Assembly (NCBI GenBank): GCA_031285325.1
Contig: JAITWJ010000049.1
Location: 1-45,413 of the forward strand
Direction of reading: 5' to 3'
Origin: Bacteroidales bacterium
Lineage (GTDB): Bacteria > Bacteroidota > Bacteroidia > Bacteroidales > Prolixibacteraceae
Length of the DNA: 45,413 nt
The translations under genes and the position numbers were made by a program. The notes under the pieces were generated by a model. The model made no database searches. It was given only the letters and a program-made list of their open reading frames with translations, and was not told the origin of the DNA. Shown piece by piece: positions 1-45,413 of the stretch (positions are counted from its first letter, which is position 1; every line of letters starts with the position of its first letter).

Positions 1-143
1 TAAAAAACAGTGAAACTATTGAAAAAATTTTTGGGTTTTTCATATTATAAAGCTTTAAAATTGTTATAAAATATGCATAAAAATTTAAAAACTATTTTTC
101 AAAAAGGACATTTTCAATATATTGAATACTGATTTTATTTACA

Positions 144-169
144 TGCTCCCGCCTTTTTTATCGGGAGCA
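144..169. terminator. hairpin, possible terminator of a gene outside the window
   Basis: TGCTCCCG (144-151) and CGGGAGCA (162-169) form a perfect 8-bp stem around a T-rich loop. There is no clear T-run after it on either strand, so termination is only a guess. The rest of 1-429 is AT-rich and shows no credible coding sequence. Confidence 0.4.
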
Positions 170-417
170 AACCGTAGTGCCACTTCTTGGGAAATAAATA
201 AAAACCATAATAAAAGTTTGAGTTCAATAAAATTGAATCTTGAGTAAAAGTAAAAATGAGTTTTGTAACTTCCAAGAAAAAATGCATAATATTTTCACAA
301 ATTAATATCAATCCTCGCTATTTCTTAAAATAAACCTTGATTTTGACTTTTTTATGATTTGTTATTAAATAGTAATTCATTGAAATACCGTAGGCGAGAT
401 ATTCTTCTATTTTTTTG

Positions 418-425
418 TACCTTTG
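418..425 (+). promoter_or_regulatory. -7 box of the rnpB promoter
   Basis: TACCTTTG matches the Bacteroidetes -7 consensus TAnnTTTG and ends 4 nt before the predicted 5' end of RNase P RNA at 430. That is the expected spacing for a transcription start. No clear -33 TTTG is seen at the usual distance. Confidence 0.7.
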
Positions 426-429
426 CGGC

Positions 430-845
430 GGCAGGCCGCTTTATCGTGCTGATATTTTTTCGATCAGTAAGGAAAGTCCGGGCAACACAGGGCACCGTGC
501 TTCTTAACGGGAAGATCTTTGAAAAAGGATAGCAACGTAACAGAAAATAACCACCTTGACGATAACATCAGGGAACGGGTGAAAAGGTGCGGTAAAAGCG
601 CACCGGTATTGATGGTAACATCATTAACCGTACGTCTCATGGGTTGCAAAGTCAAGTATATCCTGATTGTTTATCGTTGTTGCGGTAAACAGCGAAATGC
701 CCGTTTCGTTATTCTTAATTAAAGAAAGTCAGGAGGGGTAGGCTGCAGGACTGAGATAGTGATATCTCGGCTAGATAAATGATAAAGTTTCCGGTAATCA
801 CTTTGTGATATCCGGAAGAACAGAACCCGGCTTACAGGCCTGCCT
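430..845 (+). ncRNA. rnpB: RNase P RNA (bacterial class A)
   Basis: This is the catalytic RNA of ribonuclease P, which removes 5' leaders from pre-tRNAs. The universally conserved block GGAAAGTCCGGGC lies near the 5' end (about 471-483). The conserved 3' block AGAACCCGGCTTACAGGCC lies at 822-840. The two ends, GGCAGGCC (430-437) and GGCCTGCC (837-844), pair as helix P1. The conserved segment after the mid region (AGAAAGTCAGGAGGGGTAGG, about 722-741) is also present. The length of about 415 nt is normal. A TACCTTTG promoter box lies just upstream, and a T7 run (848-854) after P1 probably ends transcription. A 67-codon open frame inside it (519-722) is a chance reading of the RNA gene. Confidence 0.97.
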
Positions 846-855
846 TCTTTTTTTG
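837..855 (+). terminator. 3' end of rnpB with T-run
   Basis: The 3' strand of helix P1 is followed within 3 nt by seven T residues (848-854). The P1 helix plus the T-run could act as the intrinsic terminator. Confidence 0.5.
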
Positions 856-885
856 ATAAACACAAACACTCATATTTGATTATTT

Positions 886-910
886 TACCACGAAATATTA
901 TGTAAATTTG
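886..910 (+). promoter_or_regulatory. promoter of the MATE gene with a palindrome-like motif
   Basis: TAAATTTG (903-910) is a perfect TAnnTTTG -7 box, 18 nt before the ATG at 929. Immediately upstream and touching the box is an 18-nt sequence (886-903) that recurs exactly at 12341-12358. ACCAC (887-891) and GTGGT (910-914) flank the box as an inverted pair, which could mark an operator. Confidence 0.55.
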
Positions 911-928
911 TGGTCAAATCAAATCTGA

Positions 929-2272
929 ATGCAATCAATTTCTACTCTTGAATTAGGCACGGAAAAAATCAACAAATTGTTGAGGAAATATTCCATACCG
1001 TCTATTATTGCAATGACGGCAGCATCGTTATATAATATAACCGACAGTATTTTTATCGGTCACGGTGTTGGAGCAATGGCAATTTCCGGTTTGGCAATAA
1101 GTTTTCCGTTAATGAACCTTTCTGTGGCATTTGGTTCACTGGCGGGATTAGGTGGAGCCACACTACTCTCGATACGTATGGGGCAAAAAGATTACGATTC
1201 GGCAAAGCTTATTTTGGGTAATATTTTGGTATTAACAGTAATTATTGGTATTCTTTTTTCTGTAATTACACTGTTATTTCTTGATCCAATACTGTATTTT
1301 TTTGGCGCAAGCGAAGAAACAATTATTTATGCCCGTGATTTTATGAAAATTATACTACTCGGTAATGTGTTGACAAATCTGTATGTAGGATTTAATATGA
1401 CCTTACGTTCGTTAGGAAATCCGAGAATGGCAATGATATCTATCATAGGAACAGTATTGATTAACATGGCGTTAAATCCTTTGTTTATTTTTGTTTTCAA
1501 ATTAGGAATTAGAGGCAGTGCGATGGCTACGGTTATTTCGCAGGCTATAATGTTTATATGGCAACTCCGGTTTTTTTGTAACAGAAAAAATCTTATTTAC
1601 ATTGAGAAATCAATTTTTAGTTTGAAAAGGCGTATTGTGACAGAAATGCTTTCCATTGGGCTTTCACCGTTTTTTATAAATACGGCTTCTTGTATGATTG
1701 TTATTGCGATAAATTACGGGTTAATGAAATATGGCGGTAATTATGCCGTAGGAGCTTATGGCATTGTAAATCGCATGTCGTATTTATTTTTTATGATAGT
1801 ATTTGGATTGAATCAGGGTATGCAACCGATTGTGGGTTACAATTATGGAGCAAAACAATATGGCCGTACAATAGAAACATTGAAAAAAACAATTTTTTTG
1901 GCAACACTGGCGCTTATTTTTGGTTTTATTGTGGTAGAATTGTTTCCAAGAACGGTGGCGTCTATTTTCACAACCGAAGAAACTTTTATAAATGATGCCG
2001 TAGTCGGTTTACGTTTAGTTTTTTTAACCTTTCCTATTATTGGTGTTCAGGTGGTTATCACAAACTTTTTTCAAAGTATAGGAAAATCAAAAATATCCAT
2101 ATTTTTATCATTAACACGGCAACTTATTTTCTTTTTGCCGCTATTGTTGATTCTGCCAAAATTTTACGGAATATACGGCGTTTGGTACTCATTCCCAATT
2201 TCAGACAGTATATCATTAATAATCGCCTCAACAATGTTATTTTTCCAACTTAAAAAACTAAAAAATGAATAA
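929..2272 (+). CDS. MATE family multidrug/Na+ efflux transporter
   Basis: The protein has 447 residues and about 12 hydrophobic segments in two similar halves, the usual size for the multi-antimicrobial extrusion (MATE) family of the inner membrane. These exporters couple Na+ or H+ influx to export of drugs or cationic compounds. Early features fit the family: an N-terminal PSIIAMTAASLYNITDSIFIG-like first helix and, in the second half, GLNQGMQPIVGYNYGA (about residues 296-311), a conserved MATE pattern. Its last 8 bases overlap the start of the kinase-like gene at 2265, so the two are probably co-transcribed from the TAAATTTG promoter at 903. The substrate cannot be told from sequence. Confidence 0.93.
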   Translation: MQSISTLELGTEKINKLLRKYSIPSIIAMTAASLYNITDSIFIGHGVGAMAISGLAISFPLMNLSVAFGSLAGLGGATLLSIRMGQKDYDSAKLILGNILVLTVIIGILFSVITLLFLDPILYFFGASEETIIYARDFMKIILLGNVLTNLYVGFNMTLRSLGNPRMAMISIIGTVLINMALNPLFIFVFKLGIRGSAMATVISQAIMFIWQLRFFCNRKNLIYIEKSIFSLKRRIVTEMLSIGLSPFFINTASCMIVIAINYGLMKYGGNYAVGAYGIVNRMSYLFFMIVFGLNQGMQPIVGYNYGAKQYGRTIETLKKTIFLATLALIFGFIVVELFPRTVASIFTTEETFINDAVVGLRLVFLTFPIIGVQVVITNFFQSIGKSKISIFLSLTRQLIFFLPLLLILPKFYGIYGVWYSFPISDSISLIIASTMLFFQLKKLKNE

Positions 2273-2891
2273 CACAATCATTAATATCGGTCGCCAGTTT
2301 GGAAGCGGCGGATTATTGGTGGGTGAAAAACTTGCCGGTAAGCTAAATTTTGGTTTTTTCGACAAAGAGTTAATAAACCTTGCATCGAAGGAAAGCGGAT
2401 TGTCTGCCGAATTCTTCGAGCAAGCTGACGAAAGACGTCATCCAAGATTTTTGGGACATTTTTTTCGTATCGGCAAAAACATTATGGATTCAAGTGATTT
2501 GGAAAATAATTATCTTACAAACAACACACTGTTCAAGATACAAAGCGACGTTATACGTTCATTGGCTGAAAAACAGTCGTGTGTATTTGTGGGGCGTTGC
2601 GCTGACTACATTTTGCGCGAAAATACAAGTTGTTTTAATATTTTTGTTACCGCTAATATTGAAGACCGTATTGCCCGTATTACAGAACGCTTAGGGATAC
2701 CATCAAAAACAGCAAAAAGTGTATTGGAAAAATTAGATAAAAAACGTGCCGCATACTATAATTTCTACACCAACAAAACTTGGGGTGCCGCAGAATCATA
2801 TCACTTATGTGTTAATACTTCGGTATTAGGTATTGATAAAACAACAAATTTGATAGCATCAATTATTAATTGTACAGGCTACAATAAATAA
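2265..2891 (+). CDS. cytidylate kinase-like family protein
   Basis: The 208-residue protein starts with a nucleotide-binding segment INIGRQFGSGG (residues 6-16). This replaces the usual P-loop with the GRxxGSGG form typical of the cytidylate kinase-like family (Cytidylate_kin2). The VFVGRCADYIL segment (about 106-116) and a following segment rich in Arg (DRIARITERLG) fit the NMP-binding and lid parts. It is not the canonical cmk. The substrate is unknown, and members of this family often sit beside transporters. It overlaps the MATE gene by 8 nt, so translational coupling is likely. A second open frame inside it (2380-2694) is a shadow. Confidence 0.85.
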   Translation: MNNTIINIGRQFGSGGLLVGEKLAGKLNFGFFDKELINLASKESGLSAEFFEQADERRHPRFLGHFFRIGKNIMDSSDLENNYLTNNTLFKIQSDVIRSLAEKQSCVFVGRCADYILRENTSCFNIFVTANIEDRIARITERLGIPSKTAKSVLEKLDKKRAAYYNFYTNKTWGAAESYHLCVNTSVLGIDKTTNLIASIINCTGYNK

Positions 2892-2983
2892 TTACTACAT
2901 TTTTGTCAAACAAAGTAAATCAATTATTATATTTATTTTACCTTGCAACTTTTTAAGTTATTCAATTTGAACAACGTTGTGAA

Positions 2984-4075
2984 ATGAAATCATTTTTTAT
3001 TGGCAAATATGAAATAAAGCTCCCCATAATACAGGGAGGCATGGGTGTTGGCGTGTCCTTAAGCGGGTTGGCCTCGGCAGTAGCCAATGAAGGCGGTGTT
3101 GGAGTTATTTCGGCGGCAGGGCTTGGATTGCTTTATCCTGAATACAATGGAACATACATTGAGAAATGTATTTATGCACTGAAGGAAGAAATACGCAAAA
3201 CCCGTGAAAAGACCTATGGTATTATTGGTGTCAATATAATGGTGGCGCTTTCCAACTTTAAGGATATGGCGCTAACAGCAGTTAAAGAAAAAATTGATGT
3301 GATTTTTGCAGGCGCAGGGCTTCCGCTCGACTTGCCATCTTACTTAACAGAAGAAAGCAAAACACAACTTGTTCCTATAGTTTCATCTTCCCGCGCGGCG
3401 CGGTTAATTTGCGAAAAATGGTTGGCAAATTACAATTATTTGCCCGATGCAATAGTCGTAGAAGGCCCTAAAGCAGGAGGACATCTTGGATTCAAAACCG
3501 AGCAAATAGAAAATGAAAACTATTCGCTTGAACATCTTATTCCGGAAGTGGTGGAGGTAACAAAAAGTTATACCAACATTAAAAATATACCTGTAATTGC
3601 GGCCGGAGGCATAATGACCGGTGAAGATATTGCACGGTTTATGGAGTTGGGAGCATCGGCAGTACAAATGGGCTCTATATTCGTGCCGACCGAAGAGTGC
3701 GACGCTTCGCTGGAATTTAAGAAAGTTTATATAAATTCCAACAAGGAAGACATGCGTATAATTCAAAGCCCTGTTGGTATGCCGGGACGCGCTTTTGACA
3801 GCGAGTTTATACGAAGCGTAGCTGAGGGGAAAGAAAAGCCAAATTCGTGTCCTTTTAATTGCATAAAAACATGCGATTATACCAGAAGCCCGTATTGCAT
3901 AATCAAAGCGCTTTACAATGCGGCCAAAGGCAATATGAAAAAAGGATATGCCTTTGCGGGCAGCAATGCTTATCTGTCAGACAAAATACGTAGTGTTAAG
4001 GAAGTTATCGAAAAACTGAAAGCCGATTTTTTCCTGTCTAAAGCTGCTCATGAGGCAGGTGTCATTGGAGAATAA
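2984..4075 (+). CDS. nitronate monooxygenase / FabK-like flavin enzyme
   Basis: The 363-residue protein has the FMN-dependent TIM-barrel pattern of the nitronate monooxygenase/2-nitropropane dioxygenase group. It shows PIIQGGMGVGVS (residues 14-25), then GVISAAGLGL, GVNIMVAL and AGAGLP, a VVEGPKAGGHLG loop (about 158-169) that carries the catalytic His in this family, VIAAGGIMTGED and GASAVQMGSIF for phosphate binding, and SPVGMPGRA near the C-terminal part. A C-terminal extension with four Cys (NCIKTCDY, then SPYC) is seen in the long variant common in Bacteroidetes and Firmicutes and may bind metal. Related enzymes oxidise toxic nitronates or act as enoyl-ACP reductase, and sequence alone does not decide. 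It is a single gene, 92 bp after the kinase-like gene. Confidence 0.88.
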   Translation: MKSFFIGKYEIKLPIIQGGMGVGVSLSGLASAVANEGGVGVISAAGLGLLYPEYNGTYIEKCIYALKEEIRKTREKTYGIIGVNIMVALSNFKDMALTAVKEKIDVIFAGAGLPLDLPSYLTEESKTQLVPIVSSSRAARLICEKWLANYNYLPDAIVVEGPKAGGHLGFKTEQIENENYSLEHLIPEVVEVTKSYTNIKNIPVIAAGGIMTGEDIARFMELGASAVQMGSIFVPTEECDASLEFKKVYINSNKEDMRIIQSPVGMPGRAFDSEFIRSVAEGKEKPNSCPFNCIKTCDYTRSPYCIIKALYNAAKGNMKKGYAFAGSNAYLSDKIRSVKEVIEKLKADFFLSKAAHEAGVIGE

Positions 4076-4274
4076 AAACCAGAAACACACACATTCATTT
4101 ATTACAGACCGGATACTTTGTGTTGTCGTTTTCTATTATGTATTTTTCTTATTGCTTGGTAAATTCGGACAATGTTTTGCGTTGCCGGTTATTCAAAGTA
4201 TGGCAAATAAGTTTTCAATTTCTTAATGTTTTGCATGTAATTCAGGTAAAAAATGTTTTGTTAACTTCAAATCA

Positions 4275-4282
4275 TAACTTTG
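4275..4282 (+). promoter_or_regulatory. -7 box of the MFS gene
   Basis: TAACTTTG fits TAnnTTTG and lies 26 nt before the ATG at 4309. The 230-bp gap before it has no convincing gene. A 62-codon open frame (4120-4308) contains this promoter and is AT-rich. Confidence 0.6.
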
Positions 4283-4308
4283 CGGCGAAAAATTCCAGAA
4301 AACTGTAA

Positions 4309-5502
4309 ATGACTGAAATTACACCGGCTAAAACACAAGAACTCACATTGGATATCAATAAAAAGAGGGCACGCATTGCAGTGTCTATGGTTTATTTTTG
4401 TATGGGATTGGCTTTTGCTTCGTGGGCAAGCCGAATACCACAAATAAAAACAACGCTACAACTTAGCGACGGCGTTTTTGGAAGCATACTATTCGCTTTA
4501 CCGGTTGGACAGTTTTTAATGATGCCTTTTTCCGGCAAACTTGTAACCCGTTTTGGCAGCCATAACATTTTAAAATTTGCTTTACCCGCTTATATTGTTG
4601 TTTTAAGCTGTATAGGATTGGTACATGCAAGTTGGCAACTGGCAGTTGTACTTTTTCTTTTTGGCGTAACCGGAAATATGTGCAATATTTCGGTAAACAC
4701 ACAGGGTGTTGCTGCAGAACGCCTTTATGGCAGGCCAATTATGGCATCGCTACATGGAGGATGGAGCCTTGCTGGTTTTACCGGAGCAATTATCGGGATG
4801 TTAATGATAAACCTTAAAATAGTTCCTTTTTGGCATTTTGTATTTATAGTTGCAGCTATATTGGTTATCATAAAAATAAATTACCCGTATTTGATACGTA
4901 CCGAACCCGATAAGAAAAGTAATGAACCAAGAAGAAAATTCTTTATGAAACCCGACAGTATTCTTCTTCAGTTGGGCATTATAGGTTTTTTCAGTATGGC
5001 CAGCGAAGGAGCAATGTTTGACTGGAGCGGCGTTTATTTTAAAGATGTTGTTAAAGCGCCAGAGTCGTTGGTGATTCTTGGTTACACTTCGTTTATGATT
5101 ATGATGGCTATGGGTCGTTTTTTAGCTGATTACCTTATTTCGAAAATTGGGAGAAGGCTGCTGATGCAAATTTGCGGAGTTATGATTTCGGGTGGGCTTT
5201 TCACATCGGTTATTTTTCCTTACTTAGTTCCAAGTACCATTGCCTTTATGCTGGTTGGCCTTGGTGTTTCGAGTATTGTGCCTACCGTTTACAGTACTGC
5301 GGGGAAACATGGCAAAATTCCACCCGGAATAGCGTTGGCAACTGTTGCAGGAGTGAGTTTTCTTGGCTTTTTGATGGGGCCGCCGTTAATAGGGTTTATT
5401 GCCGAAGCTTTCGGGCTAAGATATTCGTACGCTGTGATTGGTTTTTTCGGTATTGGTATTACATTGTTTGTTAACAGGGTAAAAGCATTACAGGTCAATT
5501 AA
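4309..5502 (+). CDS. MFS transporter, YbjJ-like
   Basis: The 397-residue inner-membrane protein has about 12 transmembrane helices in the major facilitator pattern. After the first helix it reads FASWASRIPQIK, and the second helix starts with a GxxLFALPVGQF stretch. This resembles the YbjJ-type MFS group, which has no settled substrate. A typical loop (GKLVTRFGSHNIL, about 76-88) joins helices 2 and 3. The gene has its own TAnnTTTG box. Its 3' end overlaps rimM on the other strand by 15 bp (5488-5502), and no terminator lies between the two. Confidence 0.85.
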   Translation: MTEITPAKTQELTLDINKKRARIAVSMVYFCMGLAFASWASRIPQIKTTLQLSDGVFGSILFALPVGQFLMMPFSGKLVTRFGSHNILKFALPAYIVVLSCIGLVHASWQLAVVLFLFGVTGNMCNISVNTQGVAAERLYGRPIMASLHGGWSLAGFTGAIIGMLMINLKIVPFWHFVFIVAAILVIIKINYPYLIRTEPDKKSNEPRRKFFMKPDSILLQLGIIGFFSMASEGAMFDWSGVYFKDVVKAPESLVILGYTSFMIMMAMGRFLADYLISKIGRRLLMQICGVMISGGLFTSVIFPYLVPSTIAFMLVGLGVSSIVPTVYSTAGKHGKIPPGIALATVAGVSFLGFLMGPPLIGFIAEAFGLRYSYAVIGFFGIGITLFVNRVKALQVN

Positions 5503-6015
5503 CCCATTTGGAAGGTTGAGTTTAATAATTCTTTTTTGCTCATCGACCGACACGAGCAGTTCAACATTAAATGATATTAGAAGTTCGTTATTTCCTTTGA
5601 GAACGGTAAATACTACATTGCCTGAGTAGTTGTTAGTTTGGGTTATTACGCCTATTGCACCGAGCGTTTCGTCTTCTATTAAATAATTTTCAAAACAGAG
5701 AGCGTTGTCTTCTTCTTCTGGAATTATTTCGGATGAATAAATGAATACGGAGCTGTTTCTGAGGCGGCATGCGTATTCTTCACTGTCAACCCAGTCGAGT
5801 TTTACTATGGCCGATTTTGATGATTTAATCCACAATCCTTCATCGCTAATAAAGAAAGGGACTAAAAGCCCGTCTATTTCTAAAAATAACCGTTTGCTTT
5901 TCGACAGGGACGATTCAAACACGGGGTCGAAATCGAGAATCAGTTCGCCTCTTACTCCATGTGTTTTTCTGATGAATCCTATTTGTGTACAGTTTGCTTT
6001 GGGTATTGTTTCCAT
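5488..6015 (-). CDS. rimM: ribosome maturation factor RimM
   Basis: RimM helps assemble the 3' head domain of 16S rRNA in the 30S subunit and binds protein S19. The 175-residue product has the diagnostic N-terminal IGFIRKTHGVRGEL (residues 12-25) followed by a PRC-barrel C-terminal half (about 97-170). The size is normal. rpsP lies directly upstream on the same strand, as in many bacteria. A strong hairpin with a T-run lies between them, and rimM has its own box TATATTTG ending only 4 nt before the ATG, so its mRNA may be leaderless. No other Met occurs near the start. It overlaps the convergent MFS gene by 15 bp. Confidence 0.95.
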   Translation of the reverse strand: METIPKANCTQIGFIRKTHGVRGELILDFDPVFESSLSKSKRLFLEIDGLLVPFFISDEGLWIKSSKSAIVKLDWVDSEEYACRLRNSSVFIYSSEIIPEEEDNALCFENYLIEDETLGAIGVITQTNNYSGNVVFTVLKGNNELLISFNVELLVSVDEQKRIIKLNLPNGLIDL

Positions 6016-6019
6016 AGAA

Positions 6020-6027
6020 CAAATATA
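6020..6027 (-). promoter_or_regulatory. -7 box directly in front of rimM
   Basis: Minus-strand TATATTTG ends 4 nt before the rimM ATG (6015). A TTTG at 6053-6050 could be the -33 element with 22 nt between, slightly long. The predicted transcription start falls at or within a few bases of the ATG. Confidence 0.6.
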
Positions 6028-6050
6028 GCTATATTTTAACGGGAAATAAC

Positions 6051-6087
6051 AAAAAAGACCACCAACCTTTTGGGCTGGTGGTCTTTT
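6051..6087 (-). terminator. intrinsic terminator between rpsP and rimM
   Basis: A perfect 12-bp stem, AAAAGACCACCA (6053-6064) with TGGTGGTCTTTT (6076-6087), is followed on the minus strand by six T. It ends rpsP transcription 24 bp past its stop. On the plus strand a weaker T-run also follows, so it may work in both directions. Confidence 0.85.
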
Positions 6088-6110
6088 GTTTTCCAGACGA
6101 TGTGCCTTGC

Positions 6111-6701
6111 TTAAGACTCGGTGCTTTCTTCTTTTTGAACTTGTTCTGTTTCGGCAGCTACTTCGTTATCGGTGGCTGGTTCTACACTGCCAAGCTGTTC
6201 TTCCTGGGTTTGCTCTGCCAATGCTTCGGCTTCGGTGGCTAATTCTGCATTTTTAGCGGCAATAACTTTGGCCCGTTCTTCTTTAATTTTAGTTTCGGCT
6301 TCGAGTTGTTTTTTCGTGGCTAATGCTTCGTCGCTTGATAAACGTTCGAGTTTGATTTGCAGTTTTGCATTCTTGTCTGCAATCCATTTCTCAAAACGTT
6401 TTTCTGCTTCAGCTTCATCAAAAGCTCCTTTTTTTACTCCACCCATAAGGTGTTTTTTGTAAAGAACGCCTTCGTTCGATAAAATTGCCTTTACAGTATC
6501 AGTCGGTTGTGCACCTTTTAAAAGCCAATTGTAAGCTTTTTCAAAATCGAGATCTATAGTAGCAGGATTTGTATTGGGATTATATGAGCCAATCCTTTCA
6601 ACGTACCTGCCATCTCGTGGCGCCCTGCTATCTGCTATCACTATGTGATAGTAGGCATAACGTTTGCGGCCATGCCGCGTCAATCTCATTTTTACTGGCA
6701 T
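6111..6701 (-). CDS. rpsP: 30S ribosomal protein S16, long Bacteroidetes form
   Basis: The first ~80 residues are S16: [20 protein letters not shown], then [19 protein letters not shown] and the [13 protein letters not shown] segment. The total of 196 residues is more than twice the E. coli protein. The remainder is a charged, Ala/Glu/Lys-rich tail that should be helical (about 95-160) and ends in an acidic Glu/Gln-rich stretch. Long S16 tails are common in Bacteroidetes. The tail probably extends from the body of the 30S subunit, though no function is evident. The promoter has TATATTTG (6741-6734) with TTTG 18 nt further upstream, and a terminator follows the gene. Confidence 0.96.
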
Positions 6702-6733
6702 AAATTATAGAGTTAATTTTTTAATATTCGGTA

Positions 6734-6763
6734 CAAATATAACACAATATTCTGTTTGCCAAA
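6734..6763 (-). promoter_or_regulatory. rpsP promoter with both -33 and -7 boxes
   Basis: On the minus strand TTTG (6763-6760), an 18-nt spacer and TATATTTG (6741-6734) match the TTTG/TAnnTTTG consensus of Bacteroidetes housekeeping promoters. The leader to the ATG at 6701 is about 28 nt. This is the clearest two-box promoter in the window. Confidence 0.8.
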
Positions 6764-6827
6764 TTATAAGTTAATTTTTTATAATTTTTAAATAACAATG
6801 AACGGGTATTATGTGTATAAAAATGAG

Positions 6828-6835
6828 TATTTTTG
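6828..6835 (+). promoter_or_regulatory. -7 box of the LuxR-type regulator
   Basis: TATTTTTG fits TAnnTTTG and lies 60 nt before the ATG at 6896. No -33 TTTG is evident. Confidence 0.45.
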
Positions 6836-6895
6836 GGAATATTCAATTTTTCAGACAAAAAATTGCCGTACCTGAATGTCGAGCCATTAATCTAA

Positions 6896-7555
6896 ATGAA
6901 AAACGTTAACGAAGATTCAAAAATTATTGATATTGCTGTTTTGGATGAACATATTATTTCGTTACAGGCAATTTCGCTACTGGTTTTACAGAATCAGAAT
7001 TTCAATGTGTTGCTTTTATGCCGCAGTATAGACGGCTTATTTGAGGAGCTGGAAAACATTGATGTGGATATTTTGATTTTTAACATGCACGAAAATTCGG
7101 TGCGGAACTTTAATCTTATTGCCCATGTAAAGGCGTTCAATCCAAAGGTAAAGATTCTTGTTATATCGGCTGTTGACGATGAAAAAATGATTTCCAAAAT
7201 AATAAGAAACGGAGTGAAAGGTTTTTTAGGAAAGACTTCTACGCCCAACGACTTAACCGAAGCCGTTTATTCTTTACATTCCGAACACGAATACTTCAGC
7301 GGTAAACAGGGTGCGCATACGGCATTTAACAATAGCGACGCCATAAAGCCCGAAATACCCCGGTTGAGCGCCAGACATGTTCAAATTTTGAAGTTAATGG
7401 GCGAAAGTTTGTCTAACAGGGAAATTGCAGAGCAGCTTTTTATAAGTATTCGTACTGTTGAGACGCACAAAAACCACTTAATGCAGAAATTAAACTTGAA
7501 AAACATGGTTGATTTGATTAAATTCGGAATAAAAAACAACATTATTAAGGTTTAA
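6896..7555 (+). CDS. NarL/LuxR-type response regulator with atypical receiver
   Basis: The 219-residue protein has a receiver-like domain (about 10-130) followed by a LuxR-type helix-turn-helix (about 153-212: LSARHVQILKLMGESLSN, then REIAEQLFISIRTVETHKNHL). In the receiver the acidic pair D17/E18, switch Ser91 and Lys113 are in place. The position that should be the phosphorylated Asp is Asn63 (DILIFNMHEN, where active members have a D before the MP-type motif). Ordinary phosphorylation therefore looks impossible. Such pseudo-receivers can act constitutively or bind another ligand. No histidine kinase lies nearby. A hairpin at 7658-7678 follows the gene. Confidence 0.88.
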   Translation: MKNVNEDSKIIDIAVLDEHIISLQAISLLVLQNQNFNVLLLCRSIDGLFEELENIDVDILIFNMHENSVRNFNLIAHVKAFNPKVKILVISAVDDEKMISKIIRNGVKGFLGKTSTPNDLTEAVYSLHSEHEYFSGKQGAHTAFNNSDAIKPEIPRLSARHVQILKLMGESLSNREIAEQLFISIRTVETHKNHLMQKLNLKNMVDLIKFGIKNNIIKV

Positions 7556-7657
7556 TATTGCATTTAACAGTTATCCGAAAATAATTTGGAAATAAAAAAA
7601 CATATACGTATATTTGCTGGAGTGTTTATTTGTTTATGCAAATGATTATTAGTGTTA

Positions 7658-7678
7658 GTGCCGGTGAACAGCCGGCAC
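7658..7678 (+). terminator. hairpin after the LuxR-type regulator
   Basis: GTGCCGG (7658-7664) and CCGGCAC (7672-7678) form a 7-bp GC-rich stem with a 7-nt loop, followed by CACTTTTGTT. It is a plausible terminator 100 bp past the stop, although the T-run is short. Confidence 0.5.
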
Positions 7679-7700
7679 CACTTTTGTTAATCTTTTGGTA

Positions 7701-7752
7701 CGGTAAATCCCCTTGTTGCATATCTTCTGCAACAAACCTAAAGGGCGGTAAA
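7701..7752 (+). other. structured intergenic segment upstream of nnr
   Basis: TTGTTGCA (7713-7720) and TGCAACAA (7728-7735) form a perfect 8-bp hairpin. CCCTT (7710-7714) can alternatively pair with AAGGG (7741-7745). The heptamer CGGTAAA stands on both sides (7701-7707 and 7746-7752). This could be a small RNA or a leader element of nnr. It matches no riboswitch I recognise. The remainder of the 280-bp gap is AT-rich, with AATTGTTAATT-type repeats at about 7785-7815. Confidence 0.3.
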
Positions 7753-7837
7753 AGAATCTGCCTGAACAACCTATCATCTTTGTTAATTGTAAATTATTAA
7801 TTGTTAATTTGCACATTTTACGGGCAAATAAATTGAA

Positions 7838-9340
7838 ATGAAACTTTTTACCTCAAAACAAATATCAGAGCTCGATAAATTTACTATTGAAAATGAACCT
7901 GTTTCCGATATTAATTTAATGGAAAGAGCAGCCGCGCAGGTTACTCGCTGGCTTGTGAAAAATTTTAATCAGGAGCAGAAAATGGTTTTTTTTGCAGGCA
8001 GTGGAAATAACGGCGCTGACGCATTGGCTGTTGCACGCCAGTTAGCCGAACTCGGTTTTATATGCGAAGTTTATACAGTTGATTCCGGAAATAAACCGTC
8101 AAATTCTTCAGTTCTTAATTACGAAAGGCTTGTAAAGCAAGGCAAGGTTTATCATAAATTTATAAAATCAGATAATTATTTCCCCGAAATTGGCCAAACC
8201 GACATAATTATAGACGCACTGTTCGGTTCGGGACTTAACCGTAGGCTCGAAGGCCTGTCTGCCGTTACTGTTCAAAAAATTAACGAAAGAAAAAATACCG
8301 TAGTTTCAATCGACATACCAAGTGGATTGATGACCGAGAACAACACTGCAAATACTAAGGATAATACAGTTAGAGCAGATTTTACGCTTACGTTTCAATT
8401 TCCCAAGATAAGTTTTTTATTTGCTGAAAACGAAATTTTTACTGGCAAATGGAAAGTCCTCCCTATTGGTTTGCATCCCGAGGGAATAAAACAAATTCAG
8501 TCTGATTTCTTTTTTCTTGAGAAAGAAGATATTCAGGAAATTATTCATACACGTCCGAAATTTGCACACAAAGGTACATTTGGACATGCCCTGCTCATTG
8601 CAGGCAGTTCCGGTAAAATGGGTGCGGCGGTTTTAGCGTCGAAAGCCTGTTTACGCGCCGGAACAGGATTACTTACAACGCATGTGCCGCAAACTGGTTA
8701 TAACATAATTCAGGCGGCAGTACCCGAAGCTTTGGCAAGTATCGATAAGTGTAATTCTGAATTTCCAGAATTGGATATTTTTTCAGCCATAGGAATTGGT
8801 CCCGGTATCGATAAGCAATACAATACACAGCAGGCATTTTACAAACTGCTTGAAAAAGTAAATATGCCATTGGTTATTGATGCCGACGGACTGAATATTC
8901 TATCGGAAAATAAGGAATGGCTCGAAAAACTTCCTGACAATTCAATTCTTACACCGCATTTGGGCGAATTTCAAAGACTGGCAGGTAATTCTGCAAATTC
9001 TTATGAAAGAATCGTAAAACAGTTGTTATTTGCAAAACAATATAAAGTTGTGGTTGTGCTAAAAGGAGCTTTTACTACCATTGCCACACCCAATGGCAAG
9101 TTATTTTTTAATTCAACCGGAAATCAGGGAATGGCTACCGCCGGCAGCGGAGATGTATTAACAGGAATAATTCTTGGTTTGTTAGCTCAAAAAATATCAC
9201 CCGAAAATGCTGCAAAAGCAGGTGTTTTTATCCATGGTTTGGCAGGAGATATGGCCGCTTCCGAAAAATCGGAATACGCATTAATTTCCAGCGATATTAT
9301 TGATTTTATGGGAAAGGCTTTTATGTCCGTCATGAAATAA
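7838..9340 (+). CDS. nnr: bifunctional NAD(P)H-hydrate epimerase/dehydratase
   Basis: The enzyme repairs NADHX and NADPHX, the hydrated, damaged forms of NAD(P)H. The N-terminal epimerase (about 1-210) shows GSGNNGADALA (54-64), DALFGSGLNR and SIDIPSGL. The C-terminal ADP/ATP-dependent dehydratase (about 225-500) shows KGTFGHALLIAGSSGKMG, IGIGPGID, VIDADGLNIL, TPHLGEF and the catalytic GSGD (436-439) within an MATAGSGDVLTG segment. The 500-residue length is normal for the fused form. A nearly perfect -7 box, TTAATTTG, occurs at about 7803-7810. DUF4831 and MFS genes follow on the same strand after gaps of 183 and 55 bp. Confidence 0.95.
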   Translation: MKLFTSKQISELDKFTIENEPVSDINLMERAAAQVTRWLVKNFNQEQKMVFFAGSGNNGADALAVARQLAELGFICEVYTVDSGNKPSNSSVLNYERLVKQGKVYHKFIKSDNYFPEIGQTDIIIDALFGSGLNRRLEGLSAVTVQKINERKNTVVSIDIPSGLMTENNTANTKDNTVRADFTLTFQFPKISFLFAENEIFTGKWKVLPIGLHPEGIKQIQSDFFFLEKEDIQEIIHTRPKFAHKGTFGHALLIAGSSGKMGAAVLASKACLRAGTGLLTTHVPQTGYNIIQAAVPEALASIDKCNSEFPELDIFSAIGIGPGIDKQYNTQQAFYKLLEKVNMPLVIDADGLNILSENKEWLEKLPDNSILTPHLGEFQRLAGNSANSYERIVKQLLFAKQYKVVVVLKGAFTTIATPNGKLFFNSTGNQGMATAGSGDVLTGIILGLLAQKISPENAAKAGVFIHGLAGDMAASEKSEYALISSDIIDFMGKAFMSVMK

Positions 9341-9523
9341 CCTTTTTTAACTCACGGCACAAATGTTTTTATTGAATTACATTATAAAATCGTTACTTTT
9401 ATGATTCAGATTTATGAAAAGAGCCTCGATTTACTGTGGCGAATTTTCATCTAATTTAAAATTATTTTGCAACTCTAAAGTGTTTACTATAAGTATTGAA
9501 ATTAAATTGAAAATATATACAAA

Positions 9524-10639
9524 ATGAAACAAACAATTCTGATAATTTTAGCTACCATTTTACTAAATCCGGTTTTTGGACAAAGAGACAGAAGAGATGC
9601 ACCAGCAACAACTGTTGTTGCTGCACCACCCGAAGGAATAACTTACGCTTTGCCGCGTACCGGCATCCGCTTGAAAGTAAATATTGTGAAAGAAACCTTT
9701 GAGCCTGGTCCGTATGCTCCGTATGCCGAGCAATTACTTGGAATTACCGGAGCTAAAACAAGAAGTTCGGCGAGATGGTACATTAAAGATGTAGCTATTG
9801 AAACTTTCTCGGAACCCGATCCCGATCATGTTTACAGAGCTGTGGGAAATGCCTCTTTTTTATTAAACTTAACAAATAGCGGTGTTTTGGCCGGCATTAA
9901 CACAAACAATACCGTAAATGGAAAAACAGCGGTAATAACCAATAACCTGATTTCTAACCAGATATCGGAAGACGTTTTTCAATTTTCAAGTTTTAACTAT
10001 ACACCTATGTACGAGCAAGGCGATTCAACAAACAATTACCAACCAATTCGTGTTAATATAAACCAAAAGGCAGCTGAAGCTGCCACACGTGTTTTAAACA
10101 GCCGGTTAGCCCGCTACGAAATGGTTGCCGGGTTATTTGATGAATTTCACCCCGATGGTAATGCATACAAGGAAAGTTTGAAAGAATTGGAAAAAATCGA
10201 AACTAATTATTTAAGCCTGTTTACAGGACATACAACTTTTAAAGAAGAAATTTTCAGTTTCGACTATATCCCCGGCGCTTCGTCTGAAAGAGGAGATGTT
10301 GTTTTTCGTATTTCTGATGAAAATGGGGTAGTACCCGCCTCTGATCTTTCAGGAAAACCGGTTATGTTGAAAATTGATCCCGATAAAATCCTGTCGGAAA
10401 AATACACAGATACGGCAAGGCCGGAAAACACCTCGGCAGGAACAAGCGGAATTTATTACCGTATGCCGGGAGTGGCAACAATTAATGTAATATACGAATT
10501 AAAAACTTTGGCTACAGCAAGAACTACCATAACACAGTTTGGCGAAGTAGCCCCAGTTCCAGAGGAATTTATTCTCGGTAATTACGGATTGGAATTTCAT
10601 ACAGAAACAGGCGCTATAAAGTCGTTTTTTAAAAAATAA
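9524..10639 (+). CDS. DUF4831 family secreted protein
   Basis: The 371-residue protein has a signal peptide (residues 1 to about 20, ending NPVFGQ). It has the pattern of the Bacteroidetes DUF4831 family, including a YALPRTGIRLKVNI start of the mature domain (about 42-55), then GPYAPYAEQLLGI and a WYIKDVAIE segment. The cellular role of the family is not known to me; an envelope location is inferred from the signal peptide. It lies between nnr and an MFS gene on the same strand and may be co-expressed with the latter (55-bp gap). Confidence 0.85.
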   Translation: MKQTILIILATILLNPVFGQRDRRDAPATTVVAAPPEGITYALPRTGIRLKVNIVKETFEPGPYAPYAEQLLGITGAKTRSSARWYIKDVAIETFSEPDPDHVYRAVGNASFLLNLTNSGVLAGINTNNTVNGKTAVITNNLISNQISEDVFQFSSFNYTPMYEQGDSTNNYQPIRVNINQKAAEAATRVLNSRLARYEMVAGLFDEFHPDGNAYKESLKELEKIETNYLSLFTGHTTFKEEIFSFDYIPGASSERGDVVFRISDENGVVPASDLSGKPVMLKIDPDKILSEKYTDTARPENTSAGTSGIYYRMPGVATINVIYELKTLATARTTITQFGEVAPVPEEFILGNYGLEFHTETGAIKSFFKK

Positions 10640-10694
10640 TATATATTACTGTCAGCTACGGTAAAACAAAATTGTATGGCTTAAAACAAGGCAA

Positions 10695-12224
10695 ATGAAT
10701 AAAATCAGGCAAGCACTGAATAGCTCGGCACAAATGAGATGGTTTGCATTATTCCTTATAAGTGGATTAACATTTGCCACATACTGGTTTCAGGATTTTT
10801 ACGGTGGATTGAAACCTCTAATGGAGTCGGGTATGGGTTTCACCAGCGAGGAGTTTGGCCGGCTGATAGGGGCTACCACCATTGCTAATATGGCAGGTAT
10901 GATTATTATTGGTGGTATTATTCTCGATAAATGGGGAATTAGATTTGCAGGTTTGCTCTTTGGTGTCATTGCTGCCATTGGTGGTGCTTTAAGTGCAATG
11001 GCTTCAACAGGTTTTTTTGGCTACGAACACCAAACAATGTTAACTGTGATGATTGTTGGCCGTATTTGCTTTGGCGTGGGACTTGAAGTAACCTGCGTTG
11101 TAGTAACTCGCACTATAGTTAAATGGTTTAAAGGGTATGAACTTGCCCTGGCTATGGCTATTAACATGGGATTGGGAAGACTTGGTTCTGCACTTGGTAT
11201 TGCAGTTGCTCCCGATTTATCTGTAAATTCAGTGTCGCCCGCCATAGTTTTTGCTGCAACATTAATTGGTATTGCCATTATAATGTTCATTGTTTACCTG
11301 ATTTTTGATGTCAAACTCGACAGGCAAGAAGAGGGAGTTATAAATGAAAGCGAAACAAAAGAAGAATTCAAGTTTTCTGACATTTTAAAATTGATTCAGA
11401 ACTCCTCATTCATTTATATAACATTGCTGTGTACGGTGTTTTATGCTGCAGTTTTTCCGTTTATTCAGTATGCTGCCGACCTGTTTGTTAATAAATTCGG
11501 ATTTTCCAGTACTTTACCCGAAGGAGCTGGTTCAATTACTTTATTCGGTAGTACAACGCTGGGGACAGTTAGTATTTATATCGGGCTTTTTGTTTTTGCA
11601 TTGTCGTTTACGCTCATTCCTGCTCAAGTCAAATCAAGGTCAATTAAACGAATTATTATTTTGGTTATTGTTGCTTTATTTGTAGCATTCATTTATGCCT
11701 TAAAAGATACTTTTGCCGTTTGGTTGAAAAATGGTCCTAAAACAACAAGCTTGATTCCATTAGGAACTATTCTGTTTACGCCAATTTTTGGGAATTATGT
11801 TGATAAAAAAAGGAAAGCTGCGTCGCTTATGATATTGGGATCCATACTGTTGGTGTTTTCACATATTTCGCTTGCAATGTTTCAAAATGTTTTTATGGGA
11901 TATTTGGGACTGTTTTGTCTTGGTATAGCATTTTCGTTGGTGCCGGCTGCCATGTGGCCGTCGGTTGCTAAAATTGTTCCTGAAAGTAGATTAGGAACAG
12001 CTTATGCAATTATGTTTACGATTCAAAACTGGGGCTTGGGCTTGTTCTTTTGGGGAATTGGTGCAGTACTTGATTTAACCAACAGAGATAAATTAACGGC
12101 AATAAGGGCAGGTGAAGAAACATACGATTATACAATTCCAGTTCTTATGCTTGTTGTTTGCGGAGTAATTTCTGTGTTTATATCCTGTAAACTGAAAAAC
12201 AGGCTGATAGAAGACAAAAATTAG
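10695..12224 (+). CDS. MFS transporter, MFSD1-like
   Basis: The 509-residue membrane protein has about 12-14 hydrophobic helices. Helix 1 contains FATYWFQDFYGGLKPLM. The loop between helices 2 and 3 has DKWGIRFAGL (MFS motif A position). A KWFKGYELALAMAINMGLGR segment (about 142-161) resembles the MFSD1-like branch of the major facilitator superfamily, whose eukaryotic members carry dipeptides. The substrate here is unknown. A long hydrophilic loop lies between the halves (about 210-235), and the sequence around 310-345 adds two extra helices. There is no obvious operon partner except the upstream DUF4831 gene. Confidence 0.8.
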   Translation: MNKIRQALNSSAQMRWFALFLISGLTFATYWFQDFYGGLKPLMESGMGFTSEEFGRLIGATTIANMAGMIIIGGIILDKWGIRFAGLLFGVIAAIGGALSAMASTGFFGYEHQTMLTVMIVGRICFGVGLEVTCVVVTRTIVKWFKGYELALAMAINMGLGRLGSALGIAVAPDLSVNSVSPAIVFAATLIGIAIIMFIVYLIFDVKLDRQEEGVINESETKEEFKFSDILKLIQNSSFIYITLLCTVFYAAVFPFIQYAADLFVNKFGFSSTLPEGAGSITLFGSTTLGTVSIYIGLFVFALSFTLIPAQVKSRSIKRIIILVIVALFVAFIYALKDTFAVWLKNGPKTTSLIPLGTILFTPIFGNYVDKKRKAASLMILGSILLVFSHISLAMFQNVFMGYLGLFCLGIAFSLVPAAMWPSVAKIVPESRLGTAYAIMFTIQNWGLGLFFWGIGAVLDLTNRDKLTAIRAGEETYDYTIPVLMLVVCGVISVFISCKLKNRLIEDKN

Positions 12225-12340
12225 GAATTGAACTGTTTTTTTCAAAAAAATGTTAAAAAATTTTGTCAGTTAAAAATAACACTATACACTGAAACCTGAA
12301 TACGATTGCCTATGGAAAAATAAAAATTAATTCATAATTC

Positions 12341-12358
12341 TACCACGAAATATTATGT
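12341..12358 (+). repeat. 18-nt motif shared with the MATE promoter
   Basis: The 18 bases here are identical to 886-903 in front of the MATE gene. In this copy CCAC and GTGG frame an AAATATTA core, giving an imperfect palindrome (12343-12360, seven of nine pairs). It lies 134 bp upstream of the barrel gene. It may be a regulator binding site. The rest of 12225-12491 is AT-rich with no gene seen. Confidence 0.4.
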
Positions 12359-12491
12359 GGGGCAGATTAAATTATCGATTACCGGATAATCTGTTTGTAG
12401 AGTTATTTCAACGGTAATATATTCTTTAAAAATAAGTGAATGTAAGGATACTGTTTGATATAATTATGTTCACTATTAAAACATTTCAATA

Positions 12492-13115
12492 ATGAGAAAG
12501 ATATTAATAACCCAAAGTTTATCAGTATTATGTATTTTATTTTCAACTGCAATTTTTGCACAGGAAAGCAAAACAGAATTTGGTATAAAAGGCGGTCTGA
12601 ATTTGGCGCGTATTAACGGAGGCGTTTCAGATATACACAATCTACGCCCCGGAATACACGCAGGCGTGTTTGCCGAACACACTTTTAATAATTTTATCGG
12701 CATACAGGGCGAACTCCTTTATTCAATGATGGGGGATAGGGAATCTGGTTCATCATTCATTTATGAGTCTAACACTTATAAATATAAACATACTGTTAAA
12801 AACGACTATATCGTTCTTCCTGTATTGGCAAAACTGTATGTGGCAAAAAAATTGAGCATCGACCTTGGGCCGCAGTTAGGATATATGATTTCGTCAAAAG
12901 AAAAAAGGTCTATCAATAACGTGGAATCGTCAGTTAGTTATTATGACCATTACGAAAAGTTCGATGTTGCGATTGCCGTTGGGCTTTCTTACAAACTCGG
13001 TAACCGGTTTTCTGTTTCGGGACGTTGTAACATTGGCCTTATAGAAATTTACGATAGTATGAATAAATCACTCAATCAAGTTGCCCAGTTTGGCATTGGC
13101 TACAGGCTGAAATAA
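12492..13115 (+). CDS. small outer-membrane beta-barrel protein (PorT-like)
   Basis: The 207-residue protein has a signal peptide (about 1-23, ending AIFAQ). It is followed by alternating polar/hydrophobic strands typical of the 8-stranded OMP_b-brl family: FGIKGGLNLARI, PGIHAGVFAEHTF and GIQGELLYSMMG. It ends in QFGIGYRLK, a strand whose terminal aromatic fits BAM recognition. PorT-like barrels are very common in Bacteroidetes and this one has no assignable role. An 18-nt palindrome-like motif shared with the MATE promoter lies upstream, and a hairpin terminator lies downstream. Confidence 0.85.
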   Translation: MRKILITQSLSVLCILFSTAIFAQESKTEFGIKGGLNLARINGGVSDIHNLRPGIHAGVFAEHTFNNFIGIQGELLYSMMGDRESGSSFIYESNTYKYKHTVKNDYIVLPVLAKLYVAKKLSIDLGPQLGYMISSKEKRSINNVESSVSYYDHYEKFDVAIAVGLSYKLGNRFSVSGRCNIGLIEIYDSMNKSLNQVAQFGIGYRLK

Positions 13116-13202
13116 TATTTAGAAATAGGCTTGTCTAAAAATCCGATCATATTACATAAAATTGAATATTTTAAGTTATTTTCGGATAGACATACTGATA
13201 AC

Positions 13203-13236
13203 AAGATGGTGTTCAAAAGTATTTGGGCACCATCTT
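13203..13236. terminator. bidirectional terminator between the barrel gene and pyrF
   Basis: AAGATGGTG (13203-13211) pairs with CACCATCTT (13228-13236), giving a 9-bp stem extendable through wobble pairs. It lies between the convergent ends of the barrel gene (13115) and pyrF (13270) and can serve both. Confidence 0.6.
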
Positions 13237-13269
13237 ATGGTTTTAGCAGTTCTTAATATTTATCTGCTG

Positions 13270-14103
13270 TTAAATAAGGTTCGCTGTTTTCAGAAGTTTT
13301 TCCATTTCCTGCTGGATTTCTTTTGCAGCTTCTCCTGCTTTTTCGGCAAAATCAGTTTCTTTCGAAGCATAAATAATTCCGCGTGAAGAATTTACCAGAA
13401 GTCCGCACCGGCTGTTTAATCCATTTACAGCTACTTCCTGTAAACTGCCACCCTGTGCTCCAATACCGGGAACCAAAATAAAATGTTCGGGAATAATCTG
13501 TCTTATTTCTTTTAATTTTTCGGCTTTGGTAGCCCCAACAACATACATCATATTTTCATAAGTTCCCCATGCCTGCGAAGTCTTTAATACCGATTCGAAA
13601 AGCCTGTTGCAGCTTTTTTCATCTTTCAAAAATTGAAAATCAGCGGCTCCTTTATTTGAAGTTAGTGCCAGTAAAATAACCCATTTTTCGGGATAACCTA
13701 TAAATGGCTTTACTGAATCTTCGCCCATATATGGAGAAACTGTTACTGCATCGAATTCAAGTTTTTCAAAAAAAGTACGGGCATATAAATTCGATGTATT
13801 TCCAATGTCGCCGCGCTTTGCATCGGCAATCATAAAAATGTCCGGATATTTTTCACGCACGTATTCAACTGTTTTTTCGAGACTTTTCCAACCCTGCCAG
13901 CCTAAACTCTCATAAAAGGCTATATTGGGTTTGTATGCAACTGAAAATCCGGCAGTAACATCAATTATTGCCTTGTTGAATGAAAAAACAGGGTCAGAAT
14001 TGTTAAGCAGATGTTTTGGGATTTTAAGTATGTCAGTATCAAGTCCTACGCACAGAAAACTGCGTTTAATTTTTATTTGTTCGGTAAGTTTTTGGTAATT
14101 CAT
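13270..14103 (-). CDS. pyrF: orotidine-5'-phosphate decarboxylase
   Basis: Last step of UMP synthesis: decarboxylation of OMP in the cytoplasm. The 277-residue product belongs to the longer (type 2) OMP decarboxylase group. The catalytic DAKRGDIGN stands at residues 94-102, with the LCVGLDTD start (17-24) and a phosphate-binding segment [10 protein letters not shown] near the C-terminal part. The order pyrF, prfA, purM on one strand is common in Bacteroidetes. The 112-bp gap to prfA shows no clear promoter box, so read-through from prfA is possible. Confidence 0.96.
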
Positions 14104-14215
14104 TGTCTGATATTAATTCCCTAAGTAGAAAAGATGTAAAAATTTAAAATTTTATTTTTGTACAGTTCCTTTTCATCCTTAATTTTTCAGGTAAACGATA
14201 AAGGCTATTATTCTT

Positions 14216-15301
14216 TTAAATTTCGGATTCTTTTAATTTTGCGGCATTTTCCTCAACCATCAGTTTTTCTATAATTTCATTTATTTCACCATTTATAACG
14301 GCTTGCAAATTGTACAGTGTAAGATTAACTCTGTGATCGGTAACACGCCCCTGCGGCCAGTTATATGTGCGTATTTTTGCCGAGCGATCACCGGTTGAAA
14401 CCATTGTTTTACGTTTCAGTGAAATTTCATCGATATATTTTTGATATTCCATGTTGTAAATACGTGTACGTAATTCAGATATAGCTTTAGCAAGGTTTTT
14501 TAATTGCGACTTTTCGTCCTGACAGGTTACTACAATTCCGGTTGGAATGTGTGTTAAACGAATAGCTGAGTAAGTAGTATTTACCGACTGTCCGCCCGGT
14601 CCTGAAGAGCAGTAGGTGTCTTTTCTGATGTCAGACTCTTTAAGTTCAACATCAAATTCTTCAGCTTCCGGTAAAACAGCAACAGTTGCAGCCGAAGTAT
14701 GTACACGCCCCTGTGTTTCTGTTTGAGGGATACGCTGAACACGGTGCACTCCCGATTCGTACTTCAAGATACCATAAACACCTTCGCCAGTAACTTTTGC
14801 AACAATTTCCTTGTATCCGCCTGAAGTCCCTTCGCTGATGTTTGTTATTTCCATTCGCCAGCCTTTTTGCTCTATAAATTTTGAATACATGCGAAAAAGA
14901 TCGCCGGCAAAAATACTGGCTTCATCGCCTCCAGTACCGGCACGTATTTCAAGTATAGCATTTTTGCTGTCTTGCGGATCAGCCGGAACCAGCAGAAATT
15001 TTATTTCTTTTTCTTTGTCGGGTATCATCTTTTCTGCCATTTCTATCTCTTCCAAAGCCATTTCGCGTAATTCCGAATCAGTTTCTTGTTTAAGTATTTC
15101 ATTTCCCGAAACAATACTTTCAACCATATTTTTATATTCACGGAACACACCAACTAATTTTTCGAGGTTTTTATATTCCTGGTTGAGTTTTACATATCGT
15201 TTCATGTCCGACATTATTGCCGGATCGGTTATCTGTTGCTGAATCTCTTCAAACCTATGCTTTATTGATTCATATTTTTCAAGTAATTCGTATTGTGCCA
15301 T
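14216..15301 (-). CDS. prfA: peptide chain release factor 1
   Basis: RF1 ends translation at UAA and UAG. The 361-residue protein has the peptidyl-tRNA hydrolysis motif GGQ at residues 236-238 (SSGPGGQSVNTT). The tripeptide codon-recognition region is IPQTETQGRVHTSA (PQT at 192-194, in the place of the PxT motif that separates RF1 from RF2). The EIRAGTGGDEAS segment (118-129) is also typical. The length is normal and there is no frameshift signal, as expected for RF1. It lies 76 bp after purM on the same strand. Confidence 0.97.
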   Translation of the reverse strand: MAQYELLEKYESIKHRFEEIQQQITDPAIMSDMKRYVKLNQEYKNLEKLVGVFREYKNMVESIVSGNEILKQETDSELREMALEEIEMAEKMIPDKEKEIKFLLVPADPQDSKNAILEIRAGTGGDEASIFAGDLFRMYSKFIEQKGWRMEITNISEGTSGGYKEIVAKVTGEGVYGILKYESGVHRVQRIPQTETQGRVHTSAATVAVLPEAEEFDVELKESDIRKDTYCSSGPGGQSVNTTYSAIRLTHIPTGIVVTCQDEKSQLKNLAKAISELRTRIYNMEYQKYIDEISLKRKTMVSTGDRSAKIRTYNWPQGRVTDHRVNLTLYNLQAVINGEINEIIEKLMVEENAAKLKESEI

Positions 15302-15377
15302 TTTTTATTTTTTCTAAGGAACAGGATTAATAAGATTGATATAATTCTGTGAGGGGAGGTTTTGGGTTTTTGTGAAA

Positions 15378-16547
15378 CTAATAAAAGTAAGTTCCCTTAT
15401 CGGATATGATGGTTAATTTTTGTCCATTGAAAGGCTCAATCCTGCCAATAACTTTAGCATCAATGTTGAACGATTTTGAAATTGAAATTATTTCTTCAGC
15501 AAACTCAGGTTTTGTGTAAATCTCAAAACGGTGTCCCATATTAAACACTTTGTACATTTCACTCCATTCTGTTCCCGATTGTTCGTGAATAAGTTCAAAA
15601 AGTGGCGAAACTGTGAACATATTATCTTTTATTACATGTACATCTCTAACAAAATTAAGTACTTTTGTTTGTGCTCCTCCAGAGCAATGGATCATACCTG
15701 AAATTTGGTTCCTGAATTTATTCAGGATTTTTTTGACGACTGGTGCGTATGTTCTCGTAGGCGATAAAACCAGTTTCCCCACATCAGTTCCCAGTTTTTC
15801 AATGTTATCGGTTAATTTGCATTGTCCTGAATAAACTAATTCTGAGGGAATTTCAGGATCAAAACTTTCAGGATATTTTTCAGCGAGATATTTAGAAAAA
15901 ATATCATGGCGTGCCGAAGTTAACCCGTTGCTACCTATTCCCCCGTTGTATTTTGTTTCGTATATCGACTGTCCGGTTGATGAAAGTCCTACAATTACAT
16001 TCCCTGCTGAAATTTTATCGGCCGAAATCACATCAGCACGCTTCATTCGACAAACAACTGTTGAATCGACAACTATGGTGCGTACTAAATCGCCTATATC
16101 GGCTGTTTCGCCGCCTGTTGAGTAAATACTTATTCCGGTTTTCCTAAGGTTATCGAGTAATTCTTCTGTGCCGTTAATTATAGCTGAGATTATTTCGCCG
16201 GGAATATTGTTTTTGTTCCTTCCTATAGTGGACGAAACCAGTATATTATCTGTAGCGCCTACACAAAGTAAATCGTCAACATTCATAATCAGTGCATCCT
16301 GGGCAATATCTTTCCATACCGAAATATCGCCGGTTTCTTTCCAGTACATGTATGCAAGCGACGATTTTGTTCCCGCTCCATCAGAGTGCATAATGTTGCA
16401 CCAATCGGGTTCACCGCCTAAAATATCAGGGATAATTTTGCAAAAAGCATTAGGGAACAAACCTTTGTTAATATTTTTAATAGCCTCATGGACATCTTCT
16501 TTTGAAGCAGAAACCCCTCTGGCATTGTATCTCAACTCAGAAACCAT
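15378..16547 (-). CDS. purM: phosphoribosylformylglycinamidine cyclo-ligase (AIR synthetase)
   Basis: Fifth step of purine synthesis: ATP-dependent ring closure to AIR. The 389-residue protein shows the PurM pattern: HSDGAGTKSSLA (about 54-65), DALIMNVDDLLCVGA (the metal and substrate loop, about 83-97), TGGETADIGD and GLSSTGQSIYE. The longer form and the divergent N-terminus (YNARGVSASKEDVHEAI) are usual for Bacteroidetes. A TAATTTTG promoter box lies 25 nt upstream. pgk lies upstream on the same strand, separated by a terminator. Confidence 0.93.
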   Translation of the reverse strand: MVSELRYNARGVSASKEDVHEAIKNINKGLFPNAFCKIIPDILGGEPDWCNIMHSDGAGTKSSLAYMYWKETGDISVWKDIAQDALIMNVDDLLCVGATDNILVSSTIGRNKNNIPGEIISAIINGTEELLDNLRKTGISIYSTGGETADIGDLVRTIVVDSTVVCRMKRADVISADKISAGNVIVGLSSTGQSIYETKYNGGIGSNGLTSARHDIFSKYLAEKYPESFDPEIPSELVYSGQCKLTDNIEKLGTDVGKLVLSPTRTYAPVVKKILNKFRNQISGMIHCSGGAQTKVLNFVRDVHVIKDNMFTVSPLFELIHEQSGTEWSEMYKVFNMGHRFEIYTKPEFAEEIISISKSFNIDAKVIGRIEPFNGQKLTIISDKGTYFY

Positions 16548-16572
16548 TCTTGAAATTTTTGTTTTACATCCG

Positions 16573-16580
16573 CAAAATTA
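16573..16580 (-). promoter_or_regulatory. -7 box of purM
   Basis: Minus-strand TAATTTTG fits TAnnTTTG, 25 nt before the purM ATG (16547). A TTTG at 16606-16603 is 22 nt upstream and could be the -33 element. Confidence 0.6.
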
Positions 16581-16610
16581 ACATTTTAAATTCAACTCAG
16601 ACCAAATAAA

Positions 16611-16647
16611 AAATGGAAAGCCTGTAAAACTGGCTTCCCATTTTTTT
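16611..16647 (-). terminator. terminator of pgk
   Basis: ATGGAAAGCC and GGCTTCCCAT form a 10-bp stem with one mismatch and an 8-nt loop, flanked by A-runs and T-runs on either side. It lies about 90 bp past the pgk stop and upstream of the purM promoter region, and can work in both directions. Confidence 0.75.
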
Positions 16648-16734
16648 ATACTTTATTGTTTTTAATACATCAGGTCAATTATAGAAATTGTTTCGTATTA
16701 CATTTTTGTAAGCAGACTTATTAAAATAACATTA

Positions 16735-17925
16735 TTATTCTCTTATTGCTGCAATTCCCGGAAGGGCTTTCCCTTCAAGATATTCAAGCAGTGCGCCTCC
16801 GGCAGTTGAAATATATGATACGTCATCAGCCATTCCAAATTTATTTACAGCGGCAACCGAATCACCACCACCCACCAGCGAAAAAGCGCCTTCTTTGGTT
16901 GATTTAGCTACTGCGTCTCCAATAGCTTTTGTGCCGGCTGAAAAAGTATCCATTTCAAATACACCGGCAGGCCCGTTCCAGAGAATCGTTTTAGAACTAC
17001 CAATAACTTCTTTAAAAATTTTTATAGTTTCAGGGCCTACATCCAATCCCATCCAGCCGTCTTTAATGTTGCTTGTCGGACATATTTCGATGTTGGCATC
17101 GTTGGCAAATTTGTCGGCTGCCAAACAATCAGAAGCAATAATGAGGTTTACACTCTTTTCTTTTGCTTTTTTAATAATTGTTTTTGCCAATTCAAGGTAA
17201 TCGTTTTCGCATAGCGAAGCGCCAATATCACCACCCATGGCTTTCACGAAAGTAAAAATCATACCACCACCAATAATAAGATTATCTACTTTGTTAAGCA
17301 TATTCTCAATAATTGTGATTTTAGTTGAAATCTTAGCCCCTCCCATAATTGCAGTCATTGGACGAACAGGGTTTGCCATTACTTTATCAATACTTTTTAT
17401 CTCGCTCTCAACTAAGTAGCCAAACATTTTGTCGTTAGGAAAGAATTTTGCTATTACTGCTGTCGAAGCGTGTGCACGGTGGGCAGTTCCGAAAGCGTCG
17501 TTAATCCAGCAATTACCCAATTCGGCTAATTTACCAGCGAAACTTTCGTCTCCTCCTTCTTCTTCCTTGTGGAAACGAAGGTTTTCAAGGAGTAATGCTT
17601 CACCCGGCTTCAGAGCAGCTGCCATTTCTTTCACCTTGTCGCCAATACAATCGGGAGCAAGTTTAACCTCCTTACCAAGTAACCCTGATAAATGATTAAC
17701 TAAATGACGCATTGAATATTTATCTTCCGGCCCATATTTTGGGCGGCCAAAGTGAGACATGATAATAGACGAACCACCTGATTCCATAACCTTTTTTATA
17801 GTTGGTACAGCAGCCGTCATACGGGTATCATCAGTAATTTCAAAATTTTCATTTAGCGGTACGTTAAAATCAACGCGAATAAGCGCCTTTTTATTTTTAA
17901 AATCGTAATTACTAATTGTTTGCAT
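16735..17925 (-). CDS. pgk: phosphoglycerate kinase
   Basis: Glycolytic kinase converting 1,3-bisphosphoglycerate and ADP to 3-phosphoglycerate and ATP. The 396-residue protein begins with the [14 protein letters not shown] signature (12-25), then MSHFGRPK (substrate Arg, about 58-65), [13 protein letters not shown], the hinge [11 protein letters not shown] and the C-terminal nucleotide-binding [13 protein letters not shown]. The length is normal. A TACATTTG promoter box lies 44 nt upstream of the ATG and a terminator follows. The divergent neighbour is holB. Confidence 0.97.
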
Positions 17926-17969
17926 TTCGTGTTTTTTATTTAAAATTTTAGAAAAATAGAAAAATCAAT

Positions 17970-17977
17970 CAAATGTA
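17970..17977 (-). promoter_or_regulatory. -7 box of pgk
   Basis: Minus-strand TACATTTG fits TAnnTTTG and lies 44 nt before the pgk ATG (17925). The 248-bp divergent region to holB is very AT-rich and contains only promoter-like sequence. Confidence 0.65.
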
Positions 17978-18161
17978 AGAAATATATTATGTGTAAATAA
18001 CGTGTAAAATATGCTTAAAAATAATTTAATATTGAAATAACCTGAAATTTTAAAATTCTGTTTTTAAGTTTTAATATCAATGTGTAATATTGTGTGTTGC
18101 AAGATTTTAAAATTTTGTTATTTATTTGAAGTTATAAATCTGATATTTTAAGGATTAAAGT

Positions 18162-18169
18162 TATTTTTG
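18162..18169 (+). promoter_or_regulatory. -7 box directly in front of holB
   Basis: TATTTTTG fits TAnnTTTG and ends 4 nt before the holB ATG (18174), the same spacing as at rimM. If it is used, the mRNA would be leaderless or nearly so. No -33 TTTG is present at the usual distance. Confidence 0.4.
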
Positions 18170-18173
18170 GAAC

Positions 18174-19295
18174 ATGTTTTTCAGTGAAGTAATAGGACAG
18201 GAAAATATCAAACAGCGACTAATCCGTTCGGTACAAGAAGACAGAGTTAGTCACGCACAACTGTTTTTAGGGCATGAAGGAACCGGAGCTTTGGGTTTGG
18301 CATTGGCTTATGCACAGTATATTTCTTGTGGTAATCGTGGCGAAAACGATTCATGTGGAACTTGTCCGTCGTGCCGTAAATATAAGAAATTGATACACCC
18401 TGACCTGCATTTCGTGTTTCCTGTTTTTAATTCCCCGAAATATAAAAACCCTATTAGCGACTCTTTTATTAAAGAATGGCGTGAAATGGTATTGAAAAGC
18501 CACTATTTCAGCCTGAGCCAGTGGCTTAATTACATAGATGCAGGAAATGCACAAGTAATGATTTACGAAAGAGAAAGTGACTCAATTTACCGGAAATTAA
18601 GCCTGAAATCTTTCGAGTCTGATTTTAAAGTAATGATAATATGGCAGCCTGAAAAAATGAATATCAGTTGCTCGAATAAACTACTGAAACTTATTGAGGA
18701 ACCACCAAACAAAACACTGTTTCTTTTTGTTGCCGAAAACGAAGAAGAAATTATCCCTACAATACGTTCGAGAGTACAACTAAACAAAATACCTTTTATT
18801 GAAAAAGAACCACTGAAAAAGGCGTTATTGGATTTAGGCGCTGAGCACGATATAATTATCGATGCTATTCATCTTTCAAATGGAAATTATTTAAAAGCAA
18901 TCAGTTTTTTAACCCCTGACGAGAATGAACAGTTTTATTTTTCCAAATTTCAGGAAATGATGCGCATGGCTTACTCAAGGCATATTCCGTCATTGATTAA
19001 TTGGGCAGAGGAAATGGCGAAAATAGGGCGCGATAAACAGAAATTATATTTCCATGCAGCACTCAGGCTAGTTCGCGAGTATTTTATTTTCAATATGAAA
19101 AAAATGCAAATGGTTTACCTTAATCATGATGAGATTGAATGGGGCAAACGTTTCGCGCCATTTATTAATGAACGTAATATAATTCCAATGTCAGAAGAAT
19201 TTGAACTTGCCATTAAAAATATTTCAATGAATGGTAATCCGAGGATTATTTTTTTAAATACTGCCCTGCGAATAGTAAAACTTATAAAACGTTGA
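18174..19295 (+). CDS. holB: DNA polymerase III, delta' subunit
   Basis: This is a clamp-loader subunit of the replicative polymerase. The 373-residue product has the AAA+ layout of delta': FSEVIGQENIKQRLIRSVQ (3-21) and a degenerate P-loop GHEGTGAL without the Lys, as usual for a subunit that does not hydrolyse ATP. A zinc module follows, CGNRGENDSCGTCPSC (about 45-60), then a Lys/Asn-rich region where the conserved KLIEEPPNKTLFL (about 164-176) lies. The C-terminal collar region is divergent. The start at 18174 agrees with the conserved N-terminus. Confidence 0.92.
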   Translation: MFFSEVIGQENIKQRLIRSVQEDRVSHAQLFLGHEGTGALGLALAYAQYISCGNRGENDSCGTCPSCRKYKKLIHPDLHFVFPVFNSPKYKNPISDSFIKEWREMVLKSHYFSLSQWLNYIDAGNAQVMIYERESDSIYRKLSLKSFESDFKVMIIWQPEKMNISCSNKLLKLIEEPPNKTLFLFVAENEEEIIPTIRSRVQLNKIPFIEKEPLKKALLDLGAEHDIIIDAIHLSNGNYLKAISFLTPDENEQFYFSKFQEMMRMAYSRHIPSLINWAEEMAKIGRDKQKLYFHAALRLVREYFIFNMKKMQMVYLNHDEIEWGKRFAPFINERNIIPMSEEFELAIKNISMNGNPRIIFLNTALRIVKLIKR

Positions 19296-19391
19296 ACCAT
19301 AATTGTAATTTGTGGTGTTTAGTGTTTGTTCCATAATATATTTGGAATAAATAGATTCTAATCTACATACCGGATAATAAATATAATATAT

Positions 19392-19399
19392 TACTTTTG
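19392..19399 (+). promoter_or_regulatory. -7 box of the ricT-gldH-trmB operon
   Basis: TACTTTTG fits TAnnTTTG, 59 nt before the ricT ATG (19459). The gap 19296-19458 contains nothing else recognisable. Confidence 0.6.
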
Positions 19400-19458
19400 T
19401 GATACCAATGTGAACCATAGGTTTATGGTACTAACTTGCATTATGTTGAAATAACTTT

Positions 19459-20583
19459 ATGGAAAAAATAAATACGATTGAACGGGGAGTTTGTTGCAGT
19501 GGATTAGGTAGTTGTGCGAAACTTCATGTTACCGACTGGATGGGCGATATAAAATCAATCGGAACAACAGGTGATATTATTGAAGTTCGTTTTAAAAATA
19601 AGAGAAAAGACTACTACCATAATGTTGACAATCTGAAACTGAATCCCGGAGACCTGGTTGCTGTTGAAGCAAATACAGGGCACGACATAGGAATAGTTAC
19701 TCTTACGAGCGATTTGGTTCATGAGCAGATGAAAAAACACAAGTTTACACTTGTAAATGGCGAACTGCGTAAAGTTTATCGGAAAGCCAAACAAACTGAT
19801 ATTGAAAAATGGAAAGAAGCCATCGCACTTGAGCACCAAACTATGATACAATCGAGGCAAATTGTAGCCGACATGAATCTAAACATGAAAATTGGCGACA
19901 TTGAATATCAGGGCGACCGTACAAAAGCTATTTTTTATTATATAGCCGATGAACGTGTTGATTTCAGGCAACTTATAAAGGTGCTGGCCAAAACGTTCCA
20001 GATCAGAATAGAAATGAAACAAATAGGCGCTCGACAGGAAGCAGGTTGTATTGGAGGAATCGGTCCGTGTGGGCGAGAACTTTGCTGTGCTTCGTGGATG
20101 AGCAATTTTGTTTCTGTTTCGACAAATGCGGCACGTTATCAAAAAATTTCACTGAATCCTCTTAAATTGGCCGGACAGTGTGGAAAATTGAAATGCTGTC
20201 TTAATTTTGAGGTTGATGCATATATTGATGCGCAAAAAGATTTTCCGCCTACTCATTTTCCGCTTGAAATTGATAACGAAATATATATTTTTTCTAAAGC
20301 CGATGTTTTTAACCGCACATATTGTTACTCGCTCAAGGGAAATGAATCAAGCGGCATGATTGAAATACCGGTTGAAACGGTGAGGAAAATACAGCAAATG
20401 AATGAGGCAGGGAAAAAACCCGGAAAGACAATTATAACGCAAACAGACACGCATAAAAATAACGTTGATAATTTTTACAATATGGCCGGACAGGAAGACA
20501 TGAACCGTTTTGATAAACAAGCCCGGAAATACAGAAAAAAGAAAAGGTATCATAACCAGGTTAAGCAACATCATAATAAATGA
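19459..20583 (+). CDS. ricT: PSP1/RicT family protein
   Basis: The 374-residue protein contains the PSP1 domain found in RicT (YaaT). In Bacillus, RicT is part of an Fe-S complex (RicA, RicF, RicT) that affects RNase Y and sporulation. The conserved core is visible: VEANTGHDIGIVTLTSDLV (72-90), IEMKQIGARQEAGCIGGIGPCGRELCCASW with its Cys cluster (about 190-219), and LAGQCGKLKCCLNFE (about 237-251). The C-terminal ~50 residues are Lys-rich and probably disordered. In Bacteroidetes the role is unproven. The stop codon overlaps the gldH start (ATGA), so the genes are coupled. Confidence 0.9.
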   Translation: MEKINTIERGVCCSGLGSCAKLHVTDWMGDIKSIGTTGDIIEVRFKNKRKDYYHNVDNLKLNPGDLVAVEANTGHDIGIVTLTSDLVHEQMKKHKFTLVNGELRKVYRKAKQTDIEKWKEAIALEHQTMIQSRQIVADMNLNMKIGDIEYQGDRTKAIFYYIADERVDFRQLIKVLAKTFQIRIEMKQIGARQEAGCIGGIGPCGRELCCASWMSNFVSVSTNAARYQKISLNPLKLAGQCGKLKCCLNFEVDAYIDAQKDFPPTHFPLEIDNEIYIFSKADVFNRTYCYSLKGNESSGMIEIPVETVRKIQQMNEAGKKPGKTIITQTDTHKNNVDNFYNMAGQEDMNRFDKQARKYRKKKRYHNQVKQHHNK

Positions 20584-21053
20584 ACAGGCTTTTATTACCT
20601 TTCTTTTTAACAGGAATTGTAATGTTGCTTATTTCGTCGTGCGATAAGAATAAGGTCGTAGATAATTATAAGGCGATTCCAATAAGAGGATGGGAAAGAG
20701 ATTCGCTGGTAAATTTCGATTTCAATGTAATAAATACCAACCGGAAATACAATTTATACCTGAATGTGCGAAACAAAACCTCGTACAACTACAGTAACCT
20801 TTGGTTATTTGTTGATATTACCGAACCCGGCGGCAATTTAAAGAAAGATACGGTTGAAATTACACTTGCCGAGCCCGACGGCAAATGGTTGGGGAAAGGT
20901 TTCGATGGATTAAAAACACATGTAAACATATTTAAAAGTAGTTTTACCTTTGACAAACCGGGTGTTTATAACGTAAAAATACAGCAAAGTATGCGCGAGA
21001 ACAACCTGAAAGGTATAAACGATATTGGGTTCAGAGTTGAAACAACAGAATAG
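20580..21053 (+). CDS. gldH: gliding-motility lipoprotein GldH
   Basis: The 157-residue lipoprotein has a signal peptide ending in LLISSC, with Cys21 as the predicted lipidation site. The mature part has the GldH pattern: RGWERDSLVNFDF, NLYLNVRNKTSYNYSNLWLF and DGKWLGKGFDGLK. GldH is needed for gliding in Flavobacterium. Homologues also occur in non-gliding Bacteroidetes, so motility should not be assumed. Only gldH is present here, without other gld or por genes. It starts within the ricT stop codon (ATGA overlap), and trmB follows after 2 bp. Confidence 0.92.
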   Translation: MNRLLLPFFLTGIVMLLISSCDKNKVVDNYKAIPIRGWERDSLVNFDFNVINTNRKYNLYLNVRNKTSYNYSNLWLFVDITEPGGNLKKDTVEITLAEPDGKWLGKGFDGLKTHVNIFKSSFTFDKPGVYNVKIQQSMRENNLKGINDIGFRVETTE

Positions 21054-21055
21054 CC

Positions 21056-21790
21056 GTGGGAAAAAACAAACTTGCCAAATTTGAAGAAATGAAAGGCTTC
21101 GAACACGTAATTCAAGCGCCTTACAGTTCAGTAAAAGACTCGGATTTTAAATTAAAAGGAAGATGGAGAGATTCGTTTTTCAGAAATGACAATCCCGTTG
21201 TTTTGGAATTAGGCTGCGGAAAAGGAGAATACACAGTTGAGCTTGCCGAAAAGTTCCCCGGTATAAATTATATAGGAGTTGACATTAAAGGAGCGCGTTT
21301 GTGGCAGGGAGCCAAGATTGCACTCTCAAGAGAACTGAAAAACGTAGCCTTCTTACGCACCAACATCGAAATAATAAATCAATTTTTTGCGCCGGATGAA
21401 GTCGATGAAATATGGCTTACCTTTCCAGACCCGCAAATGAAAAAAACAGGTAAAAGATTAACCTCAGCAAACTTCCTCAATAAATACAAATGTTTCCTCA
21501 AAGCCGGCGGAGTTATTCACCTTAAAACCGACAGCGAGTTCCTGTTCGCATACACATGTGCGCTTGTTCATTTAAACAAGTTCGATGTATTGTACGAAAC
21601 CGGAAATCTATACGAATCGGGCATAAATAACGAAACGTTACACATAAAAACGTTTTACGAGAAACAGTGGCTCAGCCGTGGAATAAGCATTAAATATATT
21701 TCTTTCAGACTTAACGAAAAAAGTTACATCGAACCCGAAATTGAAATAGCGCGCGACAAGTACCGCAGTTTCGGCAGAGATGCAAGATGA
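21056..21790 (+). CDS. trmB: tRNA (guanine-N7-)-methyltransferase
   Basis: TrmB places m7G at position 46 of the tRNA variable loop using SAM. The 244-residue protein has the SAM-binding VLELGCGKGEYTVELAEKFP (about 46-65), then NYIGVDIKGARLW, and the conserved IWLTFPDPQMKK (about 121-132) followed by KRLT. The start codon is GTG at 21056, only 2 bp after the gldH stop; no ATG lies before the conserved region. The stop codon (21788-21790) directly abuts the stop codon of the convergent ABC gene at 21791. Confidence 0.94.
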   Translation: MGKNKLAKFEEMKGFEHVIQAPYSSVKDSDFKLKGRWRDSFFRNDNPVVLELGCGKGEYTVELAEKFPGINYIGVDIKGARLWQGAKIALSRELKNVAFLRTNIEIINQFFAPDEVDEIWLTFPDPQMKKTGKRLTSANFLNKYKCFLKAGGVIHLKTDSEFLFAYTCALVHLNKFDVLYETGNLYESGINNETLHIKTFYEKQWLSRGISIKYISFRLNEKSYIEPEIEIARDKYRSFGRDAR

Positions 21791-22543
21791 TTATTTCTTC
21801 ATTTTCGAGTAAAGTTTATTCGCAAAAATAAAATCGTCAAGCTTTTGGTTACCCGAATTAAGGACTTCGTGTTTAGTTCCGGTCCATTCCTGTTCGCCTT
21901 TAGAGATAAATAATATCGATTCGCCTATTTCGATTACCGAATTCATGTCGTGAGTATTAATAATGGTTGTTATTTCAAACTCTTTGGTAATTGCGTGAAT
22001 AAGATTGTCGATAACGGTAGCGGTTTCGGGGTCGAGGCCTGAGTTTGGCTCGTCGCAGAAGAGGTATTTAGGGTTAAGCGCTATTGCGCGGGCAATCGAT
22101 ACGCGTTTTTGCATTCCGCCGCTTATTTCATTAGGGAAAAGTTTAAATGCCTGCCTTTCGATGTTTACGCGCTCGAGGCACGACTGAACGCGGTGGCTCT
22201 TTTCTTTAGCCGTCATGTTGGTAAACATTTCGAGAGGGAAACGAATATTGTCCGCAACAGTAATACTGTCGAAGAGCGCTCCGCCCTGGAACACCATTCC
22301 TATTTCCTGGCGCAGTTTTTTACGTTCCTTATCGTCCGCGAGCAAAAAATTCCTGTCGTTATACCAAATCTCGCCTTCGTCAACATCATAAATGCCAAGT
22401 ATTGATTTAAGCAGAACAGTTTTACCTGAGCCGCTTTTACCGATAATAAGATTTGTCTTTCCTTTTTCAAAGACCGCGGAAACGTTTTTAAGAACCATGT
22501 TGTTTCCGTCAAATGATTTGTATAAGTTTTTAACTTCAATCAT
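21791..22543 (-). CDS. ABC transporter ATP-binding protein, MlaF-type
   Basis: The 250-residue ATPase shows Walker A GKSGSGKT (35-42), Q-loop VFQGGALFDSITV (84-96), signature SGGMQKR (141-147) and Walker B LFCDEPNSGLDP (161-172). The SGGMQKR form and the FQxGALFDS Q-loop are typical of MlaF/Ttg2A ATPases, which power phospholipid transport between the two membranes. It overlaps its permease partner by 4 bp. The MlaD substrate-binding component is not in this window. Confidence 0.9.
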   Translation of the reverse strand: MIEVKNLYKSFDGNNMVLKNVSAVFEKGKTNLIIGKSGSGKTVLLKSILGIYDVDEGEIWYNDRNFLLADDKERKKLRQEIGMVFQGGALFDSITVADNIRFPLEMFTNMTAKEKSHRVQSCLERVNIERQAFKLFPNEISGGMQKRVSIARAIALNPKYLFCDEPNSGLDPETATVIDNLIHAITKEFEITTIINTHDMNSVIEIGESILFISKGEQEWTGTKHEVLNSGNQKLDDFIFANKLYSKMKK

Positions 22544-23280
22544 GCCAATAATAAACGTGTTAGTATTAAATCAAAAAACAAGATCAGAATATTGGTATTT
22601 ACAACCGCCCGCGTGCTTGCTTTGCCCACTTCTAAGGCTCCCCCCTGAACGTAATACCCGAAATAGGCGGGCACTGAGGCCACCAAGAACCCAAAAACAA
22701 GCGTTTTTATTATCGAAAACATTACATAGTACGGAATAAACAGAAATTGTATCCCGTCAATGTAGTCTTTCATTGTAACTACATCCGACAGTATTCCGGT
22801 AAACAATCCTCCCACAAGCCCGAAAAACACACTCAGTATGTAAAGAAAGGGAAATATAAAAACTACAGCAACTATTTTCGGCAGAATAATATAACTTGCC
22901 GAATTTACGCCCATAATTTCGAGCGAATCAATCTGTTCGGTAACCCGCATAGTACCTATTTCTGAAGTTATGTTCGACCCGATTTTGCCGGCCATTATCA
23001 GCGCGAGCATTGTAGAAGAAAATTCGAGCAGCAAGGTATCTCTGGTGCCAAGGCCCACAAGTTCGCTCGGATAAAGAGGGTTTGCCATGTTGTAAGCAAA
23101 CTGTATAACCATAATTCCGCCTATAAATACCGATATTATAACAACAATTCCGATAGAATTAAGCCCCAGGTTCTCAATTTCGTGAAACAACTGCCGGATA
23201 TACATCCTATACTTTTCAGGCCTGGCAAAAACTTTCTTCAGCATAACAAAATAGCGGCCAATGTGAAAGAAAAATTTCAT
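22540..23280 (-). CDS. ABC transporter permease, MlaE-type
   Basis: The 246-residue inner-membrane permease has about 5-6 hydrophobic segments and the MlaE family pattern. It shows GLNSIGIVVIISVFIGG (about 38-54), an ALIMAGKIGSNITSEIGTMRVTEQIDSLEIMG stretch (about 113-144) with the conserved EIGTMRVTEQIDALE-like core, and the later GxxxSVPAYFGYYVQGGA. It pairs with the ATPase at 21791 (ATGA overlap). A regulatory box is not obvious upstream. manC lies divergently 110 bp away. Confidence 0.9.
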   Translation of the reverse strand: MKFFFHIGRYFVMLKKVFARPEKYRMYIRQLFHEIENLGLNSIGIVVIISVFIGGIMVIQFAYNMANPLYPSELVGLGTRDTLLLEFSSTMLALIMAGKIGSNITSEIGTMRVTEQIDSLEIMGVNSASYIILPKIVAVVFIFPFLYILSVFFGLVGGLFTGILSDVVTMKDYIDGIQFLFIPYYVMFSIIKTLVFGFLVASVPAYFGYYVQGGALEVGKASTRAVVNTNILILFFDLILTRLLLA

Positions 23281-23389
23281 AGCGAAAAAATATAATATTT
23301 AACGGCTGCAAATTATTCAAAAAAAATAAGGTATTTAATTTTAATTATATATATTTATGAACTTAATAATATTAAAAAAATAAACCCGT

Positions 23390-24478
23390 ATGAACAATAA
23401 TTACTGCGTAATAATGGCTGGTGGAATCGGGAGCCGTTTTTGGCCTCTCAGCCGGAAAACCATGCCAAAACAATTCATTGACATTTTAGGAACCGGGCGT
23501 ACTCTGATTCAACAAACGTACGACAGGTTTTCAAAATTAATACCCAAAGAAAACTTTCTGATTGTTACAAACGTAAAATACCACAATCTGGTTGCCGAAC
23601 AGCTGCCCGAACTCAACGAAGAGCAGATTCTGCTTGAGCCTTTCCGCCGCAATACCGCGCCGTGCATAGCCTATGCCGCAAATAAGATAAAAAAGAAAAA
23701 CCCCGAGGCAAATATTATCGTAGCGCCGTCCGACCATATAATATCGAAAGAAGAAGAATTTGTACGGCAGGTAGAAAATGCGCTCGCATTTGTAAAAAAT
23801 AACGACGCGCTGGTAACACTTGGCATAAAACCAAGCCGCCCGGAAACCGGATACGGATACATACAAGTAAAAAAGAAAGTCGATTTTAACGGAATAGACA
23901 ATCTCTTCAAAGTAAAAACATTCACCGAAAAGCCAGACGCAGTTATGGCAGAAGTTTTTATAAATACGGGAGAGTTTTTTTGGAATTCAGGAATATTTAT
24001 ATGGTCTGTGCAGTCAATAATGAAAGCTTTCCGTACACATCTGGAAGACATTGCCGTACTTTTTGAAAAAGGGCAGAAGTTTTACAACACCGCAAACGAA
24101 ATAAACTTCATTAACAAAACATATCCCGAATGCCAGAGTATTTCTATTGATTATGGAATTATGGAAAAAGCCCAAAACGTTTACGTGCTAACATCCGACT
24201 TCTACTGGAGCGACCTCGGTACATGGAGCGCGCTGTACGAGAACGAAGAGAAAAACGGCGAGGGCAACGTAATTGACGGCGACAACGTTCTTGTGTACGA
24301 CTCGAACAACTGTATAATAAAAGTAACAGGCGATAAGTTTGTTGTAATTCACGGGCTCGACGGTTACATTGTTGCCGAGTCGAACGATGCTCTAATGGTG
24401 TGCAAACGCGAAGACGAACAGCAAATTAAGAAATTCGTAACCGATGTCAGGATTAAAAAAGGAGACTCGCTGGTTTAA
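23390..24478 (+). CDS. manC: mannose-1-phosphate guanylyltransferase
   Basis: Makes GDP-mannose from mannose-1-phosphate and GTP, for fucose- or mannose-containing surface glycans. The 362-residue product has the nucleotidyl-transferase signature GGIGSRFWPLSRKTMPKQF (11-29), then EPFRRNTAPCIAYA, VAPSDHII and FTEKPD, followed by FFWNSGIFIW and the DYGIMEKA / WSDLGTW pair. It is the short, single-domain form without a mannose-6-phosphate isomerase part. A 21-bp tandem array starts 16 bp after its stop and stays in register with its reading frame. Base composition here is richer in GC than in the neighbouring windows. Confidence 0.94.
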   Translation: MNNNYCVIMAGGIGSRFWPLSRKTMPKQFIDILGTGRTLIQQTYDRFSKLIPKENFLIVTNVKYHNLVAEQLPELNEEQILLEPFRRNTAPCIAYAANKIKKKNPEANIIVAPSDHIISKEEEFVRQVENALAFVKNNDALVTLGIKPSRPETGYGYIQVKKKVDFNGIDNLFKVKTFTEKPDAVMAEVFINTGEFFWNSGIFIWSVQSIMKAFRTHLEDIAVLFEKGQKFYNTANEINFINKTYPECQSISIDYGIMEKAQNVYVLTSDFYWSDLGTWSALYENEEKNGEGNVIDGDNVLVYDSNNCIIKVTGDKFVVIHGLDGYIVAESNDALMVCKREDEQQIKKFVTDVRIKKGDSLV

Positions 24479-24493
24479 GAAATATTAATTTTA

Positions 24494-24934
24494 GTGAAAT
24501 AAATATCAATTTGAGTGAAAGGAATGATAATTCAGATGAAATAAATATCAATTTAAGTGAAAGGAATGATAATTCAGGTGAAATAAATATCAATTTAGAT
24601 GAAAGAAATAACAAATTCGGAAGAATATTACTGAAAACAGAACCTCGCGGAGCCAAATAAGAATTGCGCGGAGCCGATTGAGAACCTCGCGGAGCCAAAT
24701 AAGAACAGCGCGAAGTCGATTAAGAACCTCGCGGAGCCAAATAAGAATTGCGCGGAGCCGATTTAGAACAGCGCGGAGTGAAATAAGAATCGCGCGAAGT
24801 CAATTGAGAACTGCGCGGAGTGAAATAAGAATCGCGCGAAGTCGAATGAGAACATCGCGGAGCCAAATAAGAATCGCGCGAAGTAAAATAAGAATAAAGA
24901 AAAGTCGAATAAGAATTAAGAACAGCGAAACAAG
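24494..24934. repeat. tandem array of 21 units of exactly 21 bp
   Basis: From 24494 to 24934 the sequence can be cut into 21 units of 21 bp without a single indel. The first seven (to 24640) are AT-rich; their first five alternate two forms, GTGAAATAAATATCAATTTG.. and GTGAAAGGAATGATAATTCAG. From 24641 there are 14 GC-bearing units of the form AAnnnnCGCGGAGCCAAATAAG with variants, and these also alternate. Stops occur in two plus frames. The third is open for about 16 heptads (R-[TI]-[AS]-R-S-[QER]-[ILM]) but has no convincing start. I read it as non-coding repeat DNA. Confidence 0.9.
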
Positions 24935-24948
24935 AACATATAAATACC

Positions 24949-24970
24949 TTTCAGGAATAAATACCTGAAA
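24949..24970 (+). terminator. hairpin at the end of the 21-bp array
   Basis: TTTCAGG (24949-24955) and CCTGAAA (24964-24970) form a 7-bp stem with an 8-nt AT loop, followed by AAAAC. It may end transcripts that pass through the array. The next ~100 bp up to 25078 hold only AT-rich ATTCATAATTAAC-type repeats. Confidence 0.35.
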
Positions 24971-25078
24971 AAACAGAATAAAAAAATATCAGATTTTGTG
25001 AAATCATAAAAAAATATTAACATTGCATAAACAAAAAATTCATAATTCATAATTAACAATTCATAATTATTAAACATC

Positions 25079-25774
25079 ATGAACAAAGTACAAAGCAGTT
25101 ATTTTAATATGGCGAAAAGCGTTATCGCAGTTTTTCGTTCATACACAGTGTGGGAAGGCATTATGCTAATAGAAGCAGGCGTTAACAGTGTCGGAAAGCT
25201 GATTATACAAATAAATGAAGAAATTGTGAAACAGCAGCAAAACGAAACGCCCGGATATACGGCCGAAAAATACCGGCGGCGCACCACGCTCGAAGACCGC
25301 CTGTTCGGCGTAGCCGTAAAACTGAACGTATATGCACAACAAACAAACAACGATATACTTGCGGCGCAGGTTACGCTTACGCGGTCAGACATCAGCAAGA
25401 AAGCGCTGAACAATCTGCTCGGATTAGCACGCAATGTAAACGCCTATGCGCTGGAACTGCTGCCCGTTCTGGAAAATTTCCAGATAACAAAGGCCGATAT
25501 CGACGAATTACAGGCCGCAATACTCGAAACAGAAGAAACAAGCTCAATCCGCGATGCAATTCGCAGCGAGCGCGTAGGAAATACCGAACAGTTATCGGCG
25601 CTTATCGAAAAAATCCGCAAAGAACTCAAACTGATGGACACACAAGTAGAGGCATTTATAAAAGACGAAGAATTCGTTAGAACATATTTTGCCGCGCGGC
25701 GGGTACACGATGTTCGCAGCAACACAAGAAACAAACCCGAAAACGGCATCACCGAAATAGAAATATCAGACTAA
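25079..25774 (+). CDS. uncharacterised helical protein next to the 21-bp array
   Basis: I do not recognise a named family. The 231-residue product has no signal peptide and no membrane segment. It is rich in Ala, Leu, Glu and Lys and should be almost all helical, with likely helices around 30-52, 67-100, 105-130, 137-152 and 165-195, so a helical bundle is plausible. The stretch EQLSALIEKIRKELKLMD and the next FIKDEEFVRTYFAARRV look like the best conserved part. The last ~25 residues are polar. Codon use is unlike most of the window (more CGC, GCG, CTG), which suggests a different history. It stands alone between repeat arrays. Confidence 0.7.
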   Translation: MNKVQSSYFNMAKSVIAVFRSYTVWEGIMLIEAGVNSVGKLIIQINEEIVKQQQNETPGYTAEKYRRRTTLEDRLFGVAVKLNVYAQQTNNDILAAQVTLTRSDISKKALNNLLGLARNVNAYALELLPVLENFQITKADIDELQAAILETEETSSIRDAIRSERVGNTEQLSALIEKIRKELKLMDTQVEAFIKDEEFVRTYFAARRVHDVRSNTRNKPENGITEIEISD

Positions 25775-25806
25775 ACAAGAGAAATATTAGAATAAATAAA
25801 CGCATA

Positions 25807-25854
25807 GCACATAAATATGTTCCGGCAGCCAAATGCAGCAGCATATTTGTGTGC
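25807..25854. terminator. long-stem hairpin after the helical protein gene
   Basis: GCACATAAATATG (25807-25819) pairs with CATATTTGTGTGC (25842-25854) over 13 bp with one G-T pair, around a 22-nt loop. It lacks a T-run. It could be a terminator or the end of a small inserted element. Confidence 0.35.
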
Positions 25855-25867
25855 ATCACCCGCCCAG

Positions 25868-26057
25868 CTGTCAACTGTCAGTTATGAATTATTAATTATG
25901 AATTATGAATTGTCAACTGTCAATTGTCAGTTATTAACTGTTAACCGTCAGTTGTCAATTGTCCACTGTTAATTATGAATTGTCAACTGTTAATTGTCAA
26001 TTGCCCACTGTTAATTGTCAATTGCCCACTGTCAATTATTAATTGTTATTTGTCAAT
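25868..26057. repeat. array of short AATTGTCA/ACTGTTAA-type repeats
   Basis: About 190 bp are built from variants of AATTGTCAACTGTTAATT in quick succession, roughly 10 or 20 bp apart, together with AATTATGAATT variants. The same vocabulary appears at 7785-7815, 25040-25075, 44028-44060 and 44110-44130, and near 45340. The array reaches into cdaA, whose stop codon TGA lies inside an AATTGACAA repeat. There are no unique spacers, so it is not a CRISPR. Confidence 0.8.
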
Positions 26058-26838
26058 TATCCAAAGAAACTATATTTTCCTCAAGGAGCGACACAAGTGT
26101 TTCCTCTGAAACCTTTAATTTCATTTCGCCCCTTTGAGCAAACGAAATTGTTCCTCTTTCTTCGGAAACTACAATAGCAATTGCATCGGTTAATTCGGTA
26201 ATTCCGATAGCTGCACGATGACGGAGCCCCAGCATCTTGTCGAGTTCCTTCTGTGTAAGCGGCAAAATACAACCGGCCGCAACAATTCTGTTCTCTCTGA
26301 TAATAGTTGCTCCATCGTGAAGCGGCGAATTTTTAAAGAAGATTGTACGAATTAACGGAGAAGTAATCTTTGAATCTAATTTTTCTCCCGTGTTTATCTG
26401 GTCGTTTAACTCCGACTTTCCCGCAATAACAATTAATGCGCCTGTTTTCGACTTAGCCATGTTAACACATGCATCAACAATATTCTCGACCTGTTCACGG
26501 TCAATCGATTTTGATTTTGTAACTCCAAATAATTTATCAATTGAAAGAATTCGGTTTACATTATAGTTTGTGCCTATAAAAACTAAGAATTTACGTATCT
26601 CAGGATGAAAAACAATGATAAGCGCCAAAACGCCAACCCCTATAAATTGCCCCATAATCGACCCTAACAGTTCCATGTTAAGCGCTTTTACAATAATCCA
26701 AAGCAGATAAAGAGAAAATAATCCGATAACAATGTTAAACGCCACCGTTCCTTTTATAAGCCGGTACAATTGATAAAGCAGGAGCGCTACAAGTGTTATG
26801 TCAAGAATGTCGAGAAAGCGTACGGTTATAAATGCCAT
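26053..26838 (-). CDS. cdaA: diadenylate cyclase CdaA
   Basis: Makes c-di-AMP from two ATP. The 261-residue protein has three N-terminal transmembrane helices (about 10-30, 35-55, 62-80) and a cytoplasmic DAC domain with the catalytic DGA (175-177, LHDGATII) and RHR (206-208, LGLRHRAAIG). In Bacteroidetes it usually follows folP, as here (4-bp gap). The final residues SLDN end in a TGA supplied by the adjoining repeat array, so the native C-terminus may have been altered. Confidence 0.95.
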   Translation of the reverse strand: MAFITVRFLDILDITLVALLLYQLYRLIKGTVAFNIVIGLFSLYLLWIIVKALNMELLGSIMGQFIGVGVLALIIVFHPEIRKFLVFIGTNYNVNRILSIDKLFGVTKSKSIDREQVENIVDACVNMAKSKTGALIVIAGKSELNDQINTGEKLDSKITSPLIRTIFFKNSPLHDGATIIRENRIVAAGCILPLTQKELDKMLGLRHRAAIGITELTDAIAIVVSEERGTISFAQRGEMKLKVSEETLVSLLEENIVSLDN

Positions 26839-26842
26839 AAAT

Positions 26843-27715
26843 TTATTTTAATGTAGCTTTTAATTCACAAAATATTTTTACAGTTTCAATGGCCTCCTTT
26901 ACGTCGTGAACACGTAAAATATCTGCACCTCCCATCAAAGCTATTGTATTTGCAGCAGTTGTTCCGTTTAGCGCATCTTTGGGTTTAATGTCAAGTGCAT
27001 TACAAATCATCGACTTGCGGCTTAATCCAACCATAACAGGTAACTGAAAAACCTTAAACGAATCGAGCCTGTTTAGTAATTCGAAATTATGTTCAATTTT
27101 TTTCCCAAACCCAAACCCGGGATCAATTATAATGTCGTTAACACCGTGTTCGGTAAGTTTTTTTATTTTTTCGCTGAAAAACCTTGAAATATCCGTTATT
27201 ACATCGTCATATTCAGGATTATCCTGCATGTTGACAGGTGTGCCCTGTATATGCGATAAAACATACGGAACACCAAGTTTACCTGCAGTTTCAAACATTT
27301 CGGGCGAACCGCCCGAAATATCATTCACTATAACCGGCCCGAATTCATCTATTATTCGGGCGGCAACCCACGAACGAAACGTGTCTATCGACAGCATAAC
27401 ATTGTGAAATTCCTTCCTGATAGCCCTAACCGCAGGAAGCAACCTTTCAAGTTCCACTTCAACAGAAGGCAACAACGCCCCCGGTTTTGTTGATACAGCT
27501 CCCACGTCTATTATTGAAACTCCATCGGCAATCATTTTTTCAACCATGGTAAGTAAAATTTGCTCGGATTCAATTTTCCCTCCATCGTAAAACGAATCAG
27601 GCGTAACATTAACAATACCCATCACTACAGGCGAAGTTAAATCGATCAGTTCGCCCCCCAAGTTTATTGAATCTTTCCTTTTAAGGAATTTGCAAGCCGA
27701 TTGGCTAATTAACAT
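26843..27715 (-). CDS. folP: dihydropteroate synthase
   Basis: Folate pathway enzyme joining p-aminobenzoate and the pterin pyrophosphate; the target of sulfonamides. The 290-residue TIM barrel shows MGIVNVTPDSFYDGG (32-46), IIDVGAVSTKPGA, SIDTFRSWVA, VNDISGG, DPGFGFGKKIEHN and the C-terminal RVHDVKE. The length is normal. A TACATTTG box lies 39 nt upstream, and cdaA is its likely operon partner. Confidence 0.96.
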   Translation of the reverse strand: MLISQSACKFLKRKDSINLGGELIDLTSPVVMGIVNVTPDSFYDGGKIESEQILLTMVEKMIADGVSIIDVGAVSTKPGALLPSVEVELERLLPAVRAIRKEFHNVMLSIDTFRSWVAARIIDEFGPVIVNDISGGSPEMFETAGKLGVPYVLSHIQGTPVNMQDNPEYDDVITDISRFFSEKIKKLTEHGVNDIIIDPGFGFGKKIEHNFELLNRLDSFKVFQLPVMVGLSRKSMICNALDIKPKDALNGTTAANTIALMGGADILRVHDVKEAIETVKIFCELKATLK

Positions 27716-27753
27716 GTAGCTTATACTTTAGTGGTTTAACAAATTAATAATAA

Positions 27754-27761
27754 CAAATGTA
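27754..27761 (-). promoter_or_regulatory. -7 box of folP-cdaA
   Basis: Minus-strand TACATTTG matches TAnnTTTG, 38 nt before the folP ATG (27715), in the 106-bp divergent region shared with the DUF1599 gene. Confidence 0.65.
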
Positions 27762-27821
27762 AAACAAAACTTGCCATATTTATATAAATTTTAATATTTT
27801 TATAATCACTTTTTTAATGAC

Positions 27822-28364
27822 ATGGATAAAACAAATCAGCAATTTGATAAGATTATAGCATTATGCCGTAATATTTTCATGAAAAAGATGAAAGATTACG
27901 GCACAGCATGGAGAATTTTAAGAACTAATTCGATAACCGACCAAATTTATATTAAAGCATATCGTATTAGAAACATCGAGAAAACGGGTATAACCAAGAT
28001 TGACGAAGATATTCGTTCCGAGTTTATAGGTATTATTAATTACGCCATTATGGGATTGATACAGCTCGAACTTGGTCCTTCGGAAAATGAACTTTCCGAA
28101 AATGTAACCCTTGAAATGTATGATCGGTGTTTCAACACGGCTAAAACGTTAATGCAGGCAAAAAATCACGATTATGGTGAAGCTTGGCGGAACATGCGCA
28201 TAAATTCGTACACCGATTTAATTTTGATGAAACTGAAACGTACTAAACAAATTGAGGATAATCAAGGTAAAACCCTTATTTCGGAAGGGATAGATGCCAA
28301 TTATCTCGATATTGTAAACTACGCTGTTTTTGCCATGATTAAAATTGAATTTGGAGATAATTAA
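27822..28364 (+). CDS. DUF1599 protein with an internal duplication
   Basis: The 180-residue cytoplasmic protein consists of two similar halves. Residues about 18-60 (KMKDYGTAWRILRTNSITDQ and onward) and about 110-155 (KNHDYGEAWRNMRINSYTDL and onward) share the pattern DYGxAWRxxRxNSxTDxIxxKxxR. Each is followed by a helix that ends (I/V)NYAxxxxIxxEfG. This is the DUF1599 pattern; its biochemical role is not known to me. It is followed after 3 bp by the DoxX gene and then tpiA, an arrangement common in Bacteroidetes. Confidence 0.85.
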   Translation: MDKTNQQFDKIIALCRNIFMKKMKDYGTAWRILRTNSITDQIYIKAYRIRNIEKTGITKIDEDIRSEFIGIINYAIMGLIQLELGPSENELSENVTLEMYDRCFNTAKTLMQAKNHDYGEAWRNMRINSYTDLILMKLKRTKQIEDNQGKTLISEGIDANYLDIVNYAVFAMIKIEFGDN

Positions 28365-28367
28365 AAA

Positions 28368-29507
28368 ATGAAAACAGTAAATCATATTTCAAGAATTCTT
28401 TTAGGAATCACATTTATTTTTTCCGGTTTTGTGAAAGGTATCGATCCTTGGGGGTCGGCCTACAAATTTACTGATTACTTCAACGCTATGGGCATTGAAT
28501 GGCTAACATGGGCAGCTTTCTCTCTGGGTATTTTATTATCGTTGGCAGAATTTACTATTGGGGTTGCACTTCTTTTCAATATTTTTTTACGGTTGTTTTC
28601 ATCGCTCGCATTAATATTCATGGCTTTTTTCCTGCCGCTAACACTCTGGATTGCCATAAAAAATCCGGTTACCGATTGCGGCTGTTTTGGTGATGCTTTA
28701 ATAATATCGAATTGGGGAACTTTTTATAAAAATATAGTACTTGGTGTGTTTGCAATTATTGTTTTTGTTTCATGTAAAATAATAACAAGTATTTTAAATA
28801 CTAAATTCAATAAATTATTGGGTGGAACTTTTGTTATAATATACATGTTTCTTGTTTATTATTCATATAATCACTTGCCAGTTTTAGATTTCAGGCCTTA
28901 CAAAATAGGTGCAAATATTCCTGAATCAATGACAATACCCGATGATGCAAAAAAAGATATATATGAAAATATTTTTTATTATAAAAATAAAAATACCGGC
29001 GAAATAAGAGAATTTTCGGAAGATAATTATCCGTGGCAGGATACTGTAAATTGGGAATTCTCCGATATAAAATCGTCGCTTGTTGAGAAAGGATATGAAC
29101 CGCCAATTCACGATTTTACTATTGAAACATCTGAAGGAGTTGACATTGCCGACAATTTCCTTTCTGATGAAAATTTTGTATTCATTTTGGTATCACATGA
29201 TCTGCGTCAAAGCAGCTTAAAACCACAGGAAAGAATAAATGAACTGGCTAATTGGGCACTTCAAAACGATCTGTCATTTATATGTCTTACTTCTACAATG
29301 TTAGAAGAAAGCTTGGAGTTTGCGAGTATAAATGAAGTACCTTACGAATTTTTCAACTGCGATGAAATTACTTTAAAAACCATTATTCGTTCAAACCCTG
29401 GACTGATTGTAATAAAAAACGGTACAGTACTTGGTAAGTGGCATTACAACGATATACCATCACCTGAAGAATTTCAAAACAAATACATTAATGAAGAATT
29501 ATTGTAA
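28368..29507 (+). CDS. DoxX/MauE-like membrane protein with a C-terminal soluble domain
   Basis: The 379-residue protein has four to five transmembrane helices in the first ~170 residues. They fit the DoxX/MauE-like four-helix fold: ISRILLGITFIFSGFVKGIDP at the start, then VTDCGCFGDAL (about 101-111) with two Cys of the kind used in thiol redox partners of this fold. Beyond residue about 200 is a soluble domain (DFTIETSEGVDIADNFLSDENFVFILVSHDL) that has the look of a degenerate thioredoxin-like fold without a CxxC motif. A role in periplasmic redox is inferred only. The N-terminus overlaps nothing, and the gap to tpiA is 56 bp. Confidence 0.75.
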   Translation: MKTVNHISRILLGITFIFSGFVKGIDPWGSAYKFTDYFNAMGIEWLTWAAFSLGILLSLAEFTIGVALLFNIFLRLFSSLALIFMAFFLPLTLWIAIKNPVTDCGCFGDALIISNWGTFYKNIVLGVFAIIVFVSCKIITSILNTKFNKLLGGTFVIIYMFLVYYSYNHLPVLDFRPYKIGANIPESMTIPDDAKKDIYENIFYYKNKNTGEIREFSEDNYPWQDTVNWEFSDIKSSLVEKGYEPPIHDFTIETSEGVDIADNFLSDENFVFILVSHDLRQSSLKPQERINELANWALQNDLSFICLTSTMLEESLEFASINEVPYEFFNCDEITLKTIIRSNPGLIVIKNGTVLGKWHYNDIPSPEEFQNKYINEELL

Positions 29508-29563
29508 AAACTTTAATATTAATTTTCATTCTATTAAGGCTTATAAATTTAAAATAACTAAAA

Positions 29564-30322
29564 ATGAGAAAAAAGATAGTAGCAGGCAACTGGAAATGTA
29601 ACACAAATTTACAAGAAGGTATTGAACTTGCAAAAAAGGTAAATACACTGGTAACCAGTATGGCAGCAACCGATGTAGTCGTTGTTCTGGGAACGCCATT
29701 TACTCATCTTGCAAAAATTGTTGAAAGTGTGAATACTGCACGAATTGGTATTGCAGCACAAAATTGTGCAGCAGAAGCAAAAGGCGCTTTTACAGGCGAG
29801 ATATCAGCAGAAATGATAAAGTCAACTGGCGCTGATTATGTTATTTTAGGACACTCTGAAAGAAGGGAATATTATGCTGAAACCAGCGAGGTATTGAATA
29901 GAAAAATTTCATTAGCAATAGAAAACGGATTAACTCCTATTTATTGTTGTGGCGAACCTTTAAGAATTAGAGAAACCGGAACTCAGAATGCTTTTGTTAA
30001 AAATCAGTTGGAAGAAACAATATGTAATCTTTCACCTGATGATTTTAGAAAACTGATTATTGCATATGAACCTATTTGGGCTATTGGTACAGGAAAAACG
30101 GCAACATCTGAACAAGCACAAGAAATACATGCATTTATACGCTCGGTTATTGCTGAAAAGTTTGGCAATGAAATTGCTGAAGACGTTTCTATACTTTATG
30201 GTGGAAGTTGTAATGCTAAAAATGCTAAAGAACTTTTTGCCAATAAAGATGTAGATGGTGGTTTAATTGGCGGTGCCTCGTTGAAAGTTGAAGATTTTAT
30301 TCAAATCATAAATGGGTTCTAA
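29564..30322 (+). CDS. tpiA: triosephosphate isomerase
   Basis: Interconverts dihydroxyacetone phosphate and glyceraldehyde 3-phosphate. The 252-residue barrel has the catalytic residues in place: Lys11 (GNWKCN), His97 (LGHSERR) and Glu169 ([14 protein letters not shown]), with the phosphate-binding GGSCNAKN and GGASLK near the C-terminus. It lies third on the strand after DUF1599 and DoxX, and a bidirectional terminator follows. Confidence 0.97.
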
Positions 30323-30385
30323 AATATCAAGTTACATAAAGAAAACTTTATGATTGGAAACTAATACGTTAATGTATAACTCAAC

Positions 30386-30421
30386 AAAAAAGCCGTTCAG
30401 TTTTTATCTGAACGGCTTTTA
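30386..30421. terminator. bidirectional terminator between tpiA and ppdK
   Basis: AGCCGTTCAG (30391-30400) and CTGAACGGCT (30408-30417) form a perfect 10-bp stem with a 7-nt loop, flanked by six A on the left and four T on the right. It lies between the convergent genes tpiA and ppdK and suits both. Confidence 0.9.
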
Positions 30422-30439
30422 TTTTATATACTTAAAGAA

Positions 30440-33142
30440 TTATTTCAGGTTTGCCTGAGCTGCTGCAATACGTGCAATTGGAACACGGTACGGCGAACAA
30501 CTCACATAATCCATACCAACACTGTCGCAGAACATTACCGACGAAGGCTCGCCACCATGTTCACCACAAATACCTACTTTTAAACTGGGTTTTACACTGC
30601 GACCTTTTTCCACACCAATTTTAACAACTTGCCCAACTCCTTCCTGATCAAGAATTTGAAATGGATCATTTTTAAGGATTCCTTTCTCAATGTATATTGG
30701 CAGGAATTTCCCAGCATCGTCGCGAGAATAACCAAAAGTCATTTGAGTCAAATCGTTGGTTCCAAATGAAAAGAATTCTGCTTCTTGGGCAATTAAATCA
30801 GCTGTCATAGCTGCACGAGGAATTTCAATCATAGTCCCAACTTGATAATCGCAAGATATACCTTTCTCTTCAAAAACTTTTTTGGCAGTTGCATGTATGA
30901 TATCAGCCTGCATTTTGAATTCTTTGACCGTTCCTATAAGTGGAATCATAATCTCAGGGCATGCGTTAACTCCTTTTTTCTTAAGGTTAACTGCAGCTTC
31001 AATAATTGCACGTGCCTGCATTTCTGTGATTTCAGGGTAGGTAACACCTAAACGGCAACCACGGTGCCCAAGCATCGGATTAAATTCATGAAGATCTTCA
31101 ACCAAAGCTTTTATCTCTGCAACTGAAATATTCAGTTCAGAAGCCATTTCTTTTTGATTAGTGTCTTCGTGAGGTACAAACTCGTGCAACGGTGGATCAA
31201 GTAAACGAATAGTAACACCATACCCTTCCATAGCTTCCAGTATTCCTTCAAAATCGTCGCGTTGGTATGGCAACAGTTTGTCTAACGCTTTGCGGCGTGC
31301 AGTTTCTGTTTTAGAAAGAATCATTTCACGCATGGCTTTAATTCTCTCTCCCTCAAAAAACATGTGTTCGGTACGACAAAGTCCGATTCCTTGTGCCCCA
31401 AAGTTGCGTGCTATTTTTGCATCGTTTGGTGTATCGGCATTTGTACGTACTTTCATTCGAGTGAACTTTTCGGCAAGATTCATTATTTTTCCAAAGTCGC
31501 CGCTTAAATCAGGATCCATTGTTGCAACTTTCCCATTATATACTTCACCAGTTGAACCATTTAACGAAATCCAGTCACCTTCCCTGAATTCTTTCCCGTC
31601 AATATTCATTATTCTGGTTTTGTAATTTATTTTCACGCGTTCTGCTCCAGAAACGCAACATTTTCCCATGCCGCGTGCAACAACAGCTGCGTGCGATGTC
31701 ATACCTCCACGTGCGGTAAGAATACCTTTTGCAATGTGCATCCCCTCGAGGTCTTCGGGTGATGTTTCAACTCTTATTAGGATAGACTCAGGATATTTTG
31801 ATGCTTCATCAGCAAAAAATACAACTTGCCCTGTTGCAGCTCCCGGCGATGCCGGTAATCCTTTTGCCAAAACGGTGGCTGCCTTAATCGCTGATGTTTC
31901 GAATACAGGGTGAAGTAACTCGTCGAGTTTATTAGCGTCAATACGTTTTAAAGCTGTTTTTTCATCTATTTTACCTTGTTCGAGCAAATCAACAGCAATT
32001 TTTACCATAGCAGCGCCTGTGCGTTTCCCATTACGTGTTTGTAGCATCCACAATTTGCCTTCCTGTATGGTAAACTCAATATCCTGCATATCCCTATAGT
32101 GGTCTTCGAGTTTTTGCTGTGTTTCATTCAGCTGACGGAACATTTCAGGCATTGATTCTTCCAGTGAAGGATATTTAGATGCTCTTTGTTCTTCACTGAT
32201 TCCTTGCAGGACTGCCCATCTTTTTGAGCCTTCAAGAGTAACTTCCTGTGGTGTGCGTATTCCTGCAACCACGTCTTCTCCCTGAGCATTAATGAGGTAT
32301 TCTCCGTTAAAAATATCTTCCCCGGTTGAGGCATTACGTGAGAAACATACGCCTGTTGCTGAATTTTGTCCCATGTTCCCAAAAACCATTGCCTGAACGT
32401 TTACTGCTGTTCCCCATTCGTCTGGAATTTGTTCAAGACGACGGTAGAGAATAGCACGTGGATTATTCCAACTGTTGAAAACAGCGGCAATTGCCCCCCA
32501 TAGCTGTTCCCAAGGATCGACAGGGAAATCTTTTCCGGTTACTTTTTTAACAGCGGCCTTAAACCGAACAACAAGTTCTTTCAAATCGTCGGTTGTAAAG
32601 TCTGTATCTAAATGAATTCCTTTTTCTTCCTTTAATCCTTCAATAATTTCTTCGAATGGATCAATTTCTTCTTTACTTGCGGGTTTCATTTCAAGAACCA
32701 CATCGCCGTACATTTGAACAAACCTGCGATATGAATCCCATGCAAAACGTGGATTCCCCGATTTTTTTGCAATACCTTCAACGGCAAGTTCATTCATGCC
32801 GAGATTTAAAACCGTATCCATCATACCCGGCATTGATGCCCGTGCACCCGAACGAACTGAAACCAAACATGGATTGTCTTTGTCCCCAAATTTAGTATTG
32901 GTTAATTTCTCGATAAGCGCAACAGCAGTTTTTACTTCCGGTTTAATTAAATCAAACGTTTTTTCTCTGCCAATTTCGTTGTACATCGTACAAACCTCGG
33001 TAGTAATTGTGAATCCGGGAGGAACCGGCACACCTATAAGATTCATCTCTGCAAGATTTGCTCCTTTCCCACCAAGGAGATTCTTCATATCAGCCTTACC
33101 TTCAGCTTGTCCTGCACCAAAGGTATATATATGCTTTACCAT
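30440..33142 (-). CDS. ppdK: pyruvate, phosphate dikinase
   Basis: Interconverts pyruvate, ATP and phosphate with PEP, AMP and pyrophosphate. The 900-residue protein has the three domains in order. The nucleotide-binding part runs from LLGGKGANLAEM (22-33) through VSVRSGARASMPGMMDTVLNLG. The swivelling His domain contains GGMTSHAAVVARGMGK with the phosphorylated His484. The PEP/pyruvate barrel runs from GIGLCRTEHMFF to the catalytic Cys859 in GICGEHGG. It is about 25 residues longer than the common form. It has its own TAGCTTTG box. Confidence 0.97.
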   Translation of the reverse strand: MVKHIYTFGAGQAEGKADMKNLLGGKGANLAEMNLIGVPVPPGFTITTEVCTMYNEIGREKTFDLIKPEVKTAVALIEKLTNTKFGDKDNPCLVSVRSGARASMPGMMDTVLNLGMNELAVEGIAKKSGNPRFAWDSYRRFVQMYGDVVLEMKPASKEEIDPFEEIIEGLKEEKGIHLDTDFTTDDLKELVVRFKAAVKKVTGKDFPVDPWEQLWGAIAAVFNSWNNPRAILYRRLEQIPDEWGTAVNVQAMVFGNMGQNSATGVCFSRNASTGEDIFNGEYLINAQGEDVVAGIRTPQEVTLEGSKRWAVLQGISEEQRASKYPSLEESMPEMFRQLNETQQKLEDHYRDMQDIEFTIQEGKLWMLQTRNGKRTGAAMVKIAVDLLEQGKIDEKTALKRIDANKLDELLHPVFETSAIKAATVLAKGLPASPGAATGQVVFFADEASKYPESILIRVETSPEDLEGMHIAKGILTARGGMTSHAAVVARGMGKCCVSGAERVKINYKTRIMNIDGKEFREGDWISLNGSTGEVYNGKVATMDPDLSGDFGKIMNLAEKFTRMKVRTNADTPNDAKIARNFGAQGIGLCRTEHMFFEGERIKAMREMILSKTETARRKALDKLLPYQRDDFEGILEAMEGYGVTIRLLDPPLHEFVPHEDTNQKEMASELNISVAEIKALVEDLHEFNPMLGHRGCRLGVTYPEITEMQARAIIEAAVNLKKKGVNACPEIMIPLIGTVKEFKMQADIIHATAKKVFEEKGISCDYQVGTMIEIPRAAMTADLIAQEAEFFSFGTNDLTQMTFGYSRDDAGKFLPIYIEKGILKNDPFQILDQEGVGQVVKIGVEKGRSVKPSLKVGICGEHGGEPSSVMFCDSVGMDYVSCSPYRVPIARIAAAQANLK

Positions 33143-33200
33143 AAATGAAATTTTTAAAAGTTATGATTGTTATATAATTATCTCTACGAATAATGATTAG

Positions 33201-33208
33201 CAAAGCTA
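33201..33208 (-). promoter_or_regulatory. -7 box of ppdK
   Basis: Minus-strand TAGCTTTG fits TAnnTTTG, 58 nt before the ppdK ATG (33142), and is part of the palindrome TTAGCAAAGCTAA. The remainder of the 320-bp gap up to 33465 is AT-rich and, apart from the hairpin at 33403, empty. Confidence 0.55.
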
Positions 33209-33402
33209 ATTGTTTTTTTGCAATTTAGGGAATTAATAAGTTATTTAAACATTCGAATAAAGCAAAAGAACAGTTTGTTAAATTTATCTTAACGAATCGG
33301 AAATGTCAAAAACTGTTTAGATTGCGATAATTATGATGTAATGTATTAATATCCAACCCGCTGTGCATTTAAAAACGTAATAATAGTGTTATTTTTAATG
33401 AA

Positions 33403-33436
33403 CAAAGGCCTACATATTTCAATCAGCAGGCCTTTG
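33403..33436 (-). terminator. hairpin after the truncated surface-protein gene
   Basis: CAAAGGCCT (33403-33411) pairs perfectly with AGGCCTTTG (33428-33436) around a 16-nt loop. It lies 30 bp past the stop of the minus-strand fragment that ends at 33466. Confidence 0.6.
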
Positions 33437-33465
33437 CGTTATTCAGTAGTTTGAAAATTAAACCG

Positions 33466-33835
33466 TTAATAAATATCGACAGTGAGCGAAAAACTGCCAA
33501 CAACAACATTGCCGCCTGCCGTTACATAGCACGAAATTACATCGGTAGTGCCGCCTGTGTAATAGGAAGGAACTTTAAATGAACATGTGGATGAACCGTT
33601 ATTTGATTGCATTACAAGATTCCCATTGCTCGACCAGCTGTAATACAGACCCGGAACATGCTCCAACTCATAGGTAACAATGTTATTCCCCGGATAAACT
33701 GAAGATAAACCTTCAATAGGGCCATTAACAGTGGCTGTAGATGTTGCGATAGGCTTGGTTGCAACTACTGTTCCATTTAATTTTGCAGTAAGTGTTCCCG
33801 AACCGTTGCCTGCCATGGTAACAGTTGTTGAACGG
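33466..33835 (-). pseudogene. C-terminal fragment of a surface protein with an Ig/PKD-like domain
   Basis: The open frame reads to 33858 but only the part up to about 33835 looks native. It encodes about 120 residues of Ser/Thr/Gly/Val-rich beta-structure: TLTAKLNGTVVATK, then YELEHVPGLYYSWSSNGNLVM and a final GSFSLTVDIY. The W-S-x-G pattern after YY resembles a PKD or Ig-like domain at the end of a large cell-surface protein. There is no signal peptide and the upstream sequence belongs to another gene in reverse orientation, so the 5' part has been lost. Its hairpin terminator is still in place. Confidence 0.6.
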
Positions 33836-34198
33836 ATGGCAGACTTCGTTAATCGCAAAAATTCATCAAGCCTGCCTTCGTCGTCTTATACGCCCGGACT
33901 TATAGCATCGCCTTTGCACTTCTGGATGCCGCAATTCATCACTTCACGCCTTCAGGAAGGCTTCCGGCAGTTCGGTAAGAATGCGAACGGTTTCCTTACA
34001 AACGAAGCGATCCTGATCGGTGTAGAAACAAGAACATCCTCTCCTGTTCGCATTCTTCGCGACAGAGAAAGCCTGCAACATGTAACATTAAAAGGATTAT
34101 ATCCCTGCGGAGAGGGAGCCGGATATGCGGGAGGCATCGTCTCCGCCGCTATGGATGGCGAACGCTGTGCCGAAGCGGTTGCAGCAGCCTCCGTATAA
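33836..34198 (+). pseudogene. C-terminal fragment of an FAD-dependent dehydrogenase
   Basis: The plus-strand frame encodes about 120 residues matching the C-terminal part of COG2509-type FAD-utilising dehydrogenases: ADFVNRKNSSSLPSSSYTPG, then FLTNEAILIGVETRTSSPVRI and LYPCGEGAGYAGGIVSAAMDG followed by ERCAEAV. The family is 500 residues or more, so the N-terminal three quarters, including the dinucleotide-binding fold, are missing. There is no start codon in the homologous part; the frame runs backwards into the antisense of the surface-protein fragment. The segment to about 34275 is clearly richer in GC than its surroundings, which suggests acquired DNA. Confidence 0.8.
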
Positions 34199-34307
34199 CA
34201 GAAGAGGGGATGCGGAGACGTTTCGTCACGTTAGCACATGTGCAGAAGATGGTGGGAGGCGAAAGTAAACCCTGATAATATTTCTGTGGAAAATTCAAAA
34301 CAGTTTC

Positions 34308-34961
34308 TTAATGTTCTAAAAATTTTCCAAAAGCAAAAGCCCCTGTAATAAGCGCCAGTAATGCTGCCAAAATACTCCAAAAATGAGAAACCTTTAAACT
34401 TCTAAAAAGTTCTCCTATTGTCAAAGTCGCCGGGTCTATCTTGTTTTTGGGCTCTTGCTTTTTGTAAAGCTCAATTTTTTGCTTCCAACTGGATAATAGT
34501 CCATTAAAAACTGGTGTTAACAATGATTCTTTCACGGGTTTTAATGATAAAACGTACCAATCATGCCCTTTTTCTAATAGTCCTTCAGATTTCAAACCCT
34601 CTTCAAGTATAACCATCAATGGTAACTTTTTTGTGTAAGCCATTGCTGATTCAATTTGGTTCCAAGGTGTTGGATACTTTGTTTCTTTTAATACCGATTC
34701 TTTTAAACTACCTCTTTTTTCTATTCCTTCGGGGAAATAAGTTCGTTCAAGTGCAATAATGATAACACCGCAACAATTGTCCATTAATTCGTCAATGGTT
34801 TTTAACGGTGAATTAATGCTAAATTTGTTTCTGCCCACAGTGTTTGGAATTAATCCTTCACTACGCAGTCTATCTTCTACTGCCACAACAAAATCCTCTT
34901 GTTCTTTTGTTGCAGGTAATCCAACACTAATAAAAACATTTTTTGTTTCCATAATTTTCAT
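34308..34961 (-). CDS. TIR-like protein with a C-terminal membrane anchor
   Basis: The 217-residue protein starts with NVFISVGLPATKEQEDFVVAVEDRLRSEG (8-36), a TIR-like first strand and helix. It continues with SPLKTIDELMDNCCGVIIIALERTYF and then TPWNQIESAMAYTKKLPLMVILEEG (98-122), where Glu104 holds the place of the catalytic Glu of TIR-type NAD hydrolases. After a linker it ends in a TIGELFRSLKVSHFW segment and one hydrophobic helix (about 194-212), a tail anchor that would leave the TIR part in the cytoplasm. Single TIR proteins of this kind are candidates for antiphage or abortive-infection effectors. That role is inference. An alternative start is Met4. The neighbours are gene fragments and an IS remnant. 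Confidence 0.65.
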   Translation of the reverse strand: MKIMETKNVFISVGLPATKEQEDFVVAVEDRLRSEGLIPNTVGRNKFSINSPLKTIDELMDNCCGVIIIALERTYFPEGIEKRGSLKESVLKETKYPTPWNQIESAMAYTKKLPLMVILEEGLKSEGLLEKGHDWYVLSLKPVKESLLTPVFNGLLSSWKQKIELYKKQEPKNKIDPATLTIGELFRSLKVSHFWSILAALLALITGAFAFGKFLEH

Positions 34962-35034
34962 TTTACAGTTTCTAATTACAGGATGGAATATCGGTAAATG
35001 AAGTCATCTTGACTTTTCGAAATTAGCTAAAAAA

Positions 35035-35290
35035 ATAGGAAGCATTACTTTTGTAATCGCAAAAAAACAAATTAAAGAACGCTTCCTATGTACAAAGTAC
35101 TCAGCAAATATACGATAGAAAATGAGATAATACCTCATTTATCGGTAGCAAAGCGAGGTTATAAGACAAAGAGTTGTTTTATAGAAATAGTACACAGCAT
35201 ATTATACAAGTTGAAGACAGTTATTCAGTGGGAATTTCTTCCTGTCAAGACTCTTTTTTCGAAAGTGGTTTTGAGTTATAAAACCGTATT
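35035..35290 (+). mobile_element. remnant of an IS5/IS4-type insertion sequence
   Basis: The region holds the promoter and first ~67 codons of a transposase (ATG at 35088). The start resembles the DUF4096/IS5-type N-terminal domain: MYKVLSKYTIENEIIPHL, then SILYKLKTVIQWEFLPVK. The TACTTTTG box (35046-35053) fits the transposase promoter. ATAGGAAGC (35035-35043) and GCTTCCTAT (35081-35089) form an inverted repeat in the leader. The transposase stops matching at about 35290, where it runs into the lipoprotein/protease gene of the opposite strand. No right-hand IS end or target duplication is seen, so this is a deletion remnant. Confidence 0.75.
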
Positions 35291-35786
35291 CTGCCAATTC
35301 CTGCACCTGTGCATAAGTGGTTCCATCTTTCAATTTGACGATAAACTCATCCGTATAGGCAGACAAACCAACTCCGTTATACTCCAATAAATAAGTCGCC
35401 GAAACGATTTCATCCTTTACTTTGAAAGAATTAATAATCTCCGAGGATATTGCTCCGCCCTCAAGGACAACCCCATTGGAAGGATAGCCCTCTACAAAAT
35501 ACTCCTCTGCATTCGCATACATCGGCCGCAGGGATGCATTGCCGGTTACAACAGACCGGAATTGTTCCTTCGTGGCAGTCGGTGCTAATTTTACATATAC
35601 TTTGTCTGTTACCTGATTGAGGAAAATTTTTCGATCCTCAATGCCATAATAGTAAAACACCTGGCCTTCTTTCAGCCCTGCGCGGGTCAGTATCTCTGTT
35701 GTATCACCGCTTTCCAGCACATAATCTCTCTCACATCCAAAGAATGCGAAAGACAATAAACAAATAATATAAGTTTTTAGTTTCAT
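35202..35786 (-). pseudogene. lipoprotein prodomain of a subtilisin-type (S8) protease, truncated by an IS
   Basis: The frame of 194 codons starts with a lipoprotein signal (FAFFGCERD, Cys18). It continues with a segment that resembles the N-terminal prodomain of Bacteroidetes S8 proteases: VFYYYGIEDRKIFLNQVTDK, then EIVSATYLLEYNGVGLSAYTD and EFIVKLKDGTTYAQVQELAE. After residue about 165 the sequence is antisense of the IS transposase, so the last ~29 residues are foreign and the catalytic domain is absent. A free prodomain might still act as an inhibitor, but it is best read as a broken gene. It lies 6 bp after lipoprotein gene 35793-36317. Confidence 0.7.
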
Positions 35787-35792
35787 AATTGT

Positions 35793-36317
35793 TTAATTTT
35801 TATGAGTTACTTTAACATATAATGATTCTTTTTCAAATTTTGGGTAAAGCCCCCAAAAAGGCACATTATAAATGCCGGCATAATCCACACCTTCTTCTTT
35901 TCTTAGTCCAATGATCAGGTTAATTATTGCCTCTTTCTCGTTTTCGGCAACAAGGCTCTGATACATGAGATATAGAGCACCGCTCCCCCCTATCCATTGC
36001 CCAACAACAAGCGTATAGGCGTCAAAGTCAATAGTTGGATACAGAACGGGATTACCCTCGATGAACATCGGAAGTTCTTCCGCACTGTTTATTATCACAC
36101 ATATATCTGTTTGCCAATCGTAATTATATTCGGCTAAAATAATATTACTTATCGGACGCACATTTTCCTCGAAAAAGGCCGAAACCTCATTGCTTGCCTT
36201 AACAGGAACAATGCCCACGATCTCTATCGATTCTTCGGGTTCTTTATTTTGCTTTTTACACCCCATAATAAGGATAAATAGCATAATTGTTGATAATATA
36301 ATTTTTGTTTTTTTCAT
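35793..36317 (-). CDS. small lipoprotein, PrcB-like (copy B)
   Basis: The 174-residue lipoprotein has a signal peptide ending ILIMGC (Cys20). The mature part contains a segment VIINSAEELPMFIEGNP followed by YPTIDFDAYTLVVGQWIGGSG. This resembles the PrcB-type domain (stress/protease-complex subunit) in the pattern INSxEEL... followed by IDF and a hydrophobic strand. It is paralogous to the product of 36675-37160. Each copy is followed at once by a protease-prodomain gene fragment. The name PrcB-like is tentative. Confidence 0.75.
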   Translation of the reverse strand: MKKTKIILSTIMLFILIMGCKKQNKEPEESIEIVGIVPVKASNEVSAFFEENVRPISNIILAEYNYDWQTDICVIINSAEELPMFIEGNPVLYPTIDFDAYTLVVGQWIGGSGALYLMYQSLVAENEKEAIINLIIGLRKEEGVDYAGIYNVPFWGLYPKFEKESLYVKVTHKN

Positions 36318-36363
36318 AATAAATAATTCATTTAAGATAGAAAATATCCGACGTCCCTATCGG

Positions 36364-36672
36364 TTATATGCCTTTGCCTCTCTCAAAAAATGGCGATATA
36401 TATTTTACCTCTTCGCTACGGGTAAGAGAATTTGCGGCCACTTCAGCCTTAGAAGACTTAACCAGCTTGCCGTCGGTAACTACATTTACATATTTTTCAC
36501 TTCGTGTAAGGGATATCTTCTTTCCATTATACCATTAATAATCTGTCGAACCCACTTCTGCAGCGCGTGTTTCAATAGCGCTATCTTCGGTTGTAACAGG
36601 GCGTTCTTCCACAAAATCATTACATGAGGCTGTGGAAAACGCAATTGATAAAAGAATATAAATCTTTTTCAT
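36364..36672 (-). pseudogene. lipoprotein/S8-prodomain gene with internal stop codon
   Basis: Reading the minus strand from ATG at 36672 gives a lipoprotein signal (FSTASCND, Cys17), then TRAAEVGSTDY, a TAA stop (36535-36537), and in the same frame WYNGKKISLTRSEKYVNVVTDG up to a second TAA at 36364. The part after the first stop aligns with the prodomain of the neighbour at 35202 (Y-x-Y-G...KI-L). A single point mutation of a Tyr codon would explain the stop. Nothing of the protease domain remains. It begins 2 bp after lipoprotein copy A, mirroring the arrangement of copy B. Confidence 0.75.
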
Positions 36673-36674
36673 AA

Positions 36675-37160
36675 TCATTTTTTCATAATATTTAATCCGA
36701 CCTTACTTTCATAGCCGAGTTTATCGACTTCTATCGCAACCAACCATTCGCTGATTACTGACCCTAAAAAGGTAGGTATATTAACCGTCATCACATACTC
36801 CTGTTCCGAAATTTGCCGGAAATACTGTTTATAGGAATGCAGAACATGCCCTGCGCCGTAATTTTCATACGCCAGCAACAGCGTCTTTTTCGTAAAATCG
36901 ATGGCGGGATAATCCCCCTCGACATACTTTTGCAACTCTTCGTCGCTGTTGATGACAAGGAGTTTACTTTTATTGTGGTTTTGCTCGCTAAAATAATCGA
37001 GATTGACCCATCGGACTGAAGGTTTTTCACCCGGAGCTGCATTAAAAGAGTACTCGGTAAATGGCAATCCTGGTTCAGGTGTTTCAGGTACTTTTTCATT
37101 TTGCTTTTCACATCCAACAATAAAGATGCATAGCGTAATTGGTAATAATATTTTTTTCAT
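36675..37160 (-). CDS. small lipoprotein, PrcB-like (copy A)
   Basis: The 161-residue lipoprotein has a signal peptide ending IFIVGC (Cys17) and a mature part with LLVINSDEELQKYVEGD followed by YPAIDFTKKTLLLAYENYGAG. The same frame of residues occurs in copy B (VINSxEEL, EG, IDF, TL). The C-terminal half (TVNIPTFLGSVISEWLVAIEVDK) differs more. It has its own TACATTTG promoter box about 90 bp upstream and leads the module that contains pseudogene 36364-36672. Confidence 0.75.
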   Translation of the reverse strand: MKKILLPITLCIFIVGCEKQNEKVPETPEPGLPFTEYSFNAAPGEKPSVRWVNLDYFSEQNHNKSKLLVINSDEELQKYVEGDYPAIDFTKKTLLLAYENYGAGHVLHSYKQYFRQISEQEYVMTVNIPTFLGSVISEWLVAIEVDKLGYESKVGLNIMKK

Positions 37161-37247
37161 ACTGAATAATTTTTTTCAGGAAAATAACATTGAATGTTGT
37201 GATAAGTGTTTAGGATATTCATATCTTAAATGTTAATAATTATGTAA

Positions 37248-37255
37248 CAAATGTA
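37248..37255 (-). promoter_or_regulatory. -7 box of lipoprotein copy A
   Basis: Minus-strand TACATTTG fits TAnnTTTG, 87 nt before the ATG at 37160. The 470-bp divergent gap to the gene at 37631 is very AT-rich; I see no gene or RNA in it besides this box. Confidence 0.5.
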
Positions 37256-37630
37256 AAAATGTCATTCAATATTACAACAGTATTTCAAATATTTTTTACA
37301 AAGTATCTTTTATTTTTTTTAACAGACATGGTTTTTGCATTTTTTTAATGCACAACGGGATTCTAGATCAGTTTGCTGACTGTTTTATTTACTTAATTTT
37401 ATTATTACTGATATACAATCTGTGATTAACTATTATAAAGAGCGGATGACTGTCAATTACGAACAAGATAAGAGGTTTGCAGCAGCAATTCTGAAAATTA
37501 CATTTTCCATAATTTCATTAAAAATAAAAAATTATGAAAAAATAACATAATTATTTTAATAAATTCTGTTTAAATGCTTTAAAATTGTACTCGGAATAAA
37601 TTTAATTATTAACAAAATAAATTATATTAC

Positions 37631-38359
37631 ATGAAAAGATTTAAAAAATTTAAAGTCAGTTGGTTGTTCATTTCTATATTACTTACTATTGTTGCCTGTA
37701 ATGAAAAAGACGATCCATTAAGTGCATCTGGTGATGTTATTTATGTAAAAAAGGCGAGTGGTGATTACCCAGTTTTTGGGGTTTCGTATCATGTACTGGC
37801 TAATAAGGCATTAAGTTCGGCAAATGTAATTTTACCATACGGAAATGTATTGGAACTAAAACAAAATGCAACAAATACATATTTGTTTGAAAATGAACCA
37901 AGTGATTCAGATTTTACAAGTAGCGAACCTTCAGCCGGAGATTATGTATTTAACATAGTGAGTGAAAGTGGCGAACAGATTGAAGTTTTTGAACAACAGA
38001 AATTTGACAACTTGCAATTTGCAGAAATTGATTCTATGGATTTCGATGAAGAAAATGATTGGCTTGGAATGAGATGGAAAGAAGTAGATGGAGCCGGCGT
38101 TTATACGATTATGCTTTTAAAATTGTCGGGTGAAACTATTTTTAACGGTTATAATATTGACGCGACCAAAGGTCATAAATATGCAATTTCATACTTTCAT
38201 CATACCGGAAGTTGGAGCGAAGCACCCCAAAAAGGAAACAGATATAATTTAAAGATAACTGCAATGAAATTTGATGAAGATGCCGTCGATAATATGGATA
38301 TTTTTAATATTCAGGAAATAAGTGAATATGTTCAGGAAATTACATGGGAACTTGAATAA
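37631..38359 (+). CDS. uncharacterised lipoprotein
   Basis: I do not recognise a family. The 242-residue protein has a lipoprotein signal (LLTIVACNEK, Cys23). The mature part is acidic and rich in beta-strands: SGDYPVFGVSYHVLAN, then VLELKQNATNTYLFENEPSD, and a later WLGMRWKEVDGAGVYTIML, which has the look of a fibronectin-III or similar sandwich domain. There are no neighbours within 330 bp on the same strand. A strong hairpin terminator follows. Confidence 0.8.
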   Translation: MKRFKKFKVSWLFISILLTIVACNEKDDPLSASGDVIYVKKASGDYPVFGVSYHVLANKALSSANVILPYGNVLELKQNATNTYLFENEPSDSDFTSSEPSAGDYVFNIVSESGEQIEVFEQQKFDNLQFAEIDSMDFDEENDWLGMRWKEVDGAGVYTIMLLKLSGETIFNGYNIDATKGHKYAISYFHHTGSWSEAPQKGNRYNLKITAMKFDEDAVDNMDIFNIQEISEYVQEITWELE

Positions 38360-38386
38360 TTTTTCGATAGCGTTTTTATAATTTCA

Positions 38387-38424
38387 AACAGGCTGCCCAA
38401 AAGATTTTTGAGCAGCCTGTTTTA
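38387..38424 (+). terminator. terminator after the lipoprotein gene
   Basis: AACAGGCTGC (38387-38396) and GCAGCCTGTT (38412-38421) form a perfect 10-bp stem followed by TTTATTT. The remainder of the 348-bp gap to 38708 is AT-rich with no gene. Confidence 0.85.
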
Positions 38425-38707
38425 TTTAGTCAATAATACGTGCTAAATATTTTATAATTAAATTTTTATATATTAAAATGTATGTTCTGAACACGTATAT
38501 AACAAACATCAAAAATCAATCAAATAATTTTTACTGAGAAGTTGAAACAACTTTTATTTTTACGATCACGTTTTATAAAATAGCTGTTTTTTTATGATTT
38601 TAAACTTGTTTAAATAGTCTATGTATGTTTCATGTAAAAAGAACACATAAAAGTAGTAAATACTTAAAACAATTTCATAGATTTACCCAACTCAAAAATA
38701 AAATTCA

Positions 38708-39574
38708 ATGAAAGGAATTATTTTAGCCGGCGGAGTTGGTACACGGTTGTATCCGATAACTCGTTCTATTTCAAAACAAATCATACCTGTTTACGATAAA
38801 CCGATGATTTATTATCCGCTTTCTGTTTTAATGTTGGCCGGAATACGCGAAATTCTTATAATTTCAACGCCAACCGATATTGTTTTTTATGAAAAATTAT
38901 TTGTTGATGGTTCGCAACTTGGGCTGAAAATATCATATAAAATACAACCTTCGCCCGACGGGTTGGCACAAGCATTTATTTTAGGTGAGGAATTTATAGG
39001 TAGTGATAATGTTTGTATGATTTTGGGGGATAATATTTTTTATGGATATAATTTCAGTAATATCCTTGAAGATGCCGCAGTACTTGACTATGGTGCTTGT
39101 GTTTTCGGGTATTACGTAAACGATCCTGAACGTTATGGTGTAGTTGAATTCGATGAAAAAGGGAAAGTTATAAGTATTGAAGAAAAGCCTCAAAAACCTA
39201 AATCTAATTACGCGGTTACAGGTTTGTATTTTTATTCAAACGATGTAGTCGAGAAAGCAAAAAGCATAAAACCTTCAAAACGCGGAGAACTTGAAATAAC
39301 TGACCTGAACCGTTTGTATTTAAATGAGAACACTTTAAACGTTAAATTATTGGGGCGTGGTTTTACCTGGCTTGATACAGGCACGCATGATAGTTTGTTG
39401 CAAGCATCGAATTTTATTGCTGCCATTGAGTGCAGGCAGGGATTAAAAATCGCATGTATTGAGGAAATTGCCTATAAAAAAGGATTTATCGATAAGAAAA
39501 AATTGATAGAACTTGCCGAACCACTAAGTAAAAATCAGTATGGGCAATATTTACTTAAACTTGCCGAAAAATAA
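38708..39574 (+). CDS. rfbA: glucose-1-phosphate thymidylyltransferase
   Basis: First step of dTDP-L-rhamnose synthesis. The 288-residue product shows [22 protein letters not shown] (3-24; the third Gly of the usual GGSGTRL is preceded by Val here), [40 protein letters not shown], and [20 protein letters not shown]. The length is normal. It heads a run rfbA, rfbC, rfbD and a phosphohexomutase with short gaps (20, 5 and 4 bp). rfbB is absent from the run. Confidence 0.96.
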
Positions 39575-39594
39575 ATTATTTTTTTTAAACAGGA

Positions 39595-40149
39595 ATGAAG
39601 ATTACTAAAACATTTATACAGGGATTATTAATTATTGAACCTCTTATTTTTGAGGATGAAAGAGGTTATTTTTTTGAATCGTACAATAAGATTAAATATT
39701 TTCAGAGCGGTTTAGATACTGAGTTTATTCAAGACAATGAGTCTAAATCGACAAAAGGTGTTATTAGAGGGCTGCATTACCAGTTGGCGCCGTTTGCCCA
39801 ATCGAAATTGGTACGTGTGGTGCAGGGCAGGATTTTCGATGTTGCTGTAGATTTACGGAAAGGATCGCCATCGTACGGAAAATGGTTCGGATTAGAATTG
39901 AACGATACGGATAAAAAGCAGTTTTTTATTCCGCGTGGTTTTGCACATGGCTTTTCAGTTTTAAGCGAAACAGCCATATTATCGTATAAATGCGACAACG
40001 TTTACAAAAAAGAATATGAACGCTCAGTGAATTTTAACGATCAGTATCTGAAAATTGAATGGGAAATTGATCCCTCAAATATAATTGTTTCTGAAAAAGA
40101 CAAACAAGCGCCTTTTTTTGAAAATGCTGAAATGAATTTCATATTTTAG
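39595..40149 (+). CDS. rfbC: dTDP-4-dehydrorhamnose 3,5-epimerase
   Basis: The cupin enzyme makes dTDP-4-keto-L-rhamnose. The 184-residue product shows LIIEPLIFEDERGYFFESYN (12-31), VIRGLHYQLAPFAQSKLVRV (with the catalytic His in GLHYQ), GRIFDVAVDLRKGSPSYGKW and FIPRGFAHGFSVLS. The length is normal. It lies 20 bp after rfbA and 5 bp before rfbD. Confidence 0.97.
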   Translation: MKITKTFIQGLLIIEPLIFEDERGYFFESYNKIKYFQSGLDTEFIQDNESKSTKGVIRGLHYQLAPFAQSKLVRVVQGRIFDVAVDLRKGSPSYGKWFGLELNDTDKKQFFIPRGFAHGFSVLSETAILSYKCDNVYKKEYERSVNFNDQYLKIEWEIDPSNIIVSEKDKQAPFFENAEMNFIF

Positions 40150-40154
40150 CAGCA

Positions 40155-41024
40155 ATGAAACTATTAATTACAGGTGCATACGGACAATTAGGAAATGAAA
40201 TAAAGGTTCTGTCTGAAAATTATAAAGAATGGGATTTTATTTTTACTGATGTCGATTTATTGGATATTACCGACAGAAATGCCGTAGCCGGTTTTTTAAA
40301 TGAAACTAAACCCGATTTTGTAATTAATTGTGCAGCTTACACAGCAGTAGATAAAGCTGAAGCAGATATAGAAGCGGCAAACAGAATAAATGCGATTGCT
40401 CCGGGCATTATTGCAAATATAACAAAACAAATCGGTGCAAAAATGATACATATTTCTACCGATTATGTTTTTGGAGGAAAAGCATTTCGTCCATTGGTTG
40501 AAACCGATAAAGTTAGTCCGAGAGGTATATATGCAAAATCGAAACTGGTTGGTGAACAAAATTGTGTAAAAGAAAACCTCGATTCGGTGATAATACGTAC
40601 ATCGTGGCTTTACTCTACTTTCGGAAATAACTTCGTAAAAACAATGCTCAGATTAGGAAAGGAGCGTAGTTCGGTAAACGTGGTTTTCGACCAGATAGGA
40701 ACTCCAACGTATGCGGCAGATTTGGCCAAAGCTATTTTGGATATTGTTCTTGTTTTAAAAAAAGAACCTGAAAGATATCTATCCGGCATTTATCATTATT
40801 CAAATGAAGGCGTAGCGAGTTGGTATGATTTTGCAAAAGTTATTTTTGAAATATCAGGTATTGACTGTAGGGTTTTCCCAATTCTTTCCGAAGCTTTTAT
40901 AACACCTGTAAAACGTCCGGAGTACAGTGTGTTGGATAAATCGAAAATTAAAAATACTTTTGGTATAGAAATTCCTTTTTGGATAGATAGTTTAAAGTTT
41001 TGTATTGCTAATATGAGGAAATAA
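40155..41024 (+). CDS. rfbD: dTDP-4-dehydrorhamnose reductase
   Basis: Last step of dTDP-L-rhamnose synthesis, NAD(P)H-dependent. The 289-residue short-chain dehydrogenase shows the cofactor motif ITGAYGQLGNEI (5-16), INCAAYTAVDKAE (about 57-69), STDYVFGG (about 103-110), then YAKSKLVGE, which carries the catalytic Tyr and Lys, and IIRTSWLYSTFGNNFVKTM. The length is normal. The gaps to both neighbours are 4-5 bp, so it is operonic. Confidence 0.96.
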   Translation: MKLLITGAYGQLGNEIKVLSENYKEWDFIFTDVDLLDITDRNAVAGFLNETKPDFVINCAAYTAVDKAEADIEAANRINAIAPGIIANITKQIGAKMIHISTDYVFGGKAFRPLVETDKVSPRGIYAKSKLVGEQNCVKENLDSVIIRTSWLYSTFGNNFVKTMLRLGKERSSVNVVFDQIGTPTYAADLAKAILDIVLVLKKEPERYLSGIYHYSNEGVASWYDFAKVIFEISGIDCRVFPILSEAFITPVKRPEYSVLDKSKIKNTFGIEIPFWIDSLKFCIANMRK

Positions 41025-41028
41025 AAAT

Positions 41029-42774
41029 ATGGAAACCAATGATTTATTAGAAAATGTAAAGATAAAAGCACAACGGTGGCTTTCAGAAACATACGATGAA
41101 AATACAAGAAAAGAAGTTCGCAAATTGTTGTGTAATGAAGATCCTACAGAACTGATTGACTCGTTTTACAAAAATCTTGAATTTGGCACCGGTGGACTTC
41201 GTGGAATAATGGGAGTTGGCACAAACCGTATGAATATTTATACAGTTGGTGCCGCTACGCAGGGATTGTGTAACTATTTGAAAATGAATTTTGCTAATCT
41301 TCCTGAAATTAAAGTTGCTATTGGCTATGATTGTCGTAACAATAGCCGTCTGTTTGCCGAAAGTAGTGCGAAAATTTTTGCTGCAAATGGTATTAGAGTT
41401 TATCTGTTCGACGACCTTAGGCCAACTCCTGAACTTTCGTTTGCTATTCGTGAACTGGGTTGTCAGAGTGGAATTATTTTAACTGCATCACACAATCCGA
41501 AAGAATACAATGGATACAAAGCGTACTGGGACGATGGTTCACAAGTTGTGGCTCCGCACGACGAGAATATTGTTGCCGAAGTAGCCAAAATTAACCACGA
41601 AAGCATAAAATTCGATGGCCCGGATGAATTAATTGGAATTTTAGGCCATGATATGGATAATAAATTCCTTGAAAAGATAAAAACAGTTTCAATTTCTCCC
41701 GAAATTGTCGAGAAACATAAAAACATAAAAATTATTTATACTCCTATCCACGGCACAGGTGTCAAATTAATTCCTGCAGCTTTACGTGAATTTGGATTTG
41801 CCAACATTATTAATGTTCCTGAACAGGATGTGGTAAGTGGCGATTTCCCAACGGTTATTTCGCCTAACCCTGAAGAAGAAGCTGCAATGGACATGGCCAT
41901 TAAAAGAGCCTACGAAGTAGATGCCGATGTGGTAATGGCTTCCGACCCTGACTCTGACAGAATTGGTGTAGTAGTGAAAAACGACAAAGGAAAGTATATA
42001 ATCTTGAACGGGAACCAAACCGCGTTGCTTTTCATTTATTACATAATTACAAAAATGAAGGAAGCCGATGCAATTAAAGGAAATGAATATGTAGTTAAAA
42101 CCATCGTTACTACCGAATTGATTGCTGAAATAGCAAATAAAAACAATATTGAATGTTTCGATGTTTACACAGGATTTAAATTTATTGCTGAAATTGTACG
42201 CGAATTGGAAGGAAAGAAAAAATATATTGGTGGGGGAGAAGAAAGTTTTGGTTTTATGCCTGCCGATTTTGTACGCGATAAAGACGCAGTGTCGTCATGT
42301 GCCCTTATTGGCGAAATTACTGCCTGGGCTATAGATAAGGGTCAAACATTGTATGAATTACTGCAAAATATTTATCTCGAATACGGTTTTTCAAAAGAGA
42401 AAATGAAATACGTGGTTCGTAAAGGTATTGCCGGTGCAGAGGAAATTCAAAAAATAATGGAAAATCTCAGGTCAAATCCACCAAAAACACTTTGCGGTTC
42501 ACCTTTGGAATTGATAAAAGATTATGAAACATTGGTGGCTAAAAATATGTTAATTGGCAGGCATGAAAAAATAAATCAGAAAATTACATCGAACGTAATT
42601 CAATTTTTCACTCAAGATGGAACAAAAATTTCGATACGCCCTTCTGGTACAGAACCCAAAATAAAATTTTATTTTGAGGTGAAAGAGAGATTAGATTCAC
42701 GCGAAAACTATGACAAAATTGAAAAACAAGCCGATATGAAAATAGAAGCAATAATGAAAGAGTTGGGACTGTAG
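41029..42774 (+). CDS. phosphoglucomutase/phosphomannomutase family enzyme
   Basis: The 581-residue alpha-D-phosphohexomutase interconverts hexose 1- and 6-phosphates. The phosphoserine is Ser154 in TASHNPKEYNG (152-162). FGTGGLRGIMGVGTNRMN (52-69), the metal loop DPDSDRIGVV, the sugar loop GGGEESFGF and the phosphate loop RPSGTEPKIKFY follow. The long form of about 580 residues is the PGM2/PMM type common in Bacteroidetes. Its place right after rfbD suggests it feeds glucose-1-phosphate to rfbA. The exact substrate preference is unproven. Confidence 0.93.
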   Translation: METNDLLENVKIKAQRWLSETYDENTRKEVRKLLCNEDPTELIDSFYKNLEFGTGGLRGIMGVGTNRMNIYTVGAATQGLCNYLKMNFANLPEIKVAIGYDCRNNSRLFAESSAKIFAANGIRVYLFDDLRPTPELSFAIRELGCQSGIILTASHNPKEYNGYKAYWDDGSQVVAPHDENIVAEVAKINHESIKFDGPDELIGILGHDMDNKFLEKIKTVSISPEIVEKHKNIKIIYTPIHGTGVKLIPAALREFGFANIINVPEQDVVSGDFPTVISPNPEEEAAMDMAIKRAYEVDADVVMASDPDSDRIGVVVKNDKGKYIILNGNQTALLFIYYIITKMKEADAIKGNEYVVKTIVTTELIAEIANKNNIECFDVYTGFKFIAEIVRELEGKKKYIGGGEESFGFMPADFVRDKDAVSSCALIGEITAWAIDKGQTLYELLQNIYLEYGFSKEKMKYVVRKGIAGAEEIQKIMENLRSNPPKTLCGSPLELIKDYETLVAKNMLIGRHEKINQKITSNVIQFFTQDGTKISIRPSGTEPKIKFYFEVKERLDSRENYDKIEKQADMKIEAIMKELGL

Positions 42775-42814
42775 TTAGTATATAATACAGAATTAAATTC
42801 ACGTTATAATTTAG

Positions 42815-43750
42815 TTAGAGCAATCTTCCCTGCCATGTATCCCTTTCGTTTAGCCGTTTTTCAACTTTTGCCGCAAATTCAAAATTTTTTATTCCCCATT
42901 TAGGCGCTAATAACATTTCGGGTGGCGATTGGCTAACAAATCGTTCAACAACTATTCTGGGGTTAAGTAGTTCTAAATAATCAACTACAAGTTCAACGTA
43001 TTCTTCTACCGAAAAAAAATGAAACTGTTCAGGATTTTTTTTTAACTGCATTTCCATAGCTGTTCCTTTGTGAATTTGCAATTGATGAAGCTTTAAGTTG
43101 TTCACAGGAAGATTTGAAATTATTTTAGCCTGTTCAAGCCAGTCTGTACGGGTTTCGTTAGGAAGCCCCAAAATCAGATGGGCGCAGTTGTTTATACCAT
43201 GTGCCGAAATTTGCTGAAGCGCCAACACCGATTCAGCAAATGTATGGCCACGGTTAATATATTTAAGTGACCTGTCGAGATGCGATTCAAGCCCTAATTC
43301 TACCATTATGTAGCTTTTTTTGCTCAGTTCAGTCAAATATTCAAGTAATTCTTCGTTAATAACATCAGGACGGGTTGAAATAACCAGTCCTATAATTTTC
43401 GGATGTTGCAGCGCTTCTTCGTATAGGCATTTCAGATTATCAAGTGGAGCATACGTGTTGGTATATGCTTGAAAATACGCCAAAAATTTCATGGTACTGT
43501 ATTTTTTTGAAAAAAAACCAATCCCTTTTTCAATCTGGCCTGTAATGCTGGTTTCGAGGTTGCAGTACGAAGGGTTAAACGTTTTGTTGTTGCAGTATGT
43601 ACAACCGCCTTCCCCTTTTGTCCCGTCGCGGTTGGGACAGGTAAAACCGGCATCGATAGAAACTTTTTGCACACGTTTCGAAAATTTTTTTCTGAAAAAC
43701 GCCGGAAAATCGTTGTATCTATTTTTATGCCCCCAGAAAAAATTGCACAT
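42815..43750 (-). CDS. TIGR01212-family radical SAM protein (YhcC-like)
   Basis: The 311-residue protein starts with FRKKFSKRVQKVSIDAGFTC. The iron-sulfur motif is in the variant form CPNRDGTKGEGGCTYCN (38-54; Cys spacing CX12CX2C), which is the YhcC-type pattern. TNTYAPLDNLKCLYEEALQ and the later LGLESHLDRSLKYINRGHTF, followed by LILGLPNET, fit the family. The enzyme's reaction is unknown to me. It converges on the mutase gene over a 40-bp gap. Confidence 0.88.
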   Translation of the reverse strand: MCNFFWGHKNRYNDFPAFFRKKFSKRVQKVSIDAGFTCPNRDGTKGEGGCTYCNNKTFNPSYCNLETSITGQIEKGIGFFSKKYSTMKFLAYFQAYTNTYAPLDNLKCLYEEALQHPKIIGLVISTRPDVINEELLEYLTELSKKSYIMVELGLESHLDRSLKYINRGHTFAESVLALQQISAHGINNCAHLILGLPNETRTDWLEQAKIISNLPVNNLKLHQLQIHKGTAMEMQLKKNPEQFHFFSVEEYVELVVDYLELLNPRIVVERFVSQSPPEMLLAPKWGIKNFEFAAKVEKRLNERDTWQGRLL

Positions 43751-44027
43751 AGTTTAAAGTTTACAGTTCAAAAATAAATAAAATGTTTTCACTTGTATCT
43801 ATTGGTAATCGTTATATTAAAGTCGGCAATTTACATGCCGAATTAAAGTTTACTCATTTCACTTTAATTCCCTGTCAGAATTACCATATAAGAAGAACAC
43901 CTTACTTATATTATTTCAATTTATTACTGTCTAACAATAGACTAAAAAAAGTAAAAAATCACGGTTTATTTTAAGAAAATGAAATAAATTGTAAGAAACT
44001 GTTTTGAATTTCGGGGAAACATGGAAA

Positions 44028-44130
44028 AACAATTAACAGTTGACAATGAACAATTAAATAGCGATTCGTCACTGCGAGCTTGCGAAGCAGTCCAAAACAA
44101 TCGAGAAGGACAATTAACAACTGTCAATTC
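44028..44130. repeat. AATTGACA-type and REP-like composite repeat
   Basis: AACAATTAACAGTTGACAAT-type repeats flank a REP-like palindrome. CTGC (44072-44075) and GCAG (44087-44090) enclose an 11-nt loop GAGCTTGCGAA. The 15-mer GCGAGCTTGCGAAGC (44074-44088) recurs at 45375-45389. The surrounding 43751-44027 has no gene: an open frame at 43783-43974 is AT-rich and unconvincing, and a TCGGCA/TGCCGA hairpin stands at about 43823-43841. Confidence 0.7.
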
Positions 44131-44515
44131 ATTAAACTGTTTTCTACAAATGATAATGTCCTTTGAATCACCGTTGAATATGTTGTTGCCAAACAATTTT
44201 TAGCTGTTTTATATCCGCCTAAATTAGATTTCGATTCTACTTCAACAATTTCCTCATCGTACTTCAGTTTTGATTCATTCCGATTATCAAAAACAGAAAT
44301 ATTAAGCCTTGTTATCCCATTCCATTTGCCTCTTGGAATAACTCCATAGGAAAATCCACAGCCGACATTGCCTATTGCAACATCTATATCTCTACCGATT
44401 ACAAGAACCCCGCTCTTGGCTTAACATTTTGTTCCTCGATACACCAAACATAAATCTTTTGAGAAAAAGCGCATACGCTATTCAGCAATAAAATAAATAA
44501 AATCATCTTCTTCAT
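44124..44515 (-). pseudogene. secreted protein gene with a frameshift in a G-run
   Basis: The minus frame from ATG at 44515 gives a signal peptide (residues 1-19, ending CAFSQ) followed by KIYVWCIEEQNVKPRAG, then meets TAA. One base added to the GGGG run (C4 at 44408-44411 on the plus strand) would restore a frame of about 90 more codons: VLVIGRDIDVAIGNVGCGFS, then YGVIPRGKWNGITRLNISVF and NRNESKLKYDEEIVEVE. It ends in TGA at 44124 inside an AATTGACAG repeat. I do not recognise the family. It lies 11 bp after the lipoprotein gene at 44527, so both share an operon. Confidence 0.7.
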
Positions 44516-44526
44516 AGGTTCTTGAA

Positions 44527-45146
44527 TTAAAATTCATAAGGAAATTCTTCGTCCGATTCTACCCAGTCAATATGTCCATACCTTGTCTGGTCAGCAGGGA
44601 TAACAGCGCTTATTCTCAACAGTTTATTTTGATTAACAGAGCGTCTTCTGCTGTCTTCGCCAATATTGATATACTTACCGGCATACTTCAACGCATACGG
44701 CGAGTGATAATATACACCTAAATCGCGTACGTCTTTATAAATTGCCACAACATAATATCTGCCTGCCGGCAGTAACAAATGGCGGTATAGATTGGTTATT
44801 TTGGGGTTTCCCGTATAATAACGGGTAGATATAACAGAACCCGATTCGGTTTTTATTTTATTCTCCAGCAATAACCCGTAATTTTCATCTTCCAATCTCA
44901 AGTATTCGAATCCTGTTCCCTCAAAAGTCTTTTTCTCGGCTGCTATTCTGGTGCCTTTACCCAACCTGAAAAACTTAAACTCCACAGAACTGCTCATTTT
45001 ACGATAACCGGGCTCAGGACTGTAAGCCTCATAACCTGTTACCTCCACCTCATACTCGACCAGTCGTACAGGCAGCTCATCTCTCCTGCATCCCCCGAAA
45101 ACATAGAGAGCAATACTGTCGCAATTACGAAAATACTATACCTCAT
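44527..45146 (-). pseudogene. lipoprotein gene with a frameshift in a G-run near the lipobox
   Basis: The clear open frame of about 173 codons (from GTG at 45048) continues upstream in the same frame to a Cys codon (GGCRRDELPVRLVEYEVE) but has no start. The ATG at 45146 gives a perfect lipoprotein signal (MRYSIFVIATVLLSMFS) in another frame. Adding one G to the five-G run (C5 at 45092-45096) joins the two as ...LLSMFSGGCRRD, with a lipobox Cys. The mature part is mixed alpha/beta with Tyr/Arg-rich segments (LLLPAGRYYVVAIYKDV); I recognise no family. The TATATTTG promoter (45179-45172) is in place. Confidence 0.7.
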
Positions 45147-45171
45147 CGGGTTACCTGTTTAAATTACCCTG

Positions 45172-45179
45172 CAAATATA
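45172..45179 (-). promoter_or_regulatory. -7 box of the lipoprotein gene
   Basis: Minus-strand TATATTTG fits TAnnTTTG, 25 nt before the ATG at 45146. Confidence 0.65.
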
Positions 45180-45217
45180 ATACAAATTATCCTAACACAA
45201 CGCAAAACACAGCAACA

Positions 45218-45234
45218 TGGCGCAACCTGCGCCA
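45218..45234 (-). promoter_or_regulatory. perfect inverted repeat upstream of the lipoprotein promoter
   Basis: TGGCGCA and TGCGCCA around a 3-nt centre form a perfect 17-bp dyad about 38 bp upstream of the -7 box. An operator or activator site is possible. Confidence 0.45.
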
Positions 45235-45276
45235 AAATTGCACACCACTCGCCCCCCCATATCTTTGCCCACGGAT

Positions 45277-45321
45277 AAGGCCAAGGCCATACCAGGTCAA
45301 TACCCGGTCAATACCAAGTCC
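45277..45321. repeat. short direct repeats upstream of the lipoprotein promoter
   Basis: Two AAGGCC units (45277-45288) are followed by three 11-bp units, ATACCAGGTCA, ATACCCGGTCA and ATACCAAGTCC (45289-45321). An 11-bp period is close to one helical turn, so a multimeric protein site is conceivable. Confidence 0.6.
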
Positions 45322-45337
45322 AAGTGAAACATAAAAA

Positions 45338-45401
45338 ATTGATAATTGACAACGGGTTGCTTCGTCATCGAACCGCGAGCTTGCGAAGCGGAAAGCAATC
45401 C
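45338..45401. repeat. REP-like element
   Basis: An AATTGATAATTGACAA repeat is followed by a nested palindrome. The outer arms are GGGTTGCTT (45354-45362) and AAGCAATCC (45393-45401); the inner stem CCGC (45373-45376) with GCGG (45388-45391) encloses the loop GAGCTTGCGAA. The loop is identical to the copy at 44074, and the stem differs by a compensatory pair. Confidence 0.7.
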
Positions 45402-45413
45402 GGAGTGTTGCTG

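Follow-up and report, generated by a model that had tools for sequence, protein, structure and literature searches.

Phased direct repeats beside a protein gene are known from plasmid iterons, which are repeats of about 17–22 bp next to the gene of a Rep initiator, and from parC-ParR partition sites, in which the genes of a small adaptor protein and of a motor ATPase or GTPase accompany the repeats. A different case are the type III toxin-antitoxin loci, with repeats of about 34–48 nt that give a structured (pseudoknot) RNA and a toxin, the ToxN endoribonuclease, that is not helical. Among the Bacteroidota, Porphyromonas gingivalis carries BrickBuilt, a minisatellite-bearing MITE with intergenic 23-nt tandem repeats (19 copies in one strain), made of one repeat sequence with a leader, a tail and inverted-repeat ends; the part of the published description considered here mentions no linked gene family (PMC4596501). 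We describe here a pairing of an unnamed gene with an array of two-turn repeats that recurs in many Bacteroidota. No curated family in the libraries searched corresponds to either the gene family or the array.

The first example was found in a contig of a Bacteroidales bacterium, of which the whole stretch of 45,413 nucleotides analysed is called here the window. A preliminary description had placed an exact 21-bp array after manC, at 24494–24934; TRF and lag analysis confirmed it and extended it slightly, to 24479–24938, with about 22 units, a 42-bp alternation and no register slip. The TRF periods were 21, 42, 63 and 84; over the whole length, lags 21 and 42 gave identities of 0.66 and 0.75, those at lags 20 and 22 being 0.32 and 0.30. 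The array score of this locus was 286.7, compared with 4.4 at most in 30 shuffles. Two types of unit succeed each other on the plus strand. The AT-rich part (24479–24625) has seven units in two alternating forms, with a 42-bp higher order (TRF 21, 42 and 63) and seven anchors (24479–24605) spaced exactly 21 bp throughout. It is followed by a degenerate junction unit (24626–24646), which keeps the phase and in which no anchor was found, and by the GC-bearing part (24647–24938), with units around GCGGAGCCAAATAAGAA, again in two alternating forms (TRF 21, 42 and 84) and with thirteen anchors (24647–24899) exactly 21 bp apart. Both parts fall on one 21-bp grid, although their common phase depends on the anchors chosen because units of one half cannot be aligned with those of the other. 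The higher-order alternation already reported was reproduced in each half, with 0.85 and 0.82 at lag 42 and 0.69 and 0.70 at lag 21.

Behind the array, a spacer of the plus strand (24939–25078) leads to the start codon of a gene on the same strand (25079–25774), the product of which, P0001, has 231 aa, is predicted to be helical and belongs to no known family. A second intergenic array (25882–26061), of 7-bp units with a 21-bp higher order (TRF 7 and 21; best-window match 0.79 at lag 21), lies between this gene and cdaA and is possibly a part of the same module. Actually, heptamer arrays flank the P0001 gene, since the spacer contains a 7-bp repeat tract near the start (25037–25068) and the second array lies past the end; 7-bp arrays were also seen near further genes of the family (L138, L180, L151 and L134). 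An origin of the 21-bp period from 7-bp units was considered and rejected, the match at lag 7 not being raised in the main array (0.29).

On its other side the array borders manC (23390–24478, mannose-1-phosphate guanylyltransferase family), and downstream of the P0001 gene come cdaA and a dihydropteroate synthase gene on the minus strand. The gene manC was present in 36 of the 37 genomes of the genus, and its pairing with mlaE was kept at all the 29 loci fetched from relatives (leaving out the window's own locus). In none of these 29 did the approximately 1.5 kb downstream of manC contain a 21-bp TRF array or a tblastn match to P0001, in a search that would miss remote relatives of the protein. 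The tie to manC in the preliminary description is therefore incidental by synteny, and an array belonging to manC was rejected on this evidence; the register of the array with the manC frame, also pointed out before, is uninformative, as the same would hold for every 21-bp array and every reading frame. From gene order we take the array and the P0001 gene to have been gained in this lineage, with manC as a probable bystander. In two relatives (L234 and L236) manC is followed by 41-bp arrays.

Nothing in Pfam, NCBIfam, PHROGs, PADLOC or PDB matched P0001 convincingly. The best PHROG value was 0.01, and 0.0018 for two relatives; the latter match, to the virion structural protein phrog_6121 in two of ten members, and another to HBM at 0.022 are weak and were not taken as homology. 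PADLOC gave no match among the ten members of the family scanned. The helical model of P0001 is poor (mean pLDDT 54.8), and its comparison with known folds gave nothing at E 0.001 or better. No DNA-binding domain was recognised in the family. In the first 225 residues of 70 members the median pI was 6.4 and the net charge of the helical part was -1, while many DNA binders are not near neutral in charge. By simple hydropathy, a signal-like segment appeared in three of the 70 and a membrane-like one in one, and the product is probably cytosolic. A CarboxypepD_reg match was found at the C-terminal end of 13 of 48 members. Some longer members end in a CarboxypepD_reg-like (L132, L135 and L137) or FN3-like region (L176, L177 and L187), both being domains usual outside the cell. 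There is also a remote sister family that shares the helical part and has an end which drew FN3-type matches and which we read as FN3-like.

With a profile built from ten members, 24 matches were obtained in the genus, where 14 of 37 genomes have the family; in the order the figure was 44 of 295 genomes, and in a sample of 392 from the phylum it was 18. Across Bacteroidota, identity among relatives of the P0001 gene falls to about 20%. The distribution of the family is patchy and paralogues are many, several genomes holding at least nine matches each. Some members are located on multi-megabase contigs. We rejected a phage, plasmid or virus origin for the members tried, as there was no phage match for P0001, no plasmid or phage match for L187, no plasmid match for L161 and no match to the sister family in viral contigs. 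The only neighbour family found in at least three loci within 1.5 kb was a tyrosine recombinase that we read, from its sequence, as XerC/D-like; five of the 18 genus loci (L110, L111, L112, L120 and L125) have its gene on the same strand, 114–459 bp downstream of the family gene. The genome of the window itself contains a paralogue (G000:C79:4510-5172) that is 61% identical to P0001 and has its own 21-bp array just upstream, and neither of the two arrays finds the other in DNA searches.

The preliminary description had suggested a search near homologues of the gene at 25079, and this proved productive. We scanned 75 family genes (1.2 kb upstream and 0.9 kb downstream), leaving out six of the 24 genus loci that were fragmentary or at contig edges (L119, L122, L124, L127, L128 and L129). 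A 21-bp array was present at 61 of the 75, upstream in 55 and downstream in eight, with two loci having it on both sides and six having it downstream only (L110, L111, L113, L120, L140 and L151). These arrays were from about 4 to 26 units long, and in 38 of the 55 upstream cases they ended 40–260 bp before the start codon. No array was detected at L118, L136, L153, L159, L160, L172, L173 and L174, nor at four edge cases with little or no upstream sequence (L141, L142, L152 and L183). Two more loci (L162 and L170) were missed by the 21-bp count, their spacings being either a mixture of 20 and 21 or multiples of about 20.5. As a reference, an array was found within 700 bp upstream of 5 of 678 genes, or 2 of 148 when the gap was at least 300 bp; these control genes, of at least 200 aa, came from parts of genomes of the genus, the order and the phylum that had been selected by position and not at random, and one of them (L195, without an array) is by profile a member of the family. 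The control had a stricter upstream limit than the family (0.7 versus 1.2 kb), and applying it to the family removes L134 and L158 and leaves 53 of 75. The Fisher value for the association, 2e-60, is that of the looser 1.2-kb count and ignores relatedness.

The same pattern appears in loci outside that set. In a held-out group of 20 near-full-length matches, previously unseen and picked by hand from five genomes of the order, 15 had a 21-bp array, every one upstream; among the other five, L275 showed lags of 62, 41 and 21 (a period near 20.5), L281 and L282 lags of 22 and 44, and L278 and L286 none. In the sister family, 13 loci have the helical part, of which two were already in the earlier set, and lag profile or TRF showed upstream 21-bp repeats in 8 of the 11 new ones (weak in L246 and L247); L248, L249 and L256 had none. 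Matches to the FN3 part only gave 0 of 17, an unfair control because these are sited inside long proteins.

Unit sequences are near-random between distant loci, and the two-turn period is what they have in common. In 69 upstream regions the median best-window match was 0.62, 0.63, 0.60, 0.60, 0.56 and 0.52 at lags 21, 42, 63, 84, 105 and 126; none of the remaining lags between 4 and 129 exceeded 0.38. Adjacent units differed on average by 7.38 of 21 positions, and in only 1 of 631 adjacent pairs was another lag between 18 and 24 clearly better than 21, in a count that took its arrays from the 21-bp detector, which favours those in register, and did not contain L162 and L170. In L162, copies of the motif GCAAAANNNAAT follow one another at distances of either 20 or 21 bp, with the two distances intermingled. 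Periods of 22 bp were seen upstream of family genes in L281 and L282, and downstream in L164. A stretch of 21 bp makes two turns of the double helix, and the periods of about 20.5, 21 and 22 bp share two helical turns and not a codon count. Random periods in relatives had been proposed as the counter-test to phasing, and the arrays found had periods of 20.5–22 bp; a period retained in unrelated sequences, together with the single register shift, agrees with the earlier view that selection acts on spacing and not on a protein.

Spacing of this kind bears on a neutral origin, in which the arrays would be minisatellites, or pieces of mobile repeats, carried along by a mobile gene. Such an origin would fit the site next to manC, empty of array and gene in the 29 relatives, as well as the recombinase found downstream in some genus loci, the dispersed arrays of period 41 or 42 in the same genome and, in the portion of the BrickBuilt report considered, the existence of a minisatellite-bearing MITE in P. 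gingivalis (PMC4596501). However, a mismatch of 35% should have brought many indels, far from the one shift counted above (with the same reservation about the detector), the recombinase is not a general neighbour, and neutrality accounts neither for one period in unrelated sequences nor for an uneven conservation of the columns. We consider it very unlikely.

The mismatches were in fact unevenly distributed over the 21 columns of the unit in 54 of 56 arrays (z above 3). In 54 arrays, conserved columns were associated at offset 10 (0.042 versus -0.048 by chance, s.e. 0.030) and avoided each other at offsets 5–8 (-0.133, -0.094, -0.118 and -0.097 versus about -0.05, s.e. about 0.027). These effects are modest, each of about 1.5–3 standard errors, and they are consistent with recognition of a single face of the helix. 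A protein-binding or DNA-bending array had been offered before as an explanation, and the conserved columns about one turn apart support its first part; bending by phased A-tracts gained no support from the lag profile, the match in the 69 upstream regions not being raised at lags 10 or 11.

The seven codons that make up 21 bp had also suggested a decayed gene coding for heptads, and more generally the array might code for a heptad-repeat protein or a leader peptide. In 12 of 51 upstream arrays, a single ATG-started forward ORF covers at least 80% of the length. Yet open forward frames occurred in 29 of the 51 arrays, close to the 26.6 (s.d. 2.1) expected from column-resampled arrays, and related arrays have periods near 20.5 or of 22 bp. 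The window array has 13 stops in each plus frame over its full length; the open third frame of the preliminary description is open only in the GC-bearing half (24678–24968), and there, contrary to what was stated, it does have a start, TTG. We found neither the open frame nor the codon-level constraint of a heptad gene. Coding in any frame was rejected and strikes us as extremely improbable.

An action at the level of RNA deserves more weight. The array could be transcribed, and its repeat units could then bind and restrain the protein encoded downstream, in the manner of a type III toxin-antitoxin system; an array directly upstream of a small gene with a patchy distribution and many paralogues would fit such a system. 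Covariation within the units exceeded z of 3 in 6 of 54 arrays (L106, L121, L143, L146, L176 and L187). Correlated columns are expected without any structure in L121 (the window locus), L176 and L187, because each has more than one unit type; this does not account for the signal in L106, L143 and L146, and short stems are visible in L106. There was no general covariation over the 54 arrays when nested stems were tested (median z 0.26), which does not favour a hairpin RNA per unit, and Rfam had no match in 24300–26100. The six loci with a downstream array only, the lack of PADLOC matches in ten members, a period of 20.5–22 bp where known type III repeats are longer and a protein predicted helical where ToxN is not all speak against this reading, which we hold to be quite unlikely.

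Between the array and the ATG we searched for TAnnTTTG, which we take to be a Bacteroidota promoter element, in the 38 loci with spacers of 40–260 bp. It was found on the sense strand of nine (2.4 expected, s.d. 1.4), four of them close relatives (L114, L115, L123 and L126), and on the opposite strand of three (4.2 expected, s.d. 1.9). This enrichment indicates that, at least in those loci, the array is placed upstream of the promoter of the gene, in a position like that of an operator. The spacer of the window (24939–25078) contains no exact copy.

The sequence of the units follows the gene among close relatives and drifts with it. When the proteins were at least 60% identical, 15 of 24 pairs had a unit similarity beyond the 99% null, and the best unit matches had the same orientation in 23 of the 24; below 60% identity, the 99% null was passed by 39 of 1746 pairs. 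The pair of P0001 and its C79 paralogue (61%) gave a similarity of 9.4 (null 95%, 9.19; 99%, 9.91), the units being weakly alike at best. Units related to the GC-bearing ones occur at three other sites of the same genome (G000 C130:12342-12606, C126:16677-16900 and C1:29484-29696), and no family gene was found near these solo arrays. That of C130 lies between genes that we read as hisC-like and hisB-like, in a probable his region. The C79 array and one in genome G034 have one solo relative each. Actually, in 238 kb of stretches of the window's genome, 14 of 20 TRF arrays had a period of 20, 21, 41 or 42, and many arrays of period 20–21 or 41–42 were found across the genus away from family genes. 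Further arrays of 41- or 42-bp units in the same genome (L043:2879-3116, L055:13273-13402, L062:6677-6825, L065:10854-11112 and L064:9311-9536) sometimes show short inverted repeats by eye, and there is a resemblance between the units of L043 and those of L064.

Solo arrays with related units are what would be seen if the array were bound by a host protein of general function, nucleoid-associated or regulatory, the gene being merely the commonest neighbour of the array and its product not the binder. The near-neutral family protein, with no known DNA-binding domain, would suit this too. But a general binder should have one recognition sequence per genome, and the two gene-side arrays of this genome do not match; nor would the unit sequence be expected to follow the gene as it does among close relatives. 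We judge it rather unlikely.

On balance, and by a small measure, we think it probable that the array is a phased set of protein-binding sites at the promoter of the gene, bound by the gene product or by a partner that co-evolves with it. Array and gene would make up a chromosomal module, with the array as its cis part, located usually just upstream of the gene for a predicted helical protein. Each unit would be a binding site, with its conserved patches about one turn apart, and the sites of one array, being on the same face of the helix, would let the bound proteins line up as a regular nucleoprotein array. The ligand is presumably a protein, most likely the product of the gene itself, possibly with a co-evolving factor, and the outcome may be regulatory or structural, the product acting on its own array by autoregulation or by assembling a complex. 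The solo arrays may be further binding sites of the same protein. The weakest point is the protein itself, in which there is no known DNA-binding feature and the charge is near neutral; the CarboxypepD_reg- or FN3-like ends, the six arrays found only downstream and the relatives without an array also count against this reading, as do the covariation in six arrays, the weak likeness of units between P0001 and its paralogue and the many arrays of such periods away from family genes.

A wider proposal, which we put forward only tentatively and consider somewhat doubtful, is that these are orthogonal protein-array pairs spread over the phylum, in which each paralogue assembles on its own two-turn array in a manner reminiscent of satellites or centromeres, and the solo arrays serve as loading or bridging sites. 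The geometry of the protein would then fix the period, while the recognition sequence and the protein would diverge together. In any case, an unnamed gene family seems to form a single recurrent Bacteroidota entity together with repeat arrays that could pass for noise. A period kept while the letters change is a sign of selection on geometry, which annotation by sequence similarity would miss. If the protein does assemble on the array, there would be here a naturally diversified collection of protein-DNA array pairs open to test, and possibly a new level at which chromosomes are organised or genes controlled.

How does this module compare with those already described? The type III toxin-antitoxin loci also have a repeat array upstream of a small gene, but their repeat length differs, and the family has a protein predicted helical (a model of low confidence), arrays without general covariation, no PADLOC match and no match to a ToxN-like endoribonuclease family. 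To BrickBuilt the likeness is that of intergenic tandem repeats in Bacteroidota, as far as the part of its description considered goes, while the unit sequences here are near-random between distant loci. The parC-ParR sites share phased repeats beside a small-protein gene and a regular nucleoprotein array, such as we propose here, but in our loci no motor ATPase or GTPase recurs within 1.5 kb, and the two members tried had no plasmid match. Iterons are direct repeats of about 17–22 bp in helical phase, and so are the units of this array. They differ in the gene alongside, which is not that of a Rep initiator: P0001 has no Pfam Rep match and no convincing PDB match, and no Rep family is among the 25 of 73 families listed for 48 members. 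They differ as well in their setting, the module being found on chromosome-like contigs, in several copies in some genomes and with a unit sequence free to vary, and having no plasmid match in the two members tried. The module was filed neither with iteron-Rep nor with parC-ParR systems because no Rep-like protein and, within 1.5 kb, no recurrent motor gene was found. Together with the open-access literature, in which we found no account of a gene-array module of this kind, the comparison suggests a hitherto undescribed DNA-protein system, which shares with the iterons phased two-turn direct repeats upstream of the gene of a candidate binder.
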